This document shows, piece after piece, positions 1 to 52,819 of a stretch of 52,819 nt of DNA. A program made the position numbers and the translations under genes. The notes below the pieces were generated by a model, which was not told the DNA's origin, made no database searches, and saw only the letters and a list, made by a program, of their open reading frames with translations. Source of the stretch: an uncultured Bacteroidota bacterium (GTDB lineage Bacteria > Bacteroidota > Bacteroidia > Flavobacteriales > Flavobacteriaceae); NCBI GenBank assembly GCA_902635895.1, contig CACPPV010000008.1, positions 1 to 52,819 on the forward strand. The letters run 5' to 3'. Numbering within the stretch: the first letter of the stretch is position 1; each line of letters opens with the position of its first letter.

Positions 1-639
1 GAGGATGCGAGTTATTCTTATACTGTTACAGTCGATGGACAGGACGATCCGATCTCACTAGGAGGAGAGACCAAAACAGCTTCAGTAACTGGTCTTGGTA
101 AAGGTACTTATACGGTTTGTTTTACTGTGGATGGTCAAGAGAACTACGAACAATGTTTTGAAGTTAATGTAAGTGAGCCAGAACCACTATCTGCCTTTAT
201 AGATGTTAACGACGATACTAGAGAGACAAGTTTCCAGTTAAGCGGATCTTCGTCTTACACGATAGACATTAATGGAGAACGTTTTGATGTTAAAGGCAAT
301 AACTTTAAAACAACGCTTTCAACAGGTCTTAGTGTGATTACTATTACCACAGACTTAGATTGTCAAGGTATAATAGAAAGAGAAGTATTTGTCTCTGAAG
401 ACATACTGTATTATCCTAACCCAACAAAGGGAGAGGTTGATGTGTATGTACATGGAGAAGACACTGAGGTAATGATGACAGTATTTAGTTCTAAAGGAGA
501 TTTGATCTTCTCAAGAGAACAGTTGATACAGTCGACTAGAAAGACGGATTTAGATCTTGGTGGAGTACCAGCAGGAACGTATTTAGTAACCTTGGATGGA
601 CCAACGGTTAGAAAAACATTTAAAATTGTTAAGAGGTAA
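1..639 (+). CDS. T9SS-secreted protein, C-terminal fragment (5' end outside window)
   Basis: The reading frame is open from base 1, so this is the last 212 residues of a larger protein. The region holds beta-rich repeats with the pattern TVDGQ and TVDGQENY, then a type A T9SS sorting domain starting near the motif YYPNPTKGEVDV and ending in KTFKIVKR. T9SS cargo with this domain crosses the outer membrane and is usually anchored to the cell surface or released. The first ATG lies at 127, but nothing suggests it is the true start. The GC content of the three 60-base lines I counted is about 43-45%, well above adjacent genes. It converges on the DCC gene with a 2-base gap. The function of the missing N-terminal part is unknown. 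Confidence 0.85.
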   Translation, partial: EDASYSYTVTVDGQDDPISLGGETKTASVTGLGKGTYTVCFTVDGQENYEQCFEVNVSEPEPLSAFIDVNDDTRETSFQLSGSSSYTIDINGERFDVKGNNFKTTLSTGLSVITITTDLDCQGIIEREVFVSEDILYYPNPTKGEVDVYVHGEDTEVMMTVFSSKGDLIFSREQLIQSTRKTDLDLGGVPAGTYLVTLDGPTVRKTFKIVKR

Positions 640-641
640 TA

Positions 642-1049
642 TTAATCTATAAATTGGCCTGGTTTATTAAATTTAGATATATCACATTTATCGAGTTTTC
701 CAAAGATTTTAAATCTATTTTTAGCGACTTTTGAATATATCCAATCATTAAATCTTCTTGGTAAGAGGTTAAAAACTAAAAATAATTTTATAATACCTCC
801 AATAGAATTTATGATTTTAAAAACAGCTGTTGATTTAGTGTAAACCTGATCATTCACTTTAAACAACACTGTGTCAAATTCTTCTAGATCTAGGTTCAAC
901 TTATTTAATAGACTTTTTCCTGATTTTCCCTGTAACGATGAAAATTTTAGTTTCTTTTTTTTGTCAAGTTTTACCAATAGTTCGACAAATCCGTCACATA
1001 GACCACAAACTCCATCATAATAAACTATTCTTTCAATATTTTCTTTCAT
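642..1049 (-). CDS. DCC-family thiol-disulfide oxidoreductase-like protein (DUF393)
   Basis: The 135-residue protein begins with the family signature YYDGVCGLCDGF, which contains the DxxCxxC (DCC) motif near residues 11-17, followed by a conserved FSSLQGKSG stretch near residue 36. The DCC family (DUF393, YuxK-like) is predicted to have a thioredoxin-like fold, but its substrates are unknown. The start codon overlaps the mutS2 stop (ATGA), so the two are probably translationally coupled. A mildly hydrophobic stretch near residues 85-100 may be buried or membrane-associated. Family assignment is firm; the function is not established. Confidence 0.85.
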   Translation of the reverse strand: MKENIERIVYYDGVCGLCDGFVELLVKLDKKKKLKFSSLQGKSGKSLLNKLNLDLEEFDTVLFKVNDQVYTKSTAVFKIINSIGGIIKLFLVFNLLPRRFNDWIYSKVAKNRFKIFGKLDKCDISKFNKPGQFID

Positions 1050-3190
1050 TTGACAAATTCTAATTTGGATAGGTTAGTTTGAGTAGTAAAGGTATCATAA
1101 TTTATTACCGCTTTATTCTTTTCAATGGAGTCAATCACACCAACGGTTGAACTTCCTTCAATTTTAACTTTATCTCCTATTTTGAAGTTTACAATACTTT
1201 TTTTGTTTGATTTTTTTTCTCTTTTTTTCTCTGATCTTATTTTTTTTAATTCTGTTTCAAGTATTTCTTTTGTCTTATTATTTTTCTTTCTTTTAATTTT
1301 TGCTTTAGAAAAGTTTATATTTTTTCTTTTTGAATTCAAAGTATCCACTAGCTTCAATAATTCAGAAACTAAAACTCTTTTTTTCCCTGAATTAAAATAT
1401 CTCTCTGAGATATCATTTAACTTATTTCCAACCGTTATCATCCTTTGATTTGAATCAAAAAGCTCCTGATAATTTATAAGCTTTGATTTTATTTTATCAT
1501 TAGTTGCATTTAATTTTTGATTTTCTTTTCTAAACTTATCTTCTTCAATTTTTAAAGAATCAGTTGTTTTATCTAATTCTAAACGTTGCTTTTGAAGTTT
1601 AGCTATAGTAGCATCGAATCTTACTTTTCCTCTTTCAATTTTCTTTTTGGCTTTATTAATTAAGCTGTAAGGAATTCCATTTTTTTGAGCAACTTCAAAA
1701 GTAAAAGAGCTTCCTGCTTGTCCTAAAACTAAATTAAAGGTTGGTTCTAGTGTTTTATGGTTAAATTCCATATTGGCATTAGACATGTGAGGAAGTTCGT
1801 TAGCTAAAAGCTTTAAATTTGAATAGTGTGTTGTTATTACTCCAAAACTTTTTCTTTCATAAAAAACTTCTAAAAAAATTTCCGCTAGAGCACCACCAAG
1901 CTCAGGATCAGATCCAGTTCCAAATTCATCAATTAAAAAAAGTGTTTCTGAATTACATTTTTTTAAAAAAGAATTCATGTTCTTTAACCTGTAACTATAT
2001 GTGCTTAATTGGTTTTCTATTGATTGATTATCTCCAATGTCTGAAATAACATTTTTAAATACACACATCTCACTAGAATGATGAACAGGTATTAAAATTC
2101 CAGCTTGTAACATAACTTGCAACAAACCTATTGTTTTAAGTGTAATACTTTTTCCTCCTGCATTTGGGCCTGAAACAACCAGAATTCTATTTTCAATTTC
2201 TAAACTTACTGTTTGAGGATAGGTTTTAAGATTTGAATTTTTATTAGATATTAGAAGAAGTGGATGGTAAGCTTTAATTAAACTTGTTGTTCGTTTTGAA
2301 GTTAAATTAGGTTTGATTCCATTAATTAAGAAAGCATATTTTGATTTTGCATAAATTAAATCTATTTCAGTTAAATAGTTTTGATAATCTGATAAAACAT
2401 CAATATAAGGTAAATGAAAAGCTGTAAGATCTCTTAGTATCTTTTTTATTTCCTGACTTTCATCATATAACAAGTCTTGTAGTTTTCTGCTTTGCGTTAA
2501 AGTTTCTTGTGGTTCAATATAGACTATACTCCCTGTCTTTGAACTCCCCATCATTTGTCCCTTAACTTTTCTTCTATACATTGCTTTGACTGCTAAAACT
2601 CTTCTATTATCAATCAGTGATTCTTTAATTTCATCAAGGTATCCATTGCTGTTACAAGAATTTAAAGCAGTAGAAAAAGATTGTCTTATTTTTGATTTCG
2701 TTTGATTAATATTATTTCTAATATTTAAGAGTTCATTGGTGGCGTTATCCTTTATAAAACCATATTTGTCAATTATTGAATTTATTTCATTAATTATCTC
2801 TTTACAAACAGACAAGTCTTTAACCAATTGAAAAATGTTAGCATAATAAGTTTTAAACTTCTTTAAAAACTTAATATGTAATAAAGTTAGATCTACTACT
2901 GTTTTAATTTTTCTAAAAGATTCTATTTCAAGTTGACTATTAGATATTTGAATAATTTTTATTTCACTTGAAATAGACTCAAAAAAATGATTTGGGAACG
3001 TATTGTCATTCTCAATTGAAGATAAATACTCAGACACTAAGTTTAAAGAAAAATCTATATCATTAAAATCTGTCGATGGTCTTATGGATTTTGCTTTAGT
3101 TTTACCTAAACTAGAAACACAATTTGAAACTATATTGTCAATAACTAAATCAAACTCTAAGTCTTCCAATGTTTTCTTAAGAATTGCCAA
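1046..3190 (-). CDS. mutS2: MutS2-family ATPase, without Smr nuclease domain
   Basis: This is a 714-residue MutS-family ATPase. The Walker A motif GPNAGGKS lies near residues 340-347 and the Walker B/signature DEFGTGSDPELGG near 420. Between about 500 and 640 there is a long charged, coiled-coil-like region, and the protein ends in a small KOW/SH3-like segment (KIGDKVKIEG). Classical MutS2 continues into a C-terminal Smr nuclease domain, and none is present here. MutS2 proteins suppress recombination or rescue collided ribosomes in other bacteria, and some of these activities need Smr. The start is a TTG codon at 3190, giving an N-terminus (KKTLEDLEFDLV) that fits the family. It is divergent from ung. 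Confidence 0.92.
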   Translation of the reverse strand: MAILKKTLEDLEFDLVIDNIVSNCVSSLGKTKAKSIRPSTDFNDIDFSLNLVSEYLSSIENDNTFPNHFFESISSEIKIIQISNSQLEIESFRKIKTVVDLTLLHIKFLKKFKTYYANIFQLVKDLSVCKEIINEINSIIDKYGFIKDNATNELLNIRNNINQTKSKIRQSFSTALNSCNSNGYLDEIKESLIDNRRVLAVKAMYRRKVKGQMMGSSKTGSIVYIEPQETLTQSRKLQDLLYDESQEIKKILRDLTAFHLPYIDVLSDYQNYLTEIDLIYAKSKYAFLINGIKPNLTSKRTTSLIKAYHPLLLISNKNSNLKTYPQTVSLEIENRILVVSGPNAGGKSITLKTIGLLQVMLQAGILIPVHHSSEMCVFKNVISDIGDNQSIENQLSTYSYRLKNMNSFLKKCNSETLFLIDEFGTGSDPELGGALAEIFLEVFYERKSFGVITTHYSNLKLLANELPHMSNANMEFNHKTLEPTFNLVLGQAGSSFTFEVAQKNGIPYSLINKAKKKIERGKVRFDATIAKLQKQRLELDKTTDSLKIEEDKFRKENQKLNATNDKIKSKLINYQELFDSNQRMITVGNKLNDISERYFNSGKKRVLVSELLKLVDTLNSKRKNINFSKAKIKRKKNNKTKEILETELKKIRSEKKREKKSNKKSIVNFKIGDKVKIEGSSTVGVIDSIEKNKAVINYDTFTTQTNLSKLEFVK

Positions 3191-3229
3191 AGTAATTGTA
3201 TATTAAAACTATAAAATTAATCAAATTAA

Positions 3230-3898
3230 TTGAAGACAAACATAAACAAAACATGGGCCAAAGTTTTAAAATCTGAATTTGAAAAAGATTACTTTAAGAA
3301 ACTCAAATTAGATATTGATAATTTGTACAAAAACACAAACTGCTTTCCAGAAAAGAAGAATATTTTTTCATCATTTAGAAGTTGTCCACTAAAATCATTA
3401 AAAGTTGTAATTATTGGTCAAGACCCATATCATGGAAAAGGACAAGCAAATGGTTTGGCTTTCTCTGTTTGTAATAATCAAATCCTTCCACCTTCTTTAA
3501 AAAATATTTTTAATGAAATATCATCTGACTTAAATTTTAAATTAAGAACAAATGGAGATCTTATTGATTGGTCAAAACAGGGGGTTCTTTTATTAAATTC
3601 TGTTTTAACTGTAGAAGAGGGTAGACCAGGGAGTCATTCAGGAATTGGATGGGAAAAATTTACAGATGAAGTGATTAAAATAATTTCTAAAGAAAAATCA
3701 AAAATTGTTTTTATGCTTTGGGGTGGATATGCACAAAAAAAAGAAAAATTAATAATTAAAAAAGATCATTTAATACTTAAAAGCGGTCATCCATCTCCAC
3801 TGAGTGCTAACAGAGGTTATTGGTTTGGAAACAAACATTTTAGCTTATGTAATAATTTCTTGAACAGTATAGGGGAAAAACCTATCAAATGGAATTAA
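3230..3898 (+). CDS. ung: Uracil-DNA glycosylase
   Basis: The 222-residue protein is a family 1 uracil-DNA glycosylase, which removes uracil from DNA to start base excision repair. The water-activating motif GQDPYHG has the catalytic Asp at residue 65, and the second motif HPSPLS with the catalytic His lies near residue 187. The length is normal for the family. The best start is a TTG codon at 3230, because no in-frame ATG precedes the conserved N-terminal region. It is transcribed away from mutS2, so two genes of DNA maintenance share a 39-base intergenic region. Confidence 0.96.
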   Translation: MKTNINKTWAKVLKSEFEKDYFKKLKLDIDNLYKNTNCFPEKKNIFSSFRSCPLKSLKVVIIGQDPYHGKGQANGLAFSVCNNQILPPSLKNIFNEISSDLNFKLRTNGDLIDWSKQGVLLLNSVLTVEEGRPGSHSGIGWEKFTDEVIKIISKEKSKIVFMLWGGYAQKKEKLIIKKDHLILKSGHPSPLSANRGYWFGNKHFSLCNNFLNSIGEKPIKWN

Positions 3899-3930
3899 TT
3901 AAATTATAATTAACTTTAAAACAAAAACAT

Positions 3931-4245
3931 ATGATAATAAGTACTACTGAAACAATTCCATCAAAAGAAATTTCAGAAATTTTGGGAATTGCAAGAGGAT
4001 CTACAGTAAGAGCAAGAAATGTAGCTAGAGATGTTTTTGCAAGTATTAAAAATTTAGTTGGCGGTGAAATAGAAGAATACACTAAACTACAAGCTCAATC
4101 TAGAGAACAAGCTTTATCAAGAATGATTGAGGATGCAAAAAAATCAGGAGCAGATGCTATTGTTAATGTTAGGTTCATGACCTCTGTAATATCTCAAGGA
4201 GCTGCTGAAGTTTTAGCTTATGGAACAAGTGTTAAATTAAAATAA
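3931..4245 (+). CDS. UPF0145 (YbjQ) family protein
   Basis: The 104-residue protein matches the YbjQ/UPF0145 family. It has an N-terminal beta segment (MIISTTETIPSKEI), a G(I)ARGSTVRARN motif near residue 20, and a C-terminal GADAIVNVRF segment. Members are small soluble proteins, sometimes described as heavy-metal-binding domain proteins, and form ring-like oligomers in structures I recall. The biological role is not established. The start ATG at 3931 follows ung by 32 bases. It is followed after only 3 bases by a 34-codon membrane-peptide ORF, so the two probably share a transcript. Confidence 0.88.
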   Translation: MIISTTETIPSKEISEILGIARGSTVRARNVARDVFASIKNLVGGEIEEYTKLQAQSREQALSRMIEDAKKSGADAIVNVRFMTSVISQGAAEVLAYGTSVKLK

Positions 4246-4248
4246 TAA

Positions 4249-4353
4249 ATGACCTTAACTTGGCTAATTATTGGAGGAATTCTTTTAGTTTTCGCTATTA
4301 TTAATAGAATCAATAAATCCAATAAAGAAGATTTTGAAGATAGAGATAATTAA
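4249..4353 (+). CDS. Putative 34-residue single-pass membrane peptide
   Basis: A 34-codon ORF starts with ATG three bases after the UPF0145 stop and ends at TAA immediately before a terminator-like hairpin. It encodes one hydrophobic segment (residues 3-20, rich in Ile, Leu and Val) followed by a charged tail with KSNKEDFEDRDN. The placement between a gene and a terminator, a plausible topology and an acidic-basic tail support a real small gene. I do not recognise a family and give no function. Confidence 0.5.
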   Translation: MTLTWLIIGGILLVFAIINRINKSNKEDFEDRDN

Positions 4354-4390
4354 CGTTCTAACAAGAATGTTTTTTATTTTTTTTATATTT
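4352..4390 (+). terminator. Rho-independent terminator after the UPF0145/small-peptide pair
   Basis: AACGTTCT (4352-4359) pairs with AGAATGTT (4364-4371) across a 4-base loop AACA, giving eight pairs including one G-U. A long T-rich run (TTTTATTTTTTTTAT) follows. It overlaps the stop of the 34-codon ORF and would end the ung/UPF0145 transcript. Confidence 0.65.
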
Positions 4391-4444
4391 ATAGGAAATA
4401 ACACATTAAATGTTTAATTATTATTAAGACATAAATAAAATAAA

Positions 4445-4948
4445 ATGAAGAAATTTTTTCAGTTTTCAGGAACTATAAGTGGAACAACATACTTTCTAAG
4501 AATACTATTTTCAATAGTATTATCTATTCCCGCAATGATTATAATATTTGCTTTTTTTGGAATGTTTGCTATTGAATATGCTGAGATAGATATGCAAAAC
4601 CCTGAGGGATTTGATCAAAAAGCATTTGAAGAAAAAATTGAAAGCAATCCGGATGATTTTTTAGAAGCGTTGAAGACTTCATTTACACCTTTTTGGATTA
4701 TTACAATTATAGTCTCATTAATCCCTGTAATATGGTTTGGAATGGCATCTTATTATAAAAGAGTTTCTGCTTTATTTTATGACAATAGACTAAATGTATT
4801 TGCTGGCTTAATAGTATTTGAAATTGCAGCTGATATAATCGTATTAAATAATGATAATTGGATTGGTAATGTTTTTATTGGTGCACAGCTTTTAGTGTTA
4901 TTATTTATGCTATTTAAAAATTCTGGAATTGAAGAGCATGAGGGTTAA
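4445..4948 (+). CDS. DUF805-like multi-pass membrane protein
   Basis: The 167-residue protein starts MKKFFQFSGTISGTTYFLR, which resembles the start of DUF805 inner-membrane proteins. It has hydrophobic segments near residues 18-42, 83-105, 118-135 and 140-156. The acidic loop between the first and second segments (about residues 45-75) probably faces one side of the membrane. The usual DUF805 motif after the second segment is diverged here to YKRVSALFYDNR. No function is known for the family. Its 3' end overlaps the convergent yciH gene by 4 bases. Confidence 0.65.
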   Translation: MKKFFQFSGTISGTTYFLRILFSIVLSIPAMIIIFAFFGMFAIEYAEIDMQNPEGFDQKAFEEKIESNPDDFLEALKTSFTPFWIITIIVSLIPVIWFGMASYYKRVSALFYDNRLNVFAGLIVFEIAADIIVLNNDNWIGNVFIGAQLLVLLFMLFKNSGIEEHEG

Positions 4949-5289
4949 CCTCCAACTCTTTTTACTTTATGACCTTGACTTTCTAAAATTAAGGTAATTT
5001 TTTCTCTATATTTTCCCTGAATAATTATCTCATTATTTTTAACAGAACCACCGACACTACATTTATTTTTAAGAAGTTTAGCAAGATTTTTCAGTTCATC
5101 TTTAGAACCATTGAATCCTTTAATTACTGTTACAGGTTTTCCAGCTCTACCTTTAACACTAAAATGAGCTTCTAAGCTTTGTGGTATAACTTTTGTTTTA
5201 GTGGAGGGATTAATTATTCGCTCTGATTTCTTTAATTCTTCAGAATCAATTAAAGATTTAAGATCACTAAGAGATGAAAATTTTTTCAT
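4945..5289 (-). CDS. SUI1/eIF1-family translation factor (YciH-like)
   Basis: The 114-residue protein has a charged N-terminal region of about 45 residues followed by a SUI1 domain. The landmarks are VKGRAGKPVTVIKGF, then LAKLLKNKCSVGGSV, and the ending GHKVKRVGG. SUI1 domains bind the small ribosomal subunit in archaea and eukaryotes; bacterial YciH is thought to affect initiation fidelity, with a less defined role. The stop codon region overlaps the convergent DUF805-like gene. It follows the oxygenase gene directly (the ATG at 5289 overlaps its stop), suggesting co-transcription from ald. Confidence 0.9.
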   Translation of the reverse strand: MKKFSSLSDLKSLIDSEELKKSERIINPSTKTKVIPQSLEAHFSVKGRAGKPVTVIKGFNGSKDELKNLAKLLKNKCSVGGSVKNNEIIIQGKYREKITLILESQGHKVKRVGG

Positions 5290-6239
5290 TAGTTTTTCAT
5301 TACACCTATATCAATTAACCTGTTAATAAGAAAATCATGAGCTGTAATATCATCATATTTTTTTGGATTTTCCTTATCAATACAATTTTCTAAAACATTT
5401 AATTTCATTGATCCTATAGGATGTAAAAAAAACGGAATTGAGTATCTTGATTTACTCCAATATTCTTTTGGAGGGTTAACGACTCTATGAATGGTAGATT
5501 TTAATTTATTATTTGTATATCTAGACAACATATCTCCAACATTAACAACAATTTCATCTTCTTTTGCAATTGCATCAATCCATTCACCTTTGTTATTTTT
5601 TACTTGAAGACCTTTTCCGTGCGCACCCATAAGTAGAGTAATTAGATTAATATCACCATGTGCAGCAGCTCTAACAGCGTTATCTGGTTCCTTTGTGATC
5701 GGAGGGTAGTGAATAGGCCTTAAAATACTATTTCCATTTACTACATATTGGTCAAAATGAAATTCATCGAGATCTAGAAATAATGCTATTGCTCTAAGCA
5801 CATATAAGCCAGTTTTTTCTAAGGCTTTGTATGTATTTTCTCCTGCTTTATTAAAATCTGGAACTTCCTTAACATAAGGATTATCAGGATAATTATATAT
5901 TTTTTTATCCTGAACACTTAAATATTGACCAAAATGCCAAAATTCTTTCAAATCGCCCTCTTTTTTTCCTTTTGCATGTTCTTTTCCAAAAGATGTGTAA
6001 CCTCTTTGGCCTTTAAACCCTTCAAACTCATATTTTGATTTAGAATCAAGTGGTAAATCAAAAAATAACTTTATTTGCTTGTACAAATCATCAATATTAT
6101 TTTTTGATAAAAAATGACCTTTCAGAGAAAGAAATCCAATTTCTTGATAGGCTTTTCCGACAGCAGTAACAAAAGATTGTTTTCTATTAGTATCATCTGA
6201 AAGAAAATCATTTAAATCAAGTGAAGGAATATTACTCAT
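5289..6239 (-). CDS. 2-oxoglutarate/Fe(II) oxygenase, isopenicillin N synthase-like
   Basis: The protein has the two-domain layout of the isopenicillin N synthase family: an N-terminal DIOX-N domain and a C-terminal double-stranded beta-helix. Counted from an alternative ATG at 6254, the iron ligands are H199, D201 and H256, and the 2-oxoglutarate-binding RxS is R270/S272 (KSRYSIPFF). All expected catalytic residues are present. I prefer the ATG at 6239, which gives 316 residues, begins MSNIPSLDLNDFL, and leaves one base after the ald stop; the 6254 ATG would overlap ald by 14 bases. The substrate cannot be told from sequence. Linkage to ald hints at amino-acid metabolism but is weak evidence. 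Confidence 0.88.
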   Translation of the reverse strand: MSNIPSLDLNDFLSDDTNRKQSFVTAVGKAYQEIGFLSLKGHFLSKNNIDDLYKQIKLFFDLPLDSKSKYEFEGFKGQRGYTSFGKEHAKGKKEGDLKEFWHFGQYLSVQDKKIYNYPDNPYVKEVPDFNKAGENTYKALEKTGLYVLRAIALFLDLDEFHFDQYVVNGNSILRPIHYPPITKEPDNAVRAAAHGDINLITLLMGAHGKGLQVKNNKGEWIDAIAKEDEIVVNVGDMLSRYTNNKLKSTIHRVVNPPKEYWSKSRYSIPFFLHPIGSMKLNVLENCIDKENPKKYDDITAHDFLINRLIDIGVMKN

Positions 6240-6240
6240 T

Positions 6241-7353
6241 TCAAATAATTTCATTTATATTTTTATATTCTAAACTAAAAGCATCAGCAACAGCTTTATA
6301 AACAATATCACCTTTAATTATATTTAAACCGTGTTTTAAGGAATTATCATCCTGACAGGCTTTTATCCATCCCTTATTGGCAATATCTAAACCTTGTTTT
6401 ATAGTTGCGTTAGTCAGAGCCTCAGTAGAAGTAGCAGGAACAGCACCTGGCATGTTTGCAACGCTATAATGAAGTACATTATCTATTATATAAGTTGGAT
6501 TTTCATGAGTAGTAGGGTGAGTTGTTTCAAAACATCCACCTTGATCTACAGCGACATCAACTAATACAGTTCCAGGCTGTAGAGTTTTCAACATACCTCT
6601 TGTTATTAAATTTGGCGCTTTTCCACCAGGAATTAAAACAGCTCCAATTATTAAATGAGCAGATTTTATTGCTTGAGAAATATTATAATTACTTGAAAAT
6701 TGAGTAAAAACATTTTTTGGCATTACATCATCTAAATATCTTAACCTATCTAAATTTATATCAAAAATAGTAACATTAGCCCCTAAACCTGCAGCCATTT
6801 TAGCAGCTTCAGAACCAACAACGCCTCCTCCAAGGATTATAACATTTGCAGGTTTGACACCAGGAACACCACCAAGTAAAATACCAAATCCATCTTGGGG
6901 TTTTTCTAAAAATTTAGCGCCTTGTTGAGCAGCCATTCTTCCAGCAACTTCAGACATTGGAGTTAGTAGGGGAAGAGAATTGTCATGATTTTGAACAGTC
7001 TCATAAGCAATGCATATACTCTTAGAATCAATCATAGCTTTTGTTAGCTCCTCCGAAGAAGCAAAATGAAAAAAAGTATAGATTATTTGACCTTCTTTAA
7101 TTAATGAATATTCTGATTTTAATGGTTCTTTAACCTTAATAATCATCTCTGATTTTGAATAAACATCTTCAATAGTATCACAAATTACAGCACCAACTTC
7201 TTTGTAATCACTATTACTATAACCACTACCAAGACCTGCGTTTTTTTGTACAAAAACTTTATGTCCGTTATTAACAAAAGAATTGACTCCAGAGGGAGTC
7301 ATTCCAACTCTGTATTCATTATTTTTTATTTCTTTTGGAACACCAACTATCAT
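6241..7353 (-). CDS. ald: Alanine dehydrogenase
   Basis: The 370-residue enzyme catalyses NAD-dependent oxidative deamination of L-alanine to pyruvate and the reverse reaction. It starts MIVGVPKEIKNNEYRVGMTP. The positions known as catalytic in the family are present: R15, K75, H96 and an Asp near 270 (VDVAVDQGG). The Rossmann NAD-binding glycine motif GGGVVGSEAAKMA lies near residue 175. The length is typical. The next gene starts within bases of its stop, so ald, the oxygenase and yciH look like one transcription unit. Confidence 0.96.
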   Translation of the reverse strand: MIVGVPKEIKNNEYRVGMTPSGVNSFVNNGHKVFVQKNAGLGSGYSNSDYKEVGAVICDTIEDVYSKSEMIIKVKEPLKSEYSLIKEGQIIYTFFHFASSEELTKAMIDSKSICIAYETVQNHDNSLPLLTPMSEVAGRMAAQQGAKFLEKPQDGFGILLGGVPGVKPANVIILGGGVVGSEAAKMAAGLGANVTIFDINLDRLRYLDDVMPKNVFTQFSSNYNISQAIKSAHLIIGAVLIPGGKAPNLITRGMLKTLQPGTVLVDVAVDQGGCFETTHPTTHENPTYIIDNVLHYSVANMPGAVPATSTEALTNATIKQGLDIANKGWIKACQDDNSLKHGLNIIKGDIVYKAVADAFSLEYKNINEII

Positions 7354-7430
7354 GATTTTAATTTAATTCTGCATAGTTAATTACAAATTATTTAATAACA
7401 AAATCACTAAACAATTTAAAAATATGATAA

Positions 7431-8603
7431 TTATTGAAACATTTTGACATTAATGTTTGGAAAAAGCTTTAATGCATTTTTGTAATACACTTTCTTTAAA
7501 ACTTCGTCAGGAAGATTAAGTCCATACATTTTCCAAAGACCATGACGTTTTCTATAATAGTCAAAATATTCGTCAGATGTTTCAAGCACTCTAAAATATA
7601 CATCAAATTCACTCTTTTTGTAGGTATCTTTACCAAACATTATTCTGTCTTGATAATCTAGAAAAAACTGTCTTGCTCTTCTAGGTTGTCTTCCCAATTC
7701 TCCAATAACAGCTCCAATTTCAGTATATACATTAGGAAATTTATCTAAATGTTTTCCTAGAGCATCTAAATCATTTGCCATCCATCCCATATGTGCATTG
7801 ATAAAAGTTGTGTTTGGATGTTTTTCAAACATATTTGACTGTTCGCTCATTACGGTTTTAAATGAAGGAAATTTTTCAGGAGGACGAAAACTACCTGGTT
7901 TTTGCCTAGCATGTAACCATCTTTCATTGTATTTATCGATGGGGTCAAAGAAAGGGGAGGGCTCACCAGAGTGAATCAAAACTGGTATTTTTAATTTTCC
8001 ACATATTTCCCAAATTGGTGATAATCTTGGATCATCTACTTTGACTCTTTTACCTGAAGAATCTTTGATTGATAAACCTAAGTCTTTGTAAACTTTTAAT
8101 CCAATCACTCCTTGATTAACAGCATTTTCAATTATTTTAACAGAGTTTTGTGCAAAATTATCATCATCTATTTTCTTAAAATCAATATTGACAAAAACAC
8201 CAAACCTTTCAGGATAGTTTTGTTTGACATTAGATAATGATTTTTCTAAGTTTTTATCCATCAAAGCTTGGTTTCCCAAAAAGGTACCAAAACCAGATCC
8301 ACTCAAGTTTATCATATATGCCATATTTAAACTATCCATTTCAGAAACCAATTTTTTTAGGTTTGAATAAGACATATCCCATTGATGGCTATGAACATCA
8401 ATAAAAGGATATTTTGATTTTTTAACGATATTTTCATCAACAACTAATGATGCAATAGGGGAATACTCCTCTATATCCATTAAATTATTTTTCTTTTGTA
8501 CATAATCTATGGCATAGTAAGATATTCCAGTAACTAACAGTATTAAAAAAAGAATTGATAAAATAAATGCAGATCCTTTTAAAAAATTTTTAAAAGAAAA
8601 CAT
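7431..8603 (-). CDS. Membrane-anchored amidohydrolase (amidohydrolase_2-like)
   Basis: The 390-residue protein has an uncleaved N-terminal membrane segment (about residues 10-32) and then a TIM-barrel metal hydrolase domain. Metal-binding candidates are H71 and H73 in FIDVHSHQW, the His in VLIHSGEPS, the His in INAHMGWMAND, and a late Asp in MFGKDTYK. This pattern fits the amidohydrolase 2 group of the amidohydrolase superfamily, which hydrolyses or decarboxylates diverse substrates. The anchored catalytic domain probably faces the periplasm. It starts 2 bases after the DUF2911 stop. Substrate unknown. Confidence 0.82.
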   Translation of the reverse strand: MFSFKNFLKGSAFILSILFLILLVTGISYYAIDYVQKKNNLMDIEEYSPIASLVVDENIVKKSKYPFIDVHSHQWDMSYSNLKKLVSEMDSLNMAYMINLSGSGFGTFLGNQALMDKNLEKSLSNVKQNYPERFGVFVNIDFKKIDDDNFAQNSVKIIENAVNQGVIGLKVYKDLGLSIKDSSGKRVKVDDPRLSPIWEICGKLKIPVLIHSGEPSPFFDPIDKYNERWLHARQKPGSFRPPEKFPSFKTVMSEQSNMFEKHPNTTFINAHMGWMANDLDALGKHLDKFPNVYTEIGAVIGELGRQPRRARQFFLDYQDRIMFGKDTYKKSEFDVYFRVLETSDEYFDYYRKRHGLWKMYGLNLPDEVLKKVYYKNALKLFPNINVKMFQ

Positions 8604-8605
8604 TT

Positions 8606-9157
8606 TTAATTAAAAGGAATGACAACTTCTGTTAAATCCCATCTTAATCTTATTCCAGTTGAAGGAGGTCCATCAGGGGGAGATGGAATAAAATCAATAG
8701 TAAATTGCTCAATAGATTGATCAAGAGAATTTGAAGGGGTAGAGATTGTAAATAAATCTTTTTCAGGGTCGGGTTGCATAATACCCCAAAAACTGTTGGT
8801 TTCATTAAAAACAACATCCCATGAATCTTTCCCAGGAAAAGTATATATAGAATAAAGTCCTGAATTTAATGTGTTGTTGTCAATTATTATTGAATTTTTA
8901 AGTTCAATAGTAGTATGATTATTAGCACCAGTTCTCCAATATTTATTAAATGGAACCAAAGCACCATCAGATTCTTCTCCAAAAATAAGCCTGTCTTTTT
9001 TGTAAGGTCTGCTGTAAGTTATTGAAATATCATTACCATTTTCTTGAAAAGTAACAGTTTCTAATGGACTTGCTGGAGGAGTTACTGTTATATATATATA
9101 ACCAATTAATCCTAGTGTAACAAGCGATAGTAGAGTATATAGAATAAATTTTTTCAT
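8606..9157 (-). CDS. DUF2911 family exported or anchored protein
   Basis: The 183-residue protein begins with a hydrophobic segment (residues 4-27), then a DUF2911 domain. Recognisable blocks are ITYSRPYKKDRLIFG, VPFNKYWRTGANNHTTIE and the GLYSIYTFPGKDSWDVVFN region. DUF2911 is common in Bacteroidota and its function is unknown. Because there is no lipobox Cys, a signal anchor or cleaved signal peptide are both possible. It lies just upstream of the anchored amidohydrolase with a 2-base gap, so they are probably co-expressed and both act outside the cytoplasm. Confidence 0.85.
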   Translation of the reverse strand: MKKFILYTLLSLVTLGLIGYIYITVTPPASPLETVTFQENGNDISITYSRPYKKDRLIFGEESDGALVPFNKYWRTGANNHTTIELKNSIIIDNNTLNSGLYSIYTFPGKDSWDVVFNETNSFWGIMQPDPEKDLFTISTPSNSLDQSIEQFTIDFIPSPPDGPPSTGIRLRWDLTEVVIPFN

Positions 9158-9216
9158 TTAACTAATGTTTTTATTAAAAACAAATTGGATTTAACATAAT
9201 ATAAATTATAGTTCAA

Positions 9217-9666
9217 TTAACCAATTACTTTAACCTTAACAGCGTTTAAACCTTTAGTACCTTTAACCGTATCAAATGAAACTTTATCACCTTCTTTAAT
9301 TTCATCGATACATTCAGAAATATGAACAAAGAATTGTTCTTGTGTTTCGGGATCAACTATAAAACCAAAACCTTTTGAATGATCAAAGAAGCTTACTTTT
9401 CCGGTATATCCGTCTTTTTTTGGATCTGATGATTTTGGAACACCAATAACTATGCTTTCAGCACTTATTCTTTCTTTTTCAGCTGGATCTGGCGGAGTAT
9501 CTGTAAAATTTCCGTTATAATCAACATACACAAACTCATTAACTTGATATTCACCATTAGCTTTAGCTTCTTTTCGAGCTAGCATTTTTTTTCTTTTATC
9601 CTCTCGTTTTTTTAAACGTTTTTTTTCTTTTTCAAGTTTATTAAAAGTTTGTTGAGATTTTGCCAT
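9217..9666 (-). CDS. Cold-shock domain protein with basic N-terminal extension
   Basis: The 149-residue protein has an unusual highly charged N-terminal helix (residues 1-36, mostly Lys, Arg and Glu), an acidic or proline-containing linker (about 37-83) and a C-terminal cold-shock domain (about 84-149). The RNA-binding motifs KGFGFIV and FVHISE are intact. Cold-shock domains bind single-stranded RNA or DNA. The extension could add nonspecific nucleic-acid affinity; that is inference. It is the first gene in a minus-strand run that continues to DUF2911 and the amidohydrolase. Confidence 0.9.
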   Translation of the reverse strand: MAKSQQTFNKLEKEKKRLKKREDKRKKMLARKEAKANGEYQVNEFVYVDYNGNFTDTPPDPAEKERISAESIVIGVPKSSDPKKDGYTGKVSFFDHSKGFGFIVDPETQEQFFVHISECIDEIKEGDKVSFDTVKGTKGLNAVKVKVIG

Positions 9667-9743
9667 ATATGATTTAAAATTAATTTGTTTAAAAATAAAG
9701 ATAATTATTTAAACATAGTTTACATTAATTGATAAAGTCTCAT

Positions 9744-12700
9744 TTAATTTTTAACGAATTTATAAATCTTTGTCTTTTTAATATTTTTTCCCAGAATCGT
9801 ATTTATTTCAATGACGTAGACACCAGAAGTTAAACTGCTTAGATCAAGTTGTCTAAATCTTTCAATTGAGTCAAAAGACTCTTCGTGTACCATTACTCCA
9901 ATAGTGTTGTATATTTTTACATCAATTATATTTAAATCATTTACAATTGAACCTAATATATTTAAGTTATTTTTAGTAGGATTTGGATATACCTTTAAAA
10001 TCTCATTTTCTTCATCAAAGAAACTTTCGTCTTTATATTTTGCTATCAGAGGCAATCCATCTGGTGTTGCTGCTTTAATATCAGATATTTCGTATTCTTT
10101 GAGCTTTTTATCAACATAGCTTAATAAAACATTAGAATAATCTGCAATTGACTGATTATCATTTGAATATATTATATATGTAATATTATTATCATCTTCT
10201 TTGAAACTAATTATATTTAGATTTTCATTTAAATCTTTGTTAATTAAATGATCAATTGATTTATTGATAGTAAACTGTAATCCTGAAATAACTTCTTCAC
10301 TTTCAAAATAAACCTTATTTCCACTGTAAATTAATTCCATTTCACCAACTGGGACAATCGAGAAGTAATTAAGATTTCTTACAGGATCAACGCCATATGC
10401 TAAGCCAGTTTCATTAGAATTTAGAATTAAATTAACCACCCCAGAAACATCTAAAACATCTATTACACCATCATTATTTATATCTGATGTAGTATTAATC
10501 CATACAGACACATCATTTCCTAAAATTTTATCTATAATATTTGTAAGATCTAAAATGTTTACTGACTGATCTCCGTTTGAATCCCCTAGTTTAAAATCTG
10601 AGCTAGCCAAAAATTGACGAGGTTTACTAAACTCAGATCCATTAAATGAAGCATCAATAGCTTGAACTGACCAATAATAAACACCGTCAGGTAGACTAAC
10701 TTTCCATTTTAGGTTATGCTCGGCATTTCCTTTTTCGGCTGTTTTCCTTTGTCCATTTGAATTTGAATTAGCAGACATAATCTCTTCTCCGTTTTCAGTT
10801 GTTCCAATTTTTAAGGCATATGTTAATCCCTCAACTGGAGTCAAATCATCGGATGAAGCATTCCAAGAAAATTCAATAACCAAGTTTCCTTCAACTGTTT
10901 GCTCTGACAAAAGGATTTCTGTTGATATTATTTCAGGTACTGACGGTGGCGCATTTTCAACATATGAATTAGAAACAGAAGCTCCACTTCTACTTCCACT
11001 TTGTGGCTCTGAAACAGCTGCTGATTCATTTCTTTTGTTTAGATAGGCTCTAAATATATATTTTGAATTATTCCAAGGATCATAGTTATTACTCAATCCG
11101 TCCTTATCTTCACCAGACAATACAAAGTCTAAATCTCCATCTCCGTCGATATCTCCAAATTCAACACTGGCTTCAATAACATCACTTACATCAAATGCAC
11201 TATCAACATAAGAATTAGTTGCAGAAGTATATTCAGCAAGTTTAGTTACTTTTCCAGATCCTTCTAGCAAACCAGAGTATATTATATCAGTAAATCCATC
11301 ACCATTAAAATCTCCTAAATCTGTTTTTCCGTTTCGCATTCCAGTAAGACCTAAATCAATTCTTGGCCAATTTTCTTTTCCCTCATTCAAATCATTTTTA
11401 TATATTTCAAAGATATCTCCCTGAAGACCAGTCCCTGTAACTGCAGCATCTAAATCTCCATCACTATCAAAATCGATAAAATCAACTGTTCCATCTCTAA
11501 TTGCAGCTATATTATTAGTAGTTTTTTCGAGTTTATAATCTAAACCTGCATTACCAACATTTTTATATATATAAGCCTTCAATCCTTGAGATTCATCAAA
11601 ACCACTTATAAGAATATCTATATCTTGATCATTATCTACATCACCTAGATCGTATGAAGCTCCAGTTAAATCGTCAATTTGTTCAGAAATATCAACTTTT
11701 ACAAATGATCTGTCAGAGTTCATTTCATAAATATAAATTTTAGGTTTTCCAGATGTATTGTCTGCAGTTAGTCCTATTAAAACAACTTCTGACTGACCAT
11801 CATTATTCATATCAATAATTTTGACTTTGCCTTTATAAAGACCTGAATCAATACCTCGTTCTTCCATATTACCAGTCTCACTTCCAAAGTAGACTCTAAG
11901 TTGACTATTATTTGTATTTGCAAATGAATTGATAACAATATCAGATAAACCATCGCTGTTAATATCATCAATATCAATATCAGTGATATTTCTAGAATTT
12001 CTAATATTTCGTGCATAACCATTTCCATCTTCTTGAACTAGTCTAACTCCGTTGTAAGTGTAAACTCTAGTTTCTGATCCATCATTTGTTCCATATATTA
12101 AATCCAAATCATTGTCATTATCGATATCCCCTACTTTCATAACCGGATTCTCATAACTTTGAATTTTTCGATCAACTATTCCTCCTTGATTAAGCAACTT
12201 CCATTCGTATTTCAGAGTATATGAAGATTCATCAGAAAACTCCCCTGCTTTTAATCCACCGTCAATAGCCTGAACTGCAAAGTAATAAGTGCCCGGTTCC
12301 AAACTAGTTTCATATGAATTTGAATAAATTGGAGGCGGAAGAGTAATTAATCTATTACCTGTTTCTAAGTTACTGAACGTATTTGAAAGTTCTGTCCCTC
12401 CTGGTGTTGTTCCTAAACGCAATACATATCCTATATTGTTTGAAAAATCATCGGATGGAGTATCCCAGCTAAATTTAATTTTTCCATTACCTAAGTCTTC
12501 AGCCTTTAGTCCTGTTACTTTGGGTGGGGCTTGATTATCTTTATTTGTAATTTCTGTTTCATAAAGAATAGTTCTAGCAGAACTTGAATCCAAACCAGTT
12601 ATAAAAAGATCTAAATCTCCATCCATATCATAATCTACCCAGTCAGCTGTAGATTCTCTAAGACCTACCAGTTCAATTGAAGACTCAACCCAATTAAATC

Positions 12701-15700
12701 CACCATAACCGTTTGAAATTCCCTCAAATAACTTAGTGACAGGAACTCCATTTTTGTCTTCCCCTGTAAATACTATATCATCTAATCCATTATTATCGTA
12801 ATCCCCAATAGCTATATCTCCATTTTTTAATTTCAAATTAATACCCCATTGAGAAGCATTAGATTGTATATTGCCATTTCCATCCTCACCCATTTGTATA
12901 TACTCCAAACGTTGTGCGCCAGAGGTTTTGAAAAAACCTAAACTAGAATTTTTATTACCTCCTCCATCATTATACCAAGGATTGTATTCAGATCTAAAAA
13001 ATGAATTAATATTAATACCACCTGGAAATTTAATATCATTATCTCCATCAAGATCAATATCAACTATTTCTAAAAATCCATTTGATGCTACACTACCATT
13101 AAATTGAGTTTCTTTTACAAAATTATCTTTGCCATTTTCTCTATAATAAATATGAAATACATTGTTGTTTTGGGCATCAATTCCTGATATAGCTAAATCA
13201 ATATCTCCATCATTATCTAAATCACCCCATGCCATTTTGGAGGCAAAAAGCTCAGGTAATCCATAAGTATTTTCTGATCTTTCAAAAAATTGAGCTTTAT
13301 TTTTGCTTATATAAACATTTATTTGAGGTGTTTCATTGTAACCGGAAACTACTAAATCTAAGTATCCATCTTTATTTAAATCAACCCATGAAAGATCGCC
13401 ATCATAAAGATTTACAAAATTTTGGTTCATTCTTGCAAATGATCCATCGTTGTTTCTGTAAATATCATTGAAAGCACCGTCAACATTACTTACTCCCATA
13501 ATTGCAACATCTTTATCTCCATCATTATCAAAATCACCCCAGGAAACAGAACTTTTAGAAAGACCTAAAAAAGGATCATCTTTTTGAACAAGTGAAATAG
13601 TATTGTCTAATAATGATAGGGTGGTTGCATCATTAATTTCAGTAATTACATTAGTTGCTAATAAGCTTGGTGTAACTATAATTGTTTCGTCTCCCTCATC
13701 TACCCTATCCTCAAAACCAGTAATTGTAAAATCTCCTTTAGTTGAACCAGATTTAATCATAATTTCTGGACTTAACTGAACCTTAATAATTCGATGATTA
13801 TTTTCATCTAAAATATTTAAATTATTATCACTATCAATTAGAACATCTTTAGGATAATTAAGTTGATTTAAATTATTTCCACTACCGTTTCCTCCAGCAA
13901 TAACTGTCCTTTTATATTTTCCATCATCAAGTGGAATAAACCTGTAAACTCTATTATCATATAAATCTGTAGAATATATTACCCCAGAATCTTGATCTAC
14001 TTCAATAGACATATAATTTCCGTAATAACTACCATTATCATAATATATTATTTCACCTTCGTTTGCATCAGCCTCCCATTTAACTATTCTTCTATTATCC
14101 CAATCTGAAATAAAAATAGTTCCATTAGAGTCAACAGAAAGATCTGATGGGTATCTAAGCTGATTTAATTCGTTTCCTGGTCCATTTCCTCCAGCTACAA
14201 CGATTCCTTCAGTAGCTCCAGGAGACCATTTAACAATCCTATGATTTTGAGAATCAACAACATACAAATTATCAGAACTATCTAAATAAATTTGTGAGGG
14301 ATAGTACAGTTGGTTTAAATTACTTCCACTATTATTTCCTCCAGCAACAACAGCATCAAATATGTAACTATCACCATTGAGAGTATATTTTAGAACTCTA
14401 TGTTGATGATGTTCTGTTACATATATATATCCATTAGTATCTACTTGAACACCATAAGGACCACTAATTCCAGTAATTACAGCTTCACCTTCACTTGAGC
14501 CTGATTTAATTTTTATTATTCTGTTGTTATCATCACCAACATAAATATTTCCAGAATCGTCATTAGTAAATGATTTTGGTCTAGTTAATTGATTTAACCC
14601 CCATCCTTGACCTTGTCCAAAAAGAAGGGAAGGAACTTCTTTTGAAAAAAATTCAACTGAATAGTCAACATCCAATTTAGATGATCCAGACAAGGAAATA
14701 GGGATTGTAATATCTTTTGAGTGAGATTCGCTAATAGTAGCACTAATTTTAACAGACTCGTGTTCAGCAAAAGAAGTTTTACTGTATTCTACACTATTTA
14801 ATGTTGGGTTATCATCACTTAAAAGATTTAAAGTAGTCTCAGTTTCTGTTGAATTTGCATTAACGATAGTTCCATAAGTAAATATTATAGTTTCTACAGT
14901 TTCAACAGTTGTGTCGTCTAATCCATTTGTAGAAATACTAATGGATCCTTTATTTGAACCTTCTAATATGTTTATTGAATTTGAAGACACTGTATATTCT
15001 GTAGTTTCAGTGGCAGTTCCACTTAAAGTAAAAGGAATTTCAATAGGTCTACCAGCTACAGAGGACATTGAAGCCGTTAAAAGTACATCAGTTGGTGAGT
15101 TTTCATTAATATACGCTGAACTTAGAGAAAATGTAACTGTAGGAGGTTCACTATCGTCAACTATTGTGACGTTATATGGGTCAGAATATGAGCTTGTTGC
15201 ATTTGTAGGCGATGTGCTTGGAGTTACAATAATTGTTTCGTCAAACTCGTAAGAAGAATCATTAATTGAAGTAAATTTAATATCAGAGGATATAGACCCA
15301 GCTTTAATTACAATTTTAGAATTTAAATCAACTTTTTGTATTCGATGATTATTTCGGTCTGCAACATATAAATTTCCATCTGAACCAACTAAAGCTGCCC
15401 AAGGAGAATTTAATTGGTTCATATTATTTCCATTACCATTCCCACCAGCTATAACTGTTCCTGAACTTTTACCAGGAATCCACTTAATAATTCTATGGTT
15501 TTCAGAATCAGTTATAAACATAACTCCATCAGAATTTAAGTCTACTCCTCTTGGATATCTAAGCTCACTTAATCCATTTCCATAATTACCACCAGCAATA
15601 ATAACACCTTCACTTGAATTTGGAGCCCATCTCATTATACGATAGTTACTTTCGTCAGCAACATAAATATTATTTGAACTATCTAATGAAACATCGTATG

Positions 15701-18700
15701 GATAATTTAACTGATTTAATGAGTTCCCCCGACCATTTCCTCCAGCAACAACTATACCTTCACTAGAACCTTTAGGCCATTTCATAATACGGTGATTCTC
15801 ACGATCGGTTACATAGACATTTTCTGAATCATCAACATAAATACCAAATGGTCTATTTAATTGATTTAAATTACTTCCGGAATTATTTCCACCAGCTACA
15901 ACACTTGGAGTGTAAGAACCATCTGATAGAGTATATTTTAGAACTCTATTTGAATAATAATCTGACACATAAATATTATCTAAATCGTCTACATGAATAC
16001 CCAAAGTATAAATTCCTGTAATAATACTAATTCCTTCACTTGCACCTGGCGTCCATTTCATTATTCGACTATTATCAGTATCGGCAACATATATATTTCC
16101 TGAACTGTCCATTGCTAAACCATGTGGATATCTTAGCTGATTTGCTGAGTTCCCATTACCATTTCCTCCTGCAACAGTTGTGACTAATCCTTTGTCAGTA
16201 AACTCTGTTGTATAATCAACGTTAATTGTTGCTGTTCCAGTAATTGTTAGTGGAATAGTTATATCTTTTGAATGTAGAGCACTTATGGTTGCAGTTAGTG
16301 TACTAACTCCCCCATTTTCTGCAATTGATCCGGTATCTAAGGTAAAGCTATCAACAGTAGGTTTATCGTCACTTAAAAGATTTAATGTGACATCAGTTTC
16401 AGTAGTTGTAGCGTTTACTAGCGTTCCAAAAGTTAAAATTATGGTTTCAATAGACTCTACATCACTATCGTCTAAACCATTTGTCGATATAGTAACTGTT
16501 CCAGTTGTTAATCCTGCAGGTATTGTTATTGGGCTTGAAGACACTGTGTATTCAGTAGTTTCAGTCGCTGTGCCACCAACTGTATATGGTATCTCAATTG
16601 ACTTTCCACTAACTATATTCAAAGTAGCAGTTAAAGTAACAACTGAAGATGAATTTTCATCAATACTTGGTGAGCTTAAAGAAAAAGAGACAGTTGGAGC
16701 ATCATCATCATCGTTGATAGTTATTGTTTTGGCATCAGTTATTGAACTAGTAGCATTAGAAACAGATGTGCTTGGAGTTACTATGATAGTTTCGTCGTCC
16801 TCATCAGAACTGTCTAAATTTGACTTAAATGATGCTGTTCCTGTTGTTGAACCAGCAGAAACAACAATTTCAGGACTTAGTTGGAGTTTTTCAATTCTTT
16901 GATTTTGTCTATCAGCAACATAAATATTGTCAAATTCGTCAATATAAATTCCATTAGGATAATTAATATTTCCATTATTAAATTCAGAACTCAAATCAGA
17001 ATAAGATGAATTAGAATAGGTTCCATTTGAAAAAGAATACTTACGAATATTTTGATTGTAATGTTGAACAACATAAAGATTCTTATTAGAATCAAATTTA
17101 ATTTCTCTAGGTTGGTGCACATAACCAAATAAATCAACACCAACGTTAGAGTTAGGAGCCCATTTAACTATTCGGTTATTATCAGAATCAGAAACATATA
17201 TATTTCCAGAGGAATCTAAATTAACACTACGTGGGTATCTTAATTGATTTAATGCATTTCCTTCATTATTTCCTCCCGCAACTAGAACGCCTTGACTAGC
17301 TCCACTAGACCATTTCACAATTCTGTGGTTATAAGTGTCTGCTACATAAAGAGTTTCTGAACTATCTAAATAAATTCCCCATGGTCTATTTAACTGATTT
17401 AAGGAATTTCCAGAGTTATTTCCACCAGCTACAACGCTTTGAGTATAGGAACCGTTTGATAGAGTGTATTTTAAAACACGATGTCCATTATAATCTGAAA
17501 CATAAATATTTCCTGAATTATTAACATGAATTGCCATTGGATATACACCTGTAATAATAACTTCTCCCTTGGTTGCACCTGGGGCCCATTTCATTATTCG
17601 CGAATTATCAGTGTCGGCAACGTATATATTACCGGAACTGTCCATGGTAATGCCTCTTGGGTATCTAAACTGATTTAATGAATTCCCTTCACCATTTCCT
17701 CCAGCAACAGTACTAGCTCCTCTTGAAGCAAATCCAATTGAATAATCTGAATCCTTTTGTGCAGTACCAGTAAGAACTAATGGAATTATTACATCCTTTG
17801 AATGAACAGCACTAATGGTAGCGGTTATTGTACTCGTACTTCCATCTTCATCGATCGTTTCACTATCTAAACTAATGCTTTCAACAGTTGGTTTATCATC
17901 ACTCAAAAGATTTAAAGTGACATCGGTTTCAGTAGTTGTAGCATTTACTAAGGTTCCAAAAGTTAATATTATAGTTTCTATAGGTTCTACATCTGTATCG
18001 TCTAGACCGGTTGTAGATATAGTCACAGTTCCAGTTGTTGATCCTGCAGGTATTGTTATTGGACTATTTGAAACCGTAAATTCAGTTGTCTCAGTCGCAG
18101 TTCCACCAACAGTGAAAGGAATCTTAATTTCTCTTCCACTAGGTTCGTTTAAAGTAGCGGTTAAAGTAACATCAGTTGAGGAATCCTCATCTATGTTTGG
18201 TGAACTAAATGCAAAAGAAACAGTTGACGCAACATCGTCATCAGTGATGGTTATTGTTTTGACGTCGGTTATTGAACTAGTTGCATTAGAAACAGTTGTG
18301 CTTGGAGTTACTATAATGGTTTCGTCATCTTCATCAGAAAGATCTGCTAAAGATCTAAATTTAATAGCTCCCGTACTTGATCCTGCTACAATCTCAATTT
18401 CTGGTTTAATTTGTTGTTTTATTATACGATGATTATTAGTATCAGCTATATAAATATTTCCATTATCATCAACAAAAAATCCATTAGGTCTATTTAATTC
18501 ATTTAATGCACTTCCACTTCCATTTCCTCCAGCTATTACACTCTGAGTATAAGAACCGTTTAAAAGACTATGTTTTACAACTTTACTATGACCATTAAGT
18601 ACTGTGTAAATGTTATCAAATGAATCTATATAAATACCCACTGGAGAAGCTATAGATAGAGATAAACCATCTAATATTTTTGTTCCCTCTGATGAACTTG

Positions 18701-21350
18701 GGGACCATTTCATTATTCGCGAATTACCAGTGTCGGCAACGTATATATTTCCAGAGGAATCTAAAGAAACTCCACGAGGATAACTTAACTGATTTAATGC
18801 ACTTCCATTTCCATTTCCTCCTGCAACAACTAAACCTTCTGATGATCCTGGCTCCCATTTTACGACTCTATGATTATATGTATCAGCTATATAAATATTA
18901 CCAGAATTGTCAACATGAATACCTCCATTTGGATGATTAAGTTGATTAAGTGACTCTCCGTATTGTCCAGTACCAGCTACAATACTTTCTGTGTAAGAAC
19001 CACCTGATAGAGTATATTTTAGAACTCTATGTCTACTATAATCAACAACATAAATATTCTCAGAATTATCAACATGAATTCCTTTTGGATAAACATTTGA
19101 AATAATAACAATTCCTTCAATTGCACCTGGAAGCCATTTTACAATACGATTATTTTGATAATCAGAAACATAAATATTGCCAGAAGAATCAATAGTAATA
19201 TCATCAGGACTATGAAGTTGATTTAAAGCATTTCCATAGCCATTTCCTCCTGCCAAAACAGAAGCTCCTTTCGAGGAAAACTCAGTTTCGTAATCTTGAT
19301 CTAATGTGGCTGTACCTGTAATAGTTAACGGTATAATAACATTTCTTGAATGAACTTCGCTTAAAGTAGCTGTTATCGTGCTGGTGCTTCCGTTCTCTTC
19401 AATTGTCGTTGCGTTTATTACAAGACTATCAACTGTTGGTTTGTCATCACTTAATAGATTCAAGGTAACATCGGTCTCAGTAGATGTTACGTTAACTAAA
19501 GTTCCAAAAGTTAAAATAATGGTTTCAATAGGTTCAACATCTGAGTCGTCTAAACCGTTTGTGGATATGGTCATAGTTCCAGTTGTAGATCCCGCTGGTA
19601 TTGTTATTGGACTTGAGGAAACTGTAAATTCAGTGTTTTCAGTAGCTGTACCTCCAACAGTGTATGGAATCTCAATAGATTTACCACTAAGTCGTGAAAG
19701 AGTTGCAGTTAATGTAACATTTGATGAGGAATTTTCATTAATAGTTGGAAAACTTAAAGCAAAAGATACTGACGGAGGATCGTCATTATCTGTAATTGTT
19801 ATTGTAGAAGCATCTGTAATGGTGCTTGTGGCGTTGGTAACAGATGTGCTTGGGGTAATAATAATAGTCTCATCCTCTTCATCGTCAAAATCACTCAAGG
19901 ATGAAAAGGTTACAGTACCTGTTGTATCTCCAGATGCTATTTTTATCTCAGGATTTACTGTAAGTTTTTGGATTCGATTATTGTCATTGTCAGCTACATA
20001 AACATCACCACTATTACTAACATGTACAAACCATGGGAATTTTAGGCTAGATTCTGAGCTACCTTGGCTACCACTAGTGCCTATAATATTTAAATAGGAC
20101 GATTTTCCTTTAAGGTATTTTCTAACAACATGAGAATGGTGTTGTACTACATAAACATTGTCCAAATCATCTATCTCAACAGACATCGGATAATATATAT
20201 ATCCATAAATCGAGGAACCTTCATTTTCTCCCGGTATCCATTTCATGACTCGTTGGTTATTCCAATCTGCTATGTATAGGTTTCCAGAGCTATCAACAGC
20301 AACGTCTCTTGGATAATTTAACGTACTGTCATTTCCTTGTGCAACAATAACACCTTCAGTTGCACCTGGAATCCATTTCATAATTCTGTTGTTAGAGGCA
20401 TCAGCAATATATATATTACCTGAACTATCTAAATCAATTCCTTTGGGATTATTTAATTGATTAAGTGCATTTCCTCCACCATTTCCTCCAGCCACTGTGG
20501 ATGCCGAATAAGAACCGTCAACAAGTGAATATTTAATAACAGAGTTACCACTAACAACATAAATATTACCAGAGTTATCTACATGTAAAGCTTCAAGATC
20601 AGAAATTGATGATATTAATTCAACTCCCTGTGATGCATTAAACTCCCACTTAACAATACGACCATTATTATGGTCAGCAATGTAAATGTTTCCAATATTA
20701 TCTGAGTGAACATCATAAGGGTTGTCCAATTGGTTTAATGCATTTCCTTCGCCGTTTCCTCCAGCAACGGTTTTAACACCCTTTGTTGCAAAATCTGTTG
20801 AATAGTCCTCCAAAGATGCAGTTCCCGAAATAGTTAGAGGAATTATTACGTCCTCAGAATGAGCTGTGCTTAATGTAGCTGTAAGAGTACTGGTTGCTCC
20901 TGCTTCATTTATAGTTGTTTCATCTAAACTAATGCTAGAAACTTTGGCTTTAACAGTGATTGTTCCAACCATGCCAGCATGAGCAGAACATTGATAATAA
21001 TATGTCCCAGAAGCTGTTGGGGTCCAAACCACATCACCACTTTCAGCTCCATTATTGGTCACTCCAGAGGCTTGATTATCAGTTCCAGTTCCAGATTGTG
21101 TTTTAATATAAAAAGGGTGTCCACTAGCATTAACAGAAAATGTAATGGCATCACCAACTATAAAAGTAAGTGATGGATCATCTCCAGAAACCGAACCGTT
21201 TAAATCTGTTCCAGAAAGAGTATAATTAGAGCTATCTGATGCCGTAACATTTATAGAATAGCCTGCTGATAATGGATTAATTAAATCGTTTGAAAAGGAA
21301 AGGTTAAAAAATAATAATCCTATTAAAAACTGAAATTTAAAAATTTTCAC
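9744..21350 (-). CDS. Giant T9SS-secreted multidomain protein (cupredoxin, Calx-beta/NHL repeats, FG-GAP, dockerin)
   Basis: One uninterrupted 3868-residue frame. Order: signal peptide (about 1-20); cupredoxin domain (28-134) with ligands H78, C121, H124, M127; five tandem units (137-2584); FG-GAP/VCBS block 1 (2585-2935, six Ca-type DxDxDG repeats); FnIII-like domain (2937-3050); FG-GAP block 2 (3050-3440, seven repeats); FnIII-like domain (3467-3581); dockerin-like pair (3587-3644); a beta region that may be cohesin-like (3655-3780); type A T9SS sorting domain (3787-3868, starting VYPNPTKNN). Each unit holds a Calx-beta domain apparently split by a six-blade NHL propeller; units 1-4 also hold an intact Calx-beta domain. 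The likely role is a cell-surface or secreted adhesin or binding protein. It lies 71 bases after hisIE, on the same strand. Ligand unknown. Confidence 0.93.
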   Translation of the reverse strand: MKIFKFQFLIGLLFFNLSFSNDLINPLSAGYSINVTASDSSNYTLSGTDLNGSVSGDDPSLTFIVGDAITFSVNASGHPFYIKTQSGTGTDNQASGVTNNGAESGDVVWTPTASGTYYYQCSAHAGMVGTITVKAKVSSISLDETTINEAGATSTLTATLSTAHSEDVIIPLTISGTASLEDYSTDFATKGVKTVAGGNGEGNALNQLDNPYDVHSDNIGNIYIADHNNGRIVKWEFNASQGVELISSISDLEALHVDNSGNIYVVSGNSVIKYSLVDGSYSASTVAGGNGGGNALNQLNNPKGIDLDSSGNIYIADASNNRIMKWIPGATEGVIVAQGNDSTLNYPRDVAVDSSGNLYIADWNNQRVMKWIPGENEGSSIYGYIYYPMSVEIDDLDNVYVVQHHSHVVRKYLKGKSSYLNIIGTSGSQGSSESSLKFPWFVHVSNSGDVYVADNDNNRIQKLTVNPEIKIASGDTTGTVTFSSLSDFDDEEDETIIITPSTSVTNATSTITDASTITITDNDDPPSVSFALSFPTINENSSSNVTLTATLSRLSGKSIEIPYTVGGTATENTEFTVSSSPITIPAGSTTGTMTISTNGLDDSDVEPIETIILTFGTLVNVTSTETDVTLNLLSDDKPTVDSLVINATTIEENGSTSTITATLSEVHSRNVIIPLTITGTATLDQDYETEFSSKGASVLAGGNGYGNALNQLHSPDDITIDSSGNIYVSDYQNNRIVKWLPGAIEGIVIISNVYPKGIHVDNSENIYVVDYSRHRVLKYTLSGGSYTESIVAGTGQYGESLNQLNHPNGGIHVDNSGNIYIADTYNHRVVKWEPGSSEGLVVAGGNGNGSALNQLSYPRGVSLDSSGNIYVADTGNSRIMKWSPSSSEGTKILDGLSLSIASPVGIYIDSFDNIYTVLNGHSKVVKHSLLNGSYTQSVIAGGNGSGSALNELNRPNGFFVDDNGNIYIADTNNHRIIKQQIKPEIEIVAGSSTGAIKFRSLADLSDEDDETIIVTPSTTVSNATSSITDVKTITITDDDVASTVSFAFSSPNIDEDSSTDVTLTATLNEPSGREIKIPFTVGGTATETTEFTVSNSPITIPAGSTTGTVTISTTGLDDTDVEPIETIILTFGTLVNATTTETDVTLNLLSDDKPTVESISLDSETIDEDGSTSTITATISAVHSKDVIIPLVLTGTAQKDSDYSIGFASRGASTVAGGNGEGNSLNQFRYPRGITMDSSGNIYVADTDNSRIMKWAPGATKGEVIITGVYPMAIHVNNSGNIYVSDYNGHRVLKYTLSNGSYTQSVVAGGNNSGNSLNQLNRPWGIYLDSSETLYVADTYNHRIVKWSSGASQGVLVAGGNNEGNALNQLRYPRSVNLDSSGNIYVSDSDNNRIVKWAPNSNVGVDLFGYVHQPREIKFDSNKNLYVVQHYNQNIRKYSFSNGTYSNSSYSDLSSEFNNGNINYPNGIYIDEFDNIYVADRQNQRIEKLQLSPEIVVSAGSTTGTASFKSNLDSSDEDDETIIVTPSTSVSNATSSITDAKTITINDDDDAPTVSFSLSSPSIDENSSSVVTLTATLNIVSGKSIEIPYTVGGTATETTEYTVSSSPITIPAGLTTGTVTISTNGLDDSDVESIETIILTFGTLVNATTTETDVTLNLLSDDKPTVDSFTLDTGSIAENGGVSTLTATISALHSKDITIPLTITGTATINVDYTTEFTDKGLVTTVAGGNGNGNSANQLRYPHGLAMDSSGNIYVADTDNSRIMKWTPGASEGISIITGIYTLGIHVDDLDNIYVSDYYSNRVLKYTLSDGSYTPSVVAGGNNSGSNLNQLNRPFGIYVDDSENVYVTDRENHRIMKWPKGSSEGIVVAGGNGRGNSLNQLNYPYDVSLDSSNNIYVADESNYRIMRWAPNSSEGVIIAGGNYGNGLSELRYPRGVDLNSDGVMFITDSENHRIIKWIPGKSSGTVIAGGNGNGNNMNQLNSPWAALVGSDGNLYVADRNNHRIQKVDLNSKIVIKAGSISSDIKFTSINDSSYEFDETIIVTPSTSPTNATSSYSDPYNVTIVDDSEPPTVTFSLSSAYINENSPTDVLLTASMSSVAGRPIEIPFTLSGTATETTEYTVSSNSINILEGSNKGSISISTNGLDDTTVETVETIIFTYGTIVNANSTETETTLNLLSDDNPTLNSVEYSKTSFAEHESVKISATISESHSKDITIPISLSGSSKLDVDYSVEFFSKEVPSLLFGQGQGWGLNQLTRPKSFTNDDSGNIYVGDDNNRIIKIKSGSSEGEAVITGISGPYGVQVDTNGYIYVTEHHQHRVLKYTLNGDSYIFDAVVAGGNNSGSNLNQLYYPSQIYLDSSDNLYVVDSQNHRIVKWSPGATEGIVVAGGNGPGNELNQLRYPSDLSVDSNGTIFISDWDNRRIVKWEADANEGEIIYYDNGSYYGNYMSIEVDQDSGVIYSTDLYDNRVYRFIPLDDGKYKRTVIAGGNGSGNNLNQLNYPKDVLIDSDNNLNILDENNHRIIKVQLSPEIMIKSGSTKGDFTITGFEDRVDEGDETIIVTPSLLATNVITEINDATTLSLLDNTISLVQKDDPFLGLSKSSVSWGDFDNDGDKDVAIMGVSNVDGAFNDIYRNNDGSFARMNQNFVNLYDGDLSWVDLNKDGYLDLVVSGYNETPQINVYISKNKAQFFERSENTYGLPELFASKMAWGDLDNDGDIDLAISGIDAQNNNVFHIYYRENGKDNFVKETQFNGSVASNGFLEIVDIDLDGDNDIKFPGGININSFFRSEYNPWYNDGGGNKNSSLGFFKTSGAQRLEYIQMGEDGNGNIQSNASQWGINLKLKNGDIAIGDYDNNGLDDIVFTGEDKNGVPVTKLFEGISNGYGGFNWVESSIELVGLRESTADWVDYDMDGDLDLFITGLDSSSARTILYETEITNKDNQAPPKVTGLKAEDLGNGKIKFSWDTPSDDFSNNIGYVLRLGTTPGGTELSNTFSNLETGNRLITLPPPIYSNSYETSLEPGTYYFAVQAIDGGLKAGEFSDESSYTLKYEWKLLNQGGIVDRKIQSYENPVMKVGDIDNDNDLDLIYGTNDGSETRVYTYNGVRLVQEDGNGYARNIRNSRNITDIDIDDINSDGLSDIVINSFANTNNSQLRVYFGSETGNMEERGIDSGLYKGKVKIIDMNNDGQSEVVLIGLTADNTSGKPKIYIYEMNSDRSFVKVDISEQIDDLTGASYDLGDVDNDQDIDILISGFDESQGLKAYIYKNVGNAGLDYKLEKTTNNIAAIRDGTVDFIDFDSDGDLDAAVTGTGLQGDIFEIYKNDLNEGKENWPRIDLGLTGMRNGKTDLGDFNGDGFTDIIYSGLLEGSGKVTKLAEYTSATNSYVDSAFDVSDVIEASVEFGDIDGDGDLDFVLSGEDKDGLSNNYDPWNNSKYIFRAYLNKRNESAAVSEPQSGSRSGASVSNSYVENAPPSVPEIISTEILLSEQTVEGNLVIEFSWNASSDDLTPVEGLTYALKIGTTENGEEIMSANSNSNGQRKTAEKGNAEHNLKWKVSLPDGVYYWSVQAIDASFNGSEFSKPRQFLASSDFKLGDSNGDQSVNILDLTNIIDKILGNDVSVWINTTSDINNDGVIDVLDVSGVVNLILNSNETGLAYGVDPVRNLNYFSIVPVGEMELIYSGNKVYFESEEVISGLQFTINKSIDHLINKDLNENLNIISFKEDDNNITYIIYSNDNQSIADYSNVLLSYVDKKLKEYEISDIKAATPDGLPLIAKYKDESFFDEENEILKVYPNPTKNNLNILGSIVNDLNIIDVKIYNTIGVMVHEESFDSIERFRQLDLSSLTSGVYVIEINTILGKNIKKTKIYKFVKN
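13599..14807 (-). repeat. Giant-protein repeat unit 5, lacking the intact Calx-beta domain (residues 2182-2584)
   Basis: The unit is 403 codons. It keeps the split Calx-beta domain and six NHL blades (about residues 2237-2524) but stops after the second half of that Calx-beta domain and runs straight into the first FG-GAP repeat. It is therefore about 110 codons shorter than units 2-4. Confidence 0.82.
14808..16361 (-). repeat. Giant-protein repeat unit 4 (residues 1664-2181)
   Basis: The unit is 518 codons, with six NHL blades (about residues 1721-2007) inside a split Calx-beta domain and then an intact Calx-beta domain. The intact domain is more diverged than in units 2 and 3 (GTIVNANSTETETTLNL). 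Confidence 0.85.
16362..17891 (-). repeat. Giant-protein repeat unit 3 (residues 1154-1663)
   Basis: The unit is 510 codons with the same order as unit 2 and six NHL blades (about residues 1212-1491). Its intact Calx-beta domain (about 1551-1663) is very similar to that of unit 2, including GGTATETTE and the TFGTLVNATTTETDVTLNL stretch, which suggests recent duplication or gene conversion. Confidence 0.85.
17892..19439 (-). repeat. Giant-protein repeat unit 2 (residues 638-1153)
   Basis: The unit is 516 codons and starts at the boundary motif SDDKPTVDS. It repeats the order split Calx-beta, six NHL blades (about residues 696-977), Calx-beta second half, intact Calx-beta domain. The propeller entry motif AGGNG-GNALNQL is shared with the other units. 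Confidence 0.85.
19440..20942 (-). repeat. Giant-protein repeat unit 1 (residues 137-637)
   Basis: This unit is 501 codons. It holds the first half of a Calx-beta domain (ending near DYSTDFATKG), a six-blade NHL propeller (about residues 189-462), the second half of the same Calx-beta domain (from PEIKIASGDTTG), and an intact second Calx-beta domain (about 526-637). NHL blades show the pattern GNIYIAD-NNRI-KW. It is the most diverged at the start, lacking the DDKPTV link seen at later boundaries. Confidence 0.85.
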
Positions 21351-21378
21351 AACTAAATATAACTAAAATAAAAGTTCG

Positions 21379-21398
21379 TTTTTATAATATTATAAAAA
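21379..21398. other. 20-base all-AT perfect palindrome between hisIE and the giant gene
   Basis: TTTTTATAATATTATAAAAA is its own reverse complement and lies in the 71-base gap after hisIE. A long T run lies next to it on the minus strand. It might slow or end transcription from the his operon, but an AT-only stem is weak and such palindromes arise by chance in this composition. Confidence 0.3.
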
Positions 21399-21421
21399 AA
21401 AATAGTTCGATTAAAATACAT

Positions 21422-22012
21422 CTAATTTCTTGACTTTAAAATATTTACAACATCTTCAATCTTATATCCTTTTTCTTGAAGAAGAATTAAATAGTGAAAT
21501 AATAAATCCGCAGATTCATTCAAAAATAGCTTACTATTGTTATCCTTTGCTTCAATAACCATTTCAATTGCCTCCTCTCCTACTTTTTGAGCTATTTTAT
21601 TAGTTCCTTTTTTAAATAAAGATGATATGTAGCTTGATTCTGAGGGGTTTTTCTTTCTATCTTCTATAATATCTTCTAATTTATCTATAAAATTTTCAGA
21701 TTTATTAATTTCTTCAAAACAAGTATCATCGCCTTTGTGACAAACCGGACCAAATGGATTTACTTTAATTAGCAAAGTGTCAATATCACAGTCTTCTTTA
21801 ATGGAAACAACACGTAATTCATTACCACTTTCCTCGCCTTTTTTCCATATTCTTTTCTTAGTTCTACTATAAAAATGAACAACATTACTACTTAAAGTTA
21901 AACTTAAGGATTCTTTATTTAAATAACCTAACATCAGCACTTTAAGAGTTTTGTCATCTTGAATAATAGCAGGCACTAAACCATCTTTATTCTTGTTGTA
22001 ATTTAGTTTCAT
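21422..22012 (-). CDS. hisI: Bifunctional phosphoribosyl-AMP cyclohydrolase / phosphoribosyl-ATP pyrophosphatase
   Basis: The 196-residue HisIE fusion catalyses the second and third steps of histidine synthesis. The HisI cyclohydrolase domain occupies about residues 1-105, with [18 protein letters not shown] and the metal-binding CD-D and [11 protein letters not shown] motifs. The HisE pyrophosphatase domain (about 110-196) carries the [12 protein letters not shown] helix with conserved acidic residues. It is the last gene of the his operon and overlaps hisF by 4 bases. Confidence 0.96.
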
Positions 22013-22764
22013 AATCTTACGGGTATCTCGTTATTATTTAATTCTTTTTTTAATGTATTTATGTCAATTTCATTAAAATGAAATACACTTGCTGCCAAAG
22101 CCGCATCTGCACATCCCTTGTTAAAAACATCAATAAAATGCTCTATTTTTCCAGCACCACCAGATGCAATTACTGGAATATTGACCATATTAGACAATTT
22201 ACTTAATGCTTTGTTTGAAAATCCATTTTTGGTTCCGTCGTGATCCATTGATGTAAACAAAATTTCACCTGCCCCCCTATTTTCGACCTCCTTAGCCCAG
22301 TCAAATAATTTAATTTCGGTTTTAACTCTTCCTCCAACTAAGTAAACATACCAATCGTTGTCCTCGTATTTAGCATCAATTGCAACCACAACACACTGAC
22401 TTCCAAATTTAGATGCCAATTCGTTAATAAAGTCAGGGTTTTTAACAGCGTAACTATTTATTGACACTTTATCTGCTCCATTTTTTAAAAGAATATCAAC
22501 ATCCTCAACGGATTTAATACCTCCGCCAACTGTGAAAGGAATATTTATATTCTTAGCTATTTCATTTACCAATTTTGCAAAAGTTCTTCTATCTTCTTTT
22601 GTTGCTGTAATATCTAAAAAAACCAATTCATCAGCACCTATTTTAGAATACACTTTAGCCAATTCCACAGGATCTCCGGCATCGATTAGATCAACAAAAT
22701 TTACTCCTTTAACAGTTCTAGAATCTTTTATATCAAGACAAGGTATTATTCTTTTAGCAAGCAT
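22009..22764 (-). CDS. hisF: Imidazole glycerol phosphate synthase subunit HisF
   Basis: The 251-residue TIM barrel is the cyclase subunit of IGP synthase and uses ammonia delivered by HisH. It starts [20 protein letters not shown], with catalytic D11; the second catalytic Asp near residue 130 lies in VVVAIDAK. Phosphate-binding GGGIKS and SGGAG motifs are present. It shares one base with hisA and overlaps hisIE, so translation is tightly coupled. Confidence 0.97.
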
Positions 22765-23486
22765 TAATTTTCAATGAATTGTGTTAAACTTTTAAGATCA
22801 ATTTTATTTTCATAAATAGCTTTTCCAATTATAGCGCCTTCACATCCTATAGACTTTAATTCCTCTAAATCTTGAATTACAGAAATCCCTCCTGAGGCAA
22901 TCAAGTAAACACTTTTAAAATTGTTTAAAATTTCTTTGTAGATTGATAGTGACGGCCCATCTAGCATACCGTCTTTTGAAATATCTGTAGGAATTATATA
23001 ATTAACCCCTTTAGAAAGATAATCCTTTACAAAGCTTATTAAATCTTTTCCAGAATCTTCAAGCCAACCATTTGTTTTAATTTTTCCATCTAAAAAATCT
23101 GCTCCCAAGATTATTTTTTGAGGACCATACCTATTTAACAAGTCAAAAAATAAGCATGGGTTCGAAACAGCTAAACTTCCCAGAGTAATTTGATTCGCAC
23201 CAGATTCAAAAGCTATTTCTATATCTTTAGAAGACTTTAAACCACCCCCAAAATCTACTTTTAAGTTTGTTTTTACAGCGATTTGCTCCAAAATATCATG
23301 ATTAACTATTGAATTTGATTTAGCGCCATCAAGATCAACTAAATGAAGATAATTTATTCCAGCATCCTCAAATCTTTTAGCCATATCCAATGGACTAGCT
23401 ACATATACAGTCTTTTGGTTGTAATTGCCCTGAGATAACCTAACACATTTACCGCCAATAATATCAATAGCTGGAATTATTCTCAT
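22764..23486 (-). CDS. hisA: ProFAR isomerase HisA
   Basis: The 240-residue TIM barrel isomerises ProFAR to PRFAR, the fourth step of histidine synthesis. Catalytic D8 is in [10 protein letters not shown] and the second catalytic Asp is in PTDISKDGM. Two half-barrel phosphate motifs (DFGGGLKSS and ASGGIS) are visible. It lies between hisH and hisF in the expected order. Confidence 0.97.
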
Positions 23487-23490
23487 CTGT

Positions 23491-24072
23491 TTAATTTTTA
23501 AGAAAATTTTTCAAAATTAATTCACCAATATCTCCACTTTTTTCGGGATGAAACTGAACACCAATAAAATTATCTTTTTTTATGGCGGTACTATATCTGA
23601 TTCCATATTCGGACACTGCTGTAGTTTCATTAATTAAAGGCACATAATAACTATGTACTAAGTACATGTACTCGTTTTCAGAGACATGATTAAATAATTG
23701 ACCTTTTAAATTACTAATCGTATTCCAACCTATTTGAGGGACCTTTAATGAAATGTCAAATTTCTTAACATCTGTTGAAAATATTTTTAAACAGCTGGTA
23801 TTTCCTTCTTCAGAATAATCACACATTAATTGCATCCCCAGACAAATACCCAAAACAGGCTGGGTTAATCTTGGAATAATAGCATCTAAACCAAATGATT
23901 TGAGTTTACCCATGGCACTACTCGCCTCCCCTACACCAGGAAATATAACCTTATCTGAAGTTTTAATTTCTTCTTCATCAGATGTTAAAAAACCTTCGCA
24001 CCCTATTCTATTCAAAGCGTATTTTACACTTTGAGTGTTACCTGCACCATAATCAATTATAGCTACTTTCAT
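23491..24072 (-). CDS. hisH: Imidazole glycerol phosphate synthase subunit HisH
   Basis: The 193-residue class I glutamine amidotransferase supplies ammonia to HisF. The catalytic triad is visible as C77 in GICLGMQLM and H175/E177 in QFHPEKSGD. The N-terminus [20 protein letters not shown] is typical. Its start shares one base with the hisB stop. Confidence 0.97.
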
Positions 24073-25181
24073 TATAAAACACCTTTTGTAGAGGGTAAGA
24101 TTAATTTGTTTTGATTTTTAGAGACTGCTGTTTTAATACACTTGGCAAAAGCTTTGAAAATAGATTCTATTTTGTGATGCTCATTTGTTCCCTCAACTTT
24201 AATATTTGCATTAAGTTTTGCACCATCACAAAAAGATTTAAAAAAATGATAAAACATTTCAGTGGGCATATCTCCTATTTTTTCTCTCTTAAAATCAGCA
24301 TCCCAGACTAACCAACTTCTTCCTCCAAAATCAATAGCAACCTGAGCTAAACAATCGTCCATTGGAAGAGAAAAAGCATATCTCTCAATTCCTATTTTAT
24401 TGCCTAAAACAGAAAGAAATGACTCTCCAAGCGCAATTGCAGTATCCTCGATTGTGTGGTGTTCATCAACATTTAAATCTCCATTAACTTTTATATTTAA
24501 ATCTACAAGTGAATGCTTAGAAAGCTGATCTAACATATGATCAAAAAAGGATAGTCCTGTATCAATATTACTTCTTCCTGTACCATCTAAATCAAGGTCG
24601 ATTTTAATTTTCGTTTCATTTGTATTTCTTTCAAATGAAGAAAACCTATTTAATCCACTTAGATATTCATAAATTGATTTCCAAGATTCAGTTTTTAATT
24701 TAATTACATCTTCAAATGAAGTTTTAGAAGACTGTCCAAAAAGAATACCCGAACAGTTCAAATTTTTTGCTAATTCCATATCTGTCAACCGATCTCCAAT
24801 TACAAAAGAATTGGTCATATCAATATTATTATCTTCAATATATTCTGTTAGCATTCCAGTTCTTGGTTTTCGATAGTTTGAATTTTCATTTTCAAAGCTC
24901 TTATCAATGTGTATTTTGAAAAAATTTATGTCCTCGTTTTTAAAAGAGTCGATAATAAAGTTTTGAACAGGCCAAAAAGTTTCTTCAGGAAAAGAGTCTG
25001 TCCCTAGCCCATCTTGGTTGGTCACCATAACGAGATTGTAGTCCAATTCATTAACAATTTTGTTTAAATAGTTAAATACTCCAGGGAAAAAACTTAGTTT
25101 TTCAAAACTATCAAGTTGTTTATCTATCTCAGGCTCAACCACAAGAGTACCATCTCTGTCTATAAATAGAATTTTTTTCAT
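24072..25181 (-). CDS. hisB: Bifunctional histidinol-phosphatase / imidazoleglycerol-phosphate dehydratase
   Basis: The 369-residue fusion has an N-terminal HAD phosphatase domain (about 1-165) with the nucleophile motif FIDRDGTLV, and a C-terminal IGP dehydratase domain (about 175-369) with metal-binding histidines in SFFDHMLDQL, DEHHTIEDTA and EHHKIES. The two domains carry out the sixth and eighth steps of histidine synthesis. It overlaps hisC by 4 bases. Confidence 0.97.
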   Translation of the reverse strand: MKKILFIDRDGTLVVEPEIDKQLDSFEKLSFFPGVFNYLNKIVNELDYNLVMVTNQDGLGTDSFPEETFWPVQNFIIDSFKNEDINFFKIHIDKSFENENSNYRKPRTGMLTEYIEDNNIDMTNSFVIGDRLTDMELAKNLNCSGILFGQSSKTSFEDVIKLKTESWKSIYEYLSGLNRFSSFERNTNETKIKIDLDLDGTGRSNIDTGLSFFDHMLDQLSKHSLVDLNIKVNGDLNVDEHHTIEDTAIALGESFLSVLGNKIGIERYAFSLPMDDCLAQVAIDFGGRSWLVWDADFKREKIGDMPTEMFYHFFKSFCDGAKLNANIKVEGTNEHHKIESIFKAFAKCIKTAVSKNQNKLILPSTKGVL

Positions 25182-26221
25182 AGCTCTCTAAAATTTTTAA
25201 TTAATAATTTATTTTCACTAGGAGTTCCAATGGTGATTCTTAAACAATTATCGCACAAGAGCTCTTTTGAACGGTTTCTTAAAACAATTCCTCTATCTAT
25301 AAGCTGTTCGTATCTCAAATCAGCATCATCAACTTTAATTAATATAAAATTAGAATCTGAGGGATATACCTTTTCAACAAATGACAATTCATTTAATGAA
25401 TCAATAAGCTTATCTCTTTCTTCAAGGATGATTTTAATATTTGATTTAACAAAATCAATATTTTCAAGTTCTTCTAAAGCCCTTTTTTCAGTAAGCAAAT
25501 TTATATTATATGGAGGTTTTATTTTATTTAAATAATTTATGATTTTTTTATTCGCGAAACCCATGCCTAGTCTTATTCCAGCCATTCCAAAAGCCTTTGA
25601 CATAGTTTGAGTAACAATTAAATTATTGTATTTACCAATTAAGTTAACAAGAGATGAATTTGATGAAAAATCAATATACGCTTCGTCAATAACTACAACT
25701 CCGTTAAAAGACTCAATCAAATCAATTAAATCTTTTCTTGAAAAAGAATTTCCAGTAGGATTGTTGGGAGAACATAAAAATAATAATTTAGTTTTTTTTG
25801 AAAATGATTTTTTTATTTCTCCTAAATTCAATGAAAAATTTGATTTCAAGGAAATCTTAATATTTTCAACATTATTTGTTTTTGCAATTACATCATACAT
25901 TCCATATGTTGGTGGAATAGTTATTATTTTATCACATCCAGGATCACAAAAAACTCTAATAATTAAATCTAATATTTCATCTGTTCCATTTCCAAGAACA
26001 ACCTGTCCATTACTTAATTGATTTAATTCTAATAATCTCTGTTTTAGATAAGTATGTTTATTGTCTGGGTATCTGTTGATATCATTTTGAAATGGAGATT
26101 CGTTAGCATCAAGAAAAACTAAATTTTCCTTTTTGTTTTCAAATTCATCTCTGGCAGATGAATAAGAATTCATGTCTAAAACATTCTTTCTAACCAATAT
26201 ATCTAAGTTAATATTACTCAT
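25178..26221 (-). CDS. hisC: Histidinol-phosphate aminotransferase
   Basis: This class I/II PLP aminotransferase converts imidazole acetol phosphate and glutamate to histidinol phosphate. Visible features are the FLDANESPF start region, SPNNPTGN, DEAYIDFS and the PLP-lysine motif TMSKAFGMAGIRLG. I use the ATG at 26221 (347 residues, MSNINLDILVRKN), which overlaps the hisD stop by 8 bases; an ATG at 26233 would add four residues. Confidence 0.95.
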   Translation of the reverse strand: MSNINLDILVRKNVLDMNSYSSARDEFENKKENLVFLDANESPFQNDINRYPDNKHTYLKQRLLELNQLSNGQVVLGNGTDEILDLIIRVFCDPGCDKIITIPPTYGMYDVIAKTNNVENIKISLKSNFSLNLGEIKKSFSKKTKLLFLCSPNNPTGNSFSRKDLIDLIESFNGVVVIDEAYIDFSSNSSLVNLIGKYNNLIVTQTMSKAFGMAGIRLGMGFANKKIINYLNKIKPPYNINLLTEKRALEELENIDFVKSNIKIILEERDKLIDSLNELSFVEKVYPSDSNFILIKVDDADLRYEQLIDRGIVLRNRSKELLCDNCLRITIGTPSENKLLIKNFREL

Positions 26222-27503
26222 TTTTAATATCATTAATTCTAATTGTTACAGCGTTTTTATGAGCTTGCAAGCCTTCAGCTTCTGCCATAGTTTCAACTGT
26301 CTTAGAAATATTAATCAATCCCTTTTTGGAAATTTTCTGAAAAGTTATGGTTTTCATAAAGCTATCTAAATTCACCCCACTATACTGCTTAGCATTTCTA
26401 TTAGTTGGTAAAGTGTGATTAGTTCCAGATGCATAATCTCCTGCACTTTCAGGAGTATAGTTTCCGATAAAAACTGATCCAGCATTCACAAGATTTTCTA
26501 TAAAATAAGTTTCATCCTCTACATTAATAATGTAGTGTTCTGGAGCATATTCATTAATAAATTCAACTGCTTCTTCTTTATTTTCAAAATAAATAAGTTT
26601 TGAATTTGAGATTGATTTATTAATAAAATCAATTCTGTCTAGTTTTTTAGATTGATTTTTTAACGATTTTTCAACTTTTTCAATTAAAGCCTTACATAGA
26701 CTAACAAGAATTACTTGACTATCTGGACCGTGTTCTGCTTGAGATAATAAATCCGAAGCAACATAGTCAGGATTAGCCTTACTGTCAGCTAATACTAATA
26801 ATTCACTTGGTCCTGCAGGCATATCTATTGCTGTATTGTAATCAATTGAATTAAGTTTTGCACTAGTAACATATTGATTTCCTGGTCCGAATATTTTATT
26901 GACTTTTGGAACGTTTTTAGTTCCTAAACTCATTGCAGCAATAGCTTGAGCACCACCAATATTAATTATTGTATTAACATTACATAATTTAGCACTGTAT
27001 AGTATTGCTTTGTTAATATCTCCATTTTTTTTAGGTGGTGTACACAAAATCACTTTTTTGCATTTTGCTATCATAGCTGGAATAGCTAACATTAATACTG
27101 AGGAAAACAATGGAGCTGTTCCTCCAGGAATATATAAACCAACATTTTCAATCGGTCTTTTATCTTGCCAGCAAAATACCTCTTTTGATGTTTCTATTTT
27201 TTTTGAAACAAAAAGTTGACTTTCGTGAAATTTATAAATATTATTAAATGCATTATCTATTGATTCCTTTAATTCAGGATTTATATCAATCTCTGAAATA
27301 TCTATTCTTTCTAAATCAAAACTTATTTCTTTAAGATCAATATTATCAAACTTTTTTGTGTACTGTATTAGTGCTTTATCTCCATTAACCTTAACATTAT
27401 CAAAAACATCATTTACAATTTTTTTAATTTGAGTGTTATCAAAAAGAGGACGTTCACAAATTGACGCCCAGTTATCTTTTTTAGGATTATAATATTTTTT
27501 CAT
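26214..27503 (-). CDS. hisD: Histidinol dehydrogenase
   Basis: The 429-residue zinc enzyme carries out the last two oxidations from histidinol to histidine. Motifs include PGGTAPLFSSVLM, the NAD and substrate region IFGPGNQYVTSAK, DMPAGPSELLVLAD, the catalytic and zinc residues in SQAEHGPDSQV and EHYIINV, and GTNHTLPTN. The length is normal. It shares one base with hisG (TAATG). Confidence 0.97.
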   Translation of the reverse strand: MKKYYNPKKDNWASICERPLFDNTQIKKIVNDVFDNVKVNGDKALIQYTKKFDNIDLKEISFDLERIDISEIDINPELKESIDNAFNNIYKFHESQLFVSKKIETSKEVFCWQDKRPIENVGLYIPGGTAPLFSSVLMLAIPAMIAKCKKVILCTPPKKNGDINKAILYSAKLCNVNTIINIGGAQAIAAMSLGTKNVPKVNKIFGPGNQYVTSAKLNSIDYNTAIDMPAGPSELLVLADSKANPDYVASDLLSQAEHGPDSQVILVSLCKALIEKVEKSLKNQSKKLDRIDFINKSISNSKLIYFENKEEAVEFINEYAPEHYIINVEDETYFIENLVNAGSVFIGNYTPESAGDYASGTNHTLPTNRNAKQYSGVNLDSFMKTITFQKISKKGLINISKTVETMAEAEGLQAHKNAVTIRINDIKNE

Positions 27504-28360
27504 TAAAGAACCATTTTTTCAATTGGACAAACTAAAATATCTTCAGCACCAGCTTCTTTAATTTTATCAATTACTTCCCAAAATGTATTTTCATTAATAA
27601 CAGAGTGAAGTGAGCTCCAACCCTCTTTATTTAAAGGTAAAACTGTTGGACTTTTTAACACAGGTAAAATATTTGAAATTGCTTCTATTTTATCATTTGG
27701 AGCATTCAATAGTATATACTTGGATTCTTTTGCTTTTAATACTGCATTTACTCTAAATGTAAACTTATCTAGAAGCTCTTTATTATTTTGAATAACGTTT
27801 TCGTTACCCGCCAGTACAGCTTGAGACTCGTGTAAAACATAAACTTCTTTTAAGTTATTCTTATACAATGTACTTCCGCTAGATACAATATCACAAATGG
27901 CGTCTGAAAGCCCTATGTTGGGTGCTATTTCAACAGATCCGTTAATGACATGAATCGATGATTTGATCTGTTTTTTTTCCAGAAACTTTTTTAAAGTGTT
28001 TGGGTATGATGTTGCGATTTTTAGGCTGTTTAAATCATTAATTGAATTAAACTCTTTTGATTCAGGAAGTGCAATTGAAACTTTGCATTTTGAAAATCCT
28101 AATTTTTGAAATATCTCAATATCATAATCCTTTTCGATTAATAAATTTTCTCCGATAATTGCCAAATCAACAACACCATCGTTAATGTATTTAGGAATAT
28201 CACTATTTCTTAAAAAATATACTTCAATTGGAAAGTTTGAAGAAGAAGCTTTTAATTGATCCTTATAATTATCAATTTTTATTCCACATTTTCCAAGTAA
28301 TTCTAATGAATCTTTGTTTAATCTTCCAGATTTTTGAATGGCAATTTTTAATTTATTCAT
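27503..28360 (-). CDS. hisG: ATP phosphoribosyltransferase, long form
   Basis: At 285 residues this is the long HisG form, whose C-terminal ACT-like domain (about 210-285) binds histidine for feedback inhibition, so no HisZ partner is expected. The catalytic core starts KLKIAIQKSGRLNKDS and includes the PRPP-binding SDAICDIVSSGSTLYKN region. It is the first structural gene of the his operon and its ATG lies 17 bases downstream of the T tract of the leader terminator. Confidence 0.96.
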   Translation of the reverse strand: MNKLKIAIQKSGRLNKDSLELLGKCGIKIDNYKDQLKASSSNFPIEVYFLRNSDIPKYINDGVVDLAIIGENLLIEKDYDIEIFQKLGFSKCKVSIALPESKEFNSINDLNSLKIATSYPNTLKKFLEKKQIKSSIHVINGSVEIAPNIGLSDAICDIVSSGSTLYKNNLKEVYVLHESQAVLAGNENVIQNNKELLDKFTFRVNAVLKAKESKYILLNAPNDKIEAISNILPVLKSPTVLPLNKEGWSSLHSVINENTFWEVIDKIKEAGAEDILVCPIEKMVL

Positions 28361-28376
28361 TTTAGTTTTATTTAAT

Positions 28377-28405
28377 AAAAAAACCCGTTTGAATTAACAA
28401 ACGGG
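28377..28405 (-). terminator. his operon attenuator terminator
   Basis: On the minus strand CCCGTTTG (28405-28398) pairs perfectly with CAAACGGG (28391-28384) across a 6-base loop, and a run of seven T follows (28383-28377). This strong intrinsic terminator sits between the leader peptide and hisG, so it must be bypassed for the operon to be transcribed. Confidence 0.88.
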
Positions 28406-28446
28406 CTTATATAATAATATAATCATATCATCACATCGCTCGTTTG
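28398..28446 (-). promoter_or_regulatory. his attenuator antiterminator pairing
   Basis: The segment CAAACGAGC within the leader ORF (28446-28438) can pair with GCCCGTTTG (28406-28398), which includes the 5' arm of the terminator; eight of nine pairs form with one A-C mismatch. The two structures are mutually exclusive. A ribosome stalled on the His codons would leave the antiterminator strand free, while one reaching the stop would cover it. TGATGAT (28433-28427) could also pair with the His-codon segment. The pairing is read from sequence; the mechanism is inferred. Confidence 0.75.
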
Positions 28447-28487
28447 AGGAAGTTAAAATGATGATGATGATTACGTATTGTTTTCAT
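28431..28487 (-). CDS. his leader peptide with four consecutive His codons
   Basis: An 18-codon ORF on the minus strand reads MKTIRNHHHHFNFLKRAM and ends at TGA (28431-28433). The four CAT codons lie at 28458-28469. It sits between the prohibitin-like gene and hisG and is followed by an intrinsic terminator. This is the standard layout of an amino-acid operon leader peptide: low charged His-tRNA would stall the ribosome at the His codons. A near match to the Bacteroidetes -7 element lies at 28505-28515, giving a short 5' leader. Confidence 0.85.
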   Translation of the reverse strand: MKTIRNHHHHFNFLKRAM

Positions 28488-28521
28488 TTTTAATATTAAG
28501 TCTGCAAATATTATAAAAAAT

Positions 28522-29340
28522 TTATTGATTTCCTAAAATTATTGGCAAACCATCTTTTCCACTTCCAATAACAATAACTTTTGCATTAGGAGACTCAGAA
28601 AGCTTAGTAGTCGCCTCAATACCTTTATCTCTTAAAATATTTGTAGTAAGTGAAGAATTAAGTATTCTGTTTGCATCAGCTTTTCCTTTAGCATCAATTC
28701 TCACTTTTTCAGCTTCTTTTCTTGCTGATTCAAGCTTAAATTCATATTCCAACGCCATTTGTTCTTGACTAAGTTTTCTTTCAATTGCTTGTTTTATCGT
28801 GTTTGGTAGAGTAACGTCTCTAACTAAAACATCGTTTATTTGAACATGTTGATCTTCCACTCCATTCTTTAATTCATCAAAAATTTCGCTTTCAATAGCG
28901 TCTCTTTTTGTAGAATAAAGCTGTTCGGGTGTATATCTACCAACAACACTTCTTGCTACAGCTCTAATATTAGGAACTATAACTATATCTAAATAATTAG
29001 CCCCTTTTGTTTGATGTAAGAGTCCTAATTCATCAGCCTTTGGTTGGTATAAAACAGAAACATCAAGAGATATCTCAAGTCCGTTTGAAGATAAAACTTG
29101 CATTTGACTTTCAAAAACTTCTTGTTGCTTGACATTATACAAGTATACTTTGTTCCACGGGGCTATAATATGAAAACCTTCTCCTAAAGCTGGTTCATCA
29201 ACTACAGTACCTTCCCCAAATGTTCTAAAAAGAACTCCAGCTTCACCATAACCAATGTTTACAGCTGATTTCATTATTCCTATAATAGCAAACATTACAA
29301 GAAGAACAACAGGCAATCCAATTTTGTTAATTCTATCCAT
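28522..29340 (-). CDS. Prohibitin/SPFH-family membrane protein
   Basis: The 272-residue protein has an N-terminal membrane segment (about 8-25), an SPFH domain (about 28-210) with GYGEAGVLFRTFG and LGEGFHIIAPWNKVYLY, and a charged coiled-coil region (about 200-245). SPFH proteins form large membrane-associated rings and are linked to protease control and membrane organisation; the bacterial role here is not known. It follows fabG by 22 bases and is the last gene before the his leader. Confidence 0.92.
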   Translation of the reverse strand: MDRINKIGLPVVLLVMFAIIGIMKSAVNIGYGEAGVLFRTFGEGTVVDEPALGEGFHIIAPWNKVYLYNVKQQEVFESQMQVLSSNGLEISLDVSVLYQPKADELGLLHQTKGANYLDIVIVPNIRAVARSVVGRYTPEQLYSTKRDAIESEIFDELKNGVEDQHVQINDVLVRDVTLPNTIKQAIERKLSQEQMALEYEFKLESARKEAEKVRIDAKGKADANRILNSSLTTNILRDKGIEATTKLSESPNAKVIVIGSGKDGLPIILGNQ

Positions 29341-29362
29341 TTTTTTTAATATTTAAATTTAT

Positions 29363-30109
29363 TTAAGTTAACATTCCTCCGTCAACATTTATTACCTGAC
29401 CAGTTATAAATGTTGAAAGATCAGACGACAAAAATAAGCAAAGATTTGCAACATCTTCAGTTGTACCGCCTCTTTTTAAGGGGATACCATTAATCCATTG
29501 ATTTACAACTTCTTCATTTAATTGATCTGTCATTTCAGTTTGTATGAATCCGGGAGCAACAACGTTTGATCTAATATTTCTAGATCCTAGCTCTAATGCA
29601 ATTGATTTTGAAAAGCCAATAATTCCAGCTTTTGAAGCAGCATAATTTGATTGACCAGCATTTCCTTTGACGCCCACAATTGAACTGATATTGATAATAC
29701 TTCCTGATCTGTTCTTTAAAAAAGTTCTTTGTACAGCTTTAACCATATTAAACACTGACTTTAAATTCACTTCGATTACTTTATCGAAATCATCCTCAGT
29801 CATTCTCATTAATAAATTGTCCTTAGTTATACCAGCATTATTTATTAACACATCAATATTTCCAAAATCTTTTATTATTTGATCAATAAGTTTTTGAGAA
29901 TCTTCAAAGCTTTCAGCATTACTTTGATATCCTTTACACTTAACACTAAGTTTAGCAATTTCATCTGAAAGTGAAATAGCAGCATCAACAGACTTTGAAT
30001 AAGTAAATGCTATGTTAGCTCCATGTTTAGCTAAAACAACAGCAATTCCTCTTCCAATTCCTCTACTTGCTCCAGTGATAACAATAGTTTTATTTTCTAA
30101 TAATTTCAT
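29363..30109 (-). CDS. fabG: 3-oxoacyl-ACP reductase
   Basis: The 248-residue short-chain dehydrogenase has the nucleotide motif TGASRGIGRG, the NNAGIT motif, and catalytic Ser (NISSIVG) and Tyr/Lys (NYAASKAG). The residues SRGIGRGIA and ITKDNLLMRM make FabG, the NADPH-dependent reductase of fatty acid elongation, the best call. Other SDR activities cannot be excluded fully. It lies between sucD and the prohibitin gene. Confidence 0.92.
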   Translation of the reverse strand: MKLLENKTIVITGASRGIGRGIAVVLAKHGANIAFTYSKSVDAAISLSDEIAKLSVKCKGYQSNAESFEDSQKLIDQIIKDFGNIDVLINNAGITKDNLLMRMTEDDFDKVIEVNLKSVFNMVKAVQRTFLKNRSGSIINISSIVGVKGNAGQSNYAASKAGIIGFSKSIALELGSRNIRSNVVAPGFIQTEMTDQLNEEVVNQWINGIPLKRGGTTEDVANLCLFLSSDLSTFITGQVINVDGGMLT

Positions 30110-30126
30110 TTAATAAGTTTAAAGTT

Positions 30127-30999
30127 TTATGAAATAACCTCGAAGACTTTTTTTCCAATCTCCGCTGGAGAATCAACAACATATATTCCGCACTCTCTCA
30201 TAACTTTCTTTTTTGCTTCAGCAGTATCCTCAGTTCCTCCAACAATTGCTCCTGCATGACCCATTGTTCTGCCTTTTGGAGCAGTTTCACCAGCTATAAA
30301 TCCAACCACAGGCTTTTTATTACCATTTTCAGAAACCCATTTAGCTGCTTCAGTTTCAAGTTGGCCACCTATTTCTCCAATCATTACAATACAGTCCGTA
30401 TCAGAATCATTCATAAACATTTCGATAGCATCTTTAGTAGTAGTTCCGATAATTGGATCACCTCCAATACCAACTGCAGTAGATATACCTAATCCTTGTT
30501 TAACAATTTGATCAGCTGCTTCATAAGTAAGGGTTCCAGATTTTGAAACTAATCCTACCTTTCCTCTTTTGAAAACAAAACCGGGCATAATACCAACTTT
30601 TGCTTCATTAGGCGTAATAATACCAGGGCAATTTGGTCCAATTAGAACACAGTCTTTATTTTTTAAATAATGATTAACTTTTGTCATATCTGAAACTGGA
30701 ATTCCCTCAGTAATGGCTATAATTGTTTTCAAACCAGCATCAGCAGCTTCCATTATTGCATCAGCAGCAAATCCTGCTGGGACAAAAATTATTGATGTAT
30801 TTGCTTTAGCTATATAAACAGCTTCTGAAACCGTATTAAAAACAGGCTTACCTAAGTGTACTTGACCTCCTTTTCCTGGAGTTACACCTCCTACAACATT
30901 AGTGCCATACTCTATCATCTGTTCAGCATGAAAAGTACCTTCACTTCCTGTAAAACCTTGAACAACAATTCTAGAGTCTTTGTTAACTATTATACTCAT
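30127..30999 (-). CDS. sucD: Succinyl-CoA synthetase alpha subunit
   Basis: The 290-residue subunit binds CoA and carries the phosphohistidine. The CoA-binding fold starts VQGFTGSEGTFHAEQM, and the active-site His lies in GRTMGHAGAIVGG near residue 247. It forms the alpha2beta2 or alpha-beta enzyme with SucC, which is not in this window. It lies in a conserved flavobacterial gene order after efp, with an 8-base gap. Confidence 0.97.
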   Translation of the reverse strand: MSIIVNKDSRIVVQGFTGSEGTFHAEQMIEYGTNVVGGVTPGKGGQVHLGKPVFNTVSEAVYIAKANTSIIFVPAGFAADAIMEAADAGLKTIIAITEGIPVSDMTKVNHYLKNKDCVLIGPNCPGIITPNEAKVGIMPGFVFKRGKVGLVSKSGTLTYEAADQIVKQGLGISTAVGIGGDPIIGTTTKDAIEMFMNDSDTDCIVMIGEIGGQLETEAAKWVSENGNKKPVVGFIAGETAPKGRTMGHAGAIVGGTEDTAEAKKKVMRECGIYVVDSPAEIGKKVFEVIS

Positions 31000-31007
31000 A
31001 TTTACTA

Positions 31008-31574
31008 TTAATTTTTAACTCTTTCTAAATAAGAACCTTTTTCAGGATCAATTTTTACACTATCCCCTTCATTTATAAATAATGGGACATTAATTTTTGC
31101 ACCAGTCTCTAAAATTGCTGGTTTAGTTGCATTTGTTGCTGTATTTCCTTTCACACCGGGCTCAGTTGAAGAAACCTCTAAAATAACGCTTTGAGGCATT
31201 TCAACAGAAAGTGTGGAACCATCTTCAGTATTAGTTAAAACTGAAACTGTTTCTCCTTCTTTTAAAAACTCTGGAGAATCTAAAAGAACTTGCTCAACTG
31301 TGATTTGGTTGTAATCGGCAATGTTCATAAAATGATAAGTTGTAGAGTCTTTATATAAATATTGAAATTTATTAGTTTCGACCCGAACATCATCAATCTT
31401 GTGTCCAGCTGAAAAAGTATTATCAATTACTTTTCCATTGGTTACACTTTTTAGTTTTGTTCTTACAAAAGCTGGTCCTTTTCCAGGTTTGACATGAAGG
31501 AACTCAATAATTTTAAAAATATCATTATTGTACCTAATACACAATCCTTTTCTAATGTCTGATGAGGTTGCCAT
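31008..31574 (-). CDS. efp: Elongation factor P
   Basis: The 188-residue protein has the three beta-barrel domains of EF-P and rescues ribosomes stalled at polyproline. The N-terminal loop VKPGKGPAFVRTK places the potentially modified tip Lys at K32. The C-terminal YLERVKN matches the family. It is 3 bases downstream of lpxA in the same operon. Confidence 0.97.
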   Translation of the reverse strand: MATSSDIRKGLCIRYNNDIFKIIEFLHVKPGKGPAFVRTKLKSVTNGKVIDNTFSAGHKIDDVRVETNKFQYLYKDSTTYHFMNIADYNQITVEQVLLDSPEFLKEGETVSVLTNTEDGSTLSVEMPQSVILEVSSTEPGVKGNTATNATKPAILETGAKINVPLFINEGDSVKIDPEKGSYLERVKN

Positions 31575-31577
31575 AAA

Positions 31578-32360
31578 TTAATTTTGAAAATACCCTTTCA
31601 TTATACCTCTTTGTGAGTTTTTGATAAATTGAATTATTTCGTCTCTTTCCTTGGTAGCTTCCATTTCAGCTTCCATTATGCTTACTGCTTGGGTATTATT
31701 ATATTTTTTTTGATATAGTGTTCTATAAATTGATTGAATTTGCATAATTACTTTACTATCAAAACCTCGTCTTCTCAGACCAACTGAATTAATACCAACA
31801 TATGAGATTGGTTCTCTGGCTGCTTTAACGTAAGGAGGGATATCTTTACGAACAAGTGATCCTCCAGCAACGAATGCATGATTTCCAATAGAACAAAACT
31901 GATGAACAGCTACCATACCTGCCAAAATCACATGATTTCCAACAGTTACATGTCCTGCAAGAGTCGAATTATTTGAAAAAATACAATAATCTCCAATGAA
32001 ACAATCGTGAGCTACATGGGAATAAGCCATTATTAAGCAATTTTTTCCAATTTTTGTCTTATTTCTATCAGATGTTCCCCTGTTTATTGTGACACATTCT
32101 CTAATTGTTGTATTGTCACCTATGACAGCTGTAGTTTCTTCACCTTTAAATTTTAAATCTTGAGGAACAGCAGAAATTACAGAACCAGGAAAAATAGAAA
32201 CATTTTTTCCTATCCTTGCTCCACTCATTATAGTAACATTAGATCCAATCCATGTTCCTTCGCCAATGACAACATCTTTATCAATCGAAGTAAAGGGTTC
32301 AACAACAACGTTTTTTGCAATTTTTGCTCCAGGATGTATATATGAGAGTGGTTGATACAT
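31578..32360 (-). CDS. lpxA: UDP-N-acetylglucosamine acyltransferase
   Basis: The 260-residue left-handed beta-helix enzyme adds the first acyl chain in lipid A synthesis. Hexapeptide repeats run through about residues 10-190, and the catalytic His is in YSHVAHDCFIGD near residue 122. The C-terminal helical region (GFDSKVIMQIQSIYR) is normal. It shares one base with lpxC-fabZ upstream. Confidence 0.97.
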   Translation of the reverse strand: MYQPLSYIHPGAKIAKNVVVEPFTSIDKDVVIGEGTWIGSNVTIMSGARIGKNVSIFPGSVISAVPQDLKFKGEETTAVIGDNTTIRECVTINRGTSDRNKTKIGKNCLIMAYSHVAHDCFIGDYCIFSNNSTLAGHVTVGNHVILAGMVAVHQFCSIGNHAFVAGGSLVRKDIPPYVKAAREPISYVGINSVGLRRRGFDSKVIMQIQSIYRTLYQKKYNNTQAVSIMEAEMEATKERDEIIQFIKNSQRGIMKGYFQN

Positions 32361-33757
32361 TATGCGTCAGATTTTTTAATCATTTTAGCTAATAATTCTG
32401 CTTCACTTGTTAATTTACCATCAACAAATGCCTGTCCTTTCATGTGAATAATTCCTCTTCTCAAAGGAGAAAGTAATTCTAATTTAAAAATTAAGGTATC
32501 ACCAGGTACAACAGGTTGTTTGAATTTAGCGTTATCAATTTTAGCAAAAAAAGTAAGATAATTTTCAGGATCAGGAAAATTATTTAAACACAAAACTCCA
32601 CCAGCTTGCGCCATAGCTTCAATTTGCAACACACCTGGCATAATTGGTTTACCTGGAAAATGTCCTTTAAAGTAATCTTCATTCATAGTCACATTCTTTT
32701 GAGCTATAATATGATCTTTTGACATCTCTAAAATATTATCAACTAATAAAAATGGAGGCCTGTGAGGTAAAATCTTCATAATTTGATTTACATCCATTAA
32801 TGGTGGAACCGATAAATCAACATTAGGAGCTAAGTTTCTTTTTTCACTTTTAATAATTGAGGAAAGTTTTTTCCCAAACATCGTGTTGATGTAATGGCCT
32901 GGCTTATTAGCTATAATTTTTCCTCTTATTCTGGTACCAACAAGTGCTAAATCTCCAATAACATCAAGTAATTTATGTCTCGCGGCTTCATTTGGGTGGT
33001 GAAGTGTTAAATTATCCAGTATTCCATTTGGCTTAACTGAAATTTTGTCCTTATTAAAAGCTTTTTTAAGCTTTTCCATAGTTTCATCAGATAATTCCTT
33101 GTCAACATAGACTATTGCATTATTCAAGTCTCCACCTTTAATAAGACCATTATCAACAAGCATTTCAATTTCATGTAAAAAGCTAAAAGTTCTAGAATCA
33201 GAAAATTCGTCTTTAAACTGTTTCAGATCAGTCATTGTAGCATTCTGAGTTCCAAGAATTTTAGTTCCGAAATCAACCATGGCAGTAACTTCATACTTTT
33301 CAGAGGGTAAAACTGTTATTTCACTACCAGTATCTTCGTCCAGATATGAAATTATTTCCTTCACAATATATTCGTTTCTATCTTTATTTTGTTCTTTTAT
33401 ACCAGCTTGAATTAAAGCTTCAACAAAAAATTTAGAAGAACCATCCATAATTGGTGGTTCTGGAGCGTCAATTTCAATTAGGACATTGTCTATCTCAAGT
33501 CCAACTAAAGCAGCTAACACATGCTCAGACGTTTGAATATTTACTCCATTTTTTTCAAGAGTTGTTCCTCTTTTCGTACTAACTACAAAATTAACATCAG
33601 CTTCAATTATTGGTTTTTCTGGTAAATCAGTTCTACAAAATGCATAGCCAAAATCTTCTTCAGCTGGTTTGAAGGTTAAATTCACATCATTTCCAGAGTG
33701 AATACCTACTCCCTTTAAAGAAACAGATTTTGAAATTGTTTGCTGTTTACTCATCAT
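32360..33757 (-). CDS. lpxC: Bifunctional LpxC deacetylase / FabZ dehydratase
   Basis: The 465-residue fusion has an LpxC domain (about 1-305) and a FabZ domain (about 315-465). LpxC zinc motifs are SEHVLAALVG and HHPNEAARHKLLDVIGD. The FabZ hotdog domain has PHRPPFLLVD and the catalytic region GHFPGKPIMPGVLQIEAMAQ. LpxC commits UDP-acyl-GlcNAc to lipid A, and FabZ dehydrates hydroxyacyl-ACP. The fusion is characteristic of Bacteroidota and supports the taxonomic call. It overlaps lpxD by 11 bases. Confidence 0.97.
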   Translation of the reverse strand: MMSKQQTISKSVSLKGVGIHSGNDVNLTFKPAEEDFGYAFCRTDLPEKPIIEADVNFVVSTKRGTTLEKNGVNIQTSEHVLAALVGLEIDNVLIEIDAPEPPIMDGSSKFFVEALIQAGIKEQNKDRNEYIVKEIISYLDEDTGSEITVLPSEKYEVTAMVDFGTKILGTQNATMTDLKQFKDEFSDSRTFSFLHEIEMLVDNGLIKGGDLNNAIVYVDKELSDETMEKLKKAFNKDKISVKPNGILDNLTLHHPNEAARHKLLDVIGDLALVGTRIRGKIIANKPGHYINTMFGKKLSSIIKSEKRNLAPNVDLSVPPLMDVNQIMKILPHRPPFLLVDNILEMSKDHIIAQKNVTMNEDYFKGHFPGKPIMPGVLQIEAMAQAGGVLCLNNFPDPENYLTFFAKIDNAKFKQPVVPGDTLIFKLELLSPLRRGIIHMKGQAFVDGKLTSEAELLAKMIKKSDA

Positions 33758-34772
33758 TATTTTTTTTAAAGAACTTATCTAATTTTTTAATTATTTCTGG
33801 TAAGTTTTTGAAATGGACATAAGATTTATTGTAATCACGATATTTTATTGCAGGATATCCCATAATTGACACATCAGATTCAAAACTTCTTAATACACCT
33901 GACTTTGCTTGTATCATTACTCTATCTCCAATTTTTAGATGACCTGAAATTCCTACTTGTCCCCCAATCATACAATTTGATCCAATGGATGTTGATCCAG
34001 CAATACCAACTTGAGCAGCAATTACTGTATTGCTTCCGATTGTTACGTTATGAGCAATTTGTACTAAGTTATCAATCTTTACACCTTTTGAAATCTTGGT
34101 TGATCCTAATGTTGCTTTATCAATTGATGAGTTTGAACCAATTTCAACATTATCCTCAATAACAACATTTCCATTGTGAATTACTTTTTTTTGGTTCCCA
34201 TTTTCATCGACATTAAATCCAAATCCATCAGAACCAATGACTGTACCAGAATGAATTATACAATTTTTACCTATTGAGGAATTATTATAAATTTTAACAC
34301 CAGGATAAATAACTGTATTGTCATTAATTTTTACATTTTCTCCAATATATACTTGTGAATGAATTTTAACATTTTTTCCAATAACTGAATTTTTATCACA
34401 AACAGAAAATGGGCCAAAATAAACTCCATTATCAACTTTGACTGATTCATGAATATTAGAGGTTTTATGAATTCCATTTTTAACAGAAACATTATCTCCA
34501 AAAAGGCTTAATAGCTTTGAAAAGGATTCGTTTGGGTCTTTAACTCTAATTAATGTTTTTGAAACAGGAGACTCAAGAACATAATCATCTTTTACTAAAA
34601 CTATGGATGAATTAGAAGTATACAAATGTTTGTTATATTTTGGATTTCCTAAAAAAGATAAAGAACCTTTTTGACCATCCTCAATTTTAGATAAATGGTC
34701 AATAGAAATCTGATCATCTCCCTCAACATTTCCACTTACAATATCAGCTACTTGATGTGCTTTTAAGTTCAT
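33747..34772 (-). CDS. lpxD: UDP-3-O-acylglucosamine N-acyltransferase
   Basis: The 341-residue enzyme adds the N-linked acyl chain in lipid A synthesis. An N-terminal uridine-binding domain (about 1-100) is followed by a hexapeptide beta-helix, with the catalytic His region VQIAHNVTIG near residue 240. The C-terminus ends in a Lys-rich helix. It is the first gene of the operon lpxD, lpxC-fabZ, lpxA, efp, sucD, fabG and the SPFH gene. Confidence 0.96.
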   Translation of the reverse strand: MNLKAHQVADIVSGNVEGDDQISIDHLSKIEDGQKGSLSFLGNPKYNKHLYTSNSSIVLVKDDYVLESPVSKTLIRVKDPNESFSKLLSLFGDNVSVKNGIHKTSNIHESVKVDNGVYFGPFSVCDKNSVIGKNVKIHSQVYIGENVKINDNTVIYPGVKIYNNSSIGKNCIIHSGTVIGSDGFGFNVDENGNQKKVIHNGNVVIEDNVEIGSNSSIDKATLGSTKISKGVKIDNLVQIAHNVTIGSNTVIAAQVGIAGSTSIGSNCMIGGQVGISGHLKIGDRVMIQAKSGVLRSFESDVSIMGYPAIKYRDYNKSYVHFKNLPEIIKKLDKFFKKNNDE

Positions 34773-34777
34773 CGACG

Positions 34778-34785
34778 CAAAAGTA
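34778..34785 (-). promoter_or_regulatory. Candidate -7 element for the lpxD operon
   Basis: TACTTTTG on the minus strand matches the Bacteroidetes -7 consensus TAnnTTTG exactly and ends 6 bases upstream of the lpxD ATG. No TTG lies at the usual upstream spacing. If used, transcription would start at or next to the start codon, giving a nearly leaderless mRNA. Confidence 0.35.
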
Positions 34786-34815
34786 TGAAAATTAATTAAT
34801 TTTGTAGAATATCAT

Positions 34816-34845
34816 TTGATGTGAAAAGAAGACTAATTATTTTTG
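34816..34845 (+). promoter_or_regulatory. Bacteroidetes-type promoter for tsaE
   Basis: TTG (34816-34818), a 19-base spacer and TATTTTTG (34838-34845) match the consensus TTG-N19-TAnnTTTG. The predicted transcription start near 34851 is about 12 bases before the TTG start codon of tsaE. Confidence 0.6.
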
Positions 34846-34862
34846 TTAAAAATTAATATAAT

Positions 34863-35276
34863 TTGGAATTAACCTACGGAATCGCTGATTTAATCAAAGC
34901 AAGTCAATTCATTTTAGAAAACTCAAAATCAAACTTGTTACTTATTTCTGGAAATGTTGGTGCTGGCAAGACAACATTGATTAAAAACTATTGTAAACTA
35001 ATAGGAGTCAGTGAGAACGTAAGTAGTCCCACTTACAATCTTATAAACGAGTACGATTCTGAGGAAGGATTAGTTGTTCACATGGATCTTTACAGATTAA
35101 AAAATGTTGAAGAATTAAATAACTTGGGAGTAACAGAGTATTTCAATAATAGACAAGTTATTATTGAGTGGCCAGAAATTATTATAGATGAGATATCCAC
35201 TAATTATACACATATTAACATCTCATATTTTGATGATAACACCAGAATAATTAATATTTCAAATCATATGATATGA
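34863..35276 (+). CDS. tsaE: tRNA threonylcarbamoyladenosine biosynthesis ATPase TsaE
   Basis: The 137-residue P-loop protein is needed with TsaB, TsaC and TsaD to make the t6A modification of ANN-decoding tRNAs. The Walker A motif GNVGAGKTT lies near residues 30-38; PTYNLINEY, HMDLYRL and IEWPE are the other conserved blocks. An in-frame TAA at 34854-34856 leaves TTG at 34863 as the likely start. Its stop overlaps the start of the next gene (ATGA). Confidence 0.95.
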   Translation: MELTYGIADLIKASQFILENSKSNLLLISGNVGAGKTTLIKNYCKLIGVSENVSSPTYNLINEYDSEEGLVVHMDLYRLKNVEELNNLGVTEYFNNRQVIIEWPEIIIDEISTNYTHINISYFDDNTRIINISNHMI

Positions 35277-35598
35277 GTTTTTTAAAAAGATTATATTTTT
35301 TTCTGTTTGGATTAGGACTTGGTATAATAATTCTAGTTTTTGTAACTAATAAAAAAGGAACTAAGTTTAATTATATGCCAAATAAAAGAGTAGTTAATGA
35401 TATTTATAAAAAAAATGGATTTTTAATGATTCTAATAACAAAATTTCAAAAGAGGAATTCATCAAAAACTATGAGGTTGATTTTCAAAAAAGTAATACTA
35501 AGCTAGATTCTTGTAAAACTTACTATGTAGAATATAAAAACAAAAAATTTAACGTTGTAAACTGTAATAAAAAAGCTTCGTTTAAAAAGATAAATTAG
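35273..35598 (+). pseudogene. DUF4258-like membrane-anchored protein, frameshifted at an A8 tract
   Basis: The intact start encodes a hydrophobic N-terminus (residues 5-25) and FNYMPNKRVVNDIYKK. The frame then enters an unlikely sequence and stops at 35504-35506. Adding one A to the A8 tract at 35408-35415 continues in another frame to a stop at 35596-35598, giving a coherent tail with NYEVDFQKSNTKL and CKTYYVEYKNKKF. This matches my memory of a conserved flavobacterial DUF4258-like protein. It could be a real mutation, a homopolymer assembly error, or slippage-dependent expression. It overlaps tsaE by 4 bases and the convergent proline dehydrogenase gene by 17. Confidence 0.7.
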
Positions 35599-36763
35599 CT
35601 TTTTTTCTTCGCTTTTTTTCATTTAAAATCAATTGTAATTCTCTTCCTGTCTGCCCTTGTACTGAAGTATTTTCTTGTGCTCTACGAATGAGATAAGGCA
35701 TTAGGTTTTTAACTGAACCAAAAGGTAAGATTTTAAAAGTATTGTATTTTTTTTGACCTAAGTTAAAAGATATATTATCACTCATTCCAAAAAGTTGACC
35801 AAACCATACTCTTTGGTCATTATGTTTTATTTTTCTTTTTTTCATTATATCCATTACTTTTAAAATAGAATCTTCATTATGTGATGCACATACGAAAGAG
35901 ATTCTATTCAAATTATCAAAAACAAAATCAACTCCTCTGTTAAAATTATTATCGGTTTCATTTTTAGAGTCACAAATTGGAGATTCAATTCCTTTATTCA
36001 TTGCAATTTTTCTTTCTTTTTCCATGTATGCTCCTCTAACTAATTTTAAACCAAATTGAATATCCTTGTTTTTCTTATTTTTCAATAATTCTCTCATATA
36101 TTTTAACCTGTCTTTTCTGTAAAGCTGTACCGTATTAAAAACTATTGGGTTGGACTTATTAAATTTTCTCATCATTACAATAGCTAAATCGTCAATTGCT
36201 TTCTGAACATCAACCTCCTCTGCATCAATAAGAATTTTAACATTTTCAGAAAATGCTTTTTCACAAACTTTTTCAAACCTGTCGACTACCCTAGACCATG
36301 AATCATTTTCAGAATCAGTTAGAGGTAATCCAGATGACATCTTGATAAACAAATCAGTAGAACCTAAACAAGTTGGTTTAAATACTGCAAAAGGAACTTC
36401 GTTTTTATTTTTAATAAAATCAATGATTGAGAGTTTTTTGTTCAAACAATTATCAAACTCTATTTCATTAATAAAACCCTCAGTTGAGAAATCTAGAACT
36501 GAACAAACATTTTTTTTATAAAGTTTTTCTATAACAGAAATACAATCTTCTTGAGTGACACCTCCACAAAAATGATCAAAAACAGTTGCTTTAATTATGG
36601 GAGTCACTGGCAAGTTAAACTTTAAAGAAAAATTTGTTAGTGAAGTCATTAACTTAACAACTGACTGATTTCCAATAATTTTAAAAAGAAAATAAGCTCG
36701 ATTTAATTCAAAATTAGATTTTAAAGAAAAGGCTTCTTTAGTATTGGAAAAAATATTATTCAA
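35582..36763 (-). CDS. Proline dehydrogenase
   Basis: The 393-residue flavoenzyme oxidises L-proline to pyrroline-5-carboxylate. It is monofunctional, without the P5C dehydrogenase domain of long PutA. Conserved blocks are FAVFKPTCLGS, ILIDAEEVDVQKAID, FGLKLVRGAYMEKER and the C-terminal RRAQENTSVQGQTGREL, which carries substrate-binding arginines. The start is a TTG codon at 36763, since no suitable ATG is near. It is divergent from aroB with 64 bases between. Confidence 0.94.
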   Translation of the reverse strand: MNNIFSNTKEAFSLKSNFELNRAYFLFKIIGNQSVVKLMTSLTNFSLKFNLPVTPIIKATVFDHFCGGVTQEDCISVIEKLYKKNVCSVLDFSTEGFINEIEFDNCLNKKLSIIDFIKNKNEVPFAVFKPTCLGSTDLFIKMSSGLPLTDSENDSWSRVVDRFEKVCEKAFSENVKILIDAEEVDVQKAIDDLAIVMMRKFNKSNPIVFNTVQLYRKDRLKYMRELLKNKKNKDIQFGLKLVRGAYMEKERKIAMNKGIESPICDSKNETDNNFNRGVDFVFDNLNRISFVCASHNEDSILKVMDIMKKRKIKHNDQRVWFGQLFGMSDNISFNLGQKKYNTFKILPFGSVKNLMPYLIRRAQENTSVQGQTGRELQLILNEKKRRKKANLSF

Positions 36764-36827
36764 ACAAGTAAATTTTAATCTAATTTACATAGTTTTTTTA
36801 AAAAAAAAATATGTTATTTTGTAGTGA

Positions 36828-37883
36828 ATGAATGAAGATATTATATCCACTAATTACCCCGTTTCCTTTAAGGACAAAGGATATGATTTTTTAAAAGAAA
36901 TTATAAAAAATAATAACTACTCAAAAATCTTCCTTCACGTTGATGAAAATACGAAGAAATGTTGTTTAGATTATTTTTTAAAACACTTAAATAATTTAAA
37001 AATTATCGAAATTGAATCAATTAGTGGTGAAGAAAATAAAAACATCAATTCATGTCTTAAACTATGGCAAGAAATTTCTGAAAAAGGTGGAGATAGAAGT
37101 AGCTTATTAATTAATTTAGGTGGAGGTGTTGTTACAGATATGGGTGGTTTTGTCGCTAGTACTTTCAAAAGAGGAATTGATTATGTTAACATTCCAACCA
37201 CATTATTATCAATGGTTGATGCATCAGTTGGAAGTAAAACTGGAATTGATTTTGGGGTTTTAAAAAATCAAATAGGGACATTTTACGATCCAAAACTTGT
37301 AATAATTGATCCTAATTATTTAGATACTCTTCCCGAAAAAGAAAAGTTAAGTGGATACGCCGAAGTTTTTAAACATTCCTTAATAAGCAATAACCATATC
37401 TTTAATCAATTAATTAAATCAAATAATATTTTTATTGATTCTAAAGTTATTCACGATTCAATTTCTGTAAAAAACAACATAGTAATAAAAGATAAATTTG
37501 AAAAAAAAGAAAGAAAATCTTTAAACTATGGACATACACTTGGACATGCTATTGAATCTTTTTTATTAAATTCTAATAAAAAATTGTTGCATGGTGAAGC
37601 TATTGCTATTGGTATAATTTTAGCTACGTTCCTCTCATATAAACTATATGATTTTTCTAAAAAAAATCTTGAATTAATTAAAAATCATTTAAAAAATTTG
37701 TTTGGAAATACGAATTTTGAACCAAAAGAAATTGAAAAAATAATCGATCTATTAAAACATGATAAAAAAAATAGTCATGGAAAGGTTAATTTTATTTTGC
37801 TGAAAGAAATTGGTAAACCTGTTTATGATGTTGAAATAGGTAAAGATCTAATACTTGAATCTTTTGATTTTTACTTAAGCTGA
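36828..37883 (+). CDS. aroB: 3-dehydroquinate synthase
   Basis: The 351-residue NAD- and metal-dependent enzyme makes 3-dehydroquinate in the shikimate pathway. Markers are the NAD-binding GGGVVTDMGGFVAS, IPTTLLSMVDASVGSKTGID, the metal ligand region GYAEVFKHSL and NYGHTLGHAIE. Length is normal. It converges on ppc with a 9-base overlap of 3' ends. Confidence 0.97.
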   Translation: MNEDIISTNYPVSFKDKGYDFLKEIIKNNNYSKIFLHVDENTKKCCLDYFLKHLNNLKIIEIESISGEENKNINSCLKLWQEISEKGGDRSSLLINLGGGVVTDMGGFVASTFKRGIDYVNIPTTLLSMVDASVGSKTGIDFGVLKNQIGTFYDPKLVIIDPNYLDTLPEKEKLSGYAEVFKHSLISNNHIFNQLIKSNNIFIDSKVIHDSISVKNNIVIKDKFEKKERKSLNYGHTLGHAIESFLLNSNKKLLHGEAIAIGIILATFLSYKLYDFSKKNLELIKNHLKNLFGNTNFEPKEIEKIIDLLKHDKKNSHGKVNFILLKEIGKPVYDVEIGKDLILESFDFYLS

Positions 37884-40457
37884 ATTTCTACTTGCATTAA
37901 TATTTCCAAATAAAGATCTAGTAACCATTTTTTCATAAACTTCTAAATTCTCTGACTTGTCTTTTTTATTCTCTATTTCTTTAATTTTTCTTAATGCAAA
38001 TTGTTGAATAGTAATTAAAGGAAGAACAATTTTTTCTCTTATTTCAATGGAAGCTTTATTAGCTGGTTCATTTTCCATCAATGAGTTAAAACCGGATAGT
38101 CTTAAAATAAGTTTTTTAGTCAGTTTATACTCATCATAAATCAAGGACCAAAATTCTCCATATTCTGGATCATTTTTCATGTAAGCAGTTAATTTAAAAA
38201 AAGATTTAGTTAAACTCATCATACTGTTAGACATTAGAGTTCTAAAAAATGGAGAGCTTTTATATAGTTTTTTGATTTTTGAAAATTCTTTTTTATCACT
38301 GTAATATTTTAATGCAGTTCCCACCCCATAAAAACCAGGAACATTTTGCTTTAATTGACTCCAGCTTCCAACAAATGGTATAGCTCTTAGAGATGAAAAA
38401 TCGAACTTTGAATCGACACTTCCTCTTTTTGAAGGTCTACTTCCAATATTTGTTTTAGCATAATACTTTATAGTACTAACATGTTCTAAATAAGGAACAA
38501 ATTTTGGGTGACTTTTAAAGTCACTATATGCCTTATAACTGATGTTTGCGAGTTTATCTAGGATTTTCTTATCGTCTTTTCCAGATTGAACATTTGAATC
38601 GTTAAATACTCTGTTTTGAATTCCAGAGCTCAAAAGTTGTTCTAAATTATATTGACAAGACTGAATAGTTCCAAAATTTGAACTAATAGTTTGACCTTGA
38701 ACAGTTAATTGAATTTCATCAGATTCAACAAATGTTCCCATGGAAGAATAAAATTGATGAGTATTACCCCCACCTCTAGCTGGTGGTCCACCTCTACCGT
38801 CAAAGAAAACTGCTTTAATTCCATATTTTCTAGAAATACTAGTAAGAGCTTCTTTTGCCTTAAGAATGCTCCAATTAGCCATCAAATAACCACCATCTTT
38901 AGTACCATCAGAAAAACCTAACATAATTGTTTGTTGATTTTTTCTTGAAAGTAAATGTTTTTTGTAGATAGGATTATTGTAAACAGTTTCCATAACCATA
39001 GGTGCAACTTTCAAATCAGAAACAGTTTCGAATAACGGAACAATATCTACAGTTGGGTTTTCCCAATCACTTAATCTAAACATAGTAAACACCTCTAAAA
39101 TATTTAAAGCAGATTGATTGTTACTAATAATATATCTGTTACATGCCTTTTCTCCGTTATTTGCTTGAATTTCTTTCATAGCTCTAATCGAGCCAAGAGT
39201 AGAGTTTGCTAAACCGTCAAATAATTCTGGAGATATATCACCTTTAATTTTAGACAATGTTTTTATTTTATCAGATTCATTTAATTCTAAATAATTTTTA
39301 GGAAATAGTTTGTTAAGTTTTTTTTGTGCTATTTTAAAAATTGAACTGAAAGCACTGCTGTGAATTCTAGAGTCCTGCCTTATATCTAAGCTAGCAAAAT
39401 GATAACCAAATATTTTAACTTTATCAATAATATCGTCAAGTTCATCAAGAAATAAAGAATTGTGCTCTGAAATTAAAATTTCCTTTATTTGATGTAAGCT
39501 ATCATTAAGTTCTGAAAGACTAATTTTTGGAGTTTTGCTTTCATTAAAAATGCTTCTATATAGTCTGTTTTCTATATCAATTACTTTACTTTCTACGTTT
39601 TTAAAAGTTAACCTTCTTCTTAGATTTCTTATATCTCTGTAATAATTCTTTATTATGTCACTTCTTAACTTGTTTGCTGTTTTTAAAGTGATTTTAGTAG
39701 TAACAAAAGGATTTCCGTCTCTGTCACCACCAGGCCAAAAGCCAAGGTTTATAATATCATTGTCAAAATCATTTCCATCAAAAATGTTTGTTTTTACATA
39801 TTTGTAGATATTACTAACTGAATTGTAAAAAACGTTTTCTAAATACCAAGTTAAGCTTACAGCTTCATCATAAGGAGTTGGCTTTTTATTTTTAAAAAAA
39901 GGGGTTTTTCCTAGTTGAGAAAGCAAAACCTTAATTTGAGCTAAATCATTAATTTTTACAGCTTCAGTCAAATCAGTAATAATTCCTAAAACAGATCCAG
40001 GATAAAACTGTGTTGGATGTGCGGTTAGAACTGGTCTTACTTTAAATGTTGATAAATATTTTTTAAGCTCTGGCTTTTTATTCTTGGACTCAACTTCTTC
40101 CTTAAGACTCCTAAGAGTTCCCCTACCATCTAAATTATTAATTTGAGAAAATGAAGCGTCTTCGACGGCATCAAACAATACAACTTGTCGCTCGATATAC
40201 TGAATAAAACGAAATAAGAGTGAAATTTTTTCAGACTCATCTGTTTGATTCATATATAAATTGAAGAAATTTTCAACAATTTGAGACGGGTTAAGATTTT
40301 TTTCATAACCTTTAACGCATTCTGCCTCAAAAAGAGGAAGCATTACACCTGTGTTTGCAATACTTTCGTAGGGTAAGGTTGAAAAAATACTATTATATAA
40401 ATTGAATCTTGAAAGAACTTTATCGTTAAATCTTTCTTTCTTTGTAATCTCTCTCAC
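37875..40457 (-). CDS. ppc: Phosphoenolpyruvate carboxylase
   Basis: The 860-residue enzyme carboxylates phosphoenolpyruvate to oxaloacetate, replenishing the TCA cycle. The catalytic His is in VLTAHPTQ near residue 146, and the second active-site region GRGGPPARGGGNTHQF is near 553. GFWPGGDRDGNPFV is also conserved. The C-terminus ends INASRNSA instead of the common QNTG. Translation starts at GTG (40457), 5 bases after the Lrp-family gene, so the two are co-transcribed. Confidence 0.95.
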   Translation of the reverse strand: MREITKKERFNDKVLSRFNLYNSIFSTLPYESIANTGVMLPLFEAECVKGYEKNLNPSQIVENFFNLYMNQTDESEKISLLFRFIQYIERQVVLFDAVEDASFSQINNLDGRGTLRSLKEEVESKNKKPELKKYLSTFKVRPVLTAHPTQFYPGSVLGIITDLTEAVKINDLAQIKVLLSQLGKTPFFKNKKPTPYDEAVSLTWYLENVFYNSVSNIYKYVKTNIFDGNDFDNDIINLGFWPGGDRDGNPFVTTKITLKTANKLRSDIIKNYYRDIRNLRRRLTFKNVESKVIDIENRLYRSIFNESKTPKISLSELNDSLHQIKEILISEHNSLFLDELDDIIDKVKIFGYHFASLDIRQDSRIHSSAFSSIFKIAQKKLNKLFPKNYLELNESDKIKTLSKIKGDISPELFDGLANSTLGSIRAMKEIQANNGEKACNRYIISNNQSALNILEVFTMFRLSDWENPTVDIVPLFETVSDLKVAPMVMETVYNNPIYKKHLLSRKNQQTIMLGFSDGTKDGGYLMANWSILKAKEALTSISRKYGIKAVFFDGRGGPPARGGGNTHQFYSSMGTFVESDEIQLTVQGQTISSNFGTIQSCQYNLEQLLSSGIQNRVFNDSNVQSGKDDKKILDKLANISYKAYSDFKSHPKFVPYLEHVSTIKYYAKTNIGSRPSKRGSVDSKFDFSSLRAIPFVGSWSQLKQNVPGFYGVGTALKYYSDKKEFSKIKKLYKSSPFFRTLMSNSMMSLTKSFFKLTAYMKNDPEYGEFWSLIYDEYKLTKKLILRLSGFNSLMENEPANKASIEIREKIVLPLITIQQFALRKIKEIENKKDKSENLEVYEKMVTRSLFGNINASRNSA

Positions 40458-40462
40458 TTATA

Positions 40463-40945
40463 TTATTGTAATTCATTAAAAATTCTGTGCATAAGTCTCT
40501 TCTTATCATTTATGCTTTCTTCAAGTGATATCATGGTTTCAGTTCTTGAAACACCTTCAACATCATCAATTAGAAAAATTATTTCCTTTGCATGATCAGT
40601 ACTTTTAGCACGAACTTTACAGAAAATATTAAATTTTCCAGTAGTTATGTGAGCAACGGTAACAAATGGAATGGATTCAAGTTTTTGTAAAACAAATTTC
40701 GTTTGATGAGTTTTTTCAAGAAAAATTCCGATGTAAGCAATGAATGTATAACCTAATTTTTTGTAGTCCAAGGTTAATGAAGATCCTTTTATAATACCGG
40801 CATCTTCCATTTTTTTTACACGTACATGAACAGTACCAGCTGAAATGAGTAACTTCTTAGCAATGTCAGTAAAAGCTGTTCTTGTATTGTCAATTAGAAG
40901 ATCAAGTATTTGGTGATCTATCTCATCAAGTTTAATTTTAGCCAT
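40463..40945 (-). CDS. Lrp/AsnC-family transcriptional regulator
   Basis: The 160-residue protein has an N-terminal winged HTH (LDEIDHQILDLLIDNTRT, then the HTH with TVHVRVKKMEDAG) and a C-terminal AsnC/RAM ligand-binding domain, including KVRAKSTDHAKEII. Such regulators sense amino acids and form octamers. I use the ATG at 40945: an upstream TTG at 40975 lies inside the predicted -7 element. Its position directly before ppc suggests it may respond to amino-acid status and shares a transcript with ppc. Confidence 0.93.
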   Translation of the reverse strand: MAKIKLDEIDHQILDLLIDNTRTAFTDIAKKLLISAGTVHVRVKKMEDAGIIKGSSLTLDYKKLGYTFIAYIGIFLEKTHQTKFVLQKLESIPFVTVAHITTGKFNIFCKVRAKSTDHAKEIIFLIDDVEGVSRTETMISLEESINDKKRLMHRIFNELQ

Positions 40946-40972
40946 TCTTTTGTATTTTAAATTAAAGAATTG

Positions 40973-41004
40973 CAAATATATTGAATTATTTTTAACTAAA
41001 TCAA
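40973..41004 (-). promoter_or_regulatory. Bacteroidetes-type promoter for the lrp-ppc unit
   Basis: On the minus strand TTG (41004-41002), a 21-base spacer and TATATTTG (40980-40973) fit TTG-N19..21-TAnnTTTG. The predicted start near 40967 is about 20 bases before the ATG at 40945 and argues against the TTG start at 40975. Confidence 0.55.
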
Positions 41005-41008
41005 TACT

Positions 41009-42115
41009 TTAATGAATATTTCGCAATTTATTAACATATCTTATAATTTCGTCAATACAAGAGGGTGTAGATAAATTGAATATTTTATCAATATTTAGGA
41101 AATCAACTAATAAGTGACCATTAATATCATTAAGTTCTCCAATTTGAGAAAGTTCTGGAATAAATTCAATTTTCTTCTCTTTTAAATTTAATTTTTCCTT
41201 GTACATTAAAGAGATATTATTTCTTTCAAAACTAGAATCCTTTTTAATTTTAATGTTAATTATTTTAATGTCGCATAATTGTTTTTTGTTTTCAGGAATT
41301 TGATAATATGTTTTATAATCAATATTAGTGTTTAAGATTGCATTTACGGCATAAATAAGTGAAAAACAAACATATTTTCTTGAAATTTCTCTTTGATAGT
41401 CTTCTTCTAGATGACCTGATTCAAATAAAATAGTTGGAGTTTCTAAAGATTGAAATGTATCTCCTACACAATTTAAATTAAAATCGTCACTGTATCTACC
41501 AATGTTCCCAGGGATAACAGTGCTCATTTTTTCAAATACACTTGAAATAACCTGCATTGATGAAATTCTGGAATTAGTTTCTGATTTTATATCATCAGCA
41601 GAGGGAGATAAGAAGGAAATTACAGAACTATTAAAATTATTTAAAGAATAAATAGTTCTTTGATCGTGTAAATTAAAACAAAAATCAGGATTATATTCAT
41701 CATAAATATTTCGTAAAAGTTTACTTTCAGGTTGACTGAGATCTACAGCATCTCTGTTTAAATCAATATTATTTGAATTTTCTCGAGTGTAGGCCTTAGC
41801 CCCGTCAGGATTTAGAATGGGAATAATTTTTAAATGAATTCTGGATTTTAATTCTTTTCCATAAGATTCTAAATAAGACAAAAAATCAAACAATGCTTTA
41901 GTTGAAGTAGATTCATTTCCATGCATCTGAGACCATATTAAAATTTTAACGTCACCTAAACCATAAGACAAGGAATATATTGGGAGGTTTTTCACACTAA
42001 AACCCAAAATATTGAAATCGTATTCTTCCAAAAGTTTTTCAATAGAGTTGTTTGTGATATAACGCCCAAAGAGGGTTTTAACTTTATAATTATTGTAAGA
42101 TTTTATTTCTTTCAT
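41009..42115 (-). CDS. M14-family zinc carboxypeptidase
   Basis: The 368-residue protein has an M14 peptidase fold. Zinc ligands are H65 and E68 in QMHGNEST and a later His in FNLHDQRTIYS, and the catalytic Glu is in TILFESGHL. The LNRDAVDLSQPES region matches the family. There is no signal peptide, so it is probably cytoplasmic; the C-terminal 100 residues are poorly conserved. A -7 match lies upstream at 42127-42134. Substrate unknown, perhaps a cell-wall or cytoplasmic peptide. Confidence 0.88.
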   Translation of the reverse strand: MKEIKSYNNYKVKTLFGRYITNNSIEKLLEEYDFNILGFSVKNLPIYSLSYGLGDVKILIWSQMHGNESTSTKALFDFLSYLESYGKELKSRIHLKIIPILNPDGAKAYTRENSNNIDLNRDAVDLSQPESKLLRNIYDEYNPDFCFNLHDQRTIYSLNNFNSSVISFLSPSADDIKSETNSRISSMQVISSVFEKMSTVIPGNIGRYSDDFNLNCVGDTFQSLETPTILFESGHLEEDYQREISRKYVCFSLIYAVNAILNTNIDYKTYYQIPENKKQLCDIKIINIKIKKDSSFERNNISLMYKEKLNLKEKKIEFIPELSQIGELNDINGHLLVDFLNIDKIFNLSTPSCIDEIIRYVNKLRNIH

Positions 42116-42362
42116 TTAGAACAGGACAAATTTAATAATACTATTGATTACAATTGTGAACTTAAATTAATAATATTTATGAGGATTTTTTTAATAATTG
42201 TTACATTGTTAAACATAATTTTAAATAAAAAACATAAAATACTGATTTTAAACATTTTATATATATTTATTTCAATCTATAGTTTAATATAAAACTTTGT
42301 TATATTAATGTTTTGTTATAATAAAATTTAAAATTATTATATTTATATTTACAAATGTATAC
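42116..42362. other. AT-rich intergenic region between the M14 peptidase and HTH genes
   Basis: The longest gene-free stretch, about 247 bases and strongly AT-rich. On the minus strand TAAATTTG (42134-42127) matches the -7 consensus for the peptidase gene, with a TTG only 16 bases upstream instead of 19-21. On the plus strand TATATTTA-like sequence precedes the HTH gene. A 37-codon hydrophobic ORF (42179-42292) is probably chance. No RNA gene is visible. Confidence 0.4.
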
Positions 42363-42704
42363 ATGAAAAATTTTGTTGAAAAACTAAAAATTATAATTGA
42401 TAATGAAGGATTGACTGCTTCAAAATTTTCTGAAAAAATTGGAGTTCAAAGATCAAGCGTGTCTCACATTTTAAGTGGAAGAAATAAACCAAGTTTAGAT
42501 TTTATTTTAAAAATCAAAAATTCTATTGAAAATATAGATTTAGAATGGCTTCTTTCTGACAAAATTGAAGATAATTACGAAAAACAAGAAGAAACCTCCC
42601 ACTCTACCGTAATACAAAGTGATAAAAAAGATTTAAAAAGTAAAAATATCGATAGAATTGTAATTTTTTTTAAAGATGGTTCTTTTAATAACTACGATAA
42701 TTAA
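42363..42704 (+). CDS. XRE-type helix-turn-helix regulator
   Basis: The 113-residue protein has an N-terminal HTH_3/XRE domain (about residues 5-60), with the helices around LTASKFSEKIGV and RSSVSHILSGRNKPS. A linker of about 35 charged residues leads to a short conserved end (IDRIVIFFKDGSFNNY). The target is unknown. It is followed 13 bases later by a small lipoprotein gene, probably on the same transcript. Confidence 0.9.
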   Translation: MKNFVEKLKIIIDNEGLTASKFSEKIGVQRSSVSHILSGRNKPSLDFILKIKNSIENIDLEWLLSDKIEDNYEKQEETSHSTVIQSDKKDLKSKNIDRIVIFFKDGSFNNYDN

Positions 42705-42717
42705 TATTTTTGTAAAA

Positions 42718-43086
42718 ATGAGATATTTTATAGTTTTATTTTTTATTGTTTCTTGCCAATATCCTGAGAGAGATTGTTTAAATTTTCAAACAGGAACATT
42801 TGAATTTGAATCCATTTCCTCGGACGGAGATACCCTAAAAACAAAATTTACTAGAACTAAAGATCTTGAAATAGGATATTTTGATAACAAGATTGACTCC
42901 AACTCAGTAAAATGGGTTTCTGACTGTGAATGCATATACAGAAAAATAAATCCCAAATCTTTGAATGAAAAAAAAGCAGTTCAGATGAAAATACTCAGCA
43001 CCAATGAAGACTCCTATGTGTTCGAGTACTCATTTGTTGGAGATACAAAAAACAAACAAAGAGGGTTTGTTAAAAAAATTAATTAA
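42718..43086 (+). CDS. Small conserved lipoprotein next to topoisomerase IV genes
   Basis: I start at the ATG at 42718 (122 residues), because it gives a lipoprotein signal with the lipobox FFIVSC, the Cys at residue 13; an in-frame GTG-like start 42 bases earlier would destroy this. The mature part has GTFEFESISSDGDTLKT and a DCECIYRKINPKS stretch, a family I recall beside parC in flavobacteria and sometimes mislabelled as topoisomerase. No enzyme motif is present. Its 3' end overlaps convergent parC by 8 bases. Confidence 0.75.
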   Translation: MRYFIVLFFIVSCQYPERDCLNFQTGTFEFESISSDGDTLKTKFTRTKDLEIGYFDNKIDSNSVKWVSDCECIYRKINPKSLNEKKAVQMKILSTNEDSYVFEYSFVGDTKNKQRGFVKKIN

Positions 43087-45691
43087 AATCTAACTCAGTT
43101 TGACCATCATTGGAGGTATTATCAATAGCGTCTTCTATTATCTCCTCTGATTTAACCTCTAATTCATCAACAGTTGGTTTTTCCGGCGGATTATACTCAA
43201 TTGGTTCAAGTTGATTAATATTTTTTATTTTATGAGAGCTTAATTGATTTCCTATGGCTTTAATACCTTTTACAGCAATCAATTCCTCAATATTTTTAAC
43301 TTCATTATCTCTTTGATTGTTTTTACTTTTAGAAAAAGAAAGTTCAATCACCGGTTTCCAATCTGTTGAAACCATTTCTAGCTGTATCTTAGATTTCTCA
43401 GGAATAAACTTTTGTTCAGTATTCTGAGAGCCAGCAAAAAATCTTTTTATAAAGTATCGATCTTTTTGTCCATTATAATAAATCGCAGAAATTGGCTTTT
43501 CAGGTATCCATTTTTCAAGAAAAATCATGTCTTCTGGAAAATGCATGTTTACATCTGGTTTTATTGTTTTCAACACTCCATTTTGTTGAATAATCAAAAG
43601 ACTATCATCGCTCTTAAATTCACCCAATAACTCACCTCTTGCATCGACATTTAACCTTTGTACAGTTTCATCAAACCAAATTTTTCTTGGTTTTAATGTG
43701 GATAAGCCCTTCTCTTTAAATTCTATTTTATTAATAGTGTATTTAGATACAATATTTCCTTTAGAGGCCCTTCCTTTTATGACTAAATCAGCAAAATCAA
43801 GTTCCCATTTTAACTTTTTAATTGATCCGGTTTGTCTTAGAATTACATTTACTATTTCAGATTCACCATTTGGATTTGCTGTGAAGTATAAAATTTTTGA
43901 ATCTTTATTACCTATGGTTAAATCGTAAATTTTGTCTCTGGTAACTCCAGTTACGAAAAATCTTTTTATATAAGATGTTCCTTTTTTCCCATCTCTGTAA
44001 ATTACATTATAAACAGTTCTTTTATCTTTTCTTTTAAATACTGCAACATGTATTATCTTTTTAGCAACAAATTTCTTTTTATCTATTTTGGTTACAACCA
44101 TTTTACCATCATCGGTAAAAACAATTACATCATCAATATCCGAACACTCTTGAACAAACTCATCTCTTCTAATTGAGGTCCCTATGAAACCTTCTAATCT
44201 ATTTACATATAATTTAGAATTTTTAACTACAACTTTTTTAGCATCAACATCGTCGAAAATCTTTATTTCAGTTTTTCTATTTCTATTTTTACCATAATCT
44301 ACTTTTAGCTTCTTAAAATAATCAATGGCAAATGCTGTGAGATTTTCTAAATTATATTTAATTTGTTCTAGTTCCTCCTCTATAGATTTTATTTTTAAAA
44401 TAGCCTTATCAATATCAAATTTTGAGATTCTTTTAATTTTAATCTCTGTTAAACGAACTATGTCATCTTTTGTCACTTCTCTTTTTAGATTTTTTGTATG
44501 TGGCTTCAAACCATTATCAATGGTATTTATTACCCCTTCCCATGATTCTTCATTTTCTATTAACCTGTAAACTCTATTTTCAATAAATATTCTTTCTAGA
44601 GAAGCGTAATGCCATTGATTTTCATAATCTGATTTCTTGTATTCTAATTCTAACCTTAACAAATCTTTTGTTCTTTCAGTAGATTTTTTTAGAATTTCTG
44701 AAACTCCAATAAATAATGGCTTGTTGTCTTCAATAACACATCCAAGTGGTGATATTGAAGTTTCACAAGCTGTAAACGCATACAAACCATCTATACTTTT
44801 ATCAGGGGAAACTCCGTTAGGTAGATGAACTAAAATTTCGACTTCATTTGCAGTATTGTCTTCGATTTTTTTGATTTTAATCTTTCCTTTGTCATTAGCT
44901 TTTAAAATAGACTCAATCAAGGAGGATGTAGTAGTTGAGAAGGGGATTTGAGAAATAACTAACGTATTTTTGTTAAGCTGACTTATTTTAGCCCTAACTT
45001 TTATCCTTCCACCTCTCAATCCATCATTATAATTTGAAACATCCATAATTCCACTTGTTGGAAAATCTGGATACAAAACGAATTTTTTATTTTTTAAACA
45101 CTTAATTGAGGCGTCAATTAATTCAACAAAATTATGAGGAAGAATTTTTGTTGATAAACCTACAGCAATCCCCTCACCTCCTTGAGCAAGAAGTAAAGGA
45201 AATTTAACAGGAAGATTAACGGGTTCTTTTCTTCTACCATCATATGACAGTTGCCATTTTGTAACTTTTGGACTGAACAATACTTCGCTAGCAAATTTTG
45301 AAAGCCGCGCCTCAATATACCTTGATGCAGCTGCACGATCACCAGTAAGAATATTTCCCCAATTCCCTTGTGTTTCAATCAGAAGATTTTTTTGACCAAT
45401 TTGAACCATTGCATCAGAAATGCTTGCATCTCCATGAGGGTGATATTGCATAGTGTGTCCAACGATGTTTGCGACTTTGTTGAATCTTCCATCATCTAAA
45501 TCTTTCATTGAATGTAAAATCCTTCTTTGCACTGGTTTAAAACCATCTTCAATTGAAGGAACGGCTCTTTCTAAAATTACATACGATGCATAATCCAAAA
45601 ACCAATCCTTATACATTCCAGATACTCTAATTAAAGAATCATCTGTTGAATCAAGATTATTTAACTCTAGATTTTGATTTTCCTCTTCCAT
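43079..45691 (-). CDS. parC: DNA topoisomerase IV subunit A
   Basis: The 870-residue subunit cuts and rejoins DNA. The active-site Tyr is Y125 in AAASRYIEARL, and the PHGDASISDAM motif lies near residue 95. A coiled-coil tower (about 430-480) and a C-terminal beta-pinwheel region follow, ending in an acidic tail. With ParE it decatenates daughter chromosomes. The adjacent parE, 3 bases upstream, favours ParC over GyrA. Confidence 0.94.
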   Translation of the reverse strand: MEEENQNLELNNLDSTDDSLIRVSGMYKDWFLDYASYVILERAVPSIEDGFKPVQRRILHSMKDLDDGRFNKVANIVGHTMQYHPHGDASISDAMVQIGQKNLLIETQGNWGNILTGDRAAASRYIEARLSKFASEVLFSPKVTKWQLSYDGRRKEPVNLPVKFPLLLAQGGEGIAVGLSTKILPHNFVELIDASIKCLKNKKFVLYPDFPTSGIMDVSNYNDGLRGGRIKVRAKISQLNKNTLVISQIPFSTTTSSLIESILKANDKGKIKIKKIEDNTANEVEILVHLPNGVSPDKSIDGLYAFTACETSISPLGCVIEDNKPLFIGVSEILKKSTERTKDLLRLELEYKKSDYENQWHYASLERIFIENRVYRLIENEESWEGVINTIDNGLKPHTKNLKREVTKDDIVRLTEIKIKRISKFDIDKAILKIKSIEEELEQIKYNLENLTAFAIDYFKKLKVDYGKNRNRKTEIKIFDDVDAKKVVVKNSKLYVNRLEGFIGTSIRRDEFVQECSDIDDVIVFTDDGKMVVTKIDKKKFVAKKIIHVAVFKRKDKRTVYNVIYRDGKKGTSYIKRFFVTGVTRDKIYDLTIGNKDSKILYFTANPNGESEIVNVILRQTGSIKKLKWELDFADLVIKGRASKGNIVSKYTINKIEFKEKGLSTLKPRKIWFDETVQRLNVDARGELLGEFKSDDSLLIIQQNGVLKTIKPDVNMHFPEDMIFLEKWIPEKPISAIYYNGQKDRYFIKRFFAGSQNTEQKFIPEKSKIQLEMVSTDWKPVIELSFSKSKNNQRDNEVKNIEELIAVKGIKAIGNQLSSHKIKNINQLEPIEYNPPEKPTVDELEVKSEEIIEDAIDNTSNDGQTELDFN

Positions 45692-45694
45692 TTT

Positions 45695-47545
45695 TTAATC
45701 AACTGTATCTAGTTCAACTTTTAAATTATTTATGATAAATTCTTGTCTTTTAGGAGTGTTTTTACCCATATAAAACGATAAAAGATCCTCGATACTGAAG
45801 TTGTCGTCAAGCATAACTGGATCAAGTCTAATGTCATCACCAATAAAATATTTAAATTCATCAGGTGAAATCTCACCTAGTCCTTTAAATCTTGTAATTT
45901 CAGACTTAACACCTAGTTTATCAATTGCCTCAGACTTTTCTTTTTCAGAATAACAATAAATTGTTTCTTTTTTATTTCTAACTCTAAATAGCGGGGTTTG
46001 CAATATGTACAAATGACCTTCCTTGATTAGTTCAGGGAAAAACTGTAGAAAAAAAGTAATTAACAAAAGTCTTATATGCATTCCATCAACATCGGCATCA
46101 GTAGCAATAACAATGTTGTTATATCTTAAATATTCAATACTATCTTCAATGTTTAATGCAGCTTGAAGTAAATTAAATTCTTCATTCTCATAAACAATTT
46201 TTTTTGTCATAGAATATGAATTCAAAGGCTTACCTCTCAAACTAAAAACGGCCTGAGTATTGACATTTCTAGATTTAGTTATCGAACCACTAGCAGAATC
46301 ACCCTCAGTTATAAATAAAGTAGAATCCAATCTGTTATCTTTATTCATATCGTTTAAATGCACTCTACAATCTCTTAGTTTTTTATTGTGAAGACTTGAT
46401 TTTTTTGCTCTATCTCTTGCCAATTTTCTAATTCCCGAAAGTTCTTTCCTTTCTTTTTCAGCTTGAACTATCTTCTTTTGGATTGACTCTGCTACCTGAG
46501 GATTTTTGTGAAGAAAATTATCTAAATTCTTACCAACAAAATCATTAATGTAAGCTCTTACTGTTCCAAGACCCCCACCCATTTCAGTAGAACCAAGTTT
46601 TGTTTTTGTTTGCGATTCGAAAACTGGTTCCATTACCTTGATACTTATTGCAGAAATAATGGATTTTCTTATGTCACTTGCATCATAAGATTTTCCAAAA
46701 AATTCTCGAATGGTTTTAACAATAGATTCTCTAAAAGCAGATTGATGAGTTCCTCCTTGAGTTGTGTGCTGTCCGTTAACAAACGAAAAATATTCTTCAC
46801 TATACTGGACTTTACTATGAGTTAGAGCTATTTCAATATCATTTCCTTTTAAATGAATGATCGGATACAATAGTTTATCTAATTCGTTATTATCTTCTAA
46901 TAAATCTTTTAGTCCATTTTCTGATTTAAATTTTTCACCATTAAAAACTATTGATAAACCAGGATTTAAATAAACATAATATTTGAGCATTTTAGAGACA
47001 TACTCGTTTCTATATTTATAATTTTTAAAAATTGAGGTATCAGGAACAAACGAGACTTTAGTGCCTTTTCTTTTAGTTGAATTTTCAATTTCACCTTCTT
47101 CTACTAAATTACCTTGTTCAAAAATTACTGATTTTGACTTACCATCTCTTACTGATTGAACCTTGAAATTTATAGATAGTGCATTTACAGCTTTAGTTCC
47201 TACTCCATTTAAACCTACAGATTTTTTGAAAGCTCTAGTATCATACTTACCTCCAGTATTCATTTTAGAAACAACATCAACAACTTTTCCTAGAGGAATA
47301 CCTCTTCCATAATCTCTTACAGAAACACCATTTGAGTTAATCGAAATTTCTATTGTTTTTCCTGCTCCCATGACAAATTCATCGATTGAATTATCAAGAA
47401 CCTCTTTTAATAAAATGTAAATTCCATCGTCAGGAGATGATCCATTACCTAATTTACCAATATACATTCCTGGTCGCATACGAATATGCTCTTTCCAGTC
47501 TAGGGATTTAATATTTTCTTCTGTATAATTTGATGAATTCGACAT
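45695..47545 (-). CDS. parE: DNA topoisomerase IV subunit B
   Basis: The 616-residue ATPase subunit has a GHKL domain ([36 protein letters not shown]), a transducer domain, and a TOPRIM domain with EGDSASGS and the metal-binding [11 protein letters not shown]. Length and pairing with parC fit ParE. An imperfect hairpin just upstream (47555-47573) may be part of the promoter or the end of ychF transcription. Confidence 0.95.
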
Positions 47546-47643
47546 AAACGTGAAAAAAGCTAATATAGCTCTTCGGAAAAAAATAAAAAATAATGGATTA
47601 ATAAATTAATTAACAAACAAAGAAAGAAACTTGTTGAAATCTT

Positions 47644-48735
47644 TTAAACATTAAATCTAAAGTGCATAACATCTCCATCATCAACAACGTAGTCCTTCCC
47701 TTCTATTTTGAGCTTACCAGCCTCTCTTACTTTTGATTCAGTTTTATATTCAAAAAAATCATTGATTGAAATTACTTCAGCTCTAATGAAACCTTTTTCA
47801 AAATCGGAATGTATAACACCTGCAGCTTGAGGAGCTGTCATTCCTTTGTTAATTGTCCACGCTCTTACTTCTTTTTTACCAGCTGTAAAATAAGTTTGCA
47901 GATTCAATAATTCGTAGGCTTTCTTAATAAGTTTGGATGATCCTGGTTCGTCCAAACCGATATCATTTAAAAAAGCTTTTCTATCATCATAATTATCCAA
48001 CTCATTAATGTCAGCCTCAGTTGCAACCGCAAGAACTAAAAGGTCAGAATTTTCATTTTTTATAGCTTCTTTGACTTGATTTACATAATTATTTCCAGAT
48101 ACTGCAGATGTTTCATCGACATTACAAACATATAAAACAGGTTTGTTAGTAATTAGATCCAAAGTTTTTACAAATTCTTTTTCCTTTTCAGTAAAATCAA
48201 TTCCTCTTACTGGACTAAAGGATTGTAAATGATTTATTAATTTTTCAATAATTTCTCCATTAAAAACAGCCTCTTTATTTCCAACTTTTATTAATCTAGA
48301 TATCTTATCTTTTCTTTTTTCTAAAGTTTCAAGGTCCTTTAATTGTAATTCTAAATCAATTATCTCTTTGTCTCTTACGGGATTAATTGAGTTTTCGACA
48401 TGAACAATGTTATCATTATCAAAGCATCTTAAAACATGAATTATAGCATCAGTTTCTCTAATATTGGCTAAAAATTGATTCCCTAAACCCTCACCCTTGC
48501 TTGCTCCTTTAACGAGTCCAGCAATATCAACAATCTCTACATTTGCTGGAATAACTTTTTCTGGGGAAACAAGGTTTTCTAATGTATTCAACCTTTCATC
48601 TGGAACATTGATTATACCAACATTAGGTTCAATTGTACAAAAAGGAAAATTTGCACTCTGGGCTTTTGTGTTAGATAAACAATTAAACAAAGTTGATTTA
48701 CCTACATTTGGAAGTCCTACTATTCCTGCTTTCAT
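47644..48735 (-). CDS. ychF: Ribosome-binding GTPase/ATPase YchF (Obg family)
   Basis: The 363-residue P-loop protein belongs to the Obg-related YchF group, which prefers ATP and binds ribosomes. The G1 motif GLPNVGKST is at residues 6-14, DIAGLVKGASKGEGLGN is the switch region, and the C-terminal TGS domain ends with DGDVMHFRFNV. The start MKAGIVGLP at 48735 is the family start; an extended frame from 48816 runs into the ferredoxin gene and is not credible. It follows the ferredoxin gene by 4 bases. Confidence 0.96.
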   Translation of the reverse strand: MKAGIVGLPNVGKSTLFNCLSNTKAQSANFPFCTIEPNVGIINVPDERLNTLENLVSPEKVIPANVEIVDIAGLVKGASKGEGLGNQFLANIRETDAIIHVLRCFDNDNIVHVENSINPVRDKEIIDLELQLKDLETLEKRKDKISRLIKVGNKEAVFNGEIIEKLINHLQSFSPVRGIDFTEKEKEFVKTLDLITNKPVLYVCNVDETSAVSGNNYVNQVKEAIKNENSDLLVLAVATEADINELDNYDDRKAFLNDIGLDEPGSSKLIKKAYELLNLQTYFTAGKKEVRAWTINKGMTAPQAAGVIHSDFEKGFIRAEVISINDFFEYKTESKVREAGKLKIEGKDYVVDDGDVMHFRFNV

Positions 48736-48739
48736 ATTT

Positions 48740-49093
48740 TTAACCCTCTGGATGCATAAATTTTTGCTTGGATAGTAAAACTTGTTCAGATTCGACATGA
48801 TTATCGTCAGGCACACAACAATCTACAGGACAAACTGCAGCACATTGAGGTTCTTCATGAAAACCTTTACATTCAGTACACTTATCTGGTGAAATAAAAT
48901 AAAACTCATCAGAAATTGGCTCTTGATCAACATCAGCGTTAACATTTTTACCATTTGGAAGAACCAAATCTCCGCTTAAACTAGTTCCATCAGAATACTT
49001 CCATTCGTATGCAGCTTCGTATATGGCTGTGTTAGGACATTCAGGTTCGCATGCCCCGCAATTGATACATTCATCAGTTATTTTTATAGCCAT
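48740..49093 (-). CDS. 4Fe-4S dicluster ferredoxin
   Basis: The 117-residue ferredoxin has one cluster motif with Cys at residues 9, 12, 15 and 19 ([12 protein letters not shown]), and a second near residue 73-95 ([13 protein letters not shown] then AAVCPVDCC). The spacing in the second motif, with an inserted loop, is typical of the long-loop dicluster ferredoxins of Bacteroidota. It carries electrons; the partner is not visible. It is first in a unit with ychF and divergent from an acyl-CoA reductase-like gene. Confidence 0.94.
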
Positions 49094-49123
49094 TGTAAAG
49101 TTTTGAATCTTTAATTAGATTTG
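49093..49123 (+). promoter_or_regulatory. Bacteroidetes-type promoter for the acyl-CoA reductase-like gene
   Basis: TTG (49093-49095), a 20-base spacer and TAGATTTG (49116-49123) match the consensus on the plus strand. The predicted start near 49129 gives about 30 bases before the TTG start codon at 49159. Its -33 part lies at the start codon of the divergent ferredoxin gene, and its span interleaves with that gene's own promoter. Confidence 0.55.
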
Positions 49124-49125
49124 CG

Positions 49126-49156
49126 CAAAAATAATACCAATTAAAATCACACACAA
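49126..49156 (-). promoter_or_regulatory. Bacteroidetes-type promoter for the ferredoxin-ychF unit
   Basis: On the minus strand TTG (49156-49154), a 20-base spacer and TATTTTTG (49133-49126) match the consensus. The predicted start near 49120 leaves about a 27-base leader before the ferredoxin ATG. Confidence 0.6.
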
Positions 49157-49158
49157 GT

Positions 49159-50208
49159 TTGGATTCTAATTTAGACAAAAGACTCAAAGCATTTTCAGAT
49201 TTAGGAAAATTATTTTCAGAAAACGTTAATAAAATTGACAACAAAGAATTTCCTGAATGGAATTTAGCTTTAGATCAAGCATTACTAAAAGCAAAACAAT
49301 TCAACTCTTGGTTTACAGATTATAATTTAAATCTAACTTTAAAAAACTGGTCTCTTAACTTAACTTATAAGAAATTATGCGATTGGATTTCAGATTATAA
49401 TATTGAGAACAATAATTCAAAAACTGTAGCAATTATTATGGCAGGAAATATACCCATGGTAGGTTTTCATGATTTATTGTGTTCATTGGTGCTAAACTTA
49501 AAATGCAAGATTAAATTATCATCTGATGACAAATTTCTAATTCCACTAATTATTAGATTTCTTGAGTCGAGAAACAAAAATTTTAAAGATAGAGTGTTCT
49601 TTGAAGATAATCAATTAAAGAATTTTGATGCTGTTATTGCAACTGGAAGCAATAATTCATTCAAGTATTTTGATTACTATTTTAGTAAATACCCAAATCT
49701 TTTAAGAAAAACAAGACATTCTATCGCTGTTTTAGATGGAGAAGAAACAGATACTGATCTTATTTCCTTATCTCATGATATTTTTGATTATTTCGGGCTA
49801 GGATGTAGAAGTGTTTCAAAAGTATTTTTTCCTAAAGGTTATGACTTAGATCTATTATTCAATGCTTTCTATAAACATAAAGATGTTATAAATCACAATA
49901 GTTATGTAAACAATTATGATTACAATAAAGCAGTTTTTTTAATGAGTAATGAAAAGTTTACAGAAAATGGATTTATTATTTTAAAAGAAGAAAAAAAACT
50001 TGGCTCACCAATTGGATGTCTTTATTATGAATATTATGAAGAAATTATAGATATTGAAAAAATGATTAACAATAATAAAGATAATTTACAATGTGTTTTG
50101 AGTAATAATAAAGATATTGGAACGATCCCCTTTGGTTTAAGTCAATACCCAACTTTAAAAGATTATGCTGACAATGTAGACACTCTAAAATTTTTGTTGA
50201 AAATATGA
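49159..50208 (+). CDS. Acyl-CoA reductase-like protein (LuxC-related)
   Basis: The 349-residue protein matches the LuxC-type acyl-CoA reductase family found beside ferredoxin and serC in many Bacteroidota. The conserved segment VAIIMAGNIPMVGFHDLL lies near residues 88-105, and FGLGCRSVSK contains the candidate catalytic Cys near 214. Related proteins reduce fatty acyl-CoA to aldehyde; whether this one does is not shown. The start is a TTG codon at 49159. Confidence 0.82.
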   Translation: MDSNLDKRLKAFSDLGKLFSENVNKIDNKEFPEWNLALDQALLKAKQFNSWFTDYNLNLTLKNWSLNLTYKKLCDWISDYNIENNNSKTVAIIMAGNIPMVGFHDLLCSLVLNLKCKIKLSSDDKFLIPLIIRFLESRNKNFKDRVFFEDNQLKNFDAVIATGSNNSFKYFDYYFSKYPNLLRKTRHSIAVLDGEETDTDLISLSHDIFDYFGLGCRSVSKVFFPKGYDLDLLFNAFYKHKDVINHNSYVNNYDYNKAVFLMSNEKFTENGFIILKEEKKLGSPIGCLYYEYYEEIIDIEKMINNNKDNLQCVLSNNKDIGTIPFGLSQYPTLKDYADNVDTLKFLLKI

Positions 50209-50276
50209 TGATATCTTATTATAGGTATTGTTTTTGATAAACTGTAAATGATTAATTTCACCATTTTAAAATTTTT

Positions 50277-51341
50277 ATGAAAAAACACAACTTTAGTGCA
50301 GGACCGAGTATATTGCCCAAATCTGTAATAGAACAATCTGCAAAGGGAGTTCTTAATATTAATAATTCAAACTTATCACTTATTGAAATTTCTCACAGAA
50401 GTAAAGATTTTGTTGAAATAATGAACAATGCTACAACCCTAGCACTAGATTTATTAAATCTTCAAAATAAAGGATATAAGGCTCTTTTTTTACAAGGTGG
50501 AGCTAGCATGCAATTCCTTATGACTGCATATAACTTATTAGAAAATAAAGCAGGATACATCAACACTGGCGCTTGGTCTACAAAAGCCATGAAAGAAGCA
50601 AAAAATTTTGGAGAAGTAATTGAAATTGCGTCATCTAAAGATGCAAACTTTAATTACATTCCTAAAGATTATAAATTACTTGAAGATCTAGATTATTTAC
50701 ACATAACCAGCAACAACACTATTTATGGAACTCAGTATCATAAATTACCTGAAACAAAATCAGATTTGATTTGTGATATGTCATCTGATATTTTTTCTAG
50801 ATATCTTGATTTTTCTAAATTTTCTTTAATATACGCTGGTGCCCAAAAAAATATGGGCCCTGCCGGAACAACTTTAGTTGTTGTAAAAGAAGATATTCTT
50901 GGAAAAGTTTCAAGAACAATCCCATCGATGTTGAACTATAAGGTTCATATTGATAAAGAAAGCATGTTCAACACCCCGCCAGTCTTTGCTGTTTACACAT
51001 CAATGTTAACTTTAGAATGGTTAAAAAACAATGGCGGTATTAAATCAATTGAAGATAAAAATATTCAAAAAGCTGAGCTTCTTTATGACGAAATTGATTC
51101 AAATGAACTTTTTGTTGGTTTTGCAAACAAAGAAGATAGAAGTTTTATGAACGTAACTTTTAACCTAAAAGATGAAAATCATAAAGAACAGTTCGATAAA
51201 TTATGTTTAGAAGCTAATATTAATGGAGTTAATGGACACAGATCTGTTGGAGGATATAGGGCCTCAATTTACAATGCTTTAGACATTAGTTCAGTCAAAG
51301 TATTAATTGAAGTAATGAACGAACTTAAAAGAAAAATATAG
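50277..51341 (+). CDS. serC: Phosphoserine aminotransferase
   Basis: The 354-residue PLP enzyme makes 3-phosphoserine from phosphohydroxypyruvate. It starts MKKHNFSAGPSILP; GGASMQFLM and the PLP-lysine motif AGAQKNMGPAG (Lys near 197) are intact. The C-terminal GGYRASIYNAL is typical. serA begins at the base after its stop, so the first two steps of serine synthesis are coupled. Confidence 0.97.
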   Translation: MKKHNFSAGPSILPKSVIEQSAKGVLNINNSNLSLIEISHRSKDFVEIMNNATTLALDLLNLQNKGYKALFLQGGASMQFLMTAYNLLENKAGYINTGAWSTKAMKEAKNFGEVIEIASSKDANFNYIPKDYKLLEDLDYLHITSNNTIYGTQYHKLPETKSDLICDMSSDIFSRYLDFSKFSLIYAGAQKNMGPAGTTLVVVKEDILGKVSRTIPSMLNYKVHIDKESMFNTPPVFAVYTSMLTLEWLKNNGGIKSIEDKNIQKAELLYDEIDSNELFVGFANKEDRSFMNVTFNLKDENHKEQFDKLCLEANINGVNGHRSVGGYRASIYNALDISSVKVLIEVMNELKRKI

Positions 51342-52295
51342 ATGATTAATATTTTAGCCAACGATGGCATTTCAAATTCTGGTGTTGAAGCTCTTAAAAA
51401 ATCAGGTTTCAACATAATAACTACTAATGTAGCTCAAGAACAGCTGGAAAGTTATATCAACAAAGAAAATATAAGCGTTATTCTAGTCAGAAGTGCTACA
51501 ACAGTTAGAAAAGAGTTAATTGATAAATGTCCAGGTTTAAAAATAATTGGACGAGGTGGAGTTGGAATGGATAATATCGATGTTGATTATGCTAGGTCTA
51601 AAAATATTCATGTAATTAATACTCCTGCCGCTTCCTCAGGATCAGTCGCTGAATTAGTTTTTGCTCATTTATATAGTGGAGTTAGATTTTTGCACGAATC
51701 AAACAGAGCAATGCCACTTGAAGGAGACTCAAATTTTAAAAAGCTTAAAAAATCCTATGCAAAAGGAGTTGAATTAAGAGGCAAAACTATTGGAATCATA
51801 GGTTTTGGAAGAATAGGTCGTGAAACTGCTAAAATCGCCCTAGGGGTTGGCATGAATGTCTTAGCTTACGATAAATTTTTAGAAAGTGCTGATATCAAAT
51901 TAGAATTCATGGGGAATAAATTCATTGATTTTAATATTAAGATATCAAAATTTGAAGATCTTCTACAAAAATCTGATTTTATAAGTCTTCATGTTCCTGC
52001 TCAAAAGGATTATGTAATAGATAAAAATGAGCTTAGTAAAATGAAAGATGGTGTTGGAATTATAAATGCTGCTAGAGGAGGTGTAATAAATGAGGTTGAA
52101 CTTGTATCTGCTCTCGAGTCTGGTAAAGTATCTTTTGCAGGTCTTGACACTTTTGAAAACGAACCAAAACCTGAAATTCAGTTATTAATGAACTCTAAAC
52201 TTTCTTTAACTCCTCATATTGGAGCTGCTACTAATGAAGCTCAAGACAGAATAGGTTTAGAATTAGCTGAACAAATTTCGAATCTTTTAAAGTAA
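51342..52295 (+). CDS. serA: D-3-phosphoglycerate dehydrogenase, short form
   Basis: The 317-residue D-2-hydroxyacid dehydrogenase has the NAD motif GIIGFGRIGRETA, the catalytic Arg region GRGGVGMDNID, and the catalytic His in LTPHIGAATNEAQ. It lacks the C-terminal ACT domain used for serine feedback in longer SerA forms. Linkage to serC makes phosphoglycerate dehydrogenase the best assignment over other family members. Confidence 0.95.
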   Translation: MINILANDGISNSGVEALKKSGFNIITTNVAQEQLESYINKENISVILVRSATTVRKELIDKCPGLKIIGRGGVGMDNIDVDYARSKNIHVINTPAASSGSVAELVFAHLYSGVRFLHESNRAMPLEGDSNFKKLKKSYAKGVELRGKTIGIIGFGRIGRETAKIALGVGMNVLAYDKFLESADIKLEFMGNKFIDFNIKISKFEDLLQKSDFISLHVPAQKDYVIDKNELSKMKDGVGIINAARGGVINEVELVSALESGKVSFAGLDTFENEPKPEIQLLMNSKLSLTPHIGAATNEAQDRIGLELAEQISNLLK

Positions 52296-52649
52296 ATGAT
52301 TGAAAGAATTAAAAAAAAATGGGAAATTGAAAACAACTTTCAATTAATTATAATTTTAGTTGTTTTTGCAGTTACTGGTTCTGTATCAGCTAAGGTTTCC
52401 GGTCCAATTGCTGAATTTTTTGAGTTAGACAGTTTACACGTTATTTTATACTGGCCTTTACGACTATTAATTGTTTTTCCTGTTTATCAAATATTGCTTG
52501 TTTGGTTTGGTTTTGTTTTTGGTATAATTGTAAGTATTATGACCTTTCAAAAAGATAAGTTTGTTTTTAACTTTTTCTTTAAGATGTCTATTCTATTCTC
52601 GAAAAAATTATTCAAGTTCCTTTCCTTTGGAATTTTATTTAAAGACTAA
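52296..52649 (+). CDS. DUF6787-like membrane protein with extended C-terminus
   Basis: The 117-residue protein starts directly after serA. It has two hydrophobic segments (about residues 15-34 and 52-76) and the N-terminal IKKKWEIENNFQLIIILVVF, which resembles a short flavobacterial membrane family I recall as DUF6787. After FGFVFG the usual short FKFF-type ending is replaced by about 35 residues rich in Phe and Lys. No function is known. Its stop overlaps the convergent msrA stop. Confidence 0.7.
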   Translation: MIERIKKKWEIENNFQLIIILVVFAVTGSVSAKVSGPIAEFFELDSLHVILYWPLRLLIVFPVYQILLVWFGFVFGIIVSIMTFQKDKFVFNFFFKMSILFSKKLFKFLSFGILFKD

Positions 52650-52819
52650 TTCTTTTTCAAAAATGAATTATTTGAATTCAAAAGTTTTTTAATTTTTGGT
52701 CCAATAACGACAGAACAATAAGGAACATTTTTATTAAGATTGTAATAATTATGGTGATAATCCTCTGCTAAGTAAAATTTAGACTCCTCCTCTATTGTTG
52801 TTACTACTCTATTATTTAA
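52646..52819 (-). CDS. msrA: Peptide methionine sulfoxide reductase MsrA, C-terminal fragment
   Basis: The last 57 residues of a minus-strand gene that continues past the window edge. The block FYLAEDYHHNYYNLNKNVPY followed by CSVVIGPKIKKL is the conserved C-terminal part of MsrA, which reduces methionine-S-sulfoxide in proteins. The catalytic N-terminal Cys is outside the window. The frame is open at 52819, and the stop is TAG at 52646-52648. Confidence 0.9.
   Translation of the reverse strand, partial: LNNRVVTTIEEESKFYLAEDYHHNYYNLNKNVPYCSVVIGPKIKKLLNSNNSFLKKN

What the first reader, a model, noticed from the sequence alone, without database searches (positions are those of the whole stretch)
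13599..20942. NHL beta-propellers apparently nested inside Calx-beta domains, five times
In every unit the Calx-beta sequence stops after a DYxxxF(x)KG segment, six NHL blades follow, and the sequence resumes at PEI-I-AGSTTG as the second half of the same Calx-beta domain. The intact Calx-beta copies in units 1-4 show the uninterrupted version of the same region. The split point is the same in all five units. The result is 30 NHL blades arranged as five six-blade propellers carried on Calx-beta stalks. I know of no description of this nesting, though I cannot search for one.
Basis: partly seen in the sequence, partly recalled or inferred. Interest (0 to 1): 0.78.

Follow-up and report, generated by a model that had tools for sequence, protein, structure and literature searches.

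The report
Beta-propellers nested inside stalk domains
A giant protein that carries an export tag for the bacterial outside holds five six-bladed propeller domains, each inserted in the middle of another, rod-forming domain, which looks like a way to hang several gripping heads along one unbroken stalk.

Summary
One 3868-residue ORF (window 9744-21350, minus strand) has five Calx-beta domains, each interrupted between strands C and D by a six-blade NHL propeller, alternating with four uninterrupted copies. A model of unit 2 (pLDDT 91.1) gives 24 propeller strands and the same host strand order as the intact copy. The host label fails Pfam's cut-off in the window itself, but fold and profile comparisons point to Calx-beta.

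The nesting is not private to this gene. It recurs in Flavobacterium weaverense and in two genera of the window's family. In a second giant protein family of the same genus, Calx-beta domains alternate between an NHL guest in loop C-D and a C-type lectin guest in loop B-C. In Roseivirga and several Campylobacterota, NHL propellers sit inside He_PIG Ig domains instead.

Best reading: a T9SS-secreted, multivalent adhesin whose split beta-sandwiches project binding heads sideways. The principle is published as 'split domains' of RTX adhesins; propeller guests, two alternating guests in two loops, and many repeats did not turn up in the papers searched. New variant of a known kind; no ligand is known.

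The parts
9744..21350 (-). Whole ORF, 3868 aa, GTG start followed by a signal-peptide-like N terminus (by eye)
20949..21263 (-). N-terminal cupredoxin-like domain (about aa 30-134), with C-x2-H-x2-M at aa 121
   Evidence: Pfam Copper-bind 61-134, 18.2 bits, below the 21.2 cut-off; motif; N-terminal limit by eye
20778..20942 (-). Unit 1 Calx-beta A half (aa 137-191)
19953..20777 (-). Unit 1 NHL propeller, six blades (aa 192-466)
19773..19952 (-). Unit 1 Calx-beta B half (aa 467-526)
19443..19772 (-). Intact Calx-beta 1 (aa 527-636)
19266..19433 (-). Unit 2 Calx-beta A half (aa 640-695)
18405..19265 (-). Unit 2 NHL propeller, six blades (aa 696-982)
18225..18404 (-). Unit 2 Calx-beta B half (aa 983-1042)
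17895..18224 (-). Intact Calx-beta 2 (aa 1043-1152)
17718..17885 (-). Unit 3 Calx-beta A half (aa 1156-1211)
16875..17717 (-). Unit 3 NHL propeller, six blades (aa 1212-1492)
16695..16874 (-). Unit 3 Calx-beta B half (aa 1493-1552)
16365..16694 (-). Intact Calx-beta 3 (aa 1553-1662)
16188..16355 (-). Unit 4 Calx-beta A half (aa 1666-1721)
15321..16187 (-). Unit 4 NHL propeller, six blades (aa 1722-2010)
15141..15320 (-). Unit 4 Calx-beta B half (aa 2011-2070)
14811..15140 (-). Intact Calx-beta 4 (aa 2071-2180)
14637..14801 (-). Unit 5 Calx-beta A half (aa 2184-2238)
13770..14636 (-). Unit 5 NHL propeller, six blades (aa 2239-2527)
13596..13769 (-). Unit 5 Calx-beta B half (aa 2528-2585); no intact copy follows
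10671..13553 (-). FG-GAP/VCBS-like repeats and Ig/Fn3-like stretches (about aa 2600-3560)
   Evidence: Pfam FG-GAP_3, 10 stretches, best 2657-2720; outer limits and Ig/Fn3 by eye
10425..10589 (-). Dockerin type I-like segment (aa 3588-3642)
   Evidence: Pfam 23.3 bits, cut-off 22.9
9765..9992 (-). T9SS C-terminal sorting domain (aa 3787-3862)
   Evidence: Pfam Por_Secre_tail 44.1 bits, cut-off 27; NCBIfam TIGR04183 28.7, cut-off 23

Best explanation
The protein is a T9SS-secreted surface or extracellular fibre built from Calx-beta sandwiches. In every second sandwich the C-D hairpin loop has been replaced by a closed six-blade NHL propeller, whose first and last strands meet in the same blade, so both ends leave it side by side and the host can still close. 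The host chain stays a continuous rod while the propellers project sideways as five binding heads, giving multivalent adhesion to a glycan, protein or particle. Shown: the nesting in sequence, six blades, the T9SS tail, recurrence in other genera. Supported by prediction or profile: the Calx-beta fold of the host, a closed propeller, both host halves ordered in one model. Inferred: that the two halves pack as one sandwich, ring closure by one shared blade, sideways projection, calcium stiffening, and the adhesive function.
For: Host halves align end to end with the intact copies. The unit-2 model has pLDDT 91.1, pTM 0.77, 24 strands between residues 56 and 341, and host strands in the same order as the intact copy; the propeller matches Pizza6 (TM by target 0.88), PknD sensor (0.83) and TRIM71 NHL (0.84). 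Eight of the ten nearest solved folds of the modelled intact domain are NCX1/CALX calcium-binding domains, and a profile of 17 hosts matches NCX1 at whole-sequence E 2.2e-8 with the alignment running across the split. Halves score apart 16.4 and 15.9 bits but 35.0 joined (L123 NHL2 host; cut-off 27). A G006 protein, as far as its contig holds it, has a single A-NHL-B and no other Calx copy by the half models, so its halves have no other partner. A guest-free homologue in the same family scores 37.5 bits to Calx-beta. In the sister family the second lectin guest keeps an EPN...WND motif in 6 of 6 proteins in which that position is held, pointing to carbohydrate binding (motif meaning recalled). 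T9SS tail, and a PorP-family protein in the genome.
Against: No inter-half contacts or PAE could be read, only DSSP and confidence. The five joined window hosts are below Pfam's Calx-beta cut-off (15.0 bits for unit 4, not listed for the other four) and score better to LapA, also below cut-off; two joined G297 hosts likewise list no Calx-beta; in L123/L129 eight of ten joined hosts are below cut-off. The fold matches of the intact copy are weak: none reaches E 0.001. The NCX1 alignment covers profile positions 33-95 only, not strands A and B. No ligand is known, NHL propellers also serve as scaffolds or enzymes, and neighbouring genes (histidine synthesis, DUF2911, amidohydrolase) give no hint of adhesion.
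Confidence: 0.6

Rival explanations
1. The nesting is real but the propellers are catalytic or metal-handling modules (lactonase/lyase-like), displayed on a stalk; the protein is a surface enzyme array, not an adhesin.
For: Propeller family SGL matches over its cut-off (71.3 bits, cut-off 26.3) and SdiA-regulated below it; streptogramin lyase 2qc5 is among the 50 listed fold matches at rank 49; a cupredoxin-like domain with C-x2-H-x2-M lies at the N terminus.
Against: The top structural matches are designed, sensor or TRIM NHL propellers rather than enzymes; the sister family adds C-type lectin guests at alternate positions.
Confidence: 0.2
2. The propellers are plain spacers or drift products: nested insertion is tolerated but has no special display role.
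For: NHL unit number varies (five here, two in F. weaverense, three in G297, one in G006).
Against: Host class and position are kept between genomes: on a tree of 36 hosts the three classes need two changes, the least possible (shuffled mean 14.7, 0 of 200 as low), and equal positions group across genomes, seven of eight with starred support. Against this, the lectin (79/65) and empty (84/81) groups are only moderately supported and the NHL-hosts fall in two groups.
Confidence: 0.12
3. The two 'halves' are separate small folds flanking a tandem propeller, and resemblance to an intact Calx-beta is coincidental.
For: Window hosts are below the Pfam cut-off; contacts could not be measured.
Against: Strand-by-strand match to the intact copy and block confidence of 88-95 in the A half and 83-96 in the B half; profile match to NCX1 across the split; two joined hosts of relatives exceed the cut-off where their halves do not; single-unit protein.
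Confidence: 0.04
4. The repeat array is an assembly artefact of a metagenome contig.
For: The genome is 68% complete in 50 contigs and the window is a whole contig.
Against: Units differ (41-53% identity to the first) and the same nesting occurs in a named strain, Flavobacterium weaverense DSM 19727.
Confidence: 0.02

Closest known systems
Ligand-binding domains projecting from 'split domains' of RTX adhesins (PMC12077191: abstract, discussion and passages seen; PMC10865825: passages seen; Graham et al. 2024, Proteins 92:933: not held, seen only as a reference)
   Same: Giant bacterial fibre of beta-sandwiches; a guest emerges from an Ig-like domain that is discontinuous in sequence, with adjacent termini, projecting from the axis.
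   Different: Those have a type I secretion signal; the 5047-residue A. hydrophila protein has three ligand-binding domains (CBM, RTX roll, vWFA). By word search the terms propeller, C-type lectin and Calx are absent from the main text of PMC12077191, and propeller and Calx from PMC10865825. Here: T9SS tail, Calx-beta host, six-blade NHL guest, five repeats, and in the sister family two alternating guests in two loops.
Crassvirus muzzle protein gp44 (PMC10172136, passages seen)
   Same: A propeller and Ig-like domains combined by insertion.
   Different: The reverse: Ig-like domains are inserted between or into blades of a seven-blade propeller, in a virus tail.
NHL six-blade propellers (PknD sensor 1rwl, TRIM71, designed Pizza6)
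   Same: Fold and blade number.
   Different: In TRIM71 the filamin and NHL domains follow one another (recalled); here the propeller is inside the sandwich.
Calx-beta domains of NCX/CALX exchangers and integrin beta4
   Same: Host fold (integrin beta4 at rank 43) and acidic motif.
   Different: Those carry no nested propeller (recalled); the inserted loop here lies next to the calcium sites (ligand positions recalled).
Prolyl oligopeptidase (recalled, not tested)
   Same: A propeller inserted in another domain.
   Different: Host is an alpha/beta hydrolase, single copy, catalytic.

Membership tests
Calx-beta (PF03160) | Score above Pfam gathering cut-off | tested here: not met
   Five joined window hosts and the one intact copy tested are all below 27 bits. 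In homologous relatives 2 of 10 joined hosts are above (35.0 and 30.6) and the guest-free G035 domain is (37.5)
Calx-beta (PF03160) | Fold of NCX/CALX calcium-binding domains | tested here: met
   Eight of the top ten Foldseek hits for the intact copy, TM about 0.6-0.68, E about 4e-3 to 1e-2, none below 1e-3; host profile vs NCX1 E 2.2e-8
Calx-beta (PF03160) | Calcium binding | not testable with these tools
   Acidic columns invariant in the five split hosts (E13, D46, D351, E355, D357, E358); ligand roles recalled
NHL six-blade propeller | Six four-strand blades in a closed ring | tested here: met
   Six blades by motif in 5 of 5 units; 24 strands and Pizza6 match for unit 2; only unit 2 was modelled
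Split-domain adhesin unit | Guest between two sequence halves of one Ig-like sandwich | tested here: met
   Sequence and predicted strands; contacts not measured
Split-domain adhesin unit | Guest binds a ligand | not testable with these tools
   no binding data
RTX adhesin | Type I secretion signal and RTX beta-roll | tested here: not met
   No RTX family among the 12 Pfam matches up to E 1; T9SS tail instead
T9SS type A cargo | C-terminal sorting domain above cut-off | tested here: met
   Pfam 44.1 bits, cut-off 27; NCBIfam 28.7, cut-off 23

The most novel reading that the evidence does not exclude
Nesting a beta-propeller inside a beta-sandwich is a general, repeatedly evolved design in secreted bacterial giants: the sandwich is a socket, the guest (NHL propeller, other propeller-like repeat, C-type lectin) is exchangeable, and different loops take different guests. 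The window shows the Calx-beta/NHL form; the same genus shows an eight-domain necklace alternating lectin and propeller heads; Campylobacterota and Roseivirga show the He_PIG/NHL form.
Probability: 0.5. Interest if true: 0.75.

Novelty: new variant of a known kind. Interest (0 to 1): 0.62.

Why it matters
Domain annotation reads this protein as a run of NHL repeats and misses the hosts (Pfam lists no Calx-beta for it up to E 1; NCBIfam scores it above the ScyF cut-off), so a class of split-domain surface proteins outside RTX adhesins may be overlooked (inference). If the heads bind ligands, split hosts give a sequence-only way to find new binding modules in T9SS cargo, and a natural template for displaying propellers on a rod.

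Tried and rejected
Literature: eight searches. brought the RTX split-domain papers. The others, for Calx-beta with NHL, propeller, nested, He_PIG or C-type lectin, for T9SS with NHL and lectin, and for propellers inserted in immunoglobulin-like domains, listed no paper whose title or abstract start describes this nesting; one search matched 157 papers and listed 15. Passages were opened in PMC9531527 (both domains only listed as enriched in sponge microbiomes), PMC10172136 (the reverse insertion) and PMC8877628 (a table naming Calx-beta and He_PIG; no NHL, split or nested). The library holds open-licence papers only, so absence is not shown.

Pfam on single window copies: below cut-off for Calx-beta and LapA; profile and fold tests were added. 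PDB sequence search with five intact-copy rows alone (one of them a fragment): nothing significant. Lectin-unit search of viral contigs: none. A1 there found 48 loci; proteins of five were read in part, and the A-half and B-half models found nothing above 8 bits in 302 ORFs of those loci.

Empty hosts as recent losers of a lectin guest: not favoured, they form their own group on the tree (84/81, so moderate).

Second He_PIG split site (L193, L200): inconclusive, because for the L193 host the C half alone already scores 45.8 bits against 46.8 joined. Long matches outside the genus that turned out not to be Calx-beta nesting: G243, G724. L205, L206 and L207 were read in part or scanned and not seen to be nested at Calx-beta or He_PIG; L204 gave no array of four blades and was not read.

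Full report
What is there. The region is part of one 3868-aa ORF on the minus strand, window 9744-21350. Five units each consist of a Calx-beta A half (55-56 aa), an NHL segment (275-289 aa) and a Calx-beta B half (58-60 aa); four intact Calx-beta copies of 110 aa lie between them. Every NHL segment has six blades by motif. The intact copies align across the split: TEFTVSNSPITIPAGS in intact copy 2, where split copy 2 reads TEFSSKG[287 aa]PEIEIVAGS. The frame around it: a signal-like N terminus, a cupredoxin-like domain below cut-off, then FG-GAP repeats, a dockerin-like segment and a T9SS sorting tail. The genome has one PorP-family match and four matches to the sorting tail.

Is the host Calx-beta? 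Pfam lists no Calx-beta match for the whole protein even at E 1. Of the five joined hosts only unit 4 lists it (15.0 bits, cut-off 27); LapA scores better in each (14.1-20.0), also below cut-off. Other tests point to Calx-beta. A model of the intact copy (pLDDT 80.8) has NCX1 and CALX calcium-binding domains as eight of its ten best solved matches (E 4e-3 to 1e-2, TM about 0.6-0.68); no match of any kind reaches E 0.001. A profile of 17 hosts, 14 split and 3 guest-free (A6), matches NCX1 at whole-sequence E 2.2e-8 (both its Calx-beta domains counted; 1.7e-6 for the single-domain entry 2fws). That alignment passes over the split point, pairing the hosts' GTAT..DY / eIpaG with GTANAGSDYEFT / EGTVVFKPG, but covers profile positions 33-95 only. 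In the homologous relative L123 two joined hosts pass the Calx-beta cut-off (35.0 and 30.6); eight of the ten tested do not. For those two the halves alone score 16.4 and 15.9, and 19.5 and none.

Is it one fold with a closed propeller? Unit 2 plus its intact neighbour was modelled from 12 sequences: pLDDT 91.1, pTM 0.77. Between residues 56 and 341 DSSP lists 24 strands, which is six blades of four; the first (56-62) comes from the N-terminal side and the last blade supplies three, so I infer the usual ring closure in which both ends lie in one blade. Host strands 3-6, 10-12, 17-23, 32-39 | 345-348, 354-361, 371-377, 392-397 follow the order of the intact copy's 403-409, 413-415, 422-428, 436-444 (broken at 439), 459-461, 467-473, 486-492, 504-510; each also has a short extra element (48-52; 498-500). 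Block confidence is 88-95 in the A half and 83-96 in the B half. Foldseek places the propeller with Pizza6 (0.88 of target), PknD and TRIM71.

Relatives. Flavobacterium weaverense has two nested units around one intact copy, with six and five blades by the blade model, followed by a similar C-terminal region. G006 has a protein with one nested unit and no other Calx-beta by the half models, in the 1646 aa that its contig holds (4 blades scored). G297, another genus of the family, has three nested units and two intact copies by eye; its two joined hosts that I tested list no Calx-beta in Pfam (LapA 17.1 and 11.9, below cut-off) and the blade model sees only one array of four or more blades. G035 in the same family has a guest-free Calx-beta (37.5 bits). 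Among 100 genomes of the first search (own included) 35 matched the five-unit profile; besides the own genome five, all of the same genus, have a single match from position 10 or less to 394 or more: G006, G010, G013, G015, G016. In wider samples 30 of 397 genomes of the family and 35 of 395 of the phylum matched at E 1e-15 (own included; only up to four candidates per genome were scored, so these are lower bounds). Outside the genus I looked at G297, which is nested, and G243 and G724, which are not. The Calx-beta form thus looks confined to this family and F. weaverense as far as sampled.

A second family with two guests. The window's own genome carries, on another contig, a 3160-aa ORF cut by the contig end, with same-genus relatives of up to 5099 aa. 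In the three that I measured (L121, L123, L129; borders set by eye) lectin-host and NHL-host alternate strictly, four pairs in L121 and L123 and three in L129 before the end. Of 19 junctions between hosts 14 have no residue between, two have one and three (after the first pair) have 9-32. Pfam finds Lectin_C in four stretches in L123 and in L129. The lectin sits between strands B and C, the propeller between C and D. The lectin-host nesting rests on sequence alone: of five joined lectin-hosts one lists no Calx-beta and four score 16.5-23.3 bits, below cut-off; three of these match only after the guest and one (L123 CTL3) over the whole length. Four more proteins (L122, L125, L127, L128) show the same alternation by eye. 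The second lectin keeps EPN...WND in 6 of 6 proteins that include that position, as I read them; the other lectin positions lack it. On a tree of 36 hosts the three classes (NHL, lectin, empty) need two changes, the least possible, and equal positions of the necklace group together, seven of eight with starred support; the lectin and empty groups have moderate support (79/65, 84/81) and the NHL-hosts form two groups. The order of guests is thus older than the split of these species.

A second host. Among the 80 loci kept (of 329 confirmed) there are 114 NHL arrays of four or more blades. Seven arrays in six loci have both flanking He_PIG motifs; seven more have one. Of those seven I read three as nested (L003, L039 twice), two run to the end of the ORF (L015, L019) and two are not (L035, L073); two further ones in L064 are nested by eye. 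Ten joined hosts from L003, L015, L019, L039, L051, L059 (two), L064 (two) and L187 all pass the He_PIG cut-off, 29.2-65.0 bits against 24; eight run from profile position 1-3 to 95-96, and the two others (L019, L039) were given without their first strand. Half-alone controls for four of them map to complementary parts of the profile: L051 34.2 and 28.3 (65.0 joined), L003 22.8 and 21.4 (43.8), L059 30.6 and 24.9 (57.5), L064 13.7 and 26.6 (36.0). One of the L059 guests is another repeat: no array of four NHL blades was found there. Taxa: Campylobacterota (L003, L015, L019, L039, L051, L059), Roseivirga (L064), and G328 of the window's family (L187).

How it probably works. Propeller ends that meet in one blade can be spliced into a hairpin loop without opening the host. 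A rod of sandwiches then carries heads sideways, and the load along the rod does not pass through the heads. Acidic columns are invariant in all five split hosts and the host profile aligns with NCX1's acidic stretch; that these bind calcium and stiffen the rod is inference. Multivalent adhesion is the most likely role, by analogy to RTX split domains, of which some guests bind glycans or cells (PMC12077191), and from the lectin guests of the sister family. No ligand is known.

Known or new. 'Split domains' that project ligand-binding domains are described for RTX adhesins. The searches under Tried and rejected brought up no paper on propellers nested in Calx-beta or He_PIG, nor on alternating guests. 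I file it as a new variant of that kind, not as an RTX adhesin: no RTX family was found and a T9SS tail is present.

Noticed in passing
L129 3913-13392 (+), own genome contig C4: Paralogue with C-type lectin domains in the B-C loop of alternate Calx-beta hosts and NHL propellers in the C-D loop of the others; cut by the contig end.
   Followed up: yes
L064, L003, L015, L019, L039, L051, L059, L187: NHL propellers inside He_PIG Ig domains at a constant split point, in Campylobacterota and Bacteroidota.
   Followed up: partly
L059 3934-7209, aa about 135-510: A different propeller-like repeat nested at the same He_PIG split point, so the socket may take unrelated propellers.
   Followed up: partly
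L193, L200: NHL arrays inside another He_PIG-like host at an earlier split point; joining the halves adds little score, so unresolved.
   Followed up: partly
L208 (G724), ORF from 520 (+), aa about 375-645: NHL-like repeats that by eye interrupt yet another Ig-like domain (...DYYIQQITT / ...TNRVPVVVKN), compared with an uninterrupted neighbour (...IYYASQTIGGIESNRLPIRVKR).
   Followed up: no
window 20949-21263 (-): Cupredoxin-like N-terminal domain with a C-x2-H-x2-M motif, below the Pfam cut-off, at the N-terminal end of an otherwise adhesive-looking fibre.
   Followed up: no
window 9744-21350 (-): NCBIfam scores the protein over the cut-off of the scytonemin protein ScyF (361.4 against 350), probably because of its many NHL repeats: a likely misnaming by automatic annotation.
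   Followed up: no
L140, L144 (viral contigs): Collagen-like proteins in which an NHL array interrupts what by eye reads as one domain (GGLTLQ... / ...TYAGTPFTGTL); possibly nested too.
   Followed up: no
G014:C31 746-1663, G019:C35 13-384, G007:C17 8087-8380: NHL matches with in-frame stops in same-genus genomes, possibly decayed relatives.
   Followed up: no
window 1-639 (+): A second T9SS sorting tail at 412-624, at the C-terminal end of an ORF cut by the window start.
   Followed up: no
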